Source: Anaerolineae bacterium CG2_30_57_67 (GTDB lineage: Bacteria > Chloroflexota > Anaerolineae > Anaerolineales > Villigracilaceae). From it: DNA of 64,000 nucleotides. Positions 1 to 64,000 of this stretch are shown here, piece after piece; position 1 is the stretch's first letter; each line of letters begins with the position of its first letter. A program made the translations under genes and the position numbers. Below the pieces are notes generated by a model. It did not search any database, was not told the origin of the DNA, and was given only the letters and a program-made list of their open reading frames with translations. The DNA lies in assembly GCA_001872455.1 (NCBI GenBank), contig MNXJ01000084.1, positions 1-64,000 of the forward strand. Reading direction: 5' to 3'.

Positions 1-90
1 AAATGTGCTGAGCAAATAATCTGTGTATAGTTCCAAGTGTTGTTTGTTCATGTACAAATTTTACTCGGATTCCGCACCTGCTGCGTAACA

Positions 91-951
91 TCAGTTAATT
101 AATACGGCATAAATGCCAGCCACCAGCACGGCGAAGGCCAGGTTGGAAAGCGGCAGCCAGCCGGAGCCTTGAATGAGCGCCACCAAAACCGCCAGCGCGG
201 TGACGGCCAACGGGCCGACATCCGGCACCAGGCTGAAGAGTCCCGTCAGCAGGCCAATTACCAGCGCATAGGGCAGGCCAATCGCCGCCCAAATCAGGGT
301 GAAAACCACGCCGACAATCAGCATCAACGTAACCTGCCCGCGCAAATAAGACATCCACACCGCGCGGATTTGTTTGTAGAGGCGGCGCGCATCCTGTTGA
401 TAGTCGGGCGCAATCAGGCCAATCAGCCATTCGCGCAGGGTTTCCCAGTCCACCATGAAGTAGTAGGCCGAAATGACAATCACCAAAAACCAGGCGCCGC
501 CGCGCGAGGCGATTTCCAGCGTGCCGAGCGCATCGTGCATCATTGGATTTTGCGTCAGCGTCTGGCGCAGGCCGGGGATGATTTGTCCAAAATACAAGCC
601 AAAGCCGCCAATTTCCACCGGTTTTTTGAAAACTTCCTGCAACTGATTGAGGACGGCGTTCAAATCTGCCATCAGTGTGTCCAATTCCGAGAGAAAAATG
701 GGCGTCAGGGCGGCTGGAACGGCAATCAGCAGGGTGAGCGCGATGAAAAAAACGACGTTGGCGGCGGCTTTGCGCGAGAGGCGGCTGTGACGCATCAGCA
801 GGTGAACCAGCGGGCTGAGCAGGTAGGCAATCAGCGCGGCCACAATCAGCGGCGTGAACATGACGCGCACCTGCCAGGCCACCCAGAAAAACAAAATCAG
901 GGCAAGCGTGGCAAAAAAGTAACGAAATTCACGGCTCCACTGCGTTTTCAT
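91..951 (-). CDS. AI-2E family transporter (PerM-like membrane protein)
   Basis: 286-aa multi-TM ORF; motifs such as SAYYFMVDWETLREWLIGLIAPDYQQDARRLYKQI typical of the family. Confidence 0.85.
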   Translation of the reverse strand: MKTQWSREFRYFFATLALILFFWVAWQVRVMFTPLIVAALIAYLLSPLVHLLMRHSRLSRKAAANVVFFIALTLLIAVPAALTPIFLSELDTLMADLNAVLNQLQEVFKKPVEIGGFGLYFGQIIPGLRQTLTQNPMMHDALGTLEIASRGGAWFLVIVISAYYFMVDWETLREWLIGLIAPDYQQDARRLYKQIRAVWMSYLRGQVTLMLIVGVVFTLIWAAIGLPYALVIGLLTGLFSLVPDVGPLAVTALAVLVALIQGSGWLPLSNLAFAVLVAGIYAVLIN

Positions 952-2228
952 AGGATTTTTTTGAGCGCCGTCAGGGTGGGTTCAATCACCGGCGCGGCGG
1001 AAACGGCCTGCATGGCGGCGCGAATATCCTTCAGCCCGCTACCGGTATTCAGGACGAGAGTCGGCGCGGCGGGCGAGAGCCAGCCTTGGGCGAGCGCCGC
1101 CTTGACCCCGGCCAGCGCCGCCGCCCCAGCCGGTTCGGCAAAAATGCCGTGCGGGCCGAGGTCGCCCAGCGCGGAAAGAATTTCCGCGTCCGAAACGGTG
1201 AGATACGTCCCGCCGGTTTCACGCGCGGCGCGGATGGCGCGCACGCCGTCACGCGGCAGATCCACACTGATGGAGTCTGCCAGGGTGGCGGCCTGTACCG
1301 GCGTAATCTTTTCATCCCCGGCGCGGAAGGCATTGGCAATCGCCGCCGAACCTGCCGCCTGCACGCCGACCAGGCGCGGCATCCGTCCCAGCCAGCCGAG
1401 CGCCTGCAAATCCTTGAAGCCTTTGTGCAGGCCGGAAATGATATTGCCGTCGCCGACTGAAACGAAAATCGTCAGCGTGGCAGCGGGGATGGTGGGGGCA
1501 AGTTCGCCGGTGGCGCGCTTGGCGCGACCCAAACGCGCCAGTGACCACTCCCAAATTTCAAAGGCGGCGGTTTTTTTGCCTTCCAGCGTAAAAGGGTTGT
1601 AGCCGGTGTTGCGACAGTACCAGCCAAATTCCTGCGCGGCCTGCAGGCTCAGGTCAAAAGCGTCATCGTAGGTTCCGTCCACCAGAAAAACCTGCGCGCC
1701 AAAAATCAGCAGTTGGGCGATTTTGGCAGGCGGGGCGTTCTTCGGCGCGAAAATGACCGCCTTTTGGCCGATGGCCGCCGCCATGCCCGCCAGCGCCGCG
1801 CCGGCGTTGCCGGTCGAGGCGGTGACGATTGTCGAAGCGCTGATTTCCTGAGCGCGCGCCACAACAATCGCCGAGGCGCGGTCTTTGAAGGAAGCCGTCG
1901 GGTTGCGGCTTTCGTCTTTCAGCCAGAGCGCTTCGAGGCCGAGGCGCGCCGCCAGCCGGGGCAGGGCAAGCACCGGCGTGCCGCCCGCCAGCGCCAGCGG
2001 CGTATTTTCGCCTGCGGAGGGGAAATCCGCCGGCAGGAGGGGCAGGTAACGCCAGAGTGAGGCTTCGCGGCGGCTGAGAAAATCATCCGGCTGATAGCTG
2101 CGCCGAATCGCCTCCAGGTCGAGGGCAACATCCAGATTGCCGCCGCAGGTTGGGCAGGTGTACATCGCCTGCTCTGGCAGATATTCACGCTGACAAAGCG
2201 AGCAACGATAACCGAGAAATTTTATCAT
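948..2228 (-). CDS. thrC: Threonine synthase
   Basis: N-terminal zinc ribbon (CSLCQ..CPTCGG), PLP lysine context KDESRNPTASFKDRAS, ASTGNAGAA. Confidence 0.9.
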   Translation of the reverse strand: MIKFLGYRCSLCQREYLPEQAMYTCPTCGGNLDVALDLEAIRRSYQPDDFLSRREASLWRYLPLLPADFPSAGENTPLALAGGTPVLALPRLAARLGLEALWLKDESRNPTASFKDRASAIVVARAQEISASTIVTASTGNAGAALAGMAAAIGQKAVIFAPKNAPPAKIAQLLIFGAQVFLVDGTYDDAFDLSLQAAQEFGWYCRNTGYNPFTLEGKKTAAFEIWEWSLARLGRAKRATGELAPTIPAATLTIFVSVGDGNIISGLHKGFKDLQALGWLGRMPRLVGVQAAGSAAIANAFRAGDEKITPVQAATLADSISVDLPRDGVRAIRAARETGGTYLTVSDAEILSALGDLGPHGIFAEPAGAAALAGVKAALAQGWLSPAAPTLVLNTGSGLKDIRAAMQAVSAAPVIEPTLTALKKIL

Positions 2229-2237
2229 GCCTGGATT

Positions 2238-3236
2238 TTACTCTGAATCGAAGGTTGTCCCCAAGGCGGCGGGCGGTTTGGCGCGCAGGGCGCGTAGAAT
2301 TTTTTCGGCCAGCCGGCGCTGACGTTCGGGCATGGCGGCCAGGGCGCGCTCCACCCATTCGCTGTCGCCGATGTTGACCAGCAGCAGGGTCAAAATCATC
2401 AGCGGGAAGGGGGCAACTTGCAGCACCTGAGCCGGAATGCCCGGCAAAATCGGCTGAAGCGCCAGCCCCAGCCATTGCAGCAGGGCGAAAAGATAGGCGC
2501 CGAGCGCCGCGCGGATGGGATTCCAGCCGCCGAAGATGGTGATGGAAAGTGCAATCCAGCCGATGCCGTCCAGCCCAGAGATGGTGCCCTTCCAACCGGC
2601 TTTGACCGAAAGCGAGTAAATCGGCCCGGCCAGGCCAATCAGCGCGCCGCCCAGGATGGTGTAAAAATAGCGCAGGCGGTTAACGTTTGCGCCGCGCACA
2701 AAAGCCGCCGCCGGGCGCTCACCGATGCCCTGCAGCATCAGCCCGGGGCGGGTACGGAAAATGAAGGCCCAGGCCAGGAAAATCAGCAGGAAGGAGAGAT
2801 AGGTCATCAGGTCTTGCTTGAAAAGCAAGGGCCCCAGCACGGGAAGCTGACTCAGGCCGGGCAGCGGCAAACTTTGCAGGCGCGGGCCAGGCTGCCCCAT
2901 CACCGGGTTGCCGAGGAAGTAGGCCAGGTCACGCGTCAGCAGGGCCAGCACAAAACCGACCGCCACTTGTGACTGTTTGAGGGTGATACTGGAAAAAGCC
3001 ACCACCAACGCCACCAGCGCACCGATTCCCGCCCCGGCCAAAAAGCCGAGCAGCAGGCTGCCCGTGTTCAGCGCAACCGCAAATCCGCCCATCGCCGAAA
3101 GCAGAATGGAGCCATTCATCGAAAGGTTGATGACCCCGGCGCGCTCGGAAAATGTTTCGCCCATGACGGCGAAAATGACCGGGGCGGCGGCGGCGAGTAC
3201 ACCAGCAAGACCAATGAGGAGGGTTTCAGATGTCAT
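2238..3236 (-). CDS. ABC transporter permease (BMP/nucleoside type, YufQ-like)
   Basis: Multi-TM; MGETFSERAGVINLSMNGSILLSAMGGF; true start probably at MTSETLL (3236) because the upstream ORF part is repeat-derived. Confidence 0.85.
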   Translation of the reverse strand: MTSETLLIGLAGVLAAAAPVIFAVMGETFSERAGVINLSMNGSILLSAMGGFAVALNTGSLLLGFLAGAGIGALVALVVAFSSITLKQSQVAVGFVLALLTRDLAYFLGNPVMGQPGPRLQSLPLPGLSQLPVLGPLLFKQDLMTYLSFLLIFLAWAFIFRTRPGLMLQGIGERPAAAFVRGANVNRLRYFYTILGGALIGLAGPIYSLSVKAGWKGTISGLDGIGWIALSITIFGGWNPIRAALGAYLFALLQWLGLALQPILPGIPAQVLQVAPFPLMILTLLLVNIGDSEWVERALAAMPERQRRLAEKILRALRAKPPAALGTTFDSE

Positions 3237-3305
3237 GGTTGTCAGTTGTCGGTTGGCAGTTGTCAGTTGGCAGTTATCAGTCATCAGCTGATGGATAAGG
3301 CAATC

Positions 3306-4343
3306 CTAATTCCTAATTCCTAATTTTTGCCGCGCGCCCTGCATAAGAAGCACAAATAAAACCAGCGTGCCTTGCAAAACACCGGAAAGCGTCGAATCCA
3401 ATTTGAGCACAACCGGCAGTTGAATGCTGCCGATGTTGAGCGCGGCAAAAAAGAAAGCCACTGGCGCGGCCCACAACGCCTGATAATTGACCAGCATCGC
3501 CACCATCAGACCCAAATAACCGTAACCGCTGGAGATGGAGGGAATCAGCCGGTGATAAACCACCAGCACCTGCATGGCGCCCGCCAGCCCGGCAAAAATT
3601 CCACACAGGGCAAACGCTGCCAGGCTGTATTGCCAGGTCGGCACACCCAGCAGATAGGCGGCTTTGGCGTTTTTGCCAACCGCTTTCAGACGCAGGCCAA
3701 AATAGGTTCCGCGCAGCAAAAAATACACCAGGACAATCGAAATCAGCGCCAGGCCAAGCGCCCACAGGCTGAGGCGCGAACCCGGCAACGTGGGCAGCCA
3801 CAAGGTTTCGGGAAACGGAATCGTGCCCGACATGGAGGCCACACCGGGGCGTTTCCACGGGCCGAAAATCAGCCACAGGTTGATGGAGGTCGCCACAAAA
3901 TTCAACCCCAGCCCGCCGAAAATTTCATTCACCCCGCCGAAGGTTTTCAGCACGCCGGTCAGCAGCGCCCACAGCGCGCCGCCCAGCATCCCGCCGAGAA
4001 TCGCCAGGCCGAGAATCAGCGCCGGGGGCAGGGTGCTTTCTTGCAGCAGGCGCAGCACCCAGGTACTGAAAACCGCGCCAATCATCATCTGCCCTTCGAT
4101 GCCGATATTCCACAAACCGGCGGTAAACGTGATCAGTAGCCCGGTCGTCGCCAGCAGCAGCGGCGTCCACGAAATCAGCACATCTGAAATTTTGGTCCAC
4201 GAGCCGATGGAGCCGATGATGATATTTTTGAAGGCGTCGAGCGGCGGGGCTTTGGCAATCAGCATGACCAGCGTGGTGAAGCCCAGCGCCAAGATTACCG
4301 CAATCAGTTGAAAAATCAAATTCGTCCAGCGCGAATTACGCAT
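3306..4343 (-). CDS. ABC transporter permease (BMP/nucleoside type, YufP-like)
   Basis: AGLWNIGIEGQMMIGAVFSTW signature; start at MRNSRWTN (4343), overlapping the ATPase gene end; C-terminus LGIRN encoded by AATTAGG repeats. Confidence 0.85.
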   Translation of the reverse strand: MRNSRWTNLIFQLIAVILALGFTTLVMLIAKAPPLDAFKNIIIGSIGSWTKISDVLISWTPLLLATTGLLITFTAGLWNIGIEGQMMIGAVFSTWVLRLLQESTLPPALILGLAILGGMLGGALWALLTGVLKTFGGVNEIFGGLGLNFVATSINLWLIFGPWKRPGVASMSGTIPFPETLWLPTLPGSRLSLWALGLALISIVLVYFLLRGTYFGLRLKAVGKNAKAAYLLGVPTWQYSLAAFALCGIFAGLAGAMQVLVVYHRLIPSISSGYGYLGLMVAMLVNYQALWAAPVAFFFAALNIGSIQLPVVLKLDSTLSGVLQGTLVLFVLLMQGARQKLGIRN

Positions 4344-5829
4344 GAGCGGCCTCCCCGGCCAGCGTTTCCCAGCCCTTGCCGCCAATCAACTGCCCCAACT
4401 GCGTCACCGAAGTCTGCGCCGCGTCGAGCGGGGGCGAAACCCGCCCGGCAAAAAAGACCAGCACCCGGTCGCTGTACTGCAAAATCTCGTCCAGGTCGGC
4501 GGAAATAAAGAGAATCGCGCTGCCCTGGGCGCAGCGTTCTTTTAATTTTGCCCAAATATACAGGGTGGATTCGATGTCGAGGCCGCGCGTGGGATGTTCC
4601 AGCAAAATCAGATTGAGCGGCGTCTGAAGTAGCGCCAGCAGAGCCCGCTGTTGGTTGCCGCCCGAAAGCGATTCGACCGTGCTGGCGGGCGTGCCTTTGA
4701 TGTTGAAGGCAGAAATTCGTTGGCGCGCCAGCCCCAGCGCCGCTTCACGGTTGATGAAAACGCCGCGCATCTTTTCGGCCAGCACAAAATGGTCGGTGAG
4801 CGTTAGGCCGGGAATCAGGCCTTCTTCCATGCGCGAGGCGGGCAGGTAGGCCACGCCCTGTTTTTTGAAGGCGTGATGCGCCTGCCCGGTCAAATCGCGC
4901 CCGCCGACCAGGGTTTTCCCGGCCACCGGATGCAGCAGCCCGGCGCAGGCTCGCAAAAACAGGGTCTGACCCGAGCCTTCCATCCCGGCCAGGCCAATCA
5001 CTTCCCCGGCGCGCACGTCCAAATTTGCCTGATGAATTTGCAGGCGGGAATCTTCCAGCGAGAGATTCTGCGCCCGCAGGGTGACGAGGCCGGGCCGGGC
5101 GGGAGTCCGCGCGGCGAGCGTGACCTGTTTCCCGAACATGCTCTCGACCAGGCGTCCGGCGTCGAAGGGCGGAGTCATCATCTCAACCAGTTTTCCCTGG
5201 CGGAGAACGCTCACCCGCCCGCAAAGCGCTTCGACATCTTCCAGTTTGTGCGAGACGAAGAGAATCGTCATGCCCTGCGCGGCGAGCTTTTTGAGTGTGG
5301 CGAAGAGTTTTTCTTTTTGCGGCAGGCTGATGCCGGTGGTGGGTTCGTCCAAAATGAGGGCGCGCGCGCCGAGCCACAGCAGGCGCAAAATTTCCAGCTG
5401 CTGGCGTTCGCCAACCGTCAGCCGGTCAACGTACGCTTCGGGGTCGAGGCTGAAATCGAATTGCGCGGCCAGGGCCAGAAAGTCACGCCGCGCAGTTTTC
5501 CGGTCAGGGAAGAGGCCGCCTGCGCGCCCCAGCAGAAAATTGTCCAAAATTTTCATGGGCGGGAAGTCGAGCGGGTCTTGGTGCAACATGCCAATTCCCT
5601 GCCGAATGGCGTCGGCGGGAGAGTGGATGGTGGTGGCGCGGCCGTCCAGCCGGATTTCACCCGCGTCGGCGTAGATGAAGCCAGAGAGGACTTTCATCAA
5701 TGTGCTTTTACCCGCGCCGTTTTCGCCCAAAATCCCCTGAATCGTCCCGGCGGGGATGTCCAGGCTGATGTCGTCGTTGGCGTGGACCTTGCCGAAGGTT
5801 TTGTGAATGTGACGCAGGTCAACGTTCAT
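4336..5829 (-). CDS. ABC transporter ATP-binding protein, twin NBD (YufO/RbsA-like)
   Basis: Walker A GENGAGKST, second degenerate NBD GMEGSGQT, signature LSGGNQQR; start MNVDLRHIHK at 5829. Confidence 0.9.
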   Translation of the reverse strand: MNVDLRHIHKTFGKVHANDDISLDIPAGTIQGILGENGAGKSTLMKVLSGFIYADAGEIRLDGRATTIHSPADAIRQGIGMLHQDPLDFPPMKILDNFLLGRAGGLFPDRKTARRDFLALAAQFDFSLDPEAYVDRLTVGERQQLEILRLLWLGARALILDEPTTGISLPQKEKLFATLKKLAAQGMTILFVSHKLEDVEALCGRVSVLRQGKLVEMMTPPFDAGRLVESMFGKQVTLAARTPARPGLVTLRAQNLSLEDSRLQIHQANLDVRAGEVIGLAGMEGSGQTLFLRACAGLLHPVAGKTLVGGRDLTGQAHHAFKKQGVAYLPASRMEEGLIPGLTLTDHFVLAEKMRGVFINREAALGLARQRISAFNIKGTPASTVESLSGGNQQRALLALLQTPLNLILLEHPTRGLDIESTLYIWAKLKERCAQGSAILFISADLDEILQYSDRVLVFFAGRVSPPLDAAQTSVTQLGQLIGGKGWETLAGEAAHA

Positions 5830-5940
5830 GGGAGAATGGGAGGGGAGAGAATGGGAGAAGGAGAGAAAAATGATGATGAGATGAATAACGAAATGGCTGA
5901 CAACCGACAACCGACAACCAATATGATACAACAAAAAAGT

Positions 5941-5968
5941 GTGGGGCGGGATTGTCATCCCGCCCCAC
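5941..5968 (-). terminator. Intrinsic terminator of BMP lipoprotein gene
   Basis: Perfect 12-bp stem GTGGGGCGGGAT-TGTC-ATCCCGCCCCAC followed by T run on minus strand. Confidence 0.8.
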
Positions 5969-5990
5969 TTTACAGCCAAATGTAATTTTG

Positions 5991-7265
5991 TTACTGCGAG
6001 GCGCCGTCCATGCCTTCGAGCAGCTGCGGCAGGTACCAGATTTGCAAGTCGGTGGCGACTTCGCCATCCGCCAGGTAGGCCGAGCCGTCTTGCAGCGTCA
6101 GCGGGCCTTTCCACAGCGTCAGTCCGCCCGCCAGTTCGGTGATGAATTTGTCGAGGTTGGCGGAAGCGTCAGCCGAGAGCGCCGCGCCTTTTTGGAAGCC
6201 GACCGCCGAAGTATCGGGGTTATTGATGTCGGTCCAATCCGGGCTGTTCCAGCTCCAGGCGGCTTGCCAGGTGCCATCCTGAGCAGCGGTCATTGTGGCG
6301 AGGTAGGCCGGGCCCCAGTTGAAGTACGGGACGCCCAGGCAAATTTCGGCACCTTCTTCGCAAGCGCCGATGTAGTCGTAGGGGATGGCGTAGACCTGTT
6401 TGCCATCGGCGGCGAAGCGTTTGGCTTCGGTGACGGCTTCGGTGGTGTCAATGCCAGAGATGACGACATCATAGCCGCTGTTGAAGAAATCGTTGGCAAC
6501 CTGAGTCGGGTCGGAGGTCACGCCGGGGATGTTGAACCAGAAACCAATCCAGGTGACTTTGAATTTCAGGTCGGCGGCGTTTTTGCCGAGATAATTCGTC
6601 CAGCAGTATTTGGCGCCGAGGTAGACCGAGGAGGCCAGGCGGCGGGTTTCGTCATTGATTAGGGGGCCGAGGTAGCCAATTTGGCCGGTTTGGGTTTGCA
6701 GGGCGGCGGCGCAGCCAGCCATCATTTTGCCAAATTCCATGCGGCCCATGATGTTGCCCATGTTCGGCAGGTTTTTGAAATCTTTGCCATCCGCCCAGGC
6801 CGAGTCGCCGGAGGCGTGAATGACGGTGATTTCGGGGTGGTTCTGGGTGAATTCGATGGCGCTGTCTTTCATATCATCCGAGTTGAAGATGATGACTTTG
6901 GCGCCTTTGGAGACCAGGTCTTCGGCCAGTTGGGCGGGGGTGGAACCGGGGCGGTCGGCGGGGTTGACTTTGTCCACGTAAATCATTTCGCTGCCGGGCA
7001 GTTTGTCCTGCACGTATAAGCCAGCATCGTAGTGGGCCTGGCTCCAGCCGTGGTCGTTGTAGGGGCCGACCAGCAACATGCCGAAGATGAATTTTTCGGC
7101 GGGGACGGCGGCAGTTGCGGCGGGGACTTCCGTCGCGGCGGCGGACGCAACGGTGGCGACAGGCGCTTCCGTGGCAGCGGGCGCTTCGGTGGCGGCGGGC
7201 GCGCAGGCGGCCAGCAAAATGCCGAGCAACGCCAAAAGGGAGATGAATTTCATCAGGTGACGCAT
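5991..7265 (-). CDS. BMP family ABC transporter substrate-binding lipoprotein
   Basis: Lipobox LLAACAP, TEAPAATEAP linker, BMP fold motifs (GWSQAHYDAG, SGIDTTEAV); start MRHLMKF with GGAG RBS. Confidence 0.9.
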   Translation of the reverse strand: MRHLMKFISLLALLGILLAACAPAATEAPAATEAPVATVASAAATEVPAATAAVPAEKFIFGMLLVGPYNDHGWSQAHYDAGLYVQDKLPGSEMIYVDKVNPADRPGSTPAQLAEDLVSKGAKVIIFNSDDMKDSAIEFTQNHPEITVIHASGDSAWADGKDFKNLPNMGNIMGRMEFGKMMAGCAAALQTQTGQIGYLGPLINDETRRLASSVYLGAKYCWTNYLGKNAADLKFKVTWIGFWFNIPGVTSDPTQVANDFFNSGYDVVISGIDTTEAVTEAKRFAADGKQVYAIPYDYIGACEEGAEICLGVPYFNWGPAYLATMTAAQDGTWQAAWSWNSPDWTDINNPDTSAVGFQKGAALSADASANLDKFITELAGGLTLWKGPLTLQDGSAYLADGEVATDLQIWYLPQLLEGMDGASQ

Positions 7266-7358
7266 ATTTTCTCCTCCAGGGGAAAATGTTTGCACGGGAA
7301 CGCCCCGTACTTGACTAGACTGCGGGCGGTATTGTAGCATAAACCGCCAACGGCTAAA

Positions 7359-9629
<2,271 letters not shown>

Positions 9630-9718
9630 TCAATTATATATCGCTCACGGGCATAAAGTGCGCCTTTCACTTTCTAAAAAAGCGCAATTTGTGACTCAAT
9701 GCGGTATAGCCGGAATAA

Positions 9719-9744
9719 AAAAGACGCCAATATTGGCGTCTTTT
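9719..9744. terminator. Intrinsic terminator downstream of panE
   Basis: AAAAGACGCCAATATTGGCGTCTTTT. Confidence 0.8.
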
Positions 9745-9782
9745 CGCACGGGATGCGCGTGGTTTATCGTGTTTTCAGGGCA

Positions 9783-10697
9783 TCAGGCGGGCAAAAGCGG
9801 CAAAAGCAGGCCGTAGAGCGCATCGGCCAGCGGCGTGGGCAGGCCCGCCTCGCGCCCCTTGCGTCCAATCACACCCACCAGCGCTTCCAGTTCAAACGGT
9901 TTGCCGGCCTCCACATCCACCTGCAGCGAGGCCTTGATGCCCGGCTCGGCGGCATCCAGAAAGCCGAGCGCTTTTTCCACCACATCCGCCTCCAGCGCCA
10001 CGCCCAGGCTGCGCCCCACCGCTTCCACTTCGCGCATCAGTTGCACAATCAGCGCGCGGGTTTGCGGAACCTGGCGGTAGCCGCCCAGCGGCAGACCGGT
10101 CAGCGCCCCAAAGCTGGCGGCGGCAGCGATGAAGGTGAATTTCGTCCACACCATTTTTTGGATGTCGGGGGCGATTTCCACGCTGACGCCGGTTTCGCGC
10201 AAGGCGGAGAAAATGGCCTGCAGGCGCGGCGTCACCTGGCCGGAAAATTCTCCCAGCGCGATGCGGCGGAAGGCCGAAACCTGACGGATGACTCCCGGTG
10301 ACTCAATCGCCGAGGAAATCCAGGTTACGCCGCCCAGCAGGTGTTCGGCTCCCAGAATCGCGCCGAGGCGTTCCGCCGCGTCCACGCCATTTTGCAGGCT
10401 GATGACGGTCGTCTGCGGGGAAATTATCGGGGCGAGGGCGCGCGCGCCGCTTTCAGTGTCGTAGGCTTTGGCGCAAAAGAGAATCACCTCCGCCGCGCCG
10501 ATTTCTGCCGGAGAATCCGTCGCCTGGGCCGGGAAAATCAAAAAATCGCCATGCACACTTTTGATTTGCAATCCGCGTTGCCGAATAGCCTGCAAATGTG
10601 CGCCGCGCGCCACAAACGTCACCGAATGCCCCTGGCGTGCCAGCAGCGCGCCGTAATATCCGCCGACACCGCCGGTGCCGAAAATGACAATTTTCAT
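9783..10697 (-). CDS. panE: 2-dehydropantoate 2-reductase (ketopantoate reductase)
   Basis: N-terminal MKIVIFGTGGVGGYYGALLARQGHSVTFVARG; family C-terminal KPFELEALVG. Confidence 0.88.
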   Translation of the reverse strand: MKIVIFGTGGVGGYYGALLARQGHSVTFVARGAHLQAIRQRGLQIKSVHGDFLIFPAQATDSPAEIGAAEVILFCAKAYDTESGARALAPIISPQTTVISLQNGVDAAERLGAILGAEHLLGGVTWISSAIESPGVIRQVSAFRRIALGEFSGQVTPRLQAIFSALRETGVSVEIAPDIQKMVWTKFTFIAAAASFGALTGLPLGGYRQVPQTRALIVQLMREVEAVGRSLGVALEADVVEKALGFLDAAEPGIKASLQVDVEAGKPFELEALVGVIGRKGREAGLPTPLADALYGLLLPLLPA

Positions 10698-10698
10698 G

Positions 10699-10755
10699 CT
10701 ACGCCTCGCTAATTTTCATTTCAATCGGGAAGGTGAGTGTGTATTCGGTTGCCAT
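10699..10755 (-). CDS. 18-aa leader or remnant ORF (MATEYTLTFPIEMKISEA) directly upstream of panE
   Basis: ATG preceded by AAGGAG; stop abuts panE start. Confidence 0.3.
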   Translation of the reverse strand: MATEYTLTFPIEMKISEA

Positions 10756-10942
10756 GAGAATTTCTCCTTGGCTTCAGTATAGGGCGAAACCTGCGCCAAT
10801 TCAACCTGGCGAAAAATGGGGATGTCGCGTTATGGTGACCCTGGTTAGCTTGATATAGCAAAGAGGTGGAGTAAAAAGCGACAGAATTATTTTCAGTGCT
10901 AAAATTGAAACAAGTTCTTGAATATTCACTTGGAGGTGGGCT

Positions 10943-11740
10943 GTGCCTATTGACAATGAGGTTGGTTACGGGGAATATACCAGTGTGAAGATTGAACATC
11001 TGTCAAAAATTTTGGCAATACATATGGCAATCACGCAAGCTGTCATTAAAAAACATGCCAACTATTACGAGCCAGAATATCAATATGTAGACCTTACCTC
11101 CGGCAAAGGAAGTACGCCTGATGGAAACGCTGGAAGCCCAATCGTTTTTCTCGATAAAGCCAGCGAACAAAAATTTGACATAAATTTCTGTGCACATTTC
11201 ATTGAACGGAATAAAGACAATCTGGACGAATTAAAAAGAACTATCACATCTCACAAGATTCATGGCACCGGACAAGGAAGGTTTTATTTTCATCTTGGGG
11301 AGTACGAATCTGTTATCCCAAATTTGTTTAAGTCTAAAAAAGATTTTGAATTCGGGTTGGTCTATGTCGATCCAACTGGTAATTTACCAAATTTTAAAAC
11401 GCTGGCATATCTTTGCGAAGTACGCCCCAAAATGGAGATTTTGATTTATTTATCGGCTACAAATGTAAAGCGTCAGTTTCAACAAACCCAAAAATTTTTA
11501 GCTGACTTCGTGGCCGAAACGGATAAAAAATATTGGCTAATTCGAAAACCTTTCAAGGGTGATGCACATCAATGGACATTTTTACTTGGTAGTAATATTG
11601 ACTTTTTTAAGCCACATAAAAAGATCCAAAATTGCTTTTGCACATTAGATTCGCCCGAAGGACAAGAAGTGTTTAACAAAATGAACCTAAATCAGACACA
11701 AAGGATAGAGCAAGGACAAACCCGCATGCCGGGATTTTGA
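10943..11740 (+). CDS. tcmP: Three-Cys-motif partner protein TcmP-like
   Basis: GTG start with [29 protein letters not shown].., [14 protein letters not shown].., [15 protein letters not shown] resembles the TcmP family (TIGR04474); next to its usual partner. Confidence 0.75.
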
Positions 11741-11809
11741 AAAATAAAACATTCGTGCTATTATAGAATAAATTCATTGTTAAGACTAAGTTCCATAAGG
11801 AGAAAGTAA

Positions 11810-12538
11810 ATGGCAGAACATTCGGGCATTGAATGGACAGAGTCCACATGGAATCCACTAACAGGTTGCTCAAAAATAAGTCCTGGCTGCAAATACTGCT
11901 ATGCTGAGCGAATGGCAAAACGATTGCAATCTATGGGACAACCCAATTATCGCGACGGTTTCAAATTAGCGTTACACGAAAACAACATTGACTTGCCATT
12001 GAAATGGAAAAAACCGCAGATAATTTTTGTCAATTCTATGAGCGACCTATTTCATAAAGACGTTCCAATCGAATTTATCTTGGAAATTTTCGATGTAATG
12101 AAACGGGCTCACTGGCACACTTTTCAGGTATTAACCAAACGGGCTGAACGGCTTGAAGAAGTCAGTTCACAAATTACATGGCCGGATAACGTCTGGATGG
12201 GAGTTAGTGTTGAAAATGCTGATTATACTTTTCGTATTGATCATCTTCGGCATACAGGCGCAAAAACAAAATTTCTCTCTCTCGAGCCGCTCTTGGGGCC
12301 TCTACATCATATGAATTTAGAAGGAATCAATTGGGCCATTGTTGGCGGAGAATCTGGCCCAGGCGCGCGCACGCTTGACCCAACCTGGGTTACCGATATC
12401 CGCGACCAATGTATCCGCGCGCATGTTCCATTCTTTTTCAAGCAGTGGGGTGGTGTGCAAAAGAAAAAAGCCGGACGCATCCTTGAGGGAAAAACGTGGG
12501 ATGATATGCCAGCAATTACGAACTACGTTGCCGCATAA
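11810..12538 (+). CDS. DUF5131 / phage Gp37-Gp68 family three-Cys-motif protein
   Basis: [35 protein letters not shown] (C-x6-C-x2-C), [39 protein letters not shown]. Confidence 0.88.
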
Positions 12539-12570
12539 TTTTCTTCCACGTTTTCGAAAAGGGCACAAAT

Positions 12571-12603
12571 AAATTGAGACCGGCGATGAGCCGGTCTCAA
12601 TTT
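12571..12603. terminator. Bidirectional intrinsic terminator
   Basis: AAATTGAGACCGGC-GATGA-GCCGGTCTCAATTT between convergent genes. Confidence 0.85.
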
Positions 12604-12613
12604 CACATCAAAT

Positions 12614-15280
<2,667 letters not shown>

Positions 15281-15385
15281 CGGTTCTCCTTTTTGGCGTA
15301 AACGCAGACAAATTGTGTTCTAGAAAACAAAACACCTTTGGCTTTTTGTGACTGAACGTTAAAGCCATCAGTTTCACAAAAAATC

Positions 15386-15401
15386 CAAAGGCGCGCCTTT
15401 G
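15386..15401 (-). terminator. Probable intrinsic terminator after mntA-like gene
   Basis: Palindrome CAAAGGCGCGCCTTTG followed on minus strand by GATTTTTT. Confidence 0.6.
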
Positions 15402-15425
15402 ATATCCTTCGTCGTTGGTCAAATT

Positions 15426-15755
15426 CTACCGCACTTCAACCGTCTCTGCAAACTTGTCTTTGCCTTGCAAAACTTCATATTTTTGCAAAACAATCTGGCG
15501 GAAGGTTGGGGAAAGGGTTTGCCAATCCAGCACATCCACACGAAAAGGTAATTTTGATTCTTCAAAGGCTGTGCGCAGAAGGGAAACTTGTTTGAAGGAT
15601 AATTTTTCTGTGCTGACCAAAACCAGATCTAAATCGGAATAGGGTTTGGCTTTCCCGGCAACGCGCGAGCCAAAAGCGCGCACTTCGCAATGGGGAGCGC
15701 AACGTCGTAAAATATCTTTGACTATTTCCAGATGGTCAAACGACAGGTCAATCAT
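15426..15755 (-). CDS. MNT-type minimal nucleotidyltransferase (MntA-like antitoxin)
   Basis: GSRVAGKAKPYSDLDLVLVS matches the GSx10DxD nucleotidyltransferase motif. Confidence 0.85.
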   Translation of the reverse strand: MIDLSFDHLEIVKDILRRCAPHCEVRAFGSRVAGKAKPYSDLDLVLVSTEKLSFKQVSLLRTAFEESKLPFRVDVLDWQTLSPTFRQIVLQKYEVLQGKDKFAETVEVR

Positions 15756-16188
15756 TGTGCGCTTTGAGATAGGTCAGTAAGTTTTGGGCGGCAAGGATGA
15801 AATCGCCAATCAGGACTTGCGCGTCTGCCGCCAGTTCCTGATCGTAGCGATGTGACGTTTGATTGCGCAAATCGTGAAAAACCATCCAATCTTCCACGCT
15901 GATAATTAAATGATTTTCAGCGGCCATCCGAAAAAGTTCACGGCGGGTCAGCCCATCCATCATTTGAGAAGTGGCATTTATTTCCAGCCAGCGTTTGATG
16001 GTTTTCCAGCAAATTTCGTAGGTAAATTCCAGGTTTTGAATTAACCCGGCTTGCAGCCCCCAGCGGATGACATCATCCTGACCGGCCATGAATCTTGGGT
16101 CAGAAACGCGCTGATACAGTTGCGACAAAGAGGTCAGCGCCTTTTCCAACAAACTCAGGTCAAGATTGGTTTGCTTCGCGTTTGCCAT
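15748..16188 (-). CDS. HEPN / nucleotidyltransferase substrate-binding protein (HI0074 family, HepT-like)
   Basis: FHDLRNQTSHRYD (R-x4-H HEPN motif); overlaps the MNT gene; start MANAKQTN at 16188. Confidence 0.85.
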   Translation of the reverse strand: MANAKQTNLDLSLLEKALTSLSQLYQRVSDPRFMAGQDDVIRWGLQAGLIQNLEFTYEICWKTIKRWLEINATSQMMDGLTRRELFRMAAENHLIISVEDWMVFHDLRNQTSHRYDQELAADAQVLIGDFILAAQNLLTYLKAHND

Positions 16189-16190
16189 CT

Positions 16191-17234
16191 TTAATTCAAT
16201 TTCAATTCTTTTTTCAGGCTGGCGATTAATTTGGCCTTGTCGTTGTCTGGCAGAAAAGCGGCCTGCGCCCCGGCAACGATACATTCTTTGATGGTTGCCA
16301 GCGGCACTTTGAGTTCCTGCTCGGCCAGGCGATATTCATTACCAAGCGTAATTTGCGAAATGGAGGGGTCGTCAGTGTTGAGAGTAACATTCAGCCCGGC
16401 GGCCAGCATTTGCGGCAGCGGATGAGTTTCGCCTTCTTTGACCACGCCGGTCTGATAGTTGCTGGTGAGGCAGACTTCAAAGACGGTGCGGTATTCTTTG
16501 GCAAGTTTGGTTGTAAAGTCATCTTCCAGCACGCGCACCCCGTGACCGATGCGCTGGGCGCCGAAATCTTCAATCGCCTCGCGCACATTTTGCGGCCCTT
16601 TCCATTCTCCGGCGTGCATGGTCAGCATCAGCCCGGCCTGGCGCGCTTCTTTGAGGATGGGCAGGAAGGGCCGCGCCGAAAATTGCGCCTCGTTGCCCGC
16701 CAAATCAATGCCGATGATGCCGTCTTTCACCCGTTCGGCGGCCAGCCAGGCGACCTGCTCGGCCAGTTCGACGCCTTCGTGGCGGTTTATAGAAACAATC
16801 AGGCGCACCATCACCTTGAATTTTTTCTCGGCGTCTTTGGCGGCTTTTACCACCCAGTCGGTGACATCTTCCAGTGGAAAGCGCTCGGCGCGGCTGAGCG
16901 CTACCGGCGTAAAACGCAGTTCCAGATAGCGCACGTTGTCTTTGGCGGCGTCCTCCACGGCTTCGTGGGTGATGCGGTCAATCACTTCGGGCGAGCGGTA
17001 AAACATGCGCAGGGTGTTAAATTTCGCCAGAAAATTTTCAAAGGTGAAGTTGTCTTCGTCCTGCACCTGCACCAGCCGCGAAAGCCGCACCACGTTGGCG
17101 GGAATGGTCAGGCCGTGTTTGCGCGCCACATCGAGCATGGTGCTTAAACGCAACGACCCCTCCAGGTGACGGTGCAAATCCACCTTGGGCAGGGCGCGAT
17201 ATATTTCTGGAACTGGAATGGGGGTGTTGAACAT
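16191..17234 (-). CDS. add: Adenosine deaminase
   Basis: LPKVDLHRHLEGSLR, MHAGEWKG, RIGHGVR, LNTDDPSIS. Confidence 0.95.
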   Translation of the reverse strand: MFNTPIPVPEIYRALPKVDLHRHLEGSLRLSTMLDVARKHGLTIPANVVRLSRLVQVQDEDNFTFENFLAKFNTLRMFYRSPEVIDRITHEAVEDAAKDNVRYLELRFTPVALSRAERFPLEDVTDWVVKAAKDAEKKFKVMVRLIVSINRHEGVELAEQVAWLAAERVKDGIIGIDLAGNEAQFSARPFLPILKEARQAGLMLTMHAGEWKGPQNVREAIEDFGAQRIGHGVRVLEDDFTTKLAKEYRTVFEVCLTSNYQTGVVKEGETHPLPQMLAAGLNVTLNTDDPSISQITLGNEYRLAEQELKVPLATIKECIVAGAQAAFLPDNDKAKLIASLKKELKLN

Positions 17235-17236
17235 GT

Positions 17237-20200
17237 TTACCGCTTTTTGTGTCGCTTGCGCCCAGCATAGCCGTCGGATTCTGGCAAGTCGGAGGATACG
17301 GCAGGAGAAACTGCCTGCGTCTCTGCTGTTCCGGCTGGGGCGTTGGGCGCTTCGGAAACTTGGGTTGCGACTCGGGGTCGGTAGACAAACAGGTTGCTGA
17401 CTGCCCCGGCGCGAATTTCGGCCAGCAAGCCTTGGAACATTTCGGATGCTTTTCCCTTGTATTGTACCAGCGGGTCGCGTTGGGCGTAAGCCTCCAATCC
17501 AATTGACACGCGCAGGGCTTCAACGTTGGTCAGGTATTCCACCCACAATTCGGAGATGACGCGCAGTAAAACGCTACGGAAGAAGCCGTTGATGGTGTGT
17601 GCGCCGAGCGTCGCTCGCAGGGTGGATTTTTGCTCTGCGGATAGGGAAGACAGCGCGGTGTCGGGGGAGAGCGCGCGCAGCGACTCTGCTGGCAGGTTGA
17701 AGTCGGCCAGTTTGACGGCGTTTTGCCCGAGCCGGATAAATTCCACGCTTCCCCAGGCTTCTTCCAGAGATTTCAGCCCTTTAGCAAGGTGGGTAAAGAT
17801 GTCGCCTTCGCTGGTGTTTTCTTTTGCCAGTTGGGCGGCCAGGAAGGTGTAGGTGAAACGGGTAAAGTCTTGGGTCACCTGGCGGTGATTTTTGTCGTAG
17901 AAGGCGCGCCGCGCGATGGGGAGTGAGCCGAGGATGCGCATTCGTGTGGATTCGTCCCGTCCGCTGGCTTCGGAGCGGGTGAGCAGAGTCTCAATCTCGC
18001 GCGACATGGGGCTGGTCTCGCCGGTGAGGCGCTCGTGGCGATTCTGAAGCATTTCTTCCACCCCGGCGCGGAGTTGGGACAGAGCGGCGGTCCAGTCGGA
18101 GGTGTCGAGGCTGCTGCGGGCGGGGAAGGGTTCGTTGAGCCGTAGTTCGATACCGCCTAGCAGACGGTTGATGGCGATGCCGGTCAGTTGTGTGGCGGCT
18201 TGCTGGTAGAGTTCGTCTTCCAGGCTCTGCGGGTCAGTTGTCAGGGTGCGGAGTTGCTCGCTGGTGAGGCGCAGCGGCACACTGACCAGGCTGGTGAGTT
18301 CTTCGAGCATTTCTTGCGGGCGTTTTTTCTCTTCGCTGTCGCGGAATCCTTCCAGCGCGGTGGAGAGCAGGTCGGCGCGTTCTTGCAATTGGGTTTCAAG
18401 GGCGCTTTCGGCGCTGGTAAAACTGTGTTCGATGGCGTTGATGATATGTTCTTGCTCGGCTTCAACGGCGCGGCGGACGATAGTGAGCAGGGATGCATTC
18501 AGGTTGGCGAGATCAATCTCGTTGAGCAATAAACGCATGGAGTAGGATGGGTAAAGTTCGCCATTGGCGGCGTAGAAGGTTGGCTGGGTTTGGTCAAGCC
18601 AGGCCATCAGTTTCCAAGGACCTTCTTCATCCTTCATCGCAATCGGTACGCGGGCGGCAATTTCGGTGCGGAGAAGTTCAAGCACATCTTCGGCCAGATT
18701 TTCTTTGAGGAAGACGCGGTCACGCTGGCTGTAGATGCGGGCGCGCTGGGCGTTGAGAACGTCGTCGTATTCGAGCAGGTGTTTGCGCATGTCGAAGTTG
18801 CTGCCTTCGACGCGATGTTGTGAGCCTTCGATGATGTTGCCGACCAGACGAGCCTCGAGCGGGAAATCATCGTCGAGTTGGAAGCGCTGCATCAGATTAT
18901 TAACCTGTTCGCCGCCGAACATGCGCATCAGGTCATCTTCGAGCGAGAGGTAGAAGCGTGAGGAGCCAGGGTCGCCCTGGCGAGCGGCGCGTCCGCGCAG
19001 TTGGTTATCAATGCGGCGGGCTTCGTGGCGCTCCGAGCCGATGACATGCAGGCCGCCGAGGGTGCGCACGGTTTCCATGTCATCGAAATACTGCAGAAAG
19101 TGTTGCGCTTCGGCATCGTATAGACCAAAATCGGCGCTGGTCATTTTGAGCAGCGCTTCGCGCTGCTCTTGTGGGCGCATGTCGTAAGGGTCGTTGTAAC
19201 CATTTTTCCGCAGGATGCGGTTAACGGCGCTGATGATTTCTTCAGCCAGTTCGCCGCCGAGTTTAATGTCTACACCACGCCCGGCCATGTTGGTGGCGAT
19301 GGTGACTGCGCCAAATGCACCTGCCCCGGCGATAACCTGGCTTTCTTCGGTGTGTTTGCGGGCGTTCAGCACCTGACGCGGAATTCCGCCTTGTAGGACG
19401 GCTTTGAGGCGCGCGGCGTTACTTTCTTCCATTCGAAGCAGTTCCAGCAGGCGCGTCAGATTGGCGGGGTCTTCCGGGTTGATGGAGGTCAGACCAAGTG
19501 GTTTGGCGAAGGTGCGCAGGGCGGCTGGCTCAAGTTGTTCGATAGGCTGGTAAAGGCTTTCCAATTCCTTGTATTGGCGACCATCTTCTTCTTTCTTGTT
19601 GACGGTAAACCAGGCGTCACGGAGCAGGCGCACTTGTAGCAGGCGACGCACCGCTTCGGCTTGCAGGCGTGAAGCCAGACGTTCTGAATTTTCCACCGAA
19701 GTGGTACCAACCAACAGCGGGCGTCCCGCAACGTGATTACGGAGAATATCAGTGACGATGGCGCGCAGTTTTGCTTCGGCGGTGCGGTAAATCACATCCG
19801 GATAATCGGTGCGCCGCCAGAAAGCGGGCGTTTTTTGAGCGTCGTCGCGTCGTGAAAAATAGGCGATTGGGTAACCGGCGGCATCTTTGGCTGTGATTTC
19901 CACCAGTGTCGAATCAAGCCGGCTGGCTTGATATTCGAGGTGGGTCGGAATGGGCAAAACGGGCAGCTTGTAAATTTTATCAAATTCTTCCGCTTCGGTT
20001 AGCGCAGTGCCGGTCATGCCCGCCAACTTTTGGTACATGCGGAAGTAGTTTTGGATGGTGATGGTGGCGTAGGTGATGTTTTCCGGCTCAACCTTGACGC
20101 CTTCTTTGGCTTCGATGGCCTGGTGCAATCCGTCGCTCCAGCGCCGACCGGGCATCTGCCGCCCGGTAAATTCATCCACGATAACGACTTTTCCGCCCTG

Positions 20201-21268
20201 TACCAGATAGTCCTTGTTGCGCCGGAAAAGAAACTGGGCGCGCATAGCCTGCTCCAGGTAGCCGAGCAGACGCGCTTGTTCGGATGTAATATCTTCAGGG
20301 CGGTCAATATCACGCAAGGGTTGACCCAGCAGCTGCTCCATATGGGCAATACCGACTTCAGTGAGCGAAACAGTGCGGTCTTTTTCTTCGATTTCGTAAT
20401 CTTCGGGTTTGAGTTGGCGCATGAGTTGCGTCATTTTACCGTACCATTCCAGGTCGCCTTGCGCCGGGCCGGAGATGATGAGCGGGGTACGGGCTTCGTC
20501 AATCAGCACGTTATCCACTTCATCTACGATGGCAAAGTAGTGTCCACGCTGAACTTTATCTTCATAGCGGTAGACCATGTTGTCACGCAGGTAGTCAAAG
20601 CCGAATTCGGCATTGGTGCCGTAGGTGATGTCGGCGGCGTAGGCGGCGGCACGTTCTTCCAGGCGAATTTGATGCTGGTCTTCGCGCGGCGATTCCTTGG
20701 ATAAATCTACCACGTAGGCTTTTTTGCCGTTTTCGGTGCTGGCTGCCATTTGGAGCAGTCCCACTGAAAGGCCGAGAAAATTATAAATTTTTGCCATCCA
20801 ACGCGCCTGATAGCGCGCCAGGTAATCATTGACGGTAATCAGATGTACGCCGCGCCCGGTGAGCGCATTGAGATAGACGGGCAGGGTAGCAACGAGGGTT
20901 TTGCCTTCGCCGGTTCTCATTTCGGCAATGCGCCCGTGATGCAATACCATTCCACCCAATAACTGCACGTCGTAGTGACGTTGCCCGATAGTGCGTTTGG
21001 CGGCCTCGCGCACGGTGGCAAATGCCTCGGGCAATAATTCGTTTAACGCGGCCTGTTCGGCCTGTTGACGTTCTTTTTCATCTTCGATACCAGCCAGCGT
21101 ATCAGAAAGCCGGGCGCGGAATTCGTCCGTTTTGGCTGCCAATGCTTCGTCGCTGAGCTGCTCAAAAGCAGGCTCCAGCGCATTGATTTGTTGAACTGTC
21201 TCGGAGAGTTGTTCGATTTCACGCTTATTGGGGTCTCCCCCCAGAATTTTGATAAATTTCGAGAACAT
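17237..21268 (-). CDS. secA: Preprotein translocase ATPase SecA, unusually long (1343 aa)
   Basis: MRTGEGKTLVATLPVYLNAL, VDEVDNVLIDEARTPLIISG, TNMAGRGVDIKLGG, VIGSERHEARRIDNQLRGRAARQGDPGSSRFYLSLEDDLMR. Confidence 0.95.
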   Translation of the reverse strand: MFSKFIKILGGDPNKREIEQLSETVQQINALEPAFEQLSDEALAAKTDEFRARLSDTLAGIEDEKERQQAEQAALNELLPEAFATVREAAKRTIGQRHYDVQLLGGMVLHHGRIAEMRTGEGKTLVATLPVYLNALTGRGVHLITVNDYLARYQARWMAKIYNFLGLSVGLLQMAASTENGKKAYVVDLSKESPREDQHQIRLEERAAAYAADITYGTNAEFGFDYLRDNMVYRYEDKVQRGHYFAIVDEVDNVLIDEARTPLIISGPAQGDLEWYGKMTQLMRQLKPEDYEIEEKDRTVSLTEVGIAHMEQLLGQPLRDIDRPEDITSEQARLLGYLEQAMRAQFLFRRNKDYLVQGGKVVIVDEFTGRQMPGRRWSDGLHQAIEAKEGVKVEPENITYATITIQNYFRMYQKLAGMTGTALTEAEEFDKIYKLPVLPIPTHLEYQASRLDSTLVEITAKDAAGYPIAYFSRRDDAQKTPAFWRRTDYPDVIYRTAEAKLRAIVTDILRNHVAGRPLLVGTTSVENSERLASRLQAEAVRRLLQVRLLRDAWFTVNKKEEDGRQYKELESLYQPIEQLEPAALRTFAKPLGLTSINPEDPANLTRLLELLRMEESNAARLKAVLQGGIPRQVLNARKHTEESQVIAGAGAFGAVTIATNMAGRGVDIKLGGELAEEIISAVNRILRKNGYNDPYDMRPQEQREALLKMTSADFGLYDAEAQHFLQYFDDMETVRTLGGLHVIGSERHEARRIDNQLRGRAARQGDPGSSRFYLSLEDDLMRMFGGEQVNNLMQRFQLDDDFPLEARLVGNIIEGSQHRVEGSNFDMRKHLLEYDDVLNAQRARIYSQRDRVFLKENLAEDVLELLRTEIAARVPIAMKDEEGPWKLMAWLDQTQPTFYAANGELYPSYSMRLLLNEIDLANLNASLLTIVRRAVEAEQEHIINAIEHSFTSAESALETQLQERADLLSTALEGFRDSEEKKRPQEMLEELTSLVSVPLRLTSEQLRTLTTDPQSLEDELYQQAATQLTGIAINRLLGGIELRLNEPFPARSSLDTSDWTAALSQLRAGVEEMLQNRHERLTGETSPMSREIETLLTRSEASGRDESTRMRILGSLPIARRAFYDKNHRQVTQDFTRFTYTFLAAQLAKENTSEGDIFTHLAKGLKSLEEAWGSVEFIRLGQNAVKLADFNLPAESLRALSPDTALSSLSAEQKSTLRATLGAHTINGFFRSVLLRVISELWVEYLTNVEALRVSIGLEAYAQRDPLVQYKGKASEMFQGLLAEIRAGAVSNLFVYRPRVATQVSEAPNAPAGTAETQAVSPAVSSDLPESDGYAGRKRHKKR

Positions 21269-21325
21269 GTTTTAGCCTTTCCGGGGCGGAATTATAGCAT
21301 AGGCAAATTGCGAGCAGTATTCAGG

Positions 21326-21444
21326 GGTGATTACCCACAAGTCGCCAATTCTCGTCCTGCAGACAAAAGCGACATAAATGTCGCGCTACGTTGTGCGATA
21401 TTTATGTCGCTTTGCAGGGTGGAGCAAAGATGTGGGTAATCACC
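21326..21444. repeat. MITE-like element copy 1 (TIR GGTGATTACCCACA...TGTGGGTAATCACC)
   Basis: 14-bp perfect terminal inverted repeats; internal sequence shared with 33120-33212. Confidence 0.85.
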
Positions 21445-21463
21445 AGACCAAACAGTATTGCTT

Positions 21464-24400
21464 TTATTGGGGTTGTTTCAGCGGAACTTGCAGGAAGAAA
21501 ATACTACCCTTGCCCAGTTGGCTTTCCAACCAGACTTTGCCGCCGTGCCGTTCGGCAATGGATTTGACAATCGCCAGGCCGAGACCAGAGCCTTTTTGTT
21601 CGCGCGCCTCGCGCTGCCCGCCGCGGTAAAACTTTTCAAACAGGCGCGGCTGATCAATGGGTGCAATGCCAATGCCGGTATCTTGCACTTCAAACAACAT
21701 TGTATCTGCAGGAACGCGCAGACGGGCTGTCACCATGCCGCCGTTAGGCGTGTATTTGATGGCGTTTTCAACCAGGTTGTACATTGCCTGGTAGAGCAGA
21801 GTCTGGTCGGCCTCGATAATTGGCGCGGTGTCATGTGGCAATTCCAGCGTGAGTTGAATGTTCTTTTGCGAAGCCTGCGCCTGCAGGCTGTTGGTGACAC
21901 CTTCCACCAAATCGAGCAGGGGCAGCATGGTCAGTTGTAGGCCAACGCCCACTTCAATGCGCCCAAGGTCAAGCAGGTTGTTCACCAGGCGCGCCATGTT
22001 CTCAACGCCGGAAATGATTTTTTTGACATAGCCTTGCTGTTGTTCATTCAGGTCGCCGACCATTTCCAGCATCGTGGCGTAACCGCGCATCAGCGTCAGT
22101 GGCGAACGCAAGTCGTGGCTGACGGTGTTGACAAATTCAGTCTTCATCGTGTCCAACTCTTTGAAGTGCGTCACGTCGCGCAGAATGCAGACACGTCCCA
22201 CCGGGCGGCCTTCAGCGACCACGGGTGAGGCGGTTGCCAGGTAAACCTGTCCATTGCCAATCACCACTTCAGCAGAGAGTTTGTCGGGCGAATCGGCCTG
22301 GAGAATGTCGAGCAAGGCTTTTTGTGAGATGACGCGCTCAATCGGTTGGCCTTCACCTGCGCCGACGCCTGCGCCCAGCGTTTGCCAGGCGGCGGGGTTG
22401 GAGAGCAACAGGCGATTCTTCTGGTCGGTCACCAAGACCGGGTCGGGCGTGGATGCCAAAATAGCGGCCAGGCGCTGTCGGCCTACCTCGGCAGAAAGGA
22501 AAAGGTGGTTGTTGGAGGCGGCCAGCGCAGCCTGTCCGGCTAGCGTAGTCAGGAAGCGTACATCCGAATCGGAAAACAGGCGCGGCTGGTCGTAGGCTGC
22601 CCAGATGACGCCGTAGTAGCGATTCTCGTAGCGCAGGGGAAAACCAATCAGTGAGGCGGGCGCTGTTTTGCCGGGAGCAATTTCCAGCCCGCGCGCCCGC
22701 GCTACGTTGGTAAAAATCACCCGTTCCTGATGCTGTGTCAGCGTAATCATTTGCTCATCCAAAAAGTCGTAGTGCTCTTTGGAAGGGCCAATCGCAAACA
22801 CTGGCGCAGAGTCGTCTTCGCCGTCTTTCAGGTTGGCTGCCGACATGACCACGCGCACGGCGTTGGCCCCTGTGGCGAGGATGGCTTCCAGTACCGGCTG
22901 TACCGCGTCGCGCATGTCAAGGCTGGAGGCTACGCCCTGACTGACCAGCAACAGGCGGTTGAGTTCTTCCAATCGGGCTTGCAGGCTGACGCGCATTTGC
23001 TCGAAGGCGCGGCGCAACTGACCAACTTCATCCACGCCTTCGATTGTCAATGGATGATCGAGTTGTCCCTGGGCAATGCGGACGGCTTCGCTGGACAGCG
23101 TTTGCATGGATTGGGTGACGGTTTTCAGGCCAAGGCGCAGTGACACCAATGCCACCAGCGCCAGCAATAAAATCATGGCTGAGAGGGGCGCGGCAATGCT
23201 CAGTGCCAGTTGCTGTGCTTGTTGCGCTGGAATGGCTAACGCCACCGCCCACGAGCGGCCTGCGGCGGGTTGGAAATAAACCAGGTTACGTGTGCCATTG
23301 GGCGCGGTGTCGTCAAAGAAACTTGCCTTCTCAGGCCGATGGCCGGGGTAGGCGCTCATTACCAGCGTGGTAACGGGATGGACCAAAATGCGGCCATTTT
23401 CGTCCATCAAAATACCTTCGCCGCCCAATTCTTGCACGCTTTTCAGGCTTTGAAGCAAAGGCTGCGTGAACGGATTGGTTTCCAGGTTGGTGCGCGCCAC
23501 CAGGACACGCTCTGGTTGGCCGGTGGCGGGGTCTATCAGCGCAATGACAAAGGAGACGCGCGCAGGCTCGCCGCTGGAAACGGGTGGGATGGTGTAGGTT
23601 TGGCTGAGGACGCCGCTAAAAGCCAGATCCAAGCCGGCAGTTTCTTCCGGAAAAAAAATCAGTTCTGCGCTGGAAGAAGTTTCCGGGTAATTGCCCAAGA
23701 CCTGGCCGGAGCGGCTGGCAACAATGAGCTGATCAAAATAGGGCACTGAACGAATTTGCTCGCTCAGCAATGCGGAAAGTTCCGCGCCCGCAGCGGAGCT
23801 CATTTCGGGGCGAAACGCCATTTGGCTGGCGAGGCTTTGGCCGGTTTCGAGGAAGAACGGAATGCTTTGCGAGGTTAGTTCTGCTGTGCCGCGCAGACGA
23901 TTTTCCAGCATCTGACGGGCGGCAGACCCGGCCACCAGCCAGTCGCCGATTAACAGGGCAATCAGCAAAAATGAAATGAGCGTACCCGTGCCGAAAAGGA
24001 AACGCGTTTCGATGCTGCGCTCGGTGGGTGAGGGTTGCAGTGGCGCGCGACGCCCCCACAAACCAGGGAAGGTGATTGCCAGTACTTGAGCAAAAATGCC
24101 GCTGATTAATAGTTCACCGCCCAACGCCAAAATGGCGTTGGGCGCGCGGGTCAGGGCGTAATCCAGCCGGGCGGCCATTGAACCGGAAGCCACCAAAAAC
24201 GAATCTAAAATAAAAAGTGGAGCGTATAACGCCGTCAGTACCAACGCGGCAATCAGCGGTTCGCGCAACAGACGAAATGACCAGGTGCGGTAGCGTTGAC
24301 GCGCAGCCACGCTGAATAGAATTCCCAACAGCGCCATTTCGAGCGGGGTAAAAATGCTATGCGTATCCCAGGCAAAGCGGAAAATACCCCCCAATAAGCC

Positions 24401-24751
24401 AATCAGCATGCCGGCCCAGGGGCCAAACATGCCGCCAGCCAACATCCACGGTAAGGCAGAAAGCGCCATCAGCGCTGGGCCGCGCGGTTCTTGCGGAATT
24501 CCTGGCAAGGGCAAAGCTGCTCCGGCGGGCAAGCGCAAGCCAATAAAAGCATTGGCAAAAAACGCCGCCAGCGCCAGCGCTGCTAACACGCCCAACGCGC
24601 GCGCGTCCCAGTGCGGCTGGTAACTTTTCCATGTATTTGCCAGCCAGAGCGTCCAGGTGACCAAAAGCGCCCAACCCAGCCAACCAATCAGGGAGGCAGG
24701 CCAAAGTGGCGCTGGAAAAACGTTAGCAAGCAAGGAGAAGATGGGTTCCAT
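21464..24751 (-). CDS. Membrane sensor histidine kinase (N-terminal TM region, extracellular sensor, HAMP, GAF, PAS, HisKA, HATPase_c)
   Basis: VNTVSHDLRSPLTLMRGYATML, NLVENAIKYTPNGG, DTGIGIAPIDQPRLFEKFYRG, GSGLGLAIVKSIAERHGGKVW. Confidence 0.92.
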   Translation of the reverse strand: MEPIFSLLANVFPAPLWPASLIGWLGWALLVTWTLWLANTWKSYQPHWDARALGVLAALALAAFFANAFIGLRLPAGAALPLPGIPQEPRGPALMALSALPWMLAGGMFGPWAGMLIGLLGGIFRFAWDTHSIFTPLEMALLGILFSVAARQRYRTWSFRLLREPLIAALVLTALYAPLFILDSFLVASGSMAARLDYALTRAPNAILALGGELLISGIFAQVLAITFPGLWGRRAPLQPSPTERSIETRFLFGTGTLISFLLIALLIGDWLVAGSAARQMLENRLRGTAELTSQSIPFFLETGQSLASQMAFRPEMSSAAGAELSALLSEQIRSVPYFDQLIVASRSGQVLGNYPETSSSAELIFFPEETAGLDLAFSGVLSQTYTIPPVSSGEPARVSFVIALIDPATGQPERVLVARTNLETNPFTQPLLQSLKSVQELGGEGILMDENGRILVHPVTTLVMSAYPGHRPEKASFFDDTAPNGTRNLVYFQPAAGRSWAVALAIPAQQAQQLALSIAAPLSAMILLLALVALVSLRLGLKTVTQSMQTLSSEAVRIAQGQLDHPLTIEGVDEVGQLRRAFEQMRVSLQARLEELNRLLLVSQGVASSLDMRDAVQPVLEAILATGANAVRVVMSAANLKDGEDDSAPVFAIGPSKEHYDFLDEQMITLTQHQERVIFTNVARARGLEIAPGKTAPASLIGFPLRYENRYYGVIWAAYDQPRLFSDSDVRFLTTLAGQAALAASNNHLFLSAEVGRQRLAAILASTPDPVLVTDQKNRLLLSNPAAWQTLGAGVGAGEGQPIERVISQKALLDILQADSPDKLSAEVVIGNGQVYLATASPVVAEGRPVGRVCILRDVTHFKELDTMKTEFVNTVSHDLRSPLTLMRGYATMLEMVGDLNEQQQGYVKKIISGVENMARLVNNLLDLGRIEVGVGLQLTMLPLLDLVEGVTNSLQAQASQKNIQLTLELPHDTAPIIEADQTLLYQAMYNLVENAIKYTPNGGMVTARLRVPADTMLFEVQDTGIGIAPIDQPRLFEKFYRGGQREAREQKGSGLGLAIVKSIAERHGGKVWLESQLGKGSIFFLQVPLKQPQ

Positions 24752-24843
24752 TACAAATACCGTTTTTCGATTATAGCATGGGCGCCAAAAAAGGACTTAT
24801 CTACACGCGCAACCGGCGATTTTGTTAGGCTCTACACCAAACG

Positions 24844-25539
24844 CTACGGAACAAGAAAGTTCTGGTACTCGCCGCGATATTCAGGCGGCAACAGCGCCGC
24901 GATATGGCGCATCACCAGGTCAGCGTTGCGCTGGCGGGAGATGCGGCGTTCCTCGCCGCGCCCGGTTACTGCCGGAACGCAAAAAGGTTGGCCCACCCGC
25001 AAAATCAACTGCGGACGCTGCCAGCGGAGGGCGCGGTTAAAAAAGTCATCGCTGGTGCCAATCACGCCTACCGGCAAAATGGGAACGGCGGCGGCTTCCA
25101 GAATGAACGCCACACCAGGGCGCGCGCGGCGCATGGCGGCGGCGTGTGTGCGCCCGCCCTCTGGCGACATGAGCAACGGATATCCCGCCCGGAGTACTGC
25201 GCCAACCCGTTCCAACGCTTCACGGTCATACGCGCCGCGGTGGACAGGAATCGCGCCATACAGCCGCACCAACAGGTTTTGCCCAAATCCGGCGCGATTC
25301 CAAATGTCAGACGCGCCCAGAACTTCAATGTTGCCCGGCCAAAAGGTCAGTACAAAAGGCGGGTCAAAGACCGAGACGTGATTGAACGCCGCCAGATAGG
25401 GCGCACCCGTTGGAATGTTTTCCAATCCTTCGAGGCGCACGTCAGCGAGTAAGTGAAACAGGCCGCGAAAGATGGGGCGCAAAAGCGCCCGCGCCAGACG
25501 AGAACCAGGCGCGGGCGTGTATGTGTTCATTTTTTGCAT
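24844..25539 (-). CDS. plsC: 1-acyl-sn-glycerol-3-phosphate acyltransferase (PlsC family)
   Basis: AFNHVSVFDPPF (NHxxxxD-like), IPVHRGAYDREALERVG, MSPEGGRTH. Confidence 0.85.
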   Translation of the reverse strand: MQKMNTYTPAPGSRLARALLRPIFRGLFHLLADVRLEGLENIPTGAPYLAAFNHVSVFDPPFVLTFWPGNIEVLGASDIWNRAGFGQNLLVRLYGAIPVHRGAYDREALERVGAVLRAGYPLLMSPEGGRTHAAAMRRARPGVAFILEAAAVPILPVGVIGTSDDFFNRALRWQRPQLILRVGQPFCVPAVTGRGEERRISRQRNADLVMRHIAALLPPEYRGEYQNFLVP

Positions 25540-26204
25540 AGTGATAAGGCTCGTTGGAAAACCGCATCAGCGTCCAGTTTGTCGGAGTCAATCAAGATGG
25601 CGTCATCTGCTGGTTTAAGGGGAGCAACTGCCCGGGTCGAGTCAATGCGGTCACGTTCAATCACCTGGGCGAGAATTTGAACGAAATCTGCTGTTTCGCC
25701 GCGTTGAAGCATTTCATCACAGCGGCGACGGGCGCGTACTTCGGCAGAGGCGTCTAGATAAATTTTCACATCGGCGTCCGGCAAAACAACTGTGCCGATA
25801 TCGCGTCCAACCATCACGACGCGCCCACGCAATCCGATGCGGCGCTGCTGACGGGTGAGCGCTTCGCGCACGCCAGGGTAGGCGGAGACGATTGAAACGT
25901 TGGCGTCCACTTCCGGCTGGCGAATGTCCCAGGTGATGTCGTGACCGTCCACGACCACATCACAGGGGCGGCCATCTTCAAAAGATGGTTCGGTCACTTC
26001 GATGGGAACATCCTGCGCCAGGCGGGTAATGGTGGATTCGTTTGTCAGGTCGAGGCCGTGGTCAAGCGCCAGCCAGGTGATGGCGCGATACATCAGCCCC
26101 GTGTCGAAATACAAATAGCCAAGCGCTTCGGCCAGGTGAAAACCCAGGGTAGATTTGCCCGATGCCGCCGGGCCGTCAATGGCGATGATGCGAAGATGGG
26201 TCAT
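25527..26204 (-). CDS. cmk: (d)CMP kinase
   Basis: IIAIDGPAASGKSTLGFHLAEALGYLYFDTGLMYRAIT, GRDIGTVVLPDADVKIYLDASAEVRARRR. Confidence 0.95.
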   Translation of the reverse strand: MTHLRIIAIDGPAASGKSTLGFHLAEALGYLYFDTGLMYRAITWLALDHGLDLTNESTITRLAQDVPIEVTEPSFEDGRPCDVVVDGHDITWDIRQPEVDANVSIVSAYPGVREALTRQQRRIGLRGRVVMVGRDIGTVVLPDADVKIYLDASAEVRARRRCDEMLQRGETADFVQILAQVIERDRIDSTRAVAPLKPADDAILIDSDKLDADAVFQRALSLCKK

Positions 26205-27892
26205 GGATTGCTTTCGTTGGAAAACAGGTCGGTGCGCGCCCACAGAATGATGTTTTCCTCGCCGGAAGGCAGGGAATGCTCCACCAGCCAGGTCATCCAA
26301 TCGGCGGCGGAGGCTTGCTCCCAGCCAGGGTAGCTGTACCAGCGGAAATCTGCGCCACGGTAGGCGCTTTCTAATTGCGGAGCGGAGAAGCCTTCAGAGG
26401 TAATAAACAGGTTTGAGGTTGAATTGGGCACAAAATCGGCGGCGACGGTTACGTCCCAAGCGCGCAGAAGCCAGCGCAAGGCGGCGGGCGCGTTGGAAGT
26501 GGTGGAAGAATTCATACCGACGAGAATGACTTTCAGTGACTGGGATGTTCCGGTGTGGCGCAGTGACAGGTCATTCATCTGGCGCTGGAGGGCGTCGGCC
26601 TGGGTCACTTGCGCGCCGGGGCGCCAAAACTCAACGGTGGCATGGGGTTTCAGGTTGGCGGCAAACAAGGCGATTGAAAGCGAATAAACTGCCAAAAATC
26701 CCAACCCGCCCCAGAGCGTTCCCTGCCAGGCGACCGCGGTGTTCCAGCCTTGCGCTACAAGCGCGGCGCCAACGGCTAGCATCAGAACAGCGGCCAGTGC
26801 GACGAGGGTGTACATTTGAGCGCTGGGAGGGTCCATCTTTCCCAGGGCAACGGCGGTCAGGGCCAGGGCGGCAAAAGTGAGCAAGAGCAAGGTCAGTACC
26901 GTCATCGCCAGTGTTTCATTGCGCCCGGCTTGCGCTGGAATCAGCAGATGTTGCAACTCAAGCGCAGCCAACGTCCAGAGCGGAATCAATGCCCAGGCCA
27001 GGCCGCCAATCGGGCGCGCCGGCGGCGCCAGAGAAAGAATCAGCGCCGCGAAAAACCAGAAGGTCAGAAAAAGCGTCAAGGCATCGCGTTTCAGCGCCCC
27101 GCGAACGGCAGCGATGAGGCCAAAAATGATTGCCAGTGGCTGATAAATAAACGGAGTGGTTAGCATTACCAGCGGCGGCAAAGCACCAGGAGTCCAAAAG
27201 TCATCCAACGAAAAGCGGAAAATTGCGCCCAGCCCGCCAGGGGAGAGCAGGAAGAAACTGCCAAAGGCCAGATACGCGCCGATGGCATAGAACGCGGCGC
27301 GGCGCAGGCTGGAAGCCTCCAGCCGAAAATCGTCGGCGGGAACGATGCCGCGCGTCAGCCCGTAGGACACCGCCAGCGCCAGCAGTCCGGGCCAGAGTGC
27401 GGGGCCGCTCAACAGCATCCATCCGACGCAAATTCCAGCCCACTCAACCCGGTTGTTGCGCCACAGCCCCCAAACCAGCGCTGTTAGCGTCATCGTCAGA
27501 ATGGGGCTGCCGGCTTCGCGCGAAAGCGCCAGCAGGCCGGGGTCAAGCGCAAGAAAAAAAGTCAGAAAAAGGGCGGCTTTTTGTCCCAGTTTGTCGGCGA
27601 AAAGCAGGGGCGCTAAGACGAGGCCACTGCCTGCCAGCGCTGAAACCAGGCGGGCGGCGGCATTGCTTGCCTGAAAAATGAAAAATAAGCTGGCAGTCAG
27701 GTGGACGTAGAGCGGTTGCGTGCCTAGCGTCACCGGCTGTGAGCGCAGCAAACCCAATGCCTGTAACGCCCAATTGGCTTCGGCGTCGGAAAGGGGAAGT
27801 TCGCCCAGGCGCAAAAGGCGCAAAAGGAGCGCCAGCGCAAAGGCCAGCGCGAACCAGGGAATGAAACGGCGGGAGGAAGATGAAACGGTCAT
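26201..27892 (-). CDS. Glycosyltransferase family 39-like multi-pass membrane protein
   Basis: N-terminal LRLLRLGELPLSDAEANWALQALGL and repeated TM segments as in GT39/PMT-like proteins. Confidence 0.6.
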   Translation of the reverse strand: MTVSSSSRRFIPWFALAFALALLLRLLRLGELPLSDAEANWALQALGLLRSQPVTLGTQPLYVHLTASLFFIFQASNAAARLVSALAGSGLVLAPLLFADKLGQKAALFLTFFLALDPGLLALSREAGSPILTMTLTALVWGLWRNNRVEWAGICVGWMLLSGPALWPGLLALAVSYGLTRGIVPADDFRLEASSLRRAAFYAIGAYLAFGSFFLLSPGGLGAIFRFSLDDFWTPGALPPLVMLTTPFIYQPLAIIFGLIAAVRGALKRDALTLFLTFWFFAALILSLAPPARPIGGLAWALIPLWTLAALELQHLLIPAQAGRNETLAMTVLTLLLLTFAALALTAVALGKMDPPSAQMYTLVALAAVLMLAVGAALVAQGWNTAVAWQGTLWGGLGFLAVYSLSIALFAANLKPHATVEFWRPGAQVTQADALQRQMNDLSLRHTGTSQSLKVILVGMNSSTTSNAPAALRWLLRAWDVTVAADFVPNSTSNLFITSEGFSAPQLESAYRGADFRWYSYPGWEQASAADWMTWLVEHSLPSGEENIILWARTDLFSNESNP

Positions 27893-27901
27893 GGTTGTAT
27901 T

Positions 27902-28948
27902 TTACTGTAAACCAAAGACTTCGTTTAGCGCGCTCAGGGTGGTTGCGACAGCCGCGTCATCAATCCAGTAATGCGTCACCAGACGAAACCGGCGTGGATT
28001 GCTGGCGTGCATCAAGACGCCGCGTTGTTCCATTTTTTGCTCAATTTCGTGGTCACTGAACTGTATTTGCGGAGAAAAATCAAAAAAGACCATGTTGGTG
28101 GCGGGCATGCCCGGCCAGAGACGGAGGCTGGGGATTTTTTGAATTCCTTCGGCTAGGCGCGCAGCGCGGGCGTGGTCATCGACCAGGCGTTCAACCATCG
28201 TCTCCAGGGCGACGATGCCAGCGGCGGCCAAGATGCCGGCCTGACGCATGCCGCCGCCCAGGTGTTTGCGAATTTTGCGGGCGTGGGCAATGAATTCACG
28301 CGAGCCGCACAGCACCGATCCGACCGGGGCGCACAGCCCTTTTGATAGACAAAAAGTGACAGAATCGACCGCGGCGGTCAAGGCGTGCGCGTCCACTTTT
28401 TGGGCAACGGCAGAATTGAACAGACGCGCGCCGTCCATGTGAACAATCAGCCCGCGCGCGTGAGCAAAGTCGGCCAGACGGCGCACGGTTTCGGGCGTCT
28501 GATACACGCCGCCGCAACGGTTGTGGGTGTTTTCGATTTCTATCAGGCGGGTGACGGGTTCGTGGTCATCTTCAGGCGGGCGGATGTTGGCTTCAACCTC
28601 ATTCAGGTCGAGTGAGCCATCGGGCAATTCGGGAATTTGGGAGGAGTGGATGCCGCCCAGCGTGGAAATGCCGCCGCCTTCATACAAAAAAGTGTGCGAA
28701 TGTTTGCCCATGATGACTTCGTCGCCGCGTCCGCAGTGCGCGAGAATGGCGGCCAGATTGCCCATCGTGCCGGAGGGAACGAACAGCCCGGCTTCTTTGC
28801 CCACTTTGGCGGCGGCCAGTTCTTGCAGGGCATTGACGGTTGGGTCATCGTGGTAAACATCATCACCGACAACGGCTTTTGCCATCGCCTCGCGCATGGC
28901 GGGCGTTGGCTGGGTGACAGTATCCGAGCGAAAATCAACAAGGCGCAT
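27902..28948 (-). CDS. ltaE: Low-specificity L-threonine aldolase
   Basis: MRLVDFRSDTVTQPTPAMREAMAKAVVGDDVYHDDPTVNALQE; FCLSKGLCAPVGSVLCGS. Confidence 0.92.
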   Translation of the reverse strand: MRLVDFRSDTVTQPTPAMREAMAKAVVGDDVYHDDPTVNALQELAAAKVGKEAGLFVPSGTMGNLAAILAHCGRGDEVIMGKHSHTFLYEGGGISTLGGIHSSQIPELPDGSLDLNEVEANIRPPEDDHEPVTRLIEIENTHNRCGGVYQTPETVRRLADFAHARGLIVHMDGARLFNSAVAQKVDAHALTAAVDSVTFCLSKGLCAPVGSVLCGSREFIAHARKIRKHLGGGMRQAGILAAAGIVALETMVERLVDDHARAARLAEGIQKIPSLRLWPGMPATNMVFFDFSPQIQFSDHEIEQKMEQRGVLMHASNPRRFRLVTHYWIDDAAVATTLSALNEVFGLQ

Positions 28949-29024
28949 AAAAACTCGCTTTCTGGGGTGGAGGACAGGCCGGTAAACTTGTTTTACATTA
29001 TACTTTCGAGGGTAAAATAAACGG

Positions 29025-29843
29025 GTGATTACTTCGCCACACAACCCAAAACTCAAACTGATACACGCGCTGGCCGGACGTTCCAGGGAGCGGCGCGAAA
29101 ATGGCGCTTTTCTGGCTGAAGGCGTGCGCCTGGTGGAAGATGCGCTGGCGGCTGGCTGGCCGTTTCGCTTCGCGCTGGCGGCAGAGACGCCGGGCGGACG
29201 CGCCGCCAAACTGATTGCCCGCCTGGAAGCAAACGGCGTTGATGTGGAACGCGTTCAAAACGATATTCTTGCAGGCGCAGGCGAAACCGAAACCAGCCAG
29301 GGCGTTTTGGCCGTTCTCGAATTGCCATCCGCGCTTGCTTCACCCGAGGCCCGATTCCCTGTTTTCGCTGCGCCCAACGCCAGCATCCCCGCTTTTGTTG
29401 TCCTTTTTGACCAAATCCGCGACCCCGGCAACCTCGGCACGCTGATTCGCGCGGCGGCGGCAGCGGGAGCGCACGAGATTCTTCTCCCGCCAGAAACGGC
29501 TGACGCCTTTGCCCCAAAAACTGTCCGCGCCGGAATGGGAGCGCATTTTCGCCTGCCGATTCTTTCACGCGCCTGGGGAAAAATCCGTACCCGGCTGAAC
29601 GGGTTGACCGTTTACCTGGCCGAAACCGAGCAAGCAGCCCCGTGCTGGCAAGCCGATTTTCGCCGTCCGCTGGCGCTGATCATCGGCGGCGAAGCCGATG
29701 GCGCCAGCGCCGAAGCCCGCGCCCTGACCAGCCAAAATGTTGTTATTCCCATGCCCGGCGGAGTAGAATCGCTCAACGCCGCCATGGCCGGAACCGTTTT
29801 GATGTTCGAAGTAGTCAGACAGAGAGAAGAGAGACACCCATGA
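29025..29843 (+). CDS. SpoU/TrmH family RNA 2'-O-ribose methyltransferase
   Basis: LFDQIRDPGNLGTLIRAAAAAGAHEILL, LALIIGGEADGAS, VIPMPGGVESLNAAMAGTVLMFEVVRQ; GTG start. Confidence 0.9.
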   Translation: MITSPHNPKLKLIHALAGRSRERRENGAFLAEGVRLVEDALAAGWPFRFALAAETPGGRAAKLIARLEANGVDVERVQNDILAGAGETETSQGVLAVLELPSALASPEARFPVFAAPNASIPAFVVLFDQIRDPGNLGTLIRAAAAAGAHEILLPPETADAFAPKTVRAGMGAHFRLPILSRAWGKIRTRLNGLTVYLAETEQAAPCWQADFRRPLALIIGGEADGASAEARALTSQNVVIPMPGGVESLNAAMAGTVLMFEVVRQREERHP

Positions 29844-31054
29844 AAATCCGTTCCATTACCTATTTTTTCAACCCCGGCTGGCCGCTTAACCAGGAAAAAA
29901 TACAAGAAGCCGGAAAATTTCTGGCGGAGGCCAAAGCCGCTTATCAGGCCGAAGGCTACGAGGTGCAAACTACACGGGTTGCAACGGTTCCGTTCCCAAT
30001 CATTTTGGGCGAACCGCTGATTGGCCTGACCACGCGCATGTCACAAAAAATGAGCGCCGCCATCAAGGCGCAGGGCATTGATTACGCCGCCTTCGGCCCA
30101 GCCATGCCCGAAGTGGCGGAAAGTTATGAACTGATTCCCGACGCCATTCTGCTTTCCGAAAACATCTTCTTTGCCGGTGAAATGGCGACCCCGCAAAAAG
30201 GCATTTCCCTGCCCGCCATCCGCGCCTGCGCCGAGGTTATTTTGCGCAATGCCACACTCAAGCCAGATGGCTTTGCCAATCTGCGTTTCGCCGCGCTGGC
30301 AAACGTTCCGGCGGGCGGGCCATTTTTCCCGGGCGCGTATGCCGACAGTGACAACCCATCCTTTTCGCTGGCGCTTGAAGCCGCCGACCTGGCAGTAGAC
30401 GCTTTCAGCGACGCCGCCACCCTGGACGATGGCCGCAAAGCGCTGGCCGCCGCCATGACCTCCCACGGCGCAAAACTGACCAGCGTCGCCAGTGTCTTGA
30501 AATACCAATTCTCACTCAAATTCAATGGGATTGATTTCTCCACCGCGCCCTATCCCGAAGAAGCGCGTTCCCTCGGCGCGGCCTTTGAACGCATTGGCGC
30601 GCCCAAGGCCGGGATGCACGGCTCGCTGACCGCCGCCGCCTTGCTGACGGAGAGCATGGAGCGCGCCGACTTTGCGCGCGTTGGCTTCAACGGCCTGATG
30701 ATGCCCGTGCTGGAAGATTTCACCCTGGCCGCCCGCGCCGCTGAAGGAATTCTGACCATCAAGGATTTACTGCTCTTCTCGGCAGTCTGCGGCACCGGGC
30801 TGGATACGATTCCGCTCCCTGGCGATGTCACCGCCGAGCAGATTTCTGCGCTGCTGCTGGATATTTCTGCCCTGGCGCTGCGGCTGAACAAACCGCTGAC
30901 TGCCCGGCTGATGCCGATTCCCGGCAAAAAAGCCGGGGACGCCACCGGCTTTGATTTTGACTTTTTTGCCAATAGCAAGGTGATGACGCTCGAAAGCGCC
31001 GGGCTGGGACGGCTGTTCTCGTCTGACGAGCGGCTGATACTGAAGCCGCGCTAA
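29840..31054 (+). CDS. DUF711 family protein
   Basis: MKIRSITYFFNPGW..; overlaps the previous gene stop; GVDFSTAPYPEEARSLGAAFERIG-like motifs. Confidence 0.7.
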   Translation: MKIRSITYFFNPGWPLNQEKIQEAGKFLAEAKAAYQAEGYEVQTTRVATVPFPIILGEPLIGLTTRMSQKMSAAIKAQGIDYAAFGPAMPEVAESYELIPDAILLSENIFFAGEMATPQKGISLPAIRACAEVILRNATLKPDGFANLRFAALANVPAGGPFFPGAYADSDNPSFSLALEAADLAVDAFSDAATLDDGRKALAAAMTSHGAKLTSVASVLKYQFSLKFNGIDFSTAPYPEEARSLGAAFERIGAPKAGMHGSLTAAALLTESMERADFARVGFNGLMMPVLEDFTLAARAAEGILTIKDLLLFSAVCGTGLDTIPLPGDVTAEQISALLLDISALALRLNKPLTARLMPIPGKKAGDATGFDFDFFANSKVMTLESAGLGRLFSSDERLILKPR

Positions 31055-31061
31055 AAACGCC

Positions 31062-31090
31062 AAAGGGCGGGAGATTTTCTCCCGCCCTTT
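31062..31090. terminator. Bidirectional intrinsic terminator
   Basis: AAAGGGCGGGAGA-TTT-TCTCCCGCCCTTT between convergent genes. Confidence 0.9.
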
Positions 31091-31091
31091 T

Positions 31092-31661
31092 TTATATCCG
31101 CCAATACGCTCCGCTGCCGCCCTCGCGCGCCATCAGGCCACTGCCAACCAATTCGCGGCGCAAGGAGGCGGTATCTTCGTGAAAACGCGCCAATATTTCG
31201 TTGACTTGTTTCTCGCTGTAACGCGTCCCCGCATCGAAGGTCTGTACAACATGCCGCAAGATGGCCTCCAATTTTTTGCGCTGCGCCGGAATCGTTTTCA
31301 GGCGTCCATCTGGTAGGCTGAAAACGCGCACAACCTTGTGGTCATAGGCATTCACATCTACGCCATCAGCGGCGGCGCTCATTTGTGCCGGGGAAAGAAT
31401 GCGGCGTGAGAGCGCTTCCAGCGCCTGCTGGTCAAGGTGATAGACGCTGTAATAACCCTCGGCGCGGGCTGAAATCAGCCCGGTTTTGACCAGTTTGCCG
31501 AGGTGATGCGAAACGGTTGGGGCTTTGAGTTCCAGCAGCGCGGCCAATTCTTCCACGCTATATGCTTTTTGCGCCAGCAGGCCGATAATTTTCAGCCGGT
31601 TTGAGTCGGCCAGCGCTTTGAACAGGGTTACAAGTTCATCGGTAGTGTCTTCTGAATTCAT
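31092..31661 (-). CDS. ArsR-type winged-helix regulator with DUF2087-like C-terminal domain
   Basis: LFKALADSNRLKIIGLLAQKAYSVEELAALLELKAPTVSHHLGKLVKTGLI. Confidence 0.85.
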   Translation of the reverse strand: MNSEDTTDELVTLFKALADSNRLKIIGLLAQKAYSVEELAALLELKAPTVSHHLGKLVKTGLISARAEGYYSVYHLDQQALEALSRRILSPAQMSAAADGVDVNAYDHKVVRVFSLPDGRLKTIPAQRKKLEAILRHVVQTFDAGTRYSEKQVNEILARFHEDTASLRRELVGSGLMAREGGSGAYWRI

Positions 31662-31713
31662 TTTTGCCTTTTTAATTATATTATCTTCTAATTGATTTTA
31701 CCATAGTTAAAAC

Positions 31714-31745
31714 AAAAAGACGGCTCGACAACGAGCCGTCTTTTT
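31714..31745. terminator. Bidirectional intrinsic terminator
   Basis: AAAAAGACGGCTCG-ACAA-CGAGCCGTCTTTTT. Confidence 0.85.
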
Positions 31746-31759
31746 GCAAAAGGTGCGCG

Positions 31760-31882
31760 TCAGTGCGGCAAAATTACGCGCGAGTCGTCATAGTCTTGTT
31801 TGCGAAAGAGGATATTGACCAGGCTGATGGGCAGAAAAACCAGCATGAGCGCCAAAACGAGAATAACAAAAATGGGGTCCAT
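31760..31882 (-). CDS. 40-aa single-TM small protein MDPIFVILVLALMLVFLPISLVNILFRKQDYDDSRVILPH
   Basis: Below the ORF-track length cutoff; ATG with GGAG upstream, one hydrophobic helix, terminator just downstream. Confidence 0.55.
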   Translation of the reverse strand: MDPIFVILVLALMLVFLPISLVNILFRKQDYDDSRVILPH

Positions 31883-32011
31883 GAGAATGCTCCTTTCCAA
31901 ATCATTTCTACGCGCCAGATAAGAAAAAGACGTAAAAAATGTTGTTTTGTTCCATGCTTAATCAAACCCCATTTTGCTCCAAGAGGCGCATTACAGAAGC
32001 CTGACAGCGCC

Positions 32012-32254
32012 TCAACAAACCTGCAAGGTGGATTCTTCCACACCAATCCACAATGTGCCGGGCAAAATGGAACGCCAGGGGCGCACCGTCACCGGCCCGG
32101 CGACGCGCTCCGCGTCGGTCATCATGGCGGGATTCACGCGGCAAGCGTTGGGCGTTTTGCCATATTTGGCGCGAAAGTAGGCCGCCGCGCGCAACACTTT
32201 TTCATCCAGCGCCGTTTTGGGGTCGGGGTCAAACCACATCATGCCAATGTCCAT
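32012..32254 (-). CDS. 80-aa conserved-looking hypothetical protein, second gene of SOS-box operon
   Basis: AAAGGAG RBS; 15 bp after the upstream ORF stop; DEKVLRAAAYFRAKYGKTPNACRVNP. Confidence 0.6.
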   Translation of the reverse strand: MDIGMMWFDPDPKTALDEKVLRAAAYFRAKYGKTPNACRVNPAMMTDAERVAGPVTVRPWRSILPGTLWIGVEESTLQVC

Positions 32255-32269
32255 TTCAATTTCTCCTTT

Positions 32270-33049
32270 TTATGCGTTGGCGGAAAGCCAAAAGCGCAAC
32301 CATTGCGAGCGTTGACGCAGGCAAAACTCGTAGCACGGAAAAAGTTGGTTGAGCGGCGCGCCCGGCACGGGGGTCAGTTCTTCGTTCAGCGCCGGGTCGG
32401 CAATGCGGCCAAAAATGCGGGTGCGAAAGAAAGCCAGCCAATCGGGCAGTTTCGCGGCGCGCGCCGAATTGATGGCGGCCACCGGCCACAGCCGGGCACG
32501 CGGGCCGTATTCCAACAGATAAGTCAAGTTGGCGCGGGCATCGTCATCCAGGTGTAGGGCCGAATCGAGGCCGTCAATCAATAAAATCAGCGCGCGGCCA
32601 TCACCGCCGCGCTCCACCCATTCGGCCAGATGCGCCAGTAACTTGGCGGCGGAGGCAGCGTAAGCGGGAAAAACATTCAGACCGGTTTCGGCTTGCAGGG
32701 CGCTCCACTCGCTGGGAAAATCCGTCAGCGCAGTCAGCCCAACCGATTGAGGAGAATTCATGCGCGCGGTGGAGCGCGCCAGGCTCTGCAAGAAAAGCGT
32801 TTTGCCGCTGCCCCGGTCAGCAGTGACGAGCACCGCGCCCGTGGCGGGCTGGTCCATGCGTAAAAGCACGGGCAACCCGTCGCCGGCCACGCCAAACAGC
32901 GCCGCGTTGGGCGGAATGGGACCCATTTGCGCCAACACTTCCGCCAGGTGCGGGAAGACCACGCGCGCCGGGAGCGGTTCCGCGCCCAGCTCGGCTTGAA
33001 CTTCTTGTAAGGCGTGCAAGGCCAGCGCAAAGGTTTCATAACGAGGCAT
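32270..33049 (-). CDS. P-loop ATPase of unknown function (FtsK-like core), LexA-regulated candidate
   Basis: Walker A VTADRGSGKTLFLQSLA, Walker B ALILLIDGLDSAL; start MPRYETFALALHAL at 33049. Confidence 0.7.
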   Translation of the reverse strand: MPRYETFALALHALQEVQAELGAEPLPARVVFPHLAEVLAQMGPIPPNAALFGVAGDGLPVLLRMDQPATGAVLVTADRGSGKTLFLQSLARSTARMNSPQSVGLTALTDFPSEWSALQAETGLNVFPAYAASAAKLLAHLAEWVERGGDGRALILLIDGLDSALHLDDDARANLTYLLEYGPRARLWPVAAINSARAAKLPDWLAFFRTRIFGRIADPALNEELTPVPGAPLNQLFPCYEFCLRQRSQWLRFWLSANA

Positions 33050-33065
33050 AGGACATTCCATTGAC

Positions 33066-33107
33066 GAACATTTGTTCTATTATAATGGGGTTTTGACGTT
33101 ATTTCAA
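33066..33107 (-). promoter_or_regulatory. SOS box plus sigma70 promoter driving the 33049 ATPase gene
   Basis: Minus strand TTGAAA-N17-TATAAT followed by GAACAAATGTTC (perfect GAAC-N4-GTTC). Confidence 0.85.
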
Positions 33108-33119
33108 GAGGCAATTTCT

Positions 33120-33212
33120 GGTGATTACCCACAAGCCGCCAATTTTCGTCCTGCGGACAAAAGCGACATTTATGTCGCCTTGCAGGGTGGAGCAAAGATG
33201 TGGGGTATCACC
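33120..33212. repeat. MITE-like element copy 2 (TIR GGTGATTACCCACA...TGTGGGGTATCACC)
   Basis: Shares TIRs and internal sequence with 21326-21444, minus about 26 bp in the centre. Confidence 0.85.
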
Positions 33213-33317
33213 AGGTAATTTTTGGTGATTAAATTTTTCTAGCAGTTTGAATCAAGTACAATCAGTCGGTCTTCCAAAAAAACATTGTACAGACTGTTTA
33301 TTTCAAACCACCTTTTT

Positions 33318-34175
33318 ATGAATTTCATTTCCCTTCTTCCAGTTTTATACGGCCTGGGCGCTGCGGGTGCCTGGGGCGCCGGCGATTTTGCTGGTGGTCT
33401 GGCCGCGCGGCGCAGTAATGCGCTGGCGGCAGTTTTTCATGCAGAATGGCTGGGAATTATTGGCGTGCTGGGCGCGGCCTGGCTGTATGCGGAACCCATG
33501 CTGGCGGCGCGCGTGTGGCTGTGGGCGATGCTAGCCGGGGCGATTGGTTCGGCGGGCCTGGTGCTGTTGTACCAGGCCATGTCTGACGGACAGATGAGCA
33601 TTGCCGCGCCGGTTTCGGCGTTGGTGGCGGCAATCTTGCCGGTGACGGTCAGCGCTGTCAGCGAAGGCCTGCCGGGCTGGGAAAAAATTATTGGCTTCGG
33701 GTTGGCGTTGCTGGCGGTGTGGCTGGTTTCAACCGGCGAGAGCGGCCCGCTGGGAATGAAAATTGCGAGCTGGCAGGCGTTACGTTTGCCATTTTTGGCT
33801 GGGATTGCCTTTGGCCTTTATTTTGTACTGATGCGTGATGCCGGGCGCACAGGGTTATTTTGGCCGCTGGTAGCCTCGCGCAGCGGCGGCATGGCAATTT
33901 TGGCTGTGTATGCCGGGCTGACACGTTCATCGTTGCGCGTCAGCCGCCCGGTTTGGCCGGTGATGCTGGTCAATGCCGTGATGGATGTGACCGCCAATGG
34001 GCTGTATGTGCTGGCCGGGCAGGTTGGACGGCTGGATGTCGCCGCGGTGCTTGGCTCTCTCTACCCGGGTGTGACGGTTTTACTGGCGTGGCTGGTGCTA
34101 AAAGAACGCATACGCGGCTGGCAAAAGCTGGGAATTGCGCTGGCGCTGGCGGCGATTGGTTTGATTGCAGGTTAA
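33318..34175 (+). CDS. EamA/DMT family transporter
   Basis: 10-TM-like ORF, GLGAAGAWGAGDFAGGLAAR..., SLYPGVTVLLAWLVLKERIRGWQKLGIALALAAIGLIAG. Confidence 0.9.
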   Translation: MNFISLLPVLYGLGAAGAWGAGDFAGGLAARRSNALAAVFHAEWLGIIGVLGAAWLYAEPMLAARVWLWAMLAGAIGSAGLVLLYQAMSDGQMSIAAPVSALVAAILPVTVSAVSEGLPGWEKIIGFGLALLAVWLVSTGESGPLGMKIASWQALRLPFLAGIAFGLYFVLMRDAGRTGLFWPLVASRSGGMAILAVYAGLTRSSLRVSRPVWPVMLVNAVMDVTANGLYVLAGQVGRLDVAAVLGSLYPGVTVLLAWLVLKERIRGWQKLGIALALAAIGLIAG

Positions 34176-34188
34176 CGGAAGCAACTCA

Positions 34189-34965
34189 ATGAGCAAACTG
34201 ACCGGAAAAACGGCAATTGTGACCGGGGCGACAAGCGGTATCGGCAGGGCAACCGCGCTACTTTTCGCGGAAGAAGGCGCCAGCTTGGTGTTGACGGGCC
34301 GCCGCCGGGAACGCGGAAAAGCCGTCGAAGCGGAATGCAGGCAGCGGGGCGCGCGCGCTGTCTTTGTCGAGGCCGACCATACTCAAAGCGCGGATTGCGT
34401 CCGAGTGGTCACGTCGGCCCTGCGGGAGTTTCATCAGATTGATATTTTGTTCAACAACGCTGGCATTGTTACTCAGGGGACGGCAGAAAGCGCGAGCGAG
34501 GCAGATTGGGCGGCGACGTTGGCGCTAAACGTGACGGCGGTCTGGCGGATGTGCCGTTTGGTCATCCCGGAGATGCGCAAAGTGGGCGGCGGCGTAATTG
34601 TCAATAACGCTTCGGATTGGGCGGTGGTGGGCGGGAAAGGTGCATTGCCCTACGCTGCCAGCAAAGGCGCGGTGGCGTCAATGACCAAAAGCATGGCGCT
34701 CGACCACGCGCACGAAAATATCCGCGTCAACGCTGTTTGCCCCGGCGATACGTTTGTGGAGCGCTGGCTGGAGAAGGGTTACTTTGAAGGCTCGTCGCCA
34801 GTGACGCTGGAGGCAGCCCAGGCCGAGTCGGCGGCCTATCTGCCGATGAAGCGCTTCGGGCGGCCCGAAGAGATTGCGCGGGCGGTGCTGTTTTTGGCGT
34901 CGGAAGATTCGTCCTTCGTCACCGGGCATTTGTTGTTGGTGGATGGCGGCAATACGGCACAGTAA
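34189..34965 (+). CDS. SDR family oxidoreductase
   Basis: TGxxxGIG as VTGATSGIGRATA, NNAG, YAASKGA, GHLLLVDGG. Confidence 0.93.
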   Translation: MSKLTGKTAIVTGATSGIGRATALLFAEEGASLVLTGRRRERGKAVEAECRQRGARAVFVEADHTQSADCVRVVTSALREFHQIDILFNNAGIVTQGTAESASEADWAATLALNVTAVWRMCRLVIPEMRKVGGGVIVNNASDWAVVGGKGALPYAASKGAVASMTKSMALDHAHENIRVNAVCPGDTFVERWLEKGYFEGSSPVTLEAAQAESAAYLPMKRFGRPEEIARAVLFLASEDSSFVTGHLLLVDGGNTAQ

Positions 34966-34971
34966 AACATT

Positions 34972-35110
34972 GGCTCATTGGGAATCGGCGTGGTTAACCA
35001 TTTTGGGACACGGATTTCACGAAAAACACGGAAAAAGAGCCGATTTTAAAGGCTTTTCCGTGCCATCCGTGTTGTCCGTGTCCAAGAACCTGGGCAACTC
35101 CCAGAGAGCC
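34972..35110. mobile_element. 139-bp MITE-like element built of inverted NNNCACGGA 9-mers, flanked by 8-bp TSD AAAACATT
   Basis: GGCTCATTGGGA...TCCCAGAGAGCC termini; AAAACATT at 34964-34971 and 35111-35118. Confidence 0.75.
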
Positions 35111-35180
35111 AAAACATTAGAGTCTTATCAGAATTTCTGGTTCGGGGGAATGCAGGCTTGACAGGATTTTGATTTCAGAT

Positions 35181-35219
35181 ATAGTTAACCATACTTAAAT
35201 AGAAGGCAGGCTTAACTAT
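35181..35219. promoter_or_regulatory. Candidate MarR operator (ATAGTTAA...TTAACTAT) overlapping the marR start
   Basis: Perfect 8-bp inverted repeat ending in the ATG region. Confidence 0.4.
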
Positions 35220-35682
35220 GACTAATTTGCTCCAATTTTCAAAATCTTTGCGCGAGTGGATGGAGATTTTTGCCCACCATTCAATGCACGATACAACCCG
35301 GTACATCAAAACGACCGGGTTTTCGATGCCGCAGTTTTTTATGTTGATGCACGTCCATCGGCATGAGCGCTGTGGCATTTCAGATTTAAGCGAGCGCATG
35401 GAAGTTTCTGCCGCCGCCGCCAGCCAGCTGGCCGACAAATTGGTGCAGGCCGGGCTGTTGGAACGCAATGAAGATTTGCACGACCGGCGTGCCAAGCACC
35501 TGACCCTGACGCCAAAGGGGCAGGCGTTCATCAATGCCAGCATTGCCGAGCGTTACCGCTGGATGGAACAAGTGGCCGAGAATTTGAGCGCCGATGAGCG
35601 CGAAACGGTCAACCAGGCGATGGTTATTTTGACCAAAGCAGCCAAACAACAGGAGGAGTCCCTTGCAAGCAACCATGAGTAA
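35218..35682 (+). CDS. MarR family transcriptional regulator
   Basis: CGISDLSERMEVSAAAASQLADKLVQAGLLERNEDLHDRRAKHLTLTPKG. Confidence 0.92.
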   Translation: MTNLLQFSKSLREWMEIFAHHSMHDTTRYIKTTGFSMPQFFMLMHVHRHERCGISDLSERMEVSAAAASQLADKLVQAGLLERNEDLHDRRAKHLTLTPKGQAFINASIAERYRWMEQVAENLSADERETVNQAMVILTKAAKQQEESLASNHE

Positions 35683-37603
35683 GTCCAAGTCGCGTTCTCG
35701 CGGCGGGGGAAACAATTCCAAAGCCATTCTGCGATCCACCAGCTACCTGTGGAAATATCGCGGGCAGGCCGCCCTGCCGTATGTCTTTTTGCTGGTTGCC
35801 ACTCTGGCGCAACTGGCCGTTCCGCGTCTAATTCGCAACATCATTGACGCGGTGACCAGCGGTGTCATCGCCGCCAAAGTGCTGGCAGCGCTCAACCAAA
35901 TTCCAGCGATGATGTTGGATCAGGCGTTGCCGAAAATTTTAACATTTTTGCATTACGACAGTGCGATGACGGCGGAGCAGTTGACGGCTCAATTGACTGC
36001 CGACAAAACCAATGCGCCGACTCTGCTGATGCAGGCCGGGCTGATGATTGTCGGCTTTGCAGTTTTACGCGGAGTGTTTTCCTTTTTGCAGGCTTATTGG
36101 GCGGAGCGCAACTCGCAAGCCATGGCCTACGACTTGCGCAACGACCTGTATGCCAAAATTCAACGCCTGTCATTTTCTTACCACGACCAAAATCAGACCG
36201 GCCAGTTGATGATTCGCGCTACCGATGACGTCGAAAAACTGCGCCTGTTTTTGGGGCAGGGCCTGTTGCAACTGGTAGGCTCGATTGTTTTACTGGTCAT
36301 TACGCTCATCATTCTCTTTAGCGCCAACACCGGGCTGGCGCTGGCAACCATCTGGATTTTGCCAGTGGCGCTGATTCTGTTCATGATTTTTGGCACCATC
36401 AGCCAGCCGCTGTTTGCACGGGTTCAGCAAAAACTTTCGGCGCTGAATACCATTTTGCAGGAAAACCTGGCCGGGATTAAGGTCGTCAAGGCTTTTACGC
36501 GCGAAAAGAGCGAACAGGTCAAGTTCAATCAGGCCGCCGACGTGCTGATGGCGCAACAAATCACCATTGCGCGGCTGTTTACGTTTTTGATGCCTTTCGT
36601 GTTTTTGATTGCCAACCTGGGACAGGCCACCACGCTGTTCGTGGGTGGGAAAGGTATCATCGTCGGCACGCTGACGTTGGGCGAGTGGCAAGAATTTAGC
36701 ATGTATCTGATGTACCTGTTTTTTCCGATTGCGCAACTTGGTTTCATCATCACACAGTTTGGACAGGCCGCCGCATCAGCCACACGTATCTTTGAGATTT
36801 TGGATGCCAAATCAGATGTCAAGGACAAACCCGACGCCATCCGCTTGCCCCCTTCACAGGGCCACATCAAGTTTGAGAATGTCTCCTTCCGCTATATTGG
36901 GACGGGTGAACCGGTGCTGTCCAACGTCAGCTTTGCAGCCGAACCAGGACAAACCATCGCCCTGTTGGGCGCAACCGGTTCTGGCAAAACTTCCATCATC
37001 AACCTGTTGCCGCGCTTCTACGACCCGACCGATGGCAAAATCACCATTGACGGCTATGATTTGCGCGATGTGACACTCGAATCGCTGCGCGCCCAAATTG
37101 GCAATGTCTTGCAAGAGACCACCCTGTTCACCGGCACCATTCGCGACAACATTGCCTTTGGCAAACCGGAGGCCAGCGACGAGGAAATTATCGCGGCGGC
37201 CAAAGCGGCAGCGGCGCACGATTTCATCCTATCTTTCCCTGAAGGCTACGCTACCCCCGTCGGTGAGCGCGGAACCACGCTTTCGGGCGGGCAAAAACAG
37301 CGTGTCGCCATTGCCCGCGCCTTGTTGCTCAACCCGCGCATTCTGATTTTGGATGATTCCACTTCCAGTGTGGATCTCGGCACCGAAGCGGTCATCCAAA
37401 CTGCGCTGGAGAAATTGATGCAGGGGCGTACCTCCTTCGTCATCGCCCAGCGCATCAGCACCGTCATCAACGCTGACCAGATTATCGTTCTTGATAAAGG
37501 TCAGGTGGCCGCCATCGGTAAACATGCTGACCTGCTGGAAAACAACGAAATCTACGCTGAAATTTACAGCTCACAATTACTCGGCGACGAAGACCACAAG
37601 TAG
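35663..37603 (+). CDS. ABC exporter (TM plus NBD fusion), subunit 1
   Basis: TTG start with AGGAGG RBS; LLGATGSGKTSIINLLPRFYDPTDG, TLSGGQKQRVAIARALLLNPRILILDDSTSSVD. Confidence 0.93.
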   Translation: MQATMSKSKSRSRGGGNNSKAILRSTSYLWKYRGQAALPYVFLLVATLAQLAVPRLIRNIIDAVTSGVIAAKVLAALNQIPAMMLDQALPKILTFLHYDSAMTAEQLTAQLTADKTNAPTLLMQAGLMIVGFAVLRGVFSFLQAYWAERNSQAMAYDLRNDLYAKIQRLSFSYHDQNQTGQLMIRATDDVEKLRLFLGQGLLQLVGSIVLLVITLIILFSANTGLALATIWILPVALILFMIFGTISQPLFARVQQKLSALNTILQENLAGIKVVKAFTREKSEQVKFNQAADVLMAQQITIARLFTFLMPFVFLIANLGQATTLFVGGKGIIVGTLTLGEWQEFSMYLMYLFFPIAQLGFIITQFGQAAASATRIFEILDAKSDVKDKPDAIRLPPSQGHIKFENVSFRYIGTGEPVLSNVSFAAEPGQTIALLGATGSGKTSIINLLPRFYDPTDGKITIDGYDLRDVTLESLRAQIGNVLQETTLFTGTIRDNIAFGKPEASDEEIIAAAKAAAAHDFILSFPEGYATPVGERGTTLSGGQKQRVAIARALLLNPRILILDDSTSSVDLGTEAVIQTALEKLMQGRTSFVIAQRISTVINADQIIVLDKGQVAAIGKHADLLENNEIYAEIYSSQLLGDEDHK

Positions 37604-37659
37604 ACGCGCAAGCGCTGCTACCGACACCTTTTTCCCGATTAACAAGGAGAACATACCCT

Positions 37660-39657
37660 ATGATGCACGGACGACAGGGCGGCTTCCTGAACCAGGAAAC
37701 CTCCAAACCGAAAAGCGCCGGTCAAACCCTTGGCCGCCTGGTAAAACATTTTGCCCCATTTTGGCCGGGGCTGTTGATGGCCGCAGTTTTTGTGATCATT
37801 GCCACCTGGGCGCAAGTCACCAACCCGGAACTGACCGGACAGCTGGTGGATTGTTACCTAGCCCCGGCGGCTTCTGGCAGCGGGCTCAGTTTTCCCGGCG
37901 CCGGAAGCGATACCAGCAACGCTGGTTCCAACTGCTGGCTTTCTGACAACAAAACTCCCGCAGGCGTCACACAGACGATCATCAAAAACGTCTTCACACT
38001 GGGTGGAATGCCGGCCCCAAAATCTGACGGTTCGATGACCAACGAGGAACGCATTGCCGGGCTTTCACGCATGATTGCGCTGGTGGTAACGTTGTTTGTG
38101 ATGACTTCTCTGCTTAACGGCCTGACCTTTTTTTCCATGACCTGGGCAGGACAACATGTTCTGCGCTCTCTGCGGGTGGAAGTGTTTGAACATCTGCACC
38201 GTCTGCCGATTGGTTACTATGCCGAACACGAGGCGGGCGACCTGATGAGCCGCATCACCAACGATACCGAAACCATCAATCAGGCCATCAGTTTTGCGCT
38301 TGTCAACGTTGCCAGTGGAATTTTGCTCTTGGTCTGGATTGCTTACAACATGCTCACCAAAAACATTCCGTTTGCGCTGTTGAGCATGTCCGTTGCCCCG
38401 CTGATGTTGCTGGCTACGCTCTACTTCTCTGACCAGGCGCGCAAAGCCTTCCGCAAGACACGCCTGGAAATGGGCTCGGTCAACGCCAGTTTGCAAGAGA
38501 GCATTTCGGCGGTGCGCGAAGCCCAGGCTTTCAATCGCGCTGAAGAAAACATTGAGCAATTTCGCGTCACCAACGCCGCCAACCGAGACGCCAACGTCCG
38601 CGCGGTGATGTTTACCTCGGCCCTCGCCCCCACCCTTGAGGCGCTCGGCTACCTGGCGCTGGCGATTGTCGTCGGCGCGGGCGGATTGGCGCTGCTGGGT
38701 GGCACGCCCCTGTTCGGAACGGCGGTTTCACTCGGCCTGGTCATCACTTTCCTGGCTTACGTTCAGCGCTTCAACCAGCCTATTCAACAGATTTCGGTGC
38801 TGTGGGGCAATATTCAGAGCGCCATTGCCGGGGCCGAGCGCATTTTTGGCTTGCTGGATGAAGACCCGGCCATCAAAGATCGCCCCGATGCCGCACGCAT
38901 GGGCACGATTACCGGGCGGGTGGAATTCAAGGATGTCACCGCTGAGTACAAGCCCGGCGAACCGGTGCTAAAAGGGGTCAACTTTCGCGCTGAAGCCGGG
39001 CAGACGGTTGCCATTGTTGGGCCAACTGGCGCGGGGAAAACCACCATCATCAACCTGATTCCGCGCTTTTATGATGTCACTGGCGGCGCGGTGACGATTG
39101 ACGGTACCGATGTCCGCGCGGTTACCGCCGAATCGCTCCGCGAGCAAATCGGTATTGTTTTGCAAGATACCTTCATGTTCAGCACCAGCGTGATGGAAAA
39201 CATCCGCTTCGGCAAGCCCACCGCCAGCGACGAGGAAGTCATCGCCGCCGCGCAGTTGGCGCACGCCGACGGTTTCATTGAGCGCCTGCCAGAAAAGTAC
39301 CAAACTGTTCTCGGCGAGCGTGGTTCCGGCCTCAGCCAGGGACAGCGTCAACTGCTCTCCATCGCGCGCGCCGCCCTATCCGACCCGAAAATTCTCATCC
39401 TCGACGAAGCCACTTCCAGCGTAGATACGCGCACCGAGCGCCTGATTCAAAAAGCGCTGGAGACTCTGCTTCAGGGACGCACCAGCTTTGTCATCGCCCA
39501 CCGCCTCAGCACCATCCGCAGCGCCGATGTGATTCTCGTCCTGAAGGATGGCGAAATCATCGAGCGTGGCAAACATGACGACTTGCTGACCCAAAAGGGC
39601 TTTTACTACGACTTGTACATGAGCCAGTTCAAAAAGCAGGAAGAAATGGCGGTTTAA
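37660..39657 (+). CDS. ABC exporter (TM plus NBD fusion), subunit 2
   Basis: IVGPTGAGKTTIINLIPRFYDVTGG, LSQGQRQLLSIARAALSDPKILILDEATSSVDTRTE. Confidence 0.93.
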   Translation: MMHGRQGGFLNQETSKPKSAGQTLGRLVKHFAPFWPGLLMAAVFVIIATWAQVTNPELTGQLVDCYLAPAASGSGLSFPGAGSDTSNAGSNCWLSDNKTPAGVTQTIIKNVFTLGGMPAPKSDGSMTNEERIAGLSRMIALVVTLFVMTSLLNGLTFFSMTWAGQHVLRSLRVEVFEHLHRLPIGYYAEHEAGDLMSRITNDTETINQAISFALVNVASGILLLVWIAYNMLTKNIPFALLSMSVAPLMLLATLYFSDQARKAFRKTRLEMGSVNASLQESISAVREAQAFNRAEENIEQFRVTNAANRDANVRAVMFTSALAPTLEALGYLALAIVVGAGGLALLGGTPLFGTAVSLGLVITFLAYVQRFNQPIQQISVLWGNIQSAIAGAERIFGLLDEDPAIKDRPDAARMGTITGRVEFKDVTAEYKPGEPVLKGVNFRAEAGQTVAIVGPTGAGKTTIINLIPRFYDVTGGAVTIDGTDVRAVTAESLREQIGIVLQDTFMFSTSVMENIRFGKPTASDEEVIAAAQLAHADGFIERLPEKYQTVLGERGSGLSQGQRQLLSIARAALSDPKILILDEATSSVDTRTERLIQKALETLLQGRTSFVIAHRLSTIRSADVILVLKDGEIIERGKHDDLLTQKGFYYDLYMSQFKKQEEMAV

Positions 39658-39697
39658 GCCGCGGCACAGGTTGTTTGCGGCTGAAAGCCGCGCTATG

Positions 39698-39734
39698 ATT
39701 GACGGGTGATAAAATAGCCCGTCAATTCTTTTTT
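39698..39734 (+). terminator. Intrinsic terminator of ABC exporter operon
   Basis: ATTGACGGG..CCCGTCAAT followed by TTCTTTTTT. Confidence 0.75.
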
Positions 39735-39747
39735 AACCCGGAAGCCT

Positions 39748-40878
39748 TTGATGACATCCAAACCCACTGCCGAAAGAGTCTCAGAACTGGACGGAATGCG
39801 CGGGCTGGCAATTTTGCTCGTGCTGGTTTACCATATTTTGCGCCTCAACCCGGTGCCGATGCAGGGCGCAGTTTTCAGTGGTCTGCTACGCTTCGCCGAA
39901 ATGGGCTGGGCCGGTGTGGACGTGTTCTTTGTGCTTTCGGGGTTCCTTATTACATCCATTTTGTTGCGCACGAAAAGTCAACCCGGCTACTTCCAAAAAT
40001 TCTATGCCCGGCGTATTTTGCGCATTTTCCCGCTCTACTACACCACCATTACGCTCATTTTTATTGCCATGCCGCTCATCAGCCCGGCACAAACTGACAT
40101 GGCCCGTGCTGGTTGGTTGTGGTATTACTTGTATGTTCAAAACTGGGGCAATGCTTTCAGCGTCATTCCAACCATCTTTGCCATCAGCATTACCTGGTCG
40201 CTGGCAATTGAAGAACAGTTTTACCTGTTCTGGCCGAGCGTGGTTTACTGGCTCAACACCAAAAAATTGGCCTGGGCCGCCGGTCTGCTGGCGTTTTTTT
40301 CACTGGGCTTGCGCCTGCTGATTGTCAACCGCTTTCGCAAATTGCTCGACTACAACAAATTCTTTTATTTCGCCACCATCACCCGCCTTGATTCACTGCT
40401 GCTCGGCGCGCTGATTGCGCTGGCCTTCGAATCGGAAACGCTCAAAAAATGGCTTAAATTTGTAGCCGCGCCGGTGTTTATCGTTTCCTTCGGGCTGATT
40501 GTTATCTTCGCCTCACGCAAACCCGATTCGCCGCTGGTGGATAACTACCTGATGTATACCTACGGCTACAGCGTTATCGCCATTGCCAGCGCCGCGCTGA
40601 TTGTGATGCTGACCACTTACGCCGAATCCAACCCACTGCGGGCGTTTTTTCGCAGTTCAGCGTTGCGTTTTTTGGGTAAATATAGTTACGCGATTTACCT
40701 TTTTCACATACTGCCCTTGCTTATTTTTCAGCGTCTGTTTGCCGAAAGCCAGGGTTTTGCCGCCTGGCTCATTTTTAATGCGCTCACCCCGCTGGTCACC
40801 GTTTTACTGGCGCTGCTCTCGTGGAATTTACTCGAAACGCGCATGTTGGCGCTCAAAAAATACTTTGAATACGCCTGA
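39748..40878 (+). CDS. Acyltransferase 3 family membrane protein
   Basis: LDGMRGLAILLVLVYHI, GWAGVDVFFVLSGFLITSILL, YARRILRIFPLYY, ITWSLAIEEQFYLFWP. Confidence 0.93.
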   Translation: MMTSKPTAERVSELDGMRGLAILLVLVYHILRLNPVPMQGAVFSGLLRFAEMGWAGVDVFFVLSGFLITSILLRTKSQPGYFQKFYARRILRIFPLYYTTITLIFIAMPLISPAQTDMARAGWLWYYLYVQNWGNAFSVIPTIFAISITWSLAIEEQFYLFWPSVVYWLNTKKLAWAAGLLAFFSLGLRLLIVNRFRKLLDYNKFFYFATITRLDSLLLGALIALAFESETLKKWLKFVAAPVFIVSFGLIVIFASRKPDSPLVDNYLMYTYGYSVIAIASAALIVMLTTYAESNPLRAFFRSSALRFLGKYSYAIYLFHILPLLIFQRLFAESQGFAAWLIFNALTPLVTVLLALLSWNLLETRMLALKKYFEYA

Positions 40879-40919
40879 TGCACCTTGCACATCCCCAAAA
40901 AGAGCAATACAATCCAACC

Positions 40920-41732
40920 ATGGAAAAAATTTCAATTGAAATTCCCGTAGAAATTTTAGCCGCCGCCCAGACCTCGCCGGAAGAACTGAAGCGTTCGCTG
41001 GCGTTGGCCTGGTACCGGCAAGGAAAAATTTCCCTGACCCAGGCCGCCACGCTGGCAACTCTTCCGCCCGAAGAGATTTCTGCCCTGCCCGAAACACATT
41101 TTGACCTGGACGAATTTCTCGATTGGGCTTCGCACGACCTAAAAACGCCACTCAACGCCGTCATTGGCTTCAGCAAGGTCGTCCTCAAAGGCATAGATGG
41201 CCCGGTTAACGAGACTCAGGCCACAGACCTGGCTTCTGTTCATGCCAACGGGCAGAAAATGCTAACCTACATGAATCACCTCGTTGACGCCGCCCGCCTC
41301 AATCGCGGCGACATCACGCTGAAATCAGAAGAAGTGGAAATTGCCACGCTGGTGGAAGAAGCCCTGGCGCGTTGGAACACTCAAAACCCCGCCAAACAGG
41401 CTTTTTTCCTTTCGCTGGTGGCGCCAGCCTCGCCTAAGATACTGGCTGACCCGCCGCGGATGCGCCAACTGCTCAACGACCTGTTCAATTTTGCCGCTCT
41501 GCACCTTGAAAACGAAGGCCGTCTAACGCTGGAAATGGAAGCCTCCGGCCCCGGCTGGCTGGTTTTCCAATTGCGCGCCATTGGCCTGAAAAGCCGCGCC
41601 GTACCCAAAGTGGATACCGAACTGGCGGCTTTCGTTGCCCGTGGGCTGATTGGCCTGCATGGTGGGCGGGTAGACTTGTTGCAAGAAGAAGCCGACGGCG
41701 CGCGGGCGCGTTTTTCTCTGCCAACGCGCTAA
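40920..41732 (+). CDS. UPF0175-like domain fused to HisKA and degenerate HATPase
   Basis: N-term EELKRSLALAWYRQGKISLTQAATLATLPPEE resembles UPF0175; DWASHDLKTPLNAVIGFSKVVLKG HisKA box. Confidence 0.7.
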   Translation: MEKISIEIPVEILAAAQTSPEELKRSLALAWYRQGKISLTQAATLATLPPEEISALPETHFDLDEFLDWASHDLKTPLNAVIGFSKVVLKGIDGPVNETQATDLASVHANGQKMLTYMNHLVDAARLNRGDITLKSEEVEIATLVEEALARWNTQNPAKQAFFLSLVAPASPKILADPPRMRQLLNDLFNFAALHLENEGRLTLEMEASGPGWLVFQLRAIGLKSRAVPKVDTELAAFVARGLIGLHGGRVDLLQEEADGARARFSLPTR

Positions 41733-41813
41733 CCAGCGGGGACTGTCAAAAAAAATTGGGAGATTTTGGACTCCAACATCTCCTGACGTTGGAGCAAACA
41801 GCGTTGATAAGCC

Positions 41814-44261
41814 ATGGACTCAAAGACCCTCTCCCTGCTCGAATACCCCAAAATTTTAGCGCGTCTGGCCGCCCACTGCGATTTTTCTGCCTCGGTAGAA
41901 CTGGCGCGCGCCCTACAGCCAACCTCTTCCTATGACCTGGCGCTTCAGCGCCAACAGGAAACCAGCGAAGCGCGCCGTTTGCTGGCAACGCACACCGTTA
42001 GTATCGGCGGTGCGCGCGATATGCGCGCAAAAGTGGAACTGGCGCGGCGCGGTGGCATTCTCGAAGCGCAAGACTTGCTGGATGTTAAATCCACGTTGAT
42101 TGCCTGCCGCGAGCTAAAGAAAACGTTGGAGAAAACCGTTGCCGCCTTTCCGCGCCTGGCCGAAATGGCGTTGGAACTGCCTCTGCCCAGCGGCGTGGTG
42201 GATGCCATCAGCCGCGTGCTATCCGACAAAGGCGAAGTGCTCGACAGCGCCTCGCCCAAACTAGCCGCCTTGCGCCGCGAGATGAGAACCGCCCACGAGC
42301 GCCTGATGAGCCGCCTGCAAAAGTACATCAGCGACCCCAAAAGCGTTCCGATGTTGCAAGACGCCCTCATTACGCAGCGTGAGGGGCGCTACGTCATTCC
42401 CCTGCGCGCCGAATTTAAGGGGCAAATCAAATCCATCGTCCACGACCAATCCTCCAGCGGCGCAACGCTCTTCGTCGAGCCGCTGGCCGTTGTTGAACTG
42501 AACAACACCTACCGCGAAACACAAATTGCCGAGCGCAACGAAATTTTGCGTATTTTGGCCGAAGTTTCGATGCAGGTTGGCCTGGCAGCGAGTGAAATCA
42601 TCCCCGGCATCGAAGCCCTGGCCCAAATTGACCTGGCCTTCGCCAAAGCCAAATACGCTGACGAAATCCGCGCCAATGAGCCGATCTTGCACAGAGCGTC
42701 GCAAGTCAAACGTCAAACGTCAGACCTTCAACCGTTGATTTTCGATTCGCCAACCATCAGGTTCTACAAAGCCCGCCACCCATTGCTTGACCCAGCCACA
42801 GCCGTCGCCAACGATATTGACCTGCCGCCTGGCGCGCGCGCTGTCATCATCACCGGGCCAAACACTGGCGGCAAAACCGTCTCGCTGAAAACTGTCGGAC
42901 TGCTGGCGCTGATGGCCCAAAGCGGGTTGCACCTCCCGGCGCAAAGCGGCTCCGAAATCAGCCTGTTCGACGATGTTTTCGCCGATATTGGCGACGAACA
43001 GTCCATTGAGCAATCACTTTCCACCTTCAGCGGCCACATCACCAACATCATCCGCATTCTAAAAAAAATTGACGCTAATTCACTGGTCATTTTCGACGAA
43101 CTGGGCGCTGGCACCGACCCGCAGGAGGGCGCGGCGCTGGCGCGGGCGATTTTGCAGCACCTGCTGGAAAGCGGCTGTACCCTCTTTGTCGCTACACATT
43201 ACCCGGAACTGAAAAGTTTCGCTCATAACACCGCTGGTGTGCTAAACGCCTCGCTCGAATTTGACGTAGCGACCCTGCGCCCCACCTACCGATTGACACT
43301 CGGCCTGCCAGGGCGGTCCAACGCGCTGGCAATTGCCTTGCGGCTTGGCTTGCCCGAAAGCATCATCGCCGTAGCCCGAAGCGTGGTCAACCCGGATGAG
43401 CTGCGCACCGATAAACTGCTCGACGACATTCGCAAGGAACGCAACCGCGCCAGCCGTGAGCGTGAAAAAAGCGAAAAAATTCGCACCCGCGCCGAAGGAC
43501 TCAACCACGAACTGTCTGCCCGCCTCGAAAACATTGAAGACGAGCGCCGCGAAACGATTGCCCGCGCCAAGGCAGAAGCCGAAATGGAAGTGGAAATTCT
43601 CAAGCGCAACCTGGGGCGGCTGAAAGCGGACTTAAAGAAACTCCGTCAACCGCTGGACGCGCTGAAAAAAGTGGAACAAAAAGTGGCGGCGCTGGAAGAA
43701 AAAATCGCGCAGCCGGTGGAAAGAAAGCCATTACAGGGCGAAAGTCAAAAATTACAGGAAGAAAGTATTCTGACAGGCGTGTTAAAATTGGGTGAAAAAG
43801 TGTTTTTGCACACCCTGGGCAGTGAAGGTATCATCACCTCGTTAAGTGAAACCGAAGCCGAAATACAAATTGGCGCACTGCGTATCAGGGCGAAGCTGGG
43901 AGAAATTCAGCGTAAAACAGACGAAATCGCGGATGTGCCGAAAGCAGGGAGTCAGCCATTGGTCACAGATACCAAAACTCTTCGGCCTGCAACTTTTGAC
44001 CAGCGCGCCTCGCCTGGCATGGAACTCGATATTCGCGGTCAGCGCGCCGAGGATGCCCTGCTGATGTTGGAAAGTTACCTCGACAAGGCTTATTTATCGG
44101 GCTTGCCTTTTGTGCGCATCATTCACGGCAAAGGCACGGGGAAATTGCGTCAGGAGGTGCGCGCTGCGTTGAAAAACAATCCGCAAATCGCCACCTACGA
44201 AGAAGGCCTGCCCAGCGAGGGCGGCGATGGTGTGACCGTGGCGAAAATGGTGAAAGACTAA
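41814..44261 (+). CDS. mutS2: Endonuclease MutS2
   Basis: ITGPNTGGKTVSLKTVGLLALMAQSGLHLPA, FDELGAGTDPQEGAAL, C-terminal Smr domain DIRGQRAEDA..IIHGKGTGKLR. Confidence 0.95.
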   Translation: MDSKTLSLLEYPKILARLAAHCDFSASVELARALQPTSSYDLALQRQQETSEARRLLATHTVSIGGARDMRAKVELARRGGILEAQDLLDVKSTLIACRELKKTLEKTVAAFPRLAEMALELPLPSGVVDAISRVLSDKGEVLDSASPKLAALRREMRTAHERLMSRLQKYISDPKSVPMLQDALITQREGRYVIPLRAEFKGQIKSIVHDQSSSGATLFVEPLAVVELNNTYRETQIAERNEILRILAEVSMQVGLAASEIIPGIEALAQIDLAFAKAKYADEIRANEPILHRASQVKRQTSDLQPLIFDSPTIRFYKARHPLLDPATAVANDIDLPPGARAVIITGPNTGGKTVSLKTVGLLALMAQSGLHLPAQSGSEISLFDDVFADIGDEQSIEQSLSTFSGHITNIIRILKKIDANSLVIFDELGAGTDPQEGAALARAILQHLLESGCTLFVATHYPELKSFAHNTAGVLNASLEFDVATLRPTYRLTLGLPGRSNALAIALRLGLPESIIAVARSVVNPDELRTDKLLDDIRKERNRASREREKSEKIRTRAEGLNHELSARLENIEDERRETIARAKAEAEMEVEILKRNLGRLKADLKKLRQPLDALKKVEQKVAALEEKIAQPVERKPLQGESQKLQEESILTGVLKLGEKVFLHTLGSEGIITSLSETEAEIQIGALRIRAKLGEIQRKTDEIADVPKAGSQPLVTDTKTLRPATFDQRASPGMELDIRGQRAEDALLMLESYLDKAYLSGLPFVRIIHGKGTGKLRQEVRAALKNNPQIATYEEGLPSEGGDGVTVAKMVKD

Positions 44262-44305
44262 AAAAGCGCCCGCTGGCAGGAAATCCTGTCGGCGGGCGTC
44301 TTTTT
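44261..44305. terminator. Bidirectional intrinsic terminator
   Basis: AAAAAGCGCCCGCTGGCAGGAAATCCTGTCGGCGGGCGTCTTTTT. Confidence 0.8.
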
Positions 44306-44318
44306 CATCGAAAGCAAG

Positions 44319-45182
44319 TTAAGGCTGAGGCGTTGGCGTTTGCGGCGAGTAGATCGGTCCGCCGACATCTTGAATTGGTACGGTAGTAATGGCGGTATTT
44401 TCGCTGGTAACGAAGTTGTAGACACCATAAAGCATGGCCGCGCTGATAACAATCGCAATCGGCCAGTAAATGCGTTGGCGTTTGGCGAGGGTGACGGCAT
44501 TAATGACCGGCTTGTCTATGCCCGCTTTGATGTCAGCCAGTTCGAGCGGGTGTTCGTGAAGCATTTCTTCTTCAGTCAGATGACCGGTCCACATGGCTTT
44601 GTTGAGTGTTTTCAGGTGAACGCCATAGAAGTGCCACAGCAAAATTGCCAGCACGGCCAGCACCGCTTCAGCGCCGTGCGCGGCCTTGGCGGCGGGGATA
44701 AATTCGCCGGGCAGATACATGGTGGTGGCAATAGGATTCCACATCATGTAGCCGGTGATTGCCATGACAACCGTTCCCCACACAAACGCCCAGTACTCCG
44801 CTTTTTCTTCAAAGCCGTAGCGTCCCATTTGCGGGCGGGCCTTGGCAAAACCAAGATTGTATAAAAAGGCTTGCAGAGCGTCTTTGGCGTCTTGCAGACT
44901 GGGGAGCATGGTCAACCGGGCGCGTTCGACGTAGAATTTATAGCCGAACATCATCAGGTGATAGATGGTTCCCAGCATCAAAAATGTTGCAGCGACGTGA
45001 TGAACCTGACGCAGGTTATCAACGTTGCCCAATAAATTTACAATTGCCTGCGAAATACCGCTGTCTGGATATTTTTGTGGCAAACCGGTCAATCCCAAGG
45101 TGGAGAACGAAGTCAGCATCAGCACATGCTCAATGCGCCGGATGAGAGGAAATCGTTCAAAGGTGCTGGATGTTTTGCTCAT
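44319..45182 (-). CDS. Cytochrome b561/formate dehydrogenase gamma-like membrane cytochrome b
   Basis: RIEHVLMLTSFSTLGLTGLPQKY, LRQVHHVAATFLMLGTIYH, HGAEAVLAVLAILLWHFYGVHL. Confidence 0.85.
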   Translation of the reverse strand: MSKTSSTFERFPLIRRIEHVLMLTSFSTLGLTGLPQKYPDSGISQAIVNLLGNVDNLRQVHHVAATFLMLGTIYHLMMFGYKFYVERARLTMLPSLQDAKDALQAFLYNLGFAKARPQMGRYGFEEKAEYWAFVWGTVVMAITGYMMWNPIATTMYLPGEFIPAAKAAHGAEAVLAVLAILLWHFYGVHLKTLNKAMWTGHLTEEEMLHEHPLELADIKAGIDKPVINAVTLAKRQRIYWPIAIVISAAMLYGVYNFVTSENTAITTVPIQDVGGPIYSPQTPTPQP

Positions 45183-46333
45183 GCGTGGCTCTTACCTTTC
45201 CGGCGGTCAATCAGACGCCGCGTGAAATCTGAAATGACGAAAATTGCCATGCCGCCCAGTACCGTTGGAATGAGAAATTGGTAAAACAAGTTGATGTAAT
45301 AAACGATGGGGTGTTTGGTCGGGCTGGCGATGTAATGCCCCATCCACGCATCGGGAAAATTTTCATTTAGCCCAGGGTGACATTTCTGGCATTTGGTCAA
45401 TAGATTCTTTTTGAGCGCAATGCCCGTGCTGGGGTCGTCCACCCGGCTGATGTTATGAATGCCGTGGCAGTCGGTACAGACAGCCTTGTTGGTTGGCTGG
45501 TCGGGGTCGGTATTTTCAAACAAGGTTACGGTTGCGCCATGAAAATCGGCGACATACGTTGAATAGACTTTGGTGGATAGCCCATATTTATCCATGATGG
45601 CTGCGTTGGTGTGGCACTTGGCGCATAACTTTGGTGTTTCGTTTCGAAACAACGTGGAGGTAGGGTTTTTGATATTATGCAACCCATGACAGTCGGTGCA
45701 GGTAGCGACATCGGTATTGCCCTCACCGATCAACGCTGAGCCATGCACGCTGGTTTTGTAGGCTTCATAAATAGCATTGTGGCACTGGGCGCATGTCGCG
45801 GCGATGTCGGCTTTGGTCATTTCGGCAACGGGACGCGTCTCGTGCGGGTTGTGGCAGTCGGCACAAACGGCGGCATTCAGATTGCCGCCATCAATATCCA
45901 TCTGGTGAATGGACTCTAAAGTCAGTTTTTCTTCTTGACTATGGCACTGACTGCATGTCTGACTAAACTGAATCGTCACCTGGCGCGCTGATTTTGCCGT
46001 CTTTTCCGGGTGCGGAAACGCGGTGATATCGGTATGGCACGCTACGCAGGCGATTTCTTTTGTGCCGTGCGCGCTGGTTTTGAAGGCTTCGCCGTTGACG
46101 TACAGCGAAAGCGTTTCCCCGCTATCCAGCGGAACTTGCATGGCCTGCTGGGCGTGGCAGGCCAGACACATTTCATTGTTTGGCGCGGCGGTTTGAGCAA
46201 TCGGGCGCGGGGCCTGCGCCGCAACTGCTGGTTGAGGCAGTAACGCTGTCGCCAGCGCTGCCACGCTCAGTCCGAGAATCATCAGCAGGATTCCCGTCCA
46301 TCGCGCTCCAAAAAGCGGATATGGTCTTCTCAT
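45179..46333 (-). CDS. Multiheme cytochrome c (nine CxxCH motifs) with C-terminal membrane anchor
   Basis: CLACH, CVACH, CSQCH, CADCH, CAQCH, CTDCH, CAKCH, CTDCH, CQKCH; start MRRPYPLF at 46333. Confidence 0.92.
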   Translation of the reverse strand: MRRPYPLFGARWTGILLMILGLSVAALATALLPQPAVAAQAPRPIAQTAAPNNEMCLACHAQQAMQVPLDSGETLSLYVNGEAFKTSAHGTKEIACVACHTDITAFPHPEKTAKSARQVTIQFSQTCSQCHSQEEKLTLESIHQMDIDGGNLNAAVCADCHNPHETRPVAEMTKADIAATCAQCHNAIYEAYKTSVHGSALIGEGNTDVATCTDCHGLHNIKNPTSTLFRNETPKLCAKCHTNAAIMDKYGLSTKVYSTYVADFHGATVTLFENTDPDQPTNKAVCTDCHGIHNISRVDDPSTGIALKKNLLTKCQKCHPGLNENFPDAWMGHYIASPTKHPIVYYINLFYQFLIPTVLGGMAIFVISDFTRRLIDRRKGKSHA

Positions 46334-46559
46334 TGCATTCTCCTGTGGCGAAAAATCATTGCGCCGGGCTTTTGCCTTGGCGTTTATACCAGGCAACTTG
46401 CGTATTGTAGATGACCGCGGGAAAGAATGAAATGATTGTTCGTCCTCGTTGTTTGAGATAAATGTCACAATTCCCCGCGCATTGGTCAAATTGCAAGAGG
46501 AAAACCGGTCGGTTGACGTGAATAGACACCCTTATTCTTACCTGGCTTGAATCAAAAAA

Positions 46560-46583
46560 GCGGGAGCGTATAAACGCTCCCGC
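46560..46583 (-). terminator. Intrinsic terminator downstream of rpsT
   Basis: GCGGGAGCGT-ATAA-ACGCTCCCGC followed by T run on minus strand. Confidence 0.75.
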
Positions 46584-46594
46584 GTGATATCCAA

Positions 46595-46682
46595 CTAGTA
46601 CCGGAACTTTCCGATTTTGTAGGGTAAAAACGGCGCAATTGCGCCGTTTTTACCCTACATCTTTATAAAGTTCCGGCACTAG
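46595..46682. repeat. 88-bp palindromic element: perfect 42-bp palindrome inside 16-bp outer arms
   Basis: TGTAGGGTAAAAACGGCGCAATTGCGCCGTTTTTACCCTACA (46618-46659); outer CTAGTACCGGAACTTT / AAAGTTCCGGCACTAG. Confidence 0.9.
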
Positions 46683-46694
46683 CCGCCAGTAAGA

Positions 46695-46961
46695 CTACGG
46701 TTGGACGGCGGCCAGCGCCTTCATCAGGCGGCTCTTACGGCGGGCAGCATTGTTCTTATGCACGACGCCCTGCCCAGCGGCCTTGTCGAGGCGGCTAATG
46801 GCTGCCAGCACGGCTTCTTTCGAGGCAACAGCATCGCTACCGGCCAGAGCGGCGCGCGCATCGCGCACAGCAGCGCGTGTGGTACCGCGAACAACACGAT
46901 TGCGCAGACGGCGTTTGTCGTTCTGCTTGTTACGTTTGATTTGCGACTTAATGTTTGCCAA
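46695..46961 (-). CDS. rpsT: 30S ribosomal protein S20 (TTG start)
   Basis: (M)ANIKSQIKRNKQNDKRRLRNR..KNNAARRKSRLMKAL; GGAGG RBS before TTG. Confidence 0.93.
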   Translation of the reverse strand: MANIKSQIKRNKQNDKRRLRNRVVRGTTRAAVRDARAALAGSDAVASKEAVLAAISRLDKAAGQGVVHKNNAARRKSRLMKALAAVQP

Positions 46962-47299
46962 GGTACTTCCTCCAAAAATAAATCTTGCCCATAACAACGG
47001 GGCGAGATTGTAACCCAGGGCGATAATTTTGTCCAGACTCCGCATTGAATCACGCAGGGGCTTCTTAAAGTCACGATGCTTTTTATCGCGAATAGCGCGA
47101 ATTGACGAATGGCGTGAACAACCCGATAAAATTTGTTGAATTTGCTCGTTCCCGTTATTCGCGCTGGATGTTTTTCGACTTTAAGAAAGCCCTGTTGCAT
47201 CACGGAAAACATTGCACCTGTAGCGCCACAGGTGGCGTCTTGTCACGGCACCTCCTGGAAAACCATCATTTGCGCGTCTTGTTGTATTTTCGCCGGTGA

Positions 47300-47305
47300 T
47301 ATAAT
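47300..47305 (+). promoter_or_regulatory. Extended -10 promoter element TGATATAAT for aminopeptidase gene
   Basis: ggTGaTATAAT 31 bp before the ATG. Confidence 0.5.
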
Positions 47306-47335
47306 TTCGTCAACTTTTTGACAAGGAGAATAACC

Positions 47336-48439
47336 ATGAGCGATGCGCGTGTAGACAGGTTTGCGAAAATTCTAGTGGAGTATTCCGCCCGATTAAAAGC
47401 GGGCGACCGGGTACTGATTGAAGGCACAACCGCCGCTGAGCCGCTGGTGAACGCCATCTTTCAGCATGCGCTGGAAGTAGGCGCACAGCCGCATACGTTG
47501 ATTGAATTCCCTGACCAGCAGGAGATTTTCTTCCGCAACGCCAATGGCGATCAGTTGGATTTTCCGCCCACGTTCATGAAATACGCCTACGAAAATTTCG
47601 AGTCGCGCATTCGTATTCATTCTCAGACCAATCCGCGTATGTTGTCGAGCGTGGACCCGGCCAAACTGGGACGCCGCCAAAAAGCGATGTCGTCCTTGCT
47701 GGAAACGCAGATACGACGCGGCGCCAGCGGCGAGTTAAAGTGGGTGACGACGCTTTTTCCCACTGATGGCTACGCCGTGGAAGCCGGAATGGGCCTGCGC
47801 GCCTATGAGGATTTCGTCTTCCGCGCCTGCCACGCCAACGAAGCCGACCCGGTTGCCTACTGGAAACAGGTCGAAGACGAGCAGAAGAAAATGATTGAGC
47901 GAGTGCAGGGCCACAATCTGGTAACGCTGACCGGCCCCAACGTGGATTTAAGTCTGTCGGTCAAGGGGCGCACTTTCCTCAACTCGTGCGGCACGCACAA
48001 CATGCCGGATGGCGAAATTTATACCGGCCCGGTCGAAGATTCGGTCAACGGCTGGGTCAAATTCACCTACCCGGCCATTTACAACGGCGTCGCCGTCGAG
48101 GGCATTGAACTGACTTTCAATCAGGGGCGCGTGGAAAAGGCCAAGGCGCAAAAGAACGAAACCTACCTGCACGAGATGCTTCAGTCAGATGCCGGTTCGC
48201 GCTTTTTGGGCGAATTTGCCATCGGCACCAACTTTGAGATTAACAAATTCACCGGCAATATTCTTTTTGACGAGAAAATCGGCGGCACGTTCCACATGGC
48301 GCTCGGCGCGGGCTACCCCGAAACCGGCTCGCATAACAAAAGTGTCATTCACTGGGATATGATTTGCGATATGCGTCAGGACGCCGAAATCGCCGTGGAT
48401 GGCGAGGTGATTTATCGCAACGGCAAATTTGTGTTTTAG
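47336..48439 (+). CDS. Aminopeptidase, M29 family
   Basis: RFAKILVEYSARLKAGDRVLIEGTTAAEPLV; NMPDGEIYTGPVEDSVNGWVKFTYPA; HMALGAGYPETGSHNKSVIHWDMICDM. Confidence 0.93.
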   Translation: MSDARVDRFAKILVEYSARLKAGDRVLIEGTTAAEPLVNAIFQHALEVGAQPHTLIEFPDQQEIFFRNANGDQLDFPPTFMKYAYENFESRIRIHSQTNPRMLSSVDPAKLGRRQKAMSSLLETQIRRGASGELKWVTTLFPTDGYAVEAGMGLRAYEDFVFRACHANEADPVAYWKQVEDEQKKMIERVQGHNLVTLTGPNVDLSLSVKGRTFLNSCGTHNMPDGEIYTGPVEDSVNGWVKFTYPAIYNGVAVEGIELTFNQGRVEKAKAQKNETYLHEMLQSDAGSRFLGEFAIGTNFEINKFTGNILFDEKIGGTFHMALGAGYPETGSHNKSVIHWDMICDMRQDAEIAVDGEVIYRNGKFVF

Positions 48440-48460
48440 CGCAAATTGGGTTTAAAAGTT

Positions 48461-48496
48461 AAATGGGTGAAGGCTCTTCAACCTTCACCCATTTTT
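48461..48496. terminator. Bidirectional intrinsic terminator
   Basis: AAATGGGTGAAGG-CTCTTCAA-CCTTCACCCATTT. Confidence 0.85.
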
Positions 48497-48514
48497 TGTT
48501 TTTGAATGCGCTGA

Positions 48515-49243
48515 TTACATCGCCCCGGACGCAATTTTGCGAATGACCATCACCACTTTGCCGCGAATTTCCAGCGGTTCTTCTTTTGGAATATAAATTG
48601 GTTCCATGGTCGGGTTGGCGGGCTGCAGGCGATAGCGGTTTTTCTCTTTGTAGAAATACTTGAGCGTGGTTTCGTCGCGTTCTGGCAACCAGACGGCCAC
48701 CATGTCGCCGTCTTTGGTTTCGGCGTTGCTGATTTGGCGCATGATGACGATATCGCCATCGTTGACCATCGCGTCAATCATGGAGGTGCCGCTCACTTCC
48801 AGCGCGAACAATTCCTCGGCTTTTTTGGCGGGCAACAGCGAGCGGGCGATTTCCACGCCTTCCTCCGGGCCGTAGTACGAAAAATCGGAGGCCGGGACCG
48901 GCATCGGCAGGCTGGCGCCAATTCGCCCGGCAAGTGGAATGCGGATCAGCTCGTTGATGGCTTGCGCCAGCGCTTGTACTGGCGCAGCAAAGGTGCTGCC
49001 CAGTTCAGCCAATCGTTCTGGCACGACGCGCATGCCGCGCGAAATATGCCGGTCGCGTTCGATATAGCCCCATTTTTCCAGCTGCTCCAGATAGTAGTTG
49101 ACTACTGAAGTGGAAGAAATGCCGGTTTGTTCGCCAATCTCCCGAATCGACGGGGGATAGCCTTTATCCTGGTGTTCACCAAGAAAACCAAGAATTTTGA
49201 TATGTCGTTCACCAAGGCCTTTGCTTTTTCGCACCATCATCAT
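48515..49243 (-). CDS. lexA: LexA repressor
   Basis: N-term wHTH ILGFLGEHQDKGYPPSIREIGEQTGISSTSVVNYYLEQLEKWGYI; peptidase VSGTSMIDAMVNDGDIVIMRQ. Confidence 0.95.
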   Translation of the reverse strand: MMMVRKSKGLGERHIKILGFLGEHQDKGYPPSIREIGEQTGISSTSVVNYYLEQLEKWGYIERDRHISRGMRVVPERLAELGSTFAAPVQALAQAINELIRIPLAGRIGASLPMPVPASDFSYYGPEEGVEIARSLLPAKKAEELFALEVSGTSMIDAMVNDGDIVIMRQISNAETKDGDMVAVWLPERDETTLKYFYKEKNRYRLQPANPTMEPIYIPKEEPLEIRGKVVMVIRKIASGAM

Positions 49244-49291
49244 TTTTATTCTCCTGAGCCAAATCAATACTCGCTCAAACGTTCTAATAAA

Positions 49292-49320
49292 ATCATACAC
49301 GAACATGCGTTCCATGTCAA
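49292..49320 (-). promoter_or_regulatory. lexA promoter with SOS box
   Basis: Minus strand TTGACA-N17-TATGAT; GAACGCATGTTC (49301-49312) lies in the spacer. Confidence 0.9.
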
Positions 49321-49358
49321 GAGGGAATTTCTTACGACGCCGTGATAAAATCGCCCCC

Positions 49359-51530
49359 ATGACTCACGCCGACATAATTGCCAAACTTCTCAATGTTCGC
49401 TCCGCGCAGGTGCAGGCCACCGTTGCCCTGCTTGACGAGGGGAATACCGTCCCTTTCATCTCCCGTTACCGCAAAGAAATGACCGGCACATTGGATGATG
49501 AACAAGTTCGCCAGGTTGCCGACGAGATTTCACGTTTGCGCGCCATGGATGAGCGCCGCGCCGCCATTCTCAAATCTATTGAAGAGCAGGGAAAACTGAC
49601 TGATGAGCTGCGCACTGTCATCGAAAACGCTGAAACGCTGACGGCGCTTGATGACCTCTATGCGCCCTATCGCCCCAAGCGCAGCACCCGCGCCAGCATC
49701 GCCCGCGAGAAAGGGCTGGAGGGTCTGGCCGAACACATTCTCAAACAGACGGTCACCCGCCGCGCCATCGAAGACCTCGTGCGCGAATCCTATCTTAACG
49801 AACAAGTGACCAGCGTCGAAGAAGCCCTGCAAGGCGCGCGCGACATCGCTGCCGAAACCATCAGCGACAACGCCAACGTGCGTCAGGCAACCCGCGAAAA
49901 AGCGCTCAAATTTGCCATGCTCTACGCCGAGAAAATGGCAGATGCCGCCGATGAAAAACGCACCTACGAAACCTACTACAACTTTTCTGGCCGCGTAGAC
50001 CGTTTACAACCCCACCAAATTCTCGCCATCAACCGTGGCGAAAAAGAAAACATCCTGCGCGTTCGGGTCGAAGTCGTGGAAAAGGACTGGCGTCCCGCCG
50101 TCGAAGCCGAATTTCAGGAAGACATTCTCTCCCCCTTCAGCGACGAAATGACCATCGCCATTCAAGACGCCGCCGACCGGCTGCTGCTCCCCGCCATTGA
50201 ACGTGATGCGCGCCGCGCCCTCAGCGAAAAAGCCGATGGACACGCCATCAACGTTTTTGCCGACAACCTGCACGCCCTGCTGAACACGCCGCCGCTGGCC
50301 GGGCAAACCGTCCTCGGCCTCGACCCCGGATTCCGCACTGGTTGCAAATTCGCCGTCGTTGACCCCACTGGAAAATTGCTTGATACCGGCGCCATCTACC
50401 CGCACGAACCCAAAAACGACTGGCAGGGCGCGCTCCGCATTCTTCAAACCAGCATCATTCGGCACAGCGTCAGCCTCATTACCATCGGCAACGGCACCGC
50501 CTCACGCGAAACCGAAAAGCTCGTCGCCGAACTGGTAAAGATGGTGGATGGGGCGGTAGGGGCGCAACATGTTGCGCCCCTACCGCCCGTCAAATATCTG
50601 ATCGTCAACGAAGCGGGCGCATCCGTTTACAGCGCCAGCCCGCTCGCCCGCGCCGAATTTCCCAACCTGGACGTCACCATCCGCGGCGCAGTTTCTATCG
50701 CCCGCCGCGCCCAAGATCCAATGGCTGAACTGGTCAAAATTGACCCCAAATCTATCGGCGTCGGCCTGTACCAGCATGACGTAGACCAAACCGCCCTCAG
50801 CCACGCCCTGGATGGCGTCATCGAACGCGCCGTCAACACTGTCGGCGTAGATGCCAACACCGCCAGCGCCGCTTTGCTCATGCACGTCGCCGGAGTCGGC
50901 CCCAAACTTGCCACCGGAATCGTCACCTACCGCGACGCCAACGGCGCCTTCAAAGCCCGCGCCGACCTGCACAACGTCTCTGGACTCGGGCCAAAGGCCT
51001 TCGAACAATGCGCGGGATTTTTAAGGATAAGAAATGGCAGTGACCCGCTCGACAGTAGCGCCATTCACCCGGAAAGTTACCTTGCTACCCGGCAAGTGCT
51101 GGAACGCGCCGGGCTGAAACCTGATTCTCCGCTTGACGAGCGTAAACCCGCTCTGGACGCACTGCTTGCCAAAACCCCGCCCGAAAAGCTCGCCGTTGAA
51201 TTAGGCTGTGGCCGGCCAACGTTGAAAGACATCCTCGAGCAACTCGTGCGCCCCGGGCGCGACCCACGCTTTGACGCCCCCCCGCCCATCTTACGTTCTG
51301 ATGTGCTAAAAACCGAAGACCTGGCCCCCGGCATGGAATTAAAAGGCACTGTTCGCAACGTTGTAGATTTTGGCGCGTTTATAGACATCGGCGTTAAACA
51401 AGACGGTCTGCTCCACAAAAGCCAAATTCCCTTCGGCACCGTGTTCAAAGTTAGTGACATCATTGACGTAGAAATTCTCAAAATCGAAACCGAGCGCGGG
51501 CGCATCAGCCTGGGTTGGGTGAAAAAATAA
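49359..51530 (+). CDS. tex: Tex-like RNA-binding transcription accessory protein (S1 domain)
   Basis: GLDPGFRTGCKFAVVD, NEAGASVYSASPLARAEFPNLDVTIRGAVSIARRAQDPMAELVKIDPKSIGVGLYQHDV, C-term S1 domain. Confidence 0.95.
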   Translation: MTHADIIAKLLNVRSAQVQATVALLDEGNTVPFISRYRKEMTGTLDDEQVRQVADEISRLRAMDERRAAILKSIEEQGKLTDELRTVIENAETLTALDDLYAPYRPKRSTRASIAREKGLEGLAEHILKQTVTRRAIEDLVRESYLNEQVTSVEEALQGARDIAAETISDNANVRQATREKALKFAMLYAEKMADAADEKRTYETYYNFSGRVDRLQPHQILAINRGEKENILRVRVEVVEKDWRPAVEAEFQEDILSPFSDEMTIAIQDAADRLLLPAIERDARRALSEKADGHAINVFADNLHALLNTPPLAGQTVLGLDPGFRTGCKFAVVDPTGKLLDTGAIYPHEPKNDWQGALRILQTSIIRHSVSLITIGNGTASRETEKLVAELVKMVDGAVGAQHVAPLPPVKYLIVNEAGASVYSASPLARAEFPNLDVTIRGAVSIARRAQDPMAELVKIDPKSIGVGLYQHDVDQTALSHALDGVIERAVNTVGVDANTASAALLMHVAGVGPKLATGIVTYRDANGAFKARADLHNVSGLGPKAFEQCAGFLRIRNGSDPLDSSAIHPESYLATRQVLERAGLKPDSPLDERKPALDALLAKTPPEKLAVELGCGRPTLKDILEQLVRPGRDPRFDAPPPILRSDVLKTEDLAPGMELKGTVRNVVDFGAFIDIGVKQDGLLHKSQIPFGTVFKVSDIIDVEILKIETERGRISLGWVKK
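50551..50588. repeat. 38-bp perfect palindrome inserted in frame in tex
   Basis: GGGCGGTAGGGGCGCAACATGTTGCGCCCCTACCGCCC. Confidence 0.95.
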
Positions 51531-51599
51531 TTTTCTCATGCTAAAAGCCTGGGGATTTTTTGCGTTTAAGCCATCGCGCAACATTCAAAAACCTGGTGA

Positions 51600-51605
51600 T
51601 ATAAT
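51600..51605 (+). promoter_or_regulatory. Extended -10 TGATATAAT upstream of riboswitch
   Basis: ggTGaTATAAT; no clear -35. Confidence 0.55.
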
Positions 51606-51627
51606 CCGACAACTTCAAACATATATC

Positions 51628-51741
51628 TTCGCCCAAGCAATCAGCGCGGGGGACCCAGCGACTTCTGGGGTGAATCTGGGTTATACCAGTAGGGTCATAC
51701 TTTTGGAACCCGAACTCGTCAGCTAACCCCGTCGGCGTGCC
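51628..51741 (+). ncRNA. ydaO-yuaA type c-di-AMP riboswitch
   Basis: aatcaGCGCGGGGGACCCA..TGGGGTGAATCtggg..ccagTAGGGT..ACCCGAACTCGTCAGCTAACCCCGTCGGCG matches the remembered ydaO consensus; local hairpins consistent. Confidence 0.85.
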
Positions 51742-51764
51742 AAAAGCCCTGCATCAGGGCTTTT
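51742..51764 (+). terminator. Terminator / expression platform of riboswitch
   Basis: AAAAGCCCTGCATCAGGGCTTTTACTTTTT immediately after the aptamer. Confidence 0.8.
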
Positions 51765-51784
51765 ACTTTTTGAAACAGCGTACC

Positions 51785-51822
51785 GCGACTTTCAAGTCGC
51801 AAACCAGCGACATAAATGTCGC
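51785..51822. repeat. Two adjacent palindromes GCGACTTTCAAGTCGC and GCGACATAAATGTCGC
   Basis: 7-bp arms with 2-nt centres; second motif also occurs inside the MITE-like copies. Confidence 0.8.
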
Positions 51823-51848
51823 GTTATACAAAATTAGAGGAACCGCTT

Positions 51849-52367
51849 ATGCCCGCTCTCTTTCAAAAAATCTTCAAAACCGGTCTCGTCACCGAGCCGC
51901 TCGCGCCCGATGACGCGGAAATCATCCAACTGGTTCATCAGGTGGACGAGAAAACCAAACGCCTGCTCGGACGCGCCCTCGCCATCCGCGAAGTGGACGC
52001 GGGCTCGTGCAACGGCTGCGAAGTCGAAATCACCGCGCTGGGCAGCCCCGTTTACGACAGCGAACGCTTCGGGATTCACTTCGTCGCTTCGCCGCGCCAC
52101 GCGGATATGCTGTTGGTGACGGGACCCGTGACTCGCAACATGAAAATTCCGCTCCGCAAAACCTACGAAGCCACGCCCGACCCCAAACTGGTCGTCGCCG
52201 TTGGAGACTGCGCCAAAACCTGCGGCGTGTTCAAAGGCAGTTACGCCGTGGCTGGCAGCGTCGGCGATATTTTGCCTGTGGATGTCTACGTCCCTGGCTG
52301 TCCGCCCGAACCCGCCGACATCCTGCGCGGAATTTTGGCGGCGCTGGACAGAATGCCGAAAAAATAA
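51849..52367 (+). CDS. HyfI/NuoB-like [4Fe-4S] subunit
   Basis: DAGSCNGCEVEITALGSPVYDSERFG, VAVGDCAKTCGVF, YVPGCPPEPADIL. Confidence 0.9.
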   Translation: MPALFQKIFKTGLVTEPLAPDDAEIIQLVHQVDEKTKRLLGRALAIREVDAGSCNGCEVEITALGSPVYDSERFGIHFVASPRHADMLLVTGPVTRNMKIPLRKTYEATPDPKLVVAVGDCAKTCGVFKGSYAVAGSVGDILPVDVYVPGCPPEPADILRGILAALDRMPKK

Positions 52368-52371
52368 GGTA

Positions 52372-52411
52372 GCGCAAATCTCCGATTTGCGCGGCAAACC
52401 AAAGATTTGCC
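52372..52411. repeat. Palindromic intergenic repeat GCGCAAATC-TCC-GATTTGCGC plus GGCAAA..TTTGCC
   Basis: 9-bp perfect arms, second 6-bp stem adjacent. Confidence 0.75.
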
Positions 52412-52430
52412 CCACTCCTACAAATCTCCT

Positions 52431-54467
52431 ATGCAAACTCTCTTCCTTCTCATGTTCTCCGCCTACGCCTTCGGCGTGGTCAGCGCCCTGCTCGGCGGGC
52501 AAAGCCGCCTGGGGCGGAATCTGGTTGCGCTTGGGGCGGCGCTTGGCGCAGGCGCAGGATTCGCGCTCGGCGTCAGCGTTCTCGTTTCGGGCGCGCCGTT
52601 TGCGCTCTCCATCCCGCAACTGCTTCCACTGGCGGGCGGGCTGGCGCTTCGATTAGATTCGCTCGGCGCGTTCTTTTTGATTCTGATTGGCATCGGCGCG
52701 GTCCCCGCCGCGATTTACGGCGCGGGCTACTCGGAAGCCTACGCCGATGGCAAAGCCTCGCTGCCGCTGCTCGGCGCGGCGCTGAATTTGTTTTTGCTGA
52801 CGATGAGTCTCGTGACCTTTGCCGATAACGCGCTGACCTTTTTGCTGATGTGGGAAGGCATGTCGCTGACTTCGTATTTTCTGGTCGTGACCGAAGCGCA
52901 GGAAGATGGCGTGGTCGGCGCGGGCGTCTGGTATGTGGCGATGACGCACGTTGGGCTGGTTCTCCTGCTCGGCGCGTTCATCCTTTTTATGAACGGCGCT
53001 TCGGGCGCTTTTGCCGATTTGCGCGCGGGCGCGGCTTCGCTTTCTCCGCTGACGCGCAGTCTCGTTTTCCTGCTGGCTTTTCTCGGCTTCGGTTCAAAGG
53101 CGGGCATCGTGCCGCTGCACGTCTGGCTGCCGATGGCGCATCCCGCCGCGCCGAGTCACGTTTCGGCGCTGATGTCGGGCGTGATGATTAAGATGGGCGT
53201 CTATGGCATTCTGCGCGTCGGGCTGGATTTGCTCGGCGGCGGACCCGCCTGGTGGGGCGGAATCATTCTCAGCGTGGGGGCGCTTTCCGCCATTCTGGGG
53301 ATTTTGTACGCGCTGATGCAAACCGATTTGAAAAAACTGCTGGCGTACTCCAGCGTGGAAAATATCGGCATTATTTTGATTGGCATCGGCGCGGGCTTCA
53401 TCTTTCACAGTTACGGGCTGATGACGCTCGCCGCGCTTGGTTTCATCGGCGGGCTGTATCATGCGCTCAATCACGCCAGTTTCAAGGGGCTGCTCTTTCT
53501 CGGCGCGGGGTCGGTCTTGCACGCCACACACACCCGCGACATGGAAATGATGGGCGGGCTGATTAAGAAAATGCCCTACACGGCGTTTTTCTTTCTGGTC
53601 GGCGCGGCTGCCATTTCTGCCCTGCCGCCGCTGAACGGTTTCGCTTCAGAGTGGTTGATTCTGCAATCGCTGTTGGGCGGGTTTTCGATTTCAGCGCCTG
53701 GCATCCGCGTCCTGCTGCCCGTCGCCGTCGGCATGTTGGCGCTGACCAGCGGGTTGGCTGCGGCGGGATTCGTCAAAGCCTTCGGTATCACCTTCCTGGC
53801 GCTGCCACGCTCCGCCGCCGCAGAACACGCCCACGAAGCGCCGCTTTCGATGAAGGTCGGCATGGGCATTTTGGCGCTGACCTGCTTCGGGCTGGGGCTG
53901 GCGCCCTTCGCCATCGTCCCCGTTATCGGCGGGGCGCTGAACGGAATCGGCGGTCTGCCTGATACCCGCGCGGCGTTCACCTTGAATGTCTCGCTCCAAA
54001 CGCCCGCGGGGTTCGGTCAGATGTCGTCCACGCTGATTCTGCTCGGCTTGCTGGCGCTTTTTGCGCTGATTCCGCTGGTGATGAAAATTTTGCGCGTCAA
54101 CCCAAAATTGCGCGTCAGCGACTCGTGGGGCTGCGGGCGCGTCGGTCAAACCCCGCGCATGGAATATACCGCCACGTCATTTGCCGAACCGCTGCGGCGC
54201 GTCTTCTCGGAACTGTACCGCCCGACCAAAGAAGTGACGATTGACTTCAACCCTGAGTCAAAATATTTTGTGCAGTCCATCGATTACAAAAGCGACATCC
54301 GTCCCTGGTTTGAAGAATTTTTATACGAGCCGCTGTTGCAAAAAGTGCGCGGCTGGAGCCGACAGGTGCGCCAACTGCAATCGGGTTCGCTGCATGGCTA
54401 TCTTGCCTATCTTTTCATCGCGCTGGGCTTGCTGTTGGTCAGCGCATTATTATGGACAGGCAAGTAA
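52431..54467 (+). CDS. HyfB/NuoL-like proton-conducting antiporter-type subunit, copy 1
   Basis: LLMWEGMSLTSYFLV, GSKAGIVPLHVWLPMAHPAAPSHVSALMSGVMIKMGVYGILR, DLKKLLAYSSVENIG. Confidence 0.92.
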   Translation: MQTLFLLMFSAYAFGVVSALLGGQSRLGRNLVALGAALGAGAGFALGVSVLVSGAPFALSIPQLLPLAGGLALRLDSLGAFFLILIGIGAVPAAIYGAGYSEAYADGKASLPLLGAALNLFLLTMSLVTFADNALTFLLMWEGMSLTSYFLVVTEAQEDGVVGAGVWYVAMTHVGLVLLLGAFILFMNGASGAFADLRAGAASLSPLTRSLVFLLAFLGFGSKAGIVPLHVWLPMAHPAAPSHVSALMSGVMIKMGVYGILRVGLDLLGGGPAWWGGIILSVGALSAILGILYALMQTDLKKLLAYSSVENIGIILIGIGAGFIFHSYGLMTLAALGFIGGLYHALNHASFKGLLFLGAGSVLHATHTRDMEMMGGLIKKMPYTAFFFLVGAAAISALPPLNGFASEWLILQSLLGGFSISAPGIRVLLPVAVGMLALTSGLAAAGFVKAFGITFLALPRSAAAEHAHEAPLSMKVGMGILALTCFGLGLAPFAIVPVIGGALNGIGGLPDTRAAFTLNVSLQTPAGFGQMSSTLILLGLLALFALIPLVMKILRVNPKLRVSDSWGCGRVGQTPRMEYTATSFAEPLRRVFSELYRPTKEVTIDFNPESKYFVQSIDYKSDIRPWFEEFLYEPLLQKVRGWSRQVRQLQSGSLHGYLAYLFIALGLLLVSALLWTGK

Positions 54468-54611
54468 AGGTTCATCACATGCCCATCGGCTATAAAAGAC
54501 CTCATGGCTTGCTGCTTCTTGGATTTCGATTACCCATTTGGTTGTATCATTTTCGTCTTGGCTGGCTTTATGTAAAATCAACTTTAGAAACTATATTCAA
54601 AGGAGTCTTTT

Positions 54612-55097
54612 ATGGATAAAACAACCGAATCTCAATCTGGTGTTCCGCCCATGCTTCGCGTTCTCGCAAACGAAGACCAGTTCGGAGAGCATCGTGGTCT
54701 CGGCGTCAGCGCAATTACTTTCAAAGTAACGCCTAAAGACAACAACGGCATTTTCATTATCGAAAACACATTCCATGAAAAAGGAGGTCCCGCCAAACAC
54801 CTGCACTACGACCAAGATGAATGGTTTTATGCTGTTGAAGGCGAATTCATTCTCGAAGTCGGTCAGGAGCAGTTCAAACTAAAACCTGGCGACTCGGCGC
54901 TTGCCCCTCGAAAGATTCCCCATGTGTGGGCATATACAGGCGGCGGTCTTGGCAGAATGTTAATTGCCTTTATGCCAGCAGGGAAAATGGAAGCCTTTTT
55001 TCGAGAAGTTACCAAAGCAAATGCTATGCCGCCTCAAGACCCTAAATTATGGCGTTCGCATGGCATGGAGTTACTTGGACCACCTTTGAAAGTGTAG
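54612..55097 (+). CDS. Cupin domain protein
   Basis: GGPAKHLHYDQDEWFYAVEGEFILEVGQEQFKLKPGDSALAPRKIPHVW. Confidence 0.88.
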   Translation: MDKTTESQSGVPPMLRVLANEDQFGEHRGLGVSAITFKVTPKDNNGIFIIENTFHEKGGPAKHLHYDQDEWFYAVEGEFILEVGQEQFKLKPGDSALAPRKIPHVWAYTGGGLGRMLIAFMPAGKMEAFFREVTKANAMPPQDPKLWRSHGMELLGPPLKV

Positions 55098-55233
55098 TTA
55101 CATCGTATTTTGACAGGTTAAGTTTTTGGTTCTTGCCAAAGATAAAAGCCTGTAAAATAGTTTTATAAGTTCAGTGTTAGTGTCTTTTTCAGGCAGTGAG
55201 TCTAGCGCAACAAAACGCCAGCCAACAAATCGC

Positions 55234-56853
55234 ATGCAAAACAAACTTCGCAAGAAGAAACCCGCCCCTCCTAAATTTCAGAACGCCCTCGTGCGCTCTG
55301 AAATTCAAGAGTACCTGGATGTCAGGCAGCAGCGCCGCTGGATATTTCCGCGCGCCGCGCTGGTTGGCGCATCGGCGGGACTTCTTGCCCTCCTTTTTCG
55401 CGCGGCGTTGACAGGCGCGGACGCGCTCAGAAATGGAATGCTTGAATGGTCGCAAAGGTTTCCAGCCTGGGGTTGGATTTTCCCTGTCATGTTGACTATG
55501 CTCGGCGCAGGCGTTTCGGTGGCGATGACCCGCCGTTACGCGCCCGAAGCCAGCGGAAGCGGCATCCCACACTTGGAAGCCGTCCTGCAACGCTTCCGTA
55601 AATTGGAATGGAAGCATGTCCTGCCCGTAAAATTTTTCGGCGGTATTCTGGCAATCGGCAGCGGATTGGTGCTCGGACGCGAAGGGCCCACTGTGCAGAT
55701 GGGCGGCGCAGTCGGTGACGCCATCTCGCGCTGGCTCAAAGTCTCGGAGCGCGAACGTCTCACTTTGATTTCTGCGGGCGCAGGCGCTGGACTCGCTGCT
55801 GCGTTCAATGCGCCGCTCTCTGGCTTGGTCTTTGTGCTGGAAGAAGTGCGCCGCGACTTTCAACCGATTGTCTTCGGCGCGGCATTTGTGGCGGCGGCAA
55901 TCGCCGACATCATCGCGCGGATTGGCTCTGGGCAATTCCCGATTTTCGCCATGCCAAGTTATCCCGTCCCGCCGTTGACCGCCTTGCCCATCTTTGCCTT
56001 GCTCGGAATCGCGGCGGGTTTGTTGGGCGTGGTCTTCAATCGCGGCTTGATGTTCACGATTGAAACGTATGCTCGTATCCCCAATCGCTTGATGATTCCC
56101 GCCGCCGCGTTGACAGGCGGCTTGATTGGGCTGGTCGGTTGGTTCTCGCCGCTGATGATTGGCAGCGGACATACCTTAGCCGAGTCCGCGCTCAAAGGCG
56201 AGTTGCTTCTCAGCGCTATTCCGCTTTTCTTTGTCATTCGTTTCTTGCTGACCGCCACCAGTTATAGCACAGGCGCGCCTGGCGGAATTTTTGCGCCGTT
56301 GCTTGTGCTGGGCGCGTTGATCGGTTTGGCGATTGGGCAAATCGCGCACAACTTCCTGCCTGCTGTTGTGCCAATTCCCGCCGTCTTTGCAGTCGTTGGC
56401 ATGGCGGCATATTTCACTGCCATCGTCCGCGCCCCGCTGACAGGCATCATGCTCATCGTTGAAATGACGGGCAATTATTCGCAAATGCTGCCGCTCTTGG
56501 TCAGTTGTTTCTGCGCCTATGCGGTGGCTGAACTGCTCAAGGATTTGCCGATTTACGAAGCCCTGCTCGAACGCGATTTGCGGCGCGGCGGCGATGGCGC
56601 GCTTTTGAAACAGCCGATGGTCGTGGATTTCACGATTCAGCCCGACGCCCCGTTTGCGGGTCTCGAAGTCCGCGAGTTGGGGTTGCCCGCTGGCTGTATT
56701 CTTGTCCGCTGTTCAGATGGCAAGCGCGAATGGGTTCCGAAAGCCAACACGCATCTGGCGCCGCACACGCGCATCACGGCAGTCATCGCGCCTGAGGCTT
56801 CCGCCAGTCTTGAAATTTTGCGGCGCGGCTGCGCTTCGCTGGATAAACCATGA
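55234..56853 (+). CDS. CLC family Cl-/H+ antiporter with TrkA_C (RCK_C)-like C-terminal domain
   Basis: GSGIPHLEAVL, GREGPTVQMGGAVGD, VLEEVRRDF, GAPGGIFAPLLVLGA; C-term FAGLEVRELGLPAGCILVRCSDGKREWVPKANTHLAPHTRITAVI. Confidence 0.9.
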   Translation: MQNKLRKKKPAPPKFQNALVRSEIQEYLDVRQQRRWIFPRAALVGASAGLLALLFRAALTGADALRNGMLEWSQRFPAWGWIFPVMLTMLGAGVSVAMTRRYAPEASGSGIPHLEAVLQRFRKLEWKHVLPVKFFGGILAIGSGLVLGREGPTVQMGGAVGDAISRWLKVSERERLTLISAGAGAGLAAAFNAPLSGLVFVLEEVRRDFQPIVFGAAFVAAAIADIIARIGSGQFPIFAMPSYPVPPLTALPIFALLGIAAGLLGVVFNRGLMFTIETYARIPNRLMIPAAALTGGLIGLVGWFSPLMIGSGHTLAESALKGELLLSAIPLFFVIRFLLTATSYSTGAPGGIFAPLLVLGALIGLAIGQIAHNFLPAVVPIPAVFAVVGMAAYFTAIVRAPLTGIMLIVEMTGNYSQMLPLLVSCFCAYAVAELLKDLPIYEALLERDLRRGGDGALLKQPMVVDFTIQPDAPFAGLEVRELGLPAGCILVRCSDGKREWVPKANTHLAPHTRITAVIAPEASASLEILRRGCASLDKP

Positions 56854-58877
56854 TGAGCAACTTATTTTTTATAATGCTATTTTTCTTTGGATTCGGCGCG
56901 CTGACCGCGCTGATTTTCCCGCGTGGACTCCCCGCCCGCGCCCTGCCCGCCATCGGAGCGGGCATCGGCTCTGGCGCTGGATTCGCTTTGGGCGTTTCGC
57001 ACTTATTCATCCTTCATCCTTCATCATTCATCCTTTCTTCTTTCCTGCCGCTGACAGGCTTCGCCCTGCGCCTTGATGGACTCGGCGCATTCTTCCTGAT
57101 TGTGATTGGACTGGTTGGCGTGTCCGCATCCATCTACGGCTTTGGCTATTCCGCAGCGTATGAAGGTCGCTACTCGCTGCGCGTGATGGGCGTCATGCTC
57201 AACATCTTGTTGCTGACGCTCAACCTGCAAGTAATGGCGGATAACGCCCTGACCTTTTTGATTTTGTGGGAAGCCATGTCACTCTCCGCCTACTGGCTCG
57301 TGCTGACCGAAAGCGACCAGCCAGGCACAGTCCGCGCCGCGAGTTGGTATCTCGCCATGACGCACGCGGGGTTCGCCGCGCTGGTGGCGATGTTCTTCCT
57401 GCTCTCTGGCGGCGAGTTGACCACTTCGTTTGCGGACATGCGCTCCACTTCGGCATTGCTTTCCCCGCTGACTCGTGACGCAATTTTCCTGCTGGCGTTA
57501 TTCGGCTTCGGCGCAAAGGCAGGCATCGTGCCGCTGCACATCTGGCTGCCGATGGCGCATCCCGTTGCGCCGAGTCATGTCTCCGCGCTGATGTCGGGCG
57601 TGGTGATTAAGATGGGCATCTACGGCATCGTGCGCGTCGCGCTGGATTTGCTCGGCGGCGGTCCCGTTTGGTGGGGCGGAATTATTCTCGGTGTGGGCGC
57701 GGTCTCGGCGCTGCTCGGCGTTTTGTACGCGCTGATGGAACACGACCTGAAACGCCTGCTGGCGTATCACTCGGTAGAAAACATCGGCATCATTTTAATT
57801 GGCGTCGGCGCGGGATTAATCTTCCACAGTTACGGCATGATGACGCTCGCCGCGCTCGGTTTCATCGGCGGGCTGTATCACACGATTAATCACGCCAGTT
57901 TCAAAGGCTTGTTGTTTCTCGGCGCGGGTTCGGTCTTGCACGCCACAGGCACGCGCAACATGGAAGAGATGGGCGGGCTGATTAAGAAAATGCCCTACAC
58001 GGCGCTTTTCTTTTTGATTGGCGCCGCCGCCATCTCCGCCTTGCCGCCGCTGAATGGATTTGCATCCGAGTGGCTGGTCTTTCAAGCATTGCTTGGCGGA
58101 TTCAACCTGCCCGTGCCAGAAGTCGCCCTGATTATGCCCGTCGCGGTCGGCATGTTGGCACTCACCAGCGGACTGGCGGCGGCGTGTTTTGTCAAAGCCT
58201 TTGGCATCACCTTTTTGGCGCTGCCGCGCTCGCACGAAGCGGAACACGCCCACGAGTCGCCGCTGTCCATGCGGATTGGGATGGGCCTTCTCGCGCTGGC
58301 TTGCATCGGGCTGGGACTCGCGCCCTTCGTTGTCGTCCCAGTTATCGGCGGAGTCCTGAACGGGTTGGGCGGTCTGCCTGATACGCGCGCCGCGTTCACA
58401 TCCAATCTTTCGCTGCAAACGCCCGCCGCCTTCGGTCAGATGTCCAGCACGCTGGTCATGCTCGGCTTGCTGATTTTGCTGGCGGTCATTCCGCTGGTGA
58501 TGAAAATTCTGCGAGTCAACAAAAATTTGCGCGTCAGCGACACATGGGGCTGTGGGCGCGTGGGACAAACCCCGCGCATGGAATACACCGCCACCTCGTT
58601 TGCCGAACCGCTGCGCCGCGTCTTCGCGGAACTCTACCGTCCGTCCAAAGAATTGACGATTGACTTTCACCCCGACTCAAAATACTTTGTGCAGTCCATC
58701 GAGTACAAGAGCGAAATCACGCCGCTGTTCGAGCGTCTGCTGTACGACCCGTTCCTGCGGCTGGTGCAATCCACCGCGCGTCAGGTGCGGAAGTTGCAGG
58801 CGGGTTCGCTGCATTTGTATCTGGCGTATGTCACGGTGATTTTGATTCTTTTGCTGTTGGCGGCGAGATGGTTTTAA
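56850..58877 (+). CDS. HyfB/NuoL-like proton-conducting antiporter-type subunit, copy 2
   Basis: Highly similar to 52431-54467 (e.g. WGCGRVGQTPRMEYTATSFAEPLRRVF.ELYRP.KE). Confidence 0.92.
   Translation: MMSNLFFIMLFFFGFGALTALIFPRGLPARALPAIGAGIGSGAGFALGVSHLFILHPSSFILSSFLPLTGFALRLDGLGAFFLIVIGLVGVSASIYGFGYSAAYEGRYSLRVMGVMLNILLLTLNLQVMADNALTFLILWEAMSLSAYWLVLTESDQPGTVRAASWYLAMTHAGFAALVAMFFLLSGGELTTSFADMRSTSALLSPLTRDAIFLLALFGFGAKAGIVPLHIWLPMAHPVAPSHVSALMSGVVIKMGIYGIVRVALDLLGGGPVWWGGIILGVGAVSALLGVLYALMEHDLKRLLAYHSVENIGIILIGVGAGLIFHSYGMMTLAALGFIGGLYHTINHASFKGLLFLGAGSVLHATGTRNMEEMGGLIKKMPYTALFFLIGAAAISALPPLNGFASEWLVFQALLGGFNLPVPEVALIMPVAVGMLALTSGLAAACFVKAFGITFLALPRSHEAEHAHESPLSMRIGMGLLALACIGLGLAPFVVVPVIGGVLNGLGGLPDTRAAFTSNLSLQTPAAFGQMSSTLVMLGLLILLAVIPLVMKILRVNKNLRVSDTWGCGRVGQTPRMEYTATSFAEPLRRVFAELYRPSKELTIDFHPDSKYFVQSIEYKSEITPLFERLLYDPFLRLVQSTARQVRKLQAGSLHLYLAYVTVILILLLLAARWF
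57004..57045. repeat. TTCATCC heptamer array in frame within HyfB copy 2
   Basis: tattcatccttcatccttcatcattcatcctttct encoding LFILHPSSFILSSF. Confidence 0.8.
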
Positions 58878-58953
58878 CCCTCACCCTAGCCCTCTCCCGA
58901 TGGGAGAGGGAACACCCCCCTTCCCCCATCGGGGGAAGGGCTGGGGATGAGGG
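58878..58953. repeat. REP-like inverted repeat CCCTCACCCTAGCCCTCTCCC...GGGCTGGGGATGAGGG
   Basis: Long imperfect inverted repeat between HyfB2 and dinD-like gene; known widespread bacterial repeat type. Confidence 0.8.
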
Positions 58954-58971
58954 CGCACAAGGAGAAATGTC

Positions 58972-59811
58972 ATGAAAAAAGAACTGATTCTCGACCTCTT
59001 CCAAAAATTTGAAAACGCCTGCTATCTCTATCATCAGATGGAATGTTGGAGCGCGCGCGATTTGCAGGAAGTGCTGGGCTATACCGAATGGCGTAACTTT
59101 CTGAAGGTTGTGGACAAAGCCAAACTCGCCTGTGAGAACACAGGCGTTGATGTTTCAGATCATTTTGTTGAAGTCAACAAAATGATCGAGATTGGCAAAG
59201 GCGGACAAAGGGAAGTAGATGACTTTGCCCTGACGCGCTACGCCTGCTACCTGATCGCGCAAAACGGCGATCCGTCCAAAAACGAGATTGCGTTTGCTCA
59301 AACTTATTTTGCCGTGCAAACCCGCAGGCAGGAAGTTATCGAGCAACGCCTGCTGGATGTAGACCGCGTCTCCGCGCGCGAGAAACTTTCCAAGTCGGAA
59401 AAGAAATTGTCGGGCATTATCTACGAGCGTGGCGTGGACGACCAGGGCTTTGCCATCATTCGCTCCAGGGGCGATCAGGCTCTCTTTGGCGGGTATGCCA
59501 CGTTCGAGATGAAGAAGAAATTGGCAGTCCCAGAAAATAGGCCGTTGGCAGATTTCCTGCCTACCTTAACCATCAAAGCCAAGGATTTCGCCACTGAATT
59601 GACCAGCCACAATGTCATTGAAAAAGACTTGTCGGGCGAGAACCAAATTTCCAATGAGCATGTCGAAAACAATCAGGCTGTGCGGCGAATGTTGATCGAG
59701 CGCGGCGTCAAACCTGAAGCCTTGCCGCCCGCCGAAGATGTCAAAAAGTTACAGCGCAAATTGGTCAAGGATGAAAAGAACTTGCTCAAAGATGTTAGGA
59801 AGAAGAAGTGA
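58972..59811 (+). CDS. dinD: DNA damage-inducible protein D (DinD)-like
   Basis: FENACYLYHQMECWSARDLQEVLGYTEWRNF, DDFALTRYACYLIAQNGDPSKNEIAFAQTYFAVQTRRQEVIEQR. Confidence 0.88.
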   Translation: MKKELILDLFQKFENACYLYHQMECWSARDLQEVLGYTEWRNFLKVVDKAKLACENTGVDVSDHFVEVNKMIEIGKGGQREVDDFALTRYACYLIAQNGDPSKNEIAFAQTYFAVQTRRQEVIEQRLLDVDRVSAREKLSKSEKKLSGIIYERGVDDQGFAIIRSRGDQALFGGYATFEMKKKLAVPENRPLADFLPTLTIKAKDFATELTSHNVIEKDLSGENQISNEHVENNQAVRRMLIERGVKPEALPPAEDVKKLQRKLVKDEKNLLKDVRKKK

Positions 59812-59815
59812 ACAT

Positions 59816-59884
59816 AGACGGGTAAACAGGTAAACACGTGAACACGAACCTGTATACTTGTATACCTGTGTACTTGTGTACTTG
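59816..59884. repeat. Inverted octamer repeat array (GTAAACAG/GTGAACAC then TGTATACT/TGTGTACT)
   Basis: 8-nt period, two opposite arms, intergenic. Confidence 0.85.
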
Positions 59885-59911
59885 AAAGACGCAACACTGG
59901 AGATTTTTTCT

Positions 59912-60853
59912 ATGACTGGTTATCTACTCGAATTTTCACAAGCCTTGCTCGCGCTACTGCTGGCTCCCATGCTGGCGGGTTTTGTCCGTTGGGTGAAAGC
60001 CCGTTTGCAAAATCGGCGCGGCGCTCCCATCTGGCAGCCTTACTTTGAACTCGCCAAATTATTCGGCAAGGATGTGGTCATGTCGAACAACGCCTCGTGG
60101 CTGTTCCGCGTCGCGCCCTACATCGTCTTTGCCAGCGCGCTCGCAGTGACCTTCCTCATCCCGCTGATCGCCGCGCCCCTGCCCTTCGACAACATCGGCG
60201 ACTTGCTGGTGGTCGTCTACCTGCTCTTGCTGGGGACGTTCTTCCTCGCGCTCGCGGGACTGGATACTGGCACTGCTTTCGGCGGGATGGGTTCCAGCCG
60301 CGAGATGACCGTCGCCGCAATCGCCGAGCCGACGATTGCCCTCTCGATTTTTAGCCTCGCGTTGGGTGCGGGTTCCACCAATCTCAGCCACATCGTTGTC
60401 GCCACGTTGACCAATCCTGGCGTGGCGCTCAGTCCTGGTCACCTGCTGGCATTCGCCGCCATCTTCATCGTCTCGCTGGCGGAGACAGGCCGCCTGCCCG
60501 TGGACAATCCCTCCACGCATTTGGAATTGACCATGATCCACGAAGCGATGATTTTGGAATACTCAGGCCGCTATCTTGCGTTGATCGAATGGGCGTCGTG
60601 GTTGAAGTTGACCATCTTCTTTGCACTGCTGGCGAATCTGTTCGTGCCGTGGGGATTGGCAACGGCGCTGACTCCTGCCGCGCTTGCGATTGCAGTCGTG
60701 ACGCTGATTCTTAAACTTGCAATTCTCGGCGTGGTTGTGGCGGTCGTTGAAACGCGCATCGCCAAACTGCGCCTCTTCCGCGTACCTGAATTGCTGGGCA
60801 TGTCGTTTGTGCTGGCATTGCTGGCGGTCACGTCTTCATTCCTGCTAAAGTAA
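59912..60853 (+). CDS. HyfC/NuoH-like membrane subunit
   Basis: GAPIWQPYFELAKLFGKDVV, SLAETGRLPVDNPSTHLELTMIHEAMILEYSGR. Confidence 0.92.
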   Translation: MTGYLLEFSQALLALLLAPMLAGFVRWVKARLQNRRGAPIWQPYFELAKLFGKDVVMSNNASWLFRVAPYIVFASALAVTFLIPLIAAPLPFDNIGDLLVVVYLLLLGTFFLALAGLDTGTAFGGMGSSREMTVAAIAEPTIALSIFSLALGAGSTNLSHIVVATLTNPGVALSPGHLLAFAAIFIVSLAETGRLPVDNPSTHLELTMIHEAMILEYSGRYLALIEWASWLKLTIFFALLANLFVPWGLATALTPAALAIAVVTLILKLAILGVVVAVVETRIAKLRLFRVPELLGMSFVLALLAVTSSFLLK

Positions 60854-60857
60854 TAAT

Positions 60858-60890
60858 AGACCTCCGAGTTCTTAAAGAACTCGGAGGTCT
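60858..60890. repeat. 33-bp perfect inverted repeat AGACCTCCGAGTTCTT-A-AAGAACTCGGAGGTCT
   Basis: 16-bp arms, 1-nt centre, intergenic hyfC/hyfE. Confidence 0.9.
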
Positions 60891-60902
60891 GGAAGATAAA
60901 TT

Positions 60903-61559
60903 ATGGATACCCTTTTCTCTCAACTCTCCACCCTCGGCTCCAGTGTAATCTTGCTGTTCGGCATTACGCTGCTCTGGCGCAAAAGCCTGCGCGCCTACAC
61001 GGACGCCTTTCGATGGCAGTCTGCCGCGCTGACGGTGATGTTCCTCATCATCGGCTACTTTGGCAACGACCCCGAACTGTATGTGGTCGCCGTTTTCCTC
61101 TTCATTCTCAAAGTTCTCATCCTGCCGCGTTATTTGGAGCGCATGGAACAACGCTTCGGCGACCAGCGCGAGTCACAGCCGTACGTCAACATTGTCACCT
61201 CGCTGATGTTGTCAGGCTTGCTCGTCCTGCTGGCGTACGTGGTCACGCGTCCGCTGGTGCTGGTCAGCGACCTGCCCACGCGCGGCGGACTTCCGCTGGC
61301 GATGGGACTGATCTTCGTCGGCTTGTTCGTGGTCATCACGCGCAAAAAGGCGCTGACCCAGATCGTCGGCTTTCTGGTGATGGAAAATGGCATCGCCCTG
61401 CTCGCCGTCCTCGGCACGTTCGGCATCCCGATCATCGTCGAATTGGGCGTCTTCCTCGACGTGCTGATGGGCTTCCTCGTCATGCAGGTTTTTGTCTATC
61501 ACATTCACAGCACATTTGAATCCATTGACGTGGATCAGATGAACAAACTCAAACACTAA
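60903..61559 (+). CDS. HyfE-like membrane subunit
   Basis: GYFGNDPELYVVAVFLFILKVLILPRYLERM, GFLVMENGIALLAV, DVLMGFLVMQVFVYHI. Confidence 0.88.
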   Translation: MDTLFSQLSTLGSSVILLFGITLLWRKSLRAYTDAFRWQSAALTVMFLIIGYFGNDPELYVVAVFLFILKVLILPRYLERMEQRFGDQRESQPYVNIVTSLMLSGLLVLLAYVVTRPLVLVSDLPTRGGLPLAMGLIFVGLFVVITRKKALTQIVGFLVMENGIALLAVLGTFGIPIIVELGVFLDVLMGFLVMQVFVYHIHSTFESIDVDQMNKLKH

Positions 61560-61569
61560 GAGACCCTCT

Positions 61570-63087
61570 ATGACTTTCTTCCTCCTGATTTTTCCTCCCC
61601 TGCTCGCCGCGCTGATTGCGACTCTTGTCCGACCGTACCGCGCCTTCGTCGGCTGGATCGGCGCGTGGCTGTCGCTGATCTCGCTCGGCGCGGCGCTGAC
61701 AATTGCCGCGCAAGTCGTCAACGGACAAACCCCGCTCTGGGGATTCAAAATCGAATACCTCAACCTCGAAGATGTTTTGCGCGCCGACAGTCTCTCCGCC
61801 CTGATCATGGTCTGTGTGGCGGGCGTCGCATCGCTGGCATTATTTCTCAGCCCAGGTCTTGGGCGGCAACAAATCACGAATCCACATTGGGGCGAACTGG
61901 CTTACGCCCCCAATCAACTGCGGCGCTATCACGTTTTCATCAACCTGTTCATCGCCGCCATGCTGATGGCGGTCTCCGCCAACAACGTCGGCGTGATGTG
62001 GATCACCATCGAAGCCACCACCGTTTTCTCGGCGTTCATTATTCCGCTCAAACTCAACCGCGCCTCCATCGAAGCCTCGTGGAAATATATCCTCATTTGC
62101 TCGGTGGGAATTGCGCTGGCATTCGTCGGCACGGTACTGGGCTACTTCGATTTTGTCACGCTTTCGGGACGCGCGGAGAATGCCCTCAACTGGACAGTGC
62201 TTCTCGCAACCGCGCCCACCCTGCATCCCGAAGTGATGCGGCTGGCTTTCGTCTTCCTGCTGATCGGCTACGGCACGAAGGCGGGCATCGCGCCGATGCA
62301 CACCTGGAAGCCTGACGCCTACGGCGAGTCGCCCGCCCCGCTGACGGCGTTGATGGCGTCTTCATTATTTGCGGTGGCGATGTACGCGCTTCTGCGCTGG
62401 AAAGCGGTTGCGGATGCGACCCTGGGCGCGGGCTACACGGACAGTTTGTTCATCGCGCTCGGTCTGCTCTCGCTGACGATTGCCGCGTTCAGCGTGGTGC
62501 TGGCGACGGACTACAAACGCATGTTTGCTTATTCGAGCATCGAACACACGGGCTTGATGTGTCTCGGCTTTGCGCTCGGTCCGCTGGGAACATTTGCCGC
62601 GCTGTTGCATCTCGTCAATCACACCGCCGCCAAATCGCTGATGTTTTTTCTGGTGGACAACATCGAACATAAATACCGCTCGCCGCTGATCGAACGCACG
62701 CGCGGCTTGTTGAAAACCATGCCGTGGACGGGCGCGATCTTCGCCTTCGGGCTGATGACGCTCATCGGACTCCCGCCAGGCGGAATCTTCATCACCGAGT
62801 TCGCGCTCTTCCGCGCGGGCTTCGCGCTCCACCATCCCTGGCTGATGGGCGCGGCGCTGGCTTTGCTGGCGGTGGTCTTTGTCTCGTTCATCAATCATCT
62901 CAACAAAATGTTGTACGGCGTTCCCGCCGCAGACGACATCAACATGGAACGCCCCGTTGAAAAATTCTCCTGGCGGCTGGCGCTGCTGCTGATTCCTGTC
63001 GCGCTGCTGGTCACGCTCGGCTTGACTCTGCCCGCTCCGCTGGCGACACTGATCAATCAAAGTGTGGCGATTCTTTCAAAACCATAA
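61570..63087 (+). CDS. HyfF/NuoN-like proton-conducting subunit
   Basis: WITIEATTVFSAFIIPLKL, GTKAGIAPMHTWKPDAYGESPAPLTALMASSLFAVAMYALLR, DYKRMFAYSSIEHTGLM. Confidence 0.93.
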   Translation: MTFFLLIFPPLLAALIATLVRPYRAFVGWIGAWLSLISLGAALTIAAQVVNGQTPLWGFKIEYLNLEDVLRADSLSALIMVCVAGVASLALFLSPGLGRQQITNPHWGELAYAPNQLRRYHVFINLFIAAMLMAVSANNVGVMWITIEATTVFSAFIIPLKLNRASIEASWKYILICSVGIALAFVGTVLGYFDFVTLSGRAENALNWTVLLATAPTLHPEVMRLAFVFLLIGYGTKAGIAPMHTWKPDAYGESPAPLTALMASSLFAVAMYALLRWKAVADATLGAGYTDSLFIALGLLSLTIAAFSVVLATDYKRMFAYSSIEHTGLMCLGFALGPLGTFAALLHLVNHTAAKSLMFFLVDNIEHKYRSPLIERTRGLLKTMPWTGAIFAFGLMTLIGLPPGGIFITEFALFRAGFALHHPWLMGAALALLAVVFVSFINHLNKMLYGVPAADDINMERPVEKFSWRLALLLIPVALLVTLGLTLPAPLATLINQSVAILSKP

Positions 63088-63170
63088 TGTAGACAGGTAA
63101 ACACGTACACAAGTAAACATGTCTACCTGTATACGTGTGTACCTGACTACCTGACTACCTGACCACTGGA
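63088..63170. repeat. Inverted octamer repeat array (GTAAACAC/GTACACAA then GTATACCT/GACTACCT)
   Basis: 8-nt period, same dialect and architecture as 59816-59884. Confidence 0.85.
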
Positions 63171-63180
63171 CTAACCAACT

Positions 63181-64000
63181 ATGACAAAATTTACCCAACT
63201 TCAATCCGCGCTCACAAAAAATTTTCAGGAACTCATCAGCAATGTTCATATTTTGCGCGGCAACGAACTCCACTTTCAAATTGCGCGCGGCTGTGCGCTC
63301 AAACTGGCGCAGATTCTCAATGCCGATTTCAACGCTGAACTGCGGCTGATGGTTGCGAATGACCGCCGCGCCGACAAAGGCGTGTTCGAGATTCACTATC
63401 TCTTCGTCAATGACAAAGAAAATTGGTACGCGCACGCTACCAAAGACCTTTCGCACGACGACCCGACCATTGATTCGATGGCGACCTTTTATTATCCCGC
63501 CTCACGCTTCGAGCGCGAAATCCATGACCTGTTCGGCATCGGAGCCATTGACCACCCCGACACGCGCCCGCTGGTGAGCCATGCCTTCTGGCCCAAAGAT
63601 TATTTCCCGCTTCGCAAAGATTCCATCGTCCCTGAAAAATTTAACGACGATGGTACGCCGTTTGAGTTCATGCCCGTCGGCGGCGAAGGCGTGTATGAAA
63701 TTCCAGTCGGACCCGTTCACGCGGGCATCATCGAGCCTGGACATTTCCGCTTCAGTGTGGTCGGCGAGACCGTGATTGATTTGAAGATTCGTTTATATTT
63801 CACGCACAAAGGCACGGAAAAACTCTTTGAAGGACGCGCTCCCGCCGACGGCGTAGAACTCGCCGAGCGCATCTCTGGCGACACCACCATCGGTCATTCG
63901 CTGGCGTATTGTCAGGCAGTCGAGTCACTGGCGGGCTGTGAAGTCCCCGCCCGCGCAAAATATCTGCGCGTCATCCTTTTGGAAATGGAACGCCTCTACA
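63181..64000 (+). CDS. HyfG-like NuoC-NuoD fusion subunit, truncated by window end
   Basis: DRRADKGVFEIHYLF.., ASRFEREIHDLFGIGAIDHPDTRPLVSHAFWPKDYFPL, IPVGPVHAGIIEPGHFRFSVVGE; ERISGDTTIGHS lacks RxCGxC. Confidence 0.88.
   Translation, partial: MTKFTQLQSALTKNFQELISNVHILRGNELHFQIARGCALKLAQILNADFNAELRLMVANDRRADKGVFEIHYLFVNDKENWYAHATKDLSHDDPTIDSMATFYYPASRFEREIHDLFGIGAIDHPDTRPLVSHAFWPKDYFPLRKDSIVPEKFNDDGTPFEFMPVGGEGVYEIPVGPVHAGIIEPGHFRFSVVGETVIDLKIRLYFTHKGTEKLFEGRAPADGVELAERISGDTTIGHSLAYCQAVESLAGCEVPARAKYLRVILLEMERLY

Follow-up and report, generated by a model that had tools for sequence, protein, structure and literature searches.

A predicted LexA-controlled operon of an FtsK/EccC-type ATPase and a new 80-aa protein: a candidate SOS effector of Chloroflexota

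The operon and the closest described systems

SOS division inhibitors mostly target FtsZ, as SulA does, or, in the case of small membrane proteins, late steps of division such as FtsW, and most of those recently described outside E. coli are small membrane proteins (PMC13396833). The 80-aa protein that is the subject of this study resembles SulA, YneA, SidA, SosA, ChiZ and DivS in being small, division-linked, lineage-specific and predicted to be LexA-controlled. It differs from them in that it has no sequence or fold match, no transmembrane (TM) segment and no LysM part. Also unlike SulA- or YneA-type inhibitors, its gene is often found with an FtsK-like ATPase and next to lexA, and a division block by its product is putative.

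The partner ATPase finds its closest solved structures, by profile as well as by fold, among EccC/EssC proteins. Several domains of these proteins keep the ATP-binding site while their catalytic residues have degenerated, and the ATPase described here is alike in this respect. However, it consists of one domain rather than three or four, has no membrane or FHA part and no Esx substrate or secretion genes nearby, is encoded together with the 80-aa protein and appears to be SOS-controlled. A further parallel is offered by the imuA-imuB-dnaE2 mutasome cassettes, which are lexA-linked and encode a Y-family polymerase, DnaE2 and a RecA/ImuA-type P-loop protein. The present operon is likewise a small operon with a P-loop protein, beside or under lexA, but it contains neither a Y-family polymerase nor DnaE2, and its ATPase is of the FtsK type.

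FtsK/SpoIIIE proteins share with the ATPase the P-loop motor fold, and its class-wide orthologues carry both FtsK_alpha and FtsK_SpoIIIE. Unlike FtsK, the module ATPase has no N-terminal membrane domain (263 aa leave no room for a 4-TM domain), and no FtsK_gamma was found in scans of this ATPase or of its class orthologues. In the family to which the analysed genome belongs, the alpha domain is missing as well, and so is the Walker-B glutamate. A connection of the SOS response with FtsK and with the dcw cluster is not without precedent: E. coli ftsK is listed among the SOS genes (PMC11002266), and an EMSA showed LexA binding to a box at mraZ of gut Firmicutes (PMC3998124).

The operon lies on the minus strand of a 64-kb stretch of DNA, referred to as the window. 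Its features, and those of lexA in the same window, are as follows.

33079-33107, minus strand: sigma-70-type core promoter, with -35 TTGAAA at 33107-33102, a 17-bp spacer and -10 TATAAT at 33084-33079
33066-33077, minus strand: predicted LexA (SOS) box GAACAAATGTTC, one base past the -10 element and overlapping the expected transcription start; conserved at orthologues
32270-33061, minus strand: gene for a reduced 263-aa FtsK/EccC-type P-loop ATPase, with start ATG at 33061 or 33049
32012-32254, minus strand: gene for the 80-aa protein, 15 bp downstream of the ATPase ORF
31760-31900, minus strand: hydrophobic ORF of 46 aa (TTG start) or 40 aa (ATG start), lying past the 80-aa gene and before the terminator; regarded as a bystander
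about 31719-31740, no strand: bidirectional terminator-like stem-loop GACGGCTCG-ACAA-CGAGCCGTC with A5/T5 flanks, read directly from the sequence
48515-49243, minus strand: lexA, 16 kb from the ATPase operon
49292-49320, minus strand: lexA promoter TTGACA-N17-TATGAT, with the box GAACGCATGTTC at 49312-49301 within the spacer

A first-pass annotation had proposed that an ATPase and an 80-aa protein form a LexA-controlled operon. The elements on which it drew were all recovered, namely the promoter with the box immediately behind it, the 80-aa ORF 15 bp past the ATPase and the same motif at lexA. The promoter has 11 of 12 consensus matches and is the sole promoter-like site within 31600-33300, and the stem-loop is likely to mark the transcript end. 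The annotation had also allowed for a 40-aa membrane peptide as a further member. This ORF does exist before the terminator, but it was rejected as a third component because its conservation is restricted to the genus (four genomes, 49-65% identity), where it is found on other contigs than the operon. It probably encodes a real, independent small membrane protein.

Conservation of the LexA box

The 12-mer box pattern matches 2 times in the 64 kb, where 0.96 matches are expected, and at least 2 are present in 22 of 100 shuffles. This bare count is weak, and the case for LexA control therefore rests on promoter placement and conservation. Homologues of the ATPase were found in 48 of 61 relatives, mostly metagenome-assembled genomes, and in nearly all genomes of the window's family. 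Shortly upstream of 29 of the 30 ATPase loci that were fetched first, GAACN4GTTC is present with at most one mismatch. With gene starts approximated from profile matches, a perfect box was counted in 51 of 70 ATPase upstream windows (dinucleotide shuffles: mean 0.44, maximum 2 in 50 rounds) and near a gene start in 92 of the 108 motor-linked operons having enough sequence. The conserved layout in relatives is TTGACA-N16-18-TATAAT-ta-GAACNNNNGTTC-ta, where the box lies 7-9 bp past the first base of the -10 element, and a promoter-like pair accompanies the box in 22 of 29 ATPase loci, as compared to 2.6% of random positions. Four paralogous ATPases without an 80-aa gene have no box and serve as an internal control. 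The claim of the first-pass annotation was open to refutation by a box that was not conserved in orthologous operons; as the figures of 51 of 70 against 0.44 indicate, the box is conserved. This comparative evidence strongly supports the view that the operon is under LexA control.

A 2002 report is said to have described a gram-positive-type LexA box in Dehalococcoides. The regulon of the window genome was read around pattern matches. Intergenic perfect boxes are located at lexA, the ATPase operon, the divergent uvrB/rarA pair, mraZ and a TetR gene, and most other perfect boxes in this genome lie inside genes. recA (L305) has the one-mismatch form GAACATCTGTGC inside the promoter TTGACC-N17-TATACT, and the divergent uvrB/rarA promoter (L291) carries GAACGAACGTTC; together, these boxes would give the genome a core SOS regulon. 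The sequence GAACGTTCGTTC, located 15 bp ahead of the TetR-family gene (L289, G000:C22:75488), is probably the operator of this regulator itself and not a LexA box.

The start codon of mraZ (G000:C58:26877; L287, L306; loci L307-L335) overlaps a conserved palindrome, GAAC-NN-ATGTTC. All 27 parsed relatives have it with at most one mismatch (17 perfect, 8 GCAC, 2 GTTT), and the NN spacer varies. From this conservation, the dcw cluster of Anaerolineales would seem to be under LexA control. The conserved box at the start codon of mraZ is reminiscent of the gut Firmicutes case (PMC3998124), although the latter stems from a different phylum and concerns mraZ itself, not the ATPase/80-aa operon.

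The two proteins and their gene neighbourhoods

The ATPase appears to be an FtsK/EccC-type motor domain of the FtsK-HerA group. Its Walker A and Walker B motifs (ADRGSGKT and ILLIDGLD) had been recognized in the first-pass annotation, but the view that it belongs to no obvious named family did not hold. Single-sequence scans against Pfam and NCBIfam returned only sub-threshold AAA, FtsK and EccC matches (17.7 bits for Pfam FtsK_SpoIIIE, with a cut-off of 24). However, a profile of 25 family members led to EccC/FtsK-type solved structures (4nh0, E=1e-16). The AlphaFold model (pLDDT 89.9) matches EccC domains and the FtsK motor domains of E. coli and P. aeruginosa with TM values of up to 0.69, and it is structurally similar to the conjugation protein TcpA. 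The class-wide orthologues, of about 350-420 aa, score above the Pfam cut-offs for both FtsK_alpha and FtsK_SpoIIIE.

The alpha domain is absent from the 263-aa ATPase and its family, and the Walker-B motif differs as well. By approximate counts with the motif picked by pattern, the residue after the Walker-B Asp is Glu in only 2 of 83 members of the window's family (Asp in 42, Gly in 24, Asn in 7), whereas a canonical Walker A together with the Walker-B D-E pair is present in 47 of 65 class-type orthologues. Since most members of the window's family retain Walker A, we infer that their ATPases bind ATP with weakened hydrolysis. Two candidate identities were rejected. Large FtsK-type proteins with strong FtsK_SpoIIIE domains are encoded by two other genes of the window genome (788 and 760 aa), and the operon ATPase is therefore not the housekeeping FtsK. 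A role in type VII secretion does not fit a single-domain ATPase that scores 18.5 bits with the EccCb model (cut-off 346), and no Esx- or WXG-type neighbours were present among the genes read around the loci.

Of the two proteins, the 80-aa one shows the stronger conservation, with a mean column identity of 49% as compared to 40% for the ATPase. It matches nothing in Pfam, NCBIfam, the PHROGs, PADLOC or the sequences in PDB, and in Pfam, NCBIfam and PDB it showed no relation to a known SOS division inhibitor. It has no TM segment, and tblastn against phage records gave no match. Fold searches with its AlphaFold model (pLDDT 87) yielded nothing significant in PDB or BFVD, and HK97-like and RidA-like matches were dismissed as noise. 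In samples of 299 genomes from the class and 251 from the phylum, the family was detected in 115 and 55, respectively. When 85,462 species genomes were scanned, 317 relatives were returned, and the 80 of these that were listed are from Chloroflexota except for one labelled Collierbacteria. The latter homologue (L179, E=1e-27) lies on a 61-kb contig labelled Candidatus Collierbacteria, beside tsaD and with no perfect box nearby; the Chloroflexota copies L340, L343 and L350 likewise adjoin tsaD. Among cultured organisms, Anaerolinea thermolimosa carries the module (L174).

Among 188 non-redundant 80-aa loci, 131 have a motor directly upstream, which is of the window's two-gene type in 75 and of the class type in 56. 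lexA lies upstream in 36 of the 56 class-type loci, where the gene order is lexA-(Cys-rich)-ftsK-like-(membrane protein)-80aa; two loci consist of lexA and the 80-aa gene only. A perfect box was also found at 13 of 36 lone 80-aa genes (0.06 in shuffles) and, outside the class, at most 100 bp upstream in 9 of 20 80-aa loci. The co-occurrence of the SOS box that the first-pass annotation had suggested looking for in other Chloroflexi is thus seen at motor-linked operons and at many lone 80-aa genes. As the 80-aa gene is often motorless yet boxed, it is the constant element, and the motor is a usual but dispensable companion. On these comparisons, the 80-aa protein appears to be the conserved core of the module and to represent a new small-protein family.

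In many loci of the window's family, acpS lies downstream. In one family (f24), an additional 80-aa gene resides within the dcw cluster, in the order murF-mraY-[80aa]-murD-ftsW-murG; this copy between mraY and murD is boxless (L105, L121, L227, L230, L232, L234). At L336 an SOS box separates the 80-aa gene from the divergent mraZ-rsmH, and at L352 an mraZ with an SOS box lies about 0.95 kb away from it. Independent dcw events are few, and linkage to dcw genes can be regarded as certain in a single family (several genomes that probably reflect one event) and at one or two further loci.

Several other arrangements were observed. In some class members, the FtsK-like operon is preceded by a pair of consecutive lexA-like genes, each boxed (L127, L134, L243, L251, L274, L284), and the boxes at these loci are often tandem, about 25-35 bp apart. 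The small membrane protein encoded between the FtsK-like and 80-aa genes (L136:2892-3284, L137:2761-3144) has two hydrophobic stretches by eye, no Pfam family and a weak holin-like PHROG match (E=0.002). The Cys-rich protein of about 140 aa encoded between lexA and the FtsK-like gene in several families (L134:5293-5715) has no Pfam or PHROG match. Boxless 80-aa homologues lie beside ParB-like, integrase or phage-like genes (L146, L149, L189, L240, L242), and the 80-aa family may thus be carried also by mobile elements.

Possible functions of the module

The single reading that fits best is an SOS division/segregation checkpoint, because the 80-aa gene is linked to lexA, to FtsK-type motors and to dcw genes. 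We assign it a probability of about 0.5. The box, promoter layout, operon structure, ATPase family, spread of the 80-aa gene and synteny were established by comparison, and from these we infer LexA binding, induction, complex formation, a divisome target and an effect on division. LexA would sit on the start site just past the -10 element and block initiation. Upon DNA damage, RecA filaments would form and LexA would cleave itself and be released, so that the derepressed operon would yield the single-domain ATPase and the 80-aa protein. With ATP binding kept but neither the alpha domain nor the Walker-B glutamate present, the ATPase would more probably serve as a ring or scaffold that depends on ATP than pump DNA, and the 80-aa protein would be the actual effector. 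The pair would act on the division/segregation machinery, i.e. on septal wall synthesis and/or FtsK, and septation would be held until the chromosome has been both repaired and cleared. The equivalent task in other orders of the class may fall to an intact FtsK alpha+beta motor accompanied by a small membrane protein. Taken as a whole, this reading would amount to an ancient Chloroflexota checkpoint, in which a LexA-controlled 80-aa protein, usually paired with an FtsK-derived ATPase that repeatedly lost its catalytic residue, stops division or segregation by a mechanism other than those of SulA (FtsZ) and YneA/SidA (FtsW), for example by poisoning or bridging the FtsK ring and the wall-synthesis complex. 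In this full form, the proposal is tentative and should be considered somewhat doubtful.

The checkpoint reading is weakened by the small number of certain dcw linkages, by the absence of a TM segment from the 80-aa protein, and by those homologues that lack a box or lie in mobile-element-like surroundings. In addition, the class-type motors look catalytically intact, which a DNA motor would explain no less well than a division brake would. The FtsK-like ATPase might accordingly pump or remodel DNA, with the 80-aa protein as a loader or DNA-end adaptor, in tasks such as clearing proteins off breaks, moving septum-trapped DNA or helping recombination. This view draws on the FtsK alpha domain and the canonical motifs that class-type orthologues keep (47 of 65), on the lexA linkage and on the listing of E. 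coli ftsK among SOS genes (PMC11002266). Nevertheless, we consider it unlikely, because the window's family has kept the operon and the box with D-E in 2 of 83 members and the alpha domain gone, because the 80-aa gene is motorless in many genomes while having its own SOS box, which argues that the motor is not the core, and because the scanned orthologues have no FtsK gamma domain. Of the functions suggested in the first-pass annotation, division arrest and DNA translocation both fit the data, and nothing points to mutagenesis.

DinI, a protein of 81 aa, modulates RecA and LexA cleavage in E. coli. The size of the 80-aa protein, its predicted SOS control and the frequent direct linkage of its gene to lexA would be compatible with a DinI-like feedback regulator that modulates RecA filaments or LexA cleavage with assistance from the ATPase. 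However, none of 30 members matched the DinI family in Pfam and no DinI fold match was found in PDB, so that DinI identity was rejected; this idea also leaves the FtsK-type partner and the dcw copies unaccounted for, which makes it improbable.

Even less probable is that a HerA/FtsK-type ATPase and a small partner from a defence system or mobile element were put under SOS control. Class-type motors do show weak similarity in PADLOC to SspH and Mads8, which contain FtsK/HerA-type domains, the ATPase resembles TcpA in structure, and some 80-aa homologues adjoin ParB-like, integrase or phage-like genes. Yet the chromosomal synteny is conserved (acpS downstream in many family loci), presence in the family is near-universal, lexA is linked, the operon has no nuclease, SIR2 or similar effector, and tblastn found no match in phage records. 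Known defence systems were rejected, given that the 80-aa protein has no PADLOC match and the window ATPase reaches only E=0.0014 with mads_8. Lastly, that the box is accidental and the operon an ordinary constitutive ATPase gene pair has a negligible probability: the 12-mer is expected about once per 64 kb and the perfect matches in this genome are mostly intragenic, but orthologues keep the box at a fixed promoter position far beyond shuffles, and the boxless paralogues provide an internal control.

The comparative evidence supports the suggestion in the first-pass annotation that this could be a new SOS effector. The operon would represent a clade-specific one, in which a member of a new small-protein family is combined with an ATPase derived from FtsK. 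A search of mainly open-access literature on LexA or the SOS response in Chloroflexota and on lexA-ftsK links in Anaerolineae turned up no account of the module. Chloroflexota gain a clade-wide candidate SOS effector, in which LexA is tied to an FtsK-type motor by direct operon linkage, and a new small-protein family comes with a clear prediction, namely division or segregation control. This idea is testable, since A. thermolimosa is cultured and carries the module. Moreover, the decay of a motor inside an operon that has itself persisted along with its SOS box would offer a natural case of an FtsK-type ATPase passing from pump to switch.
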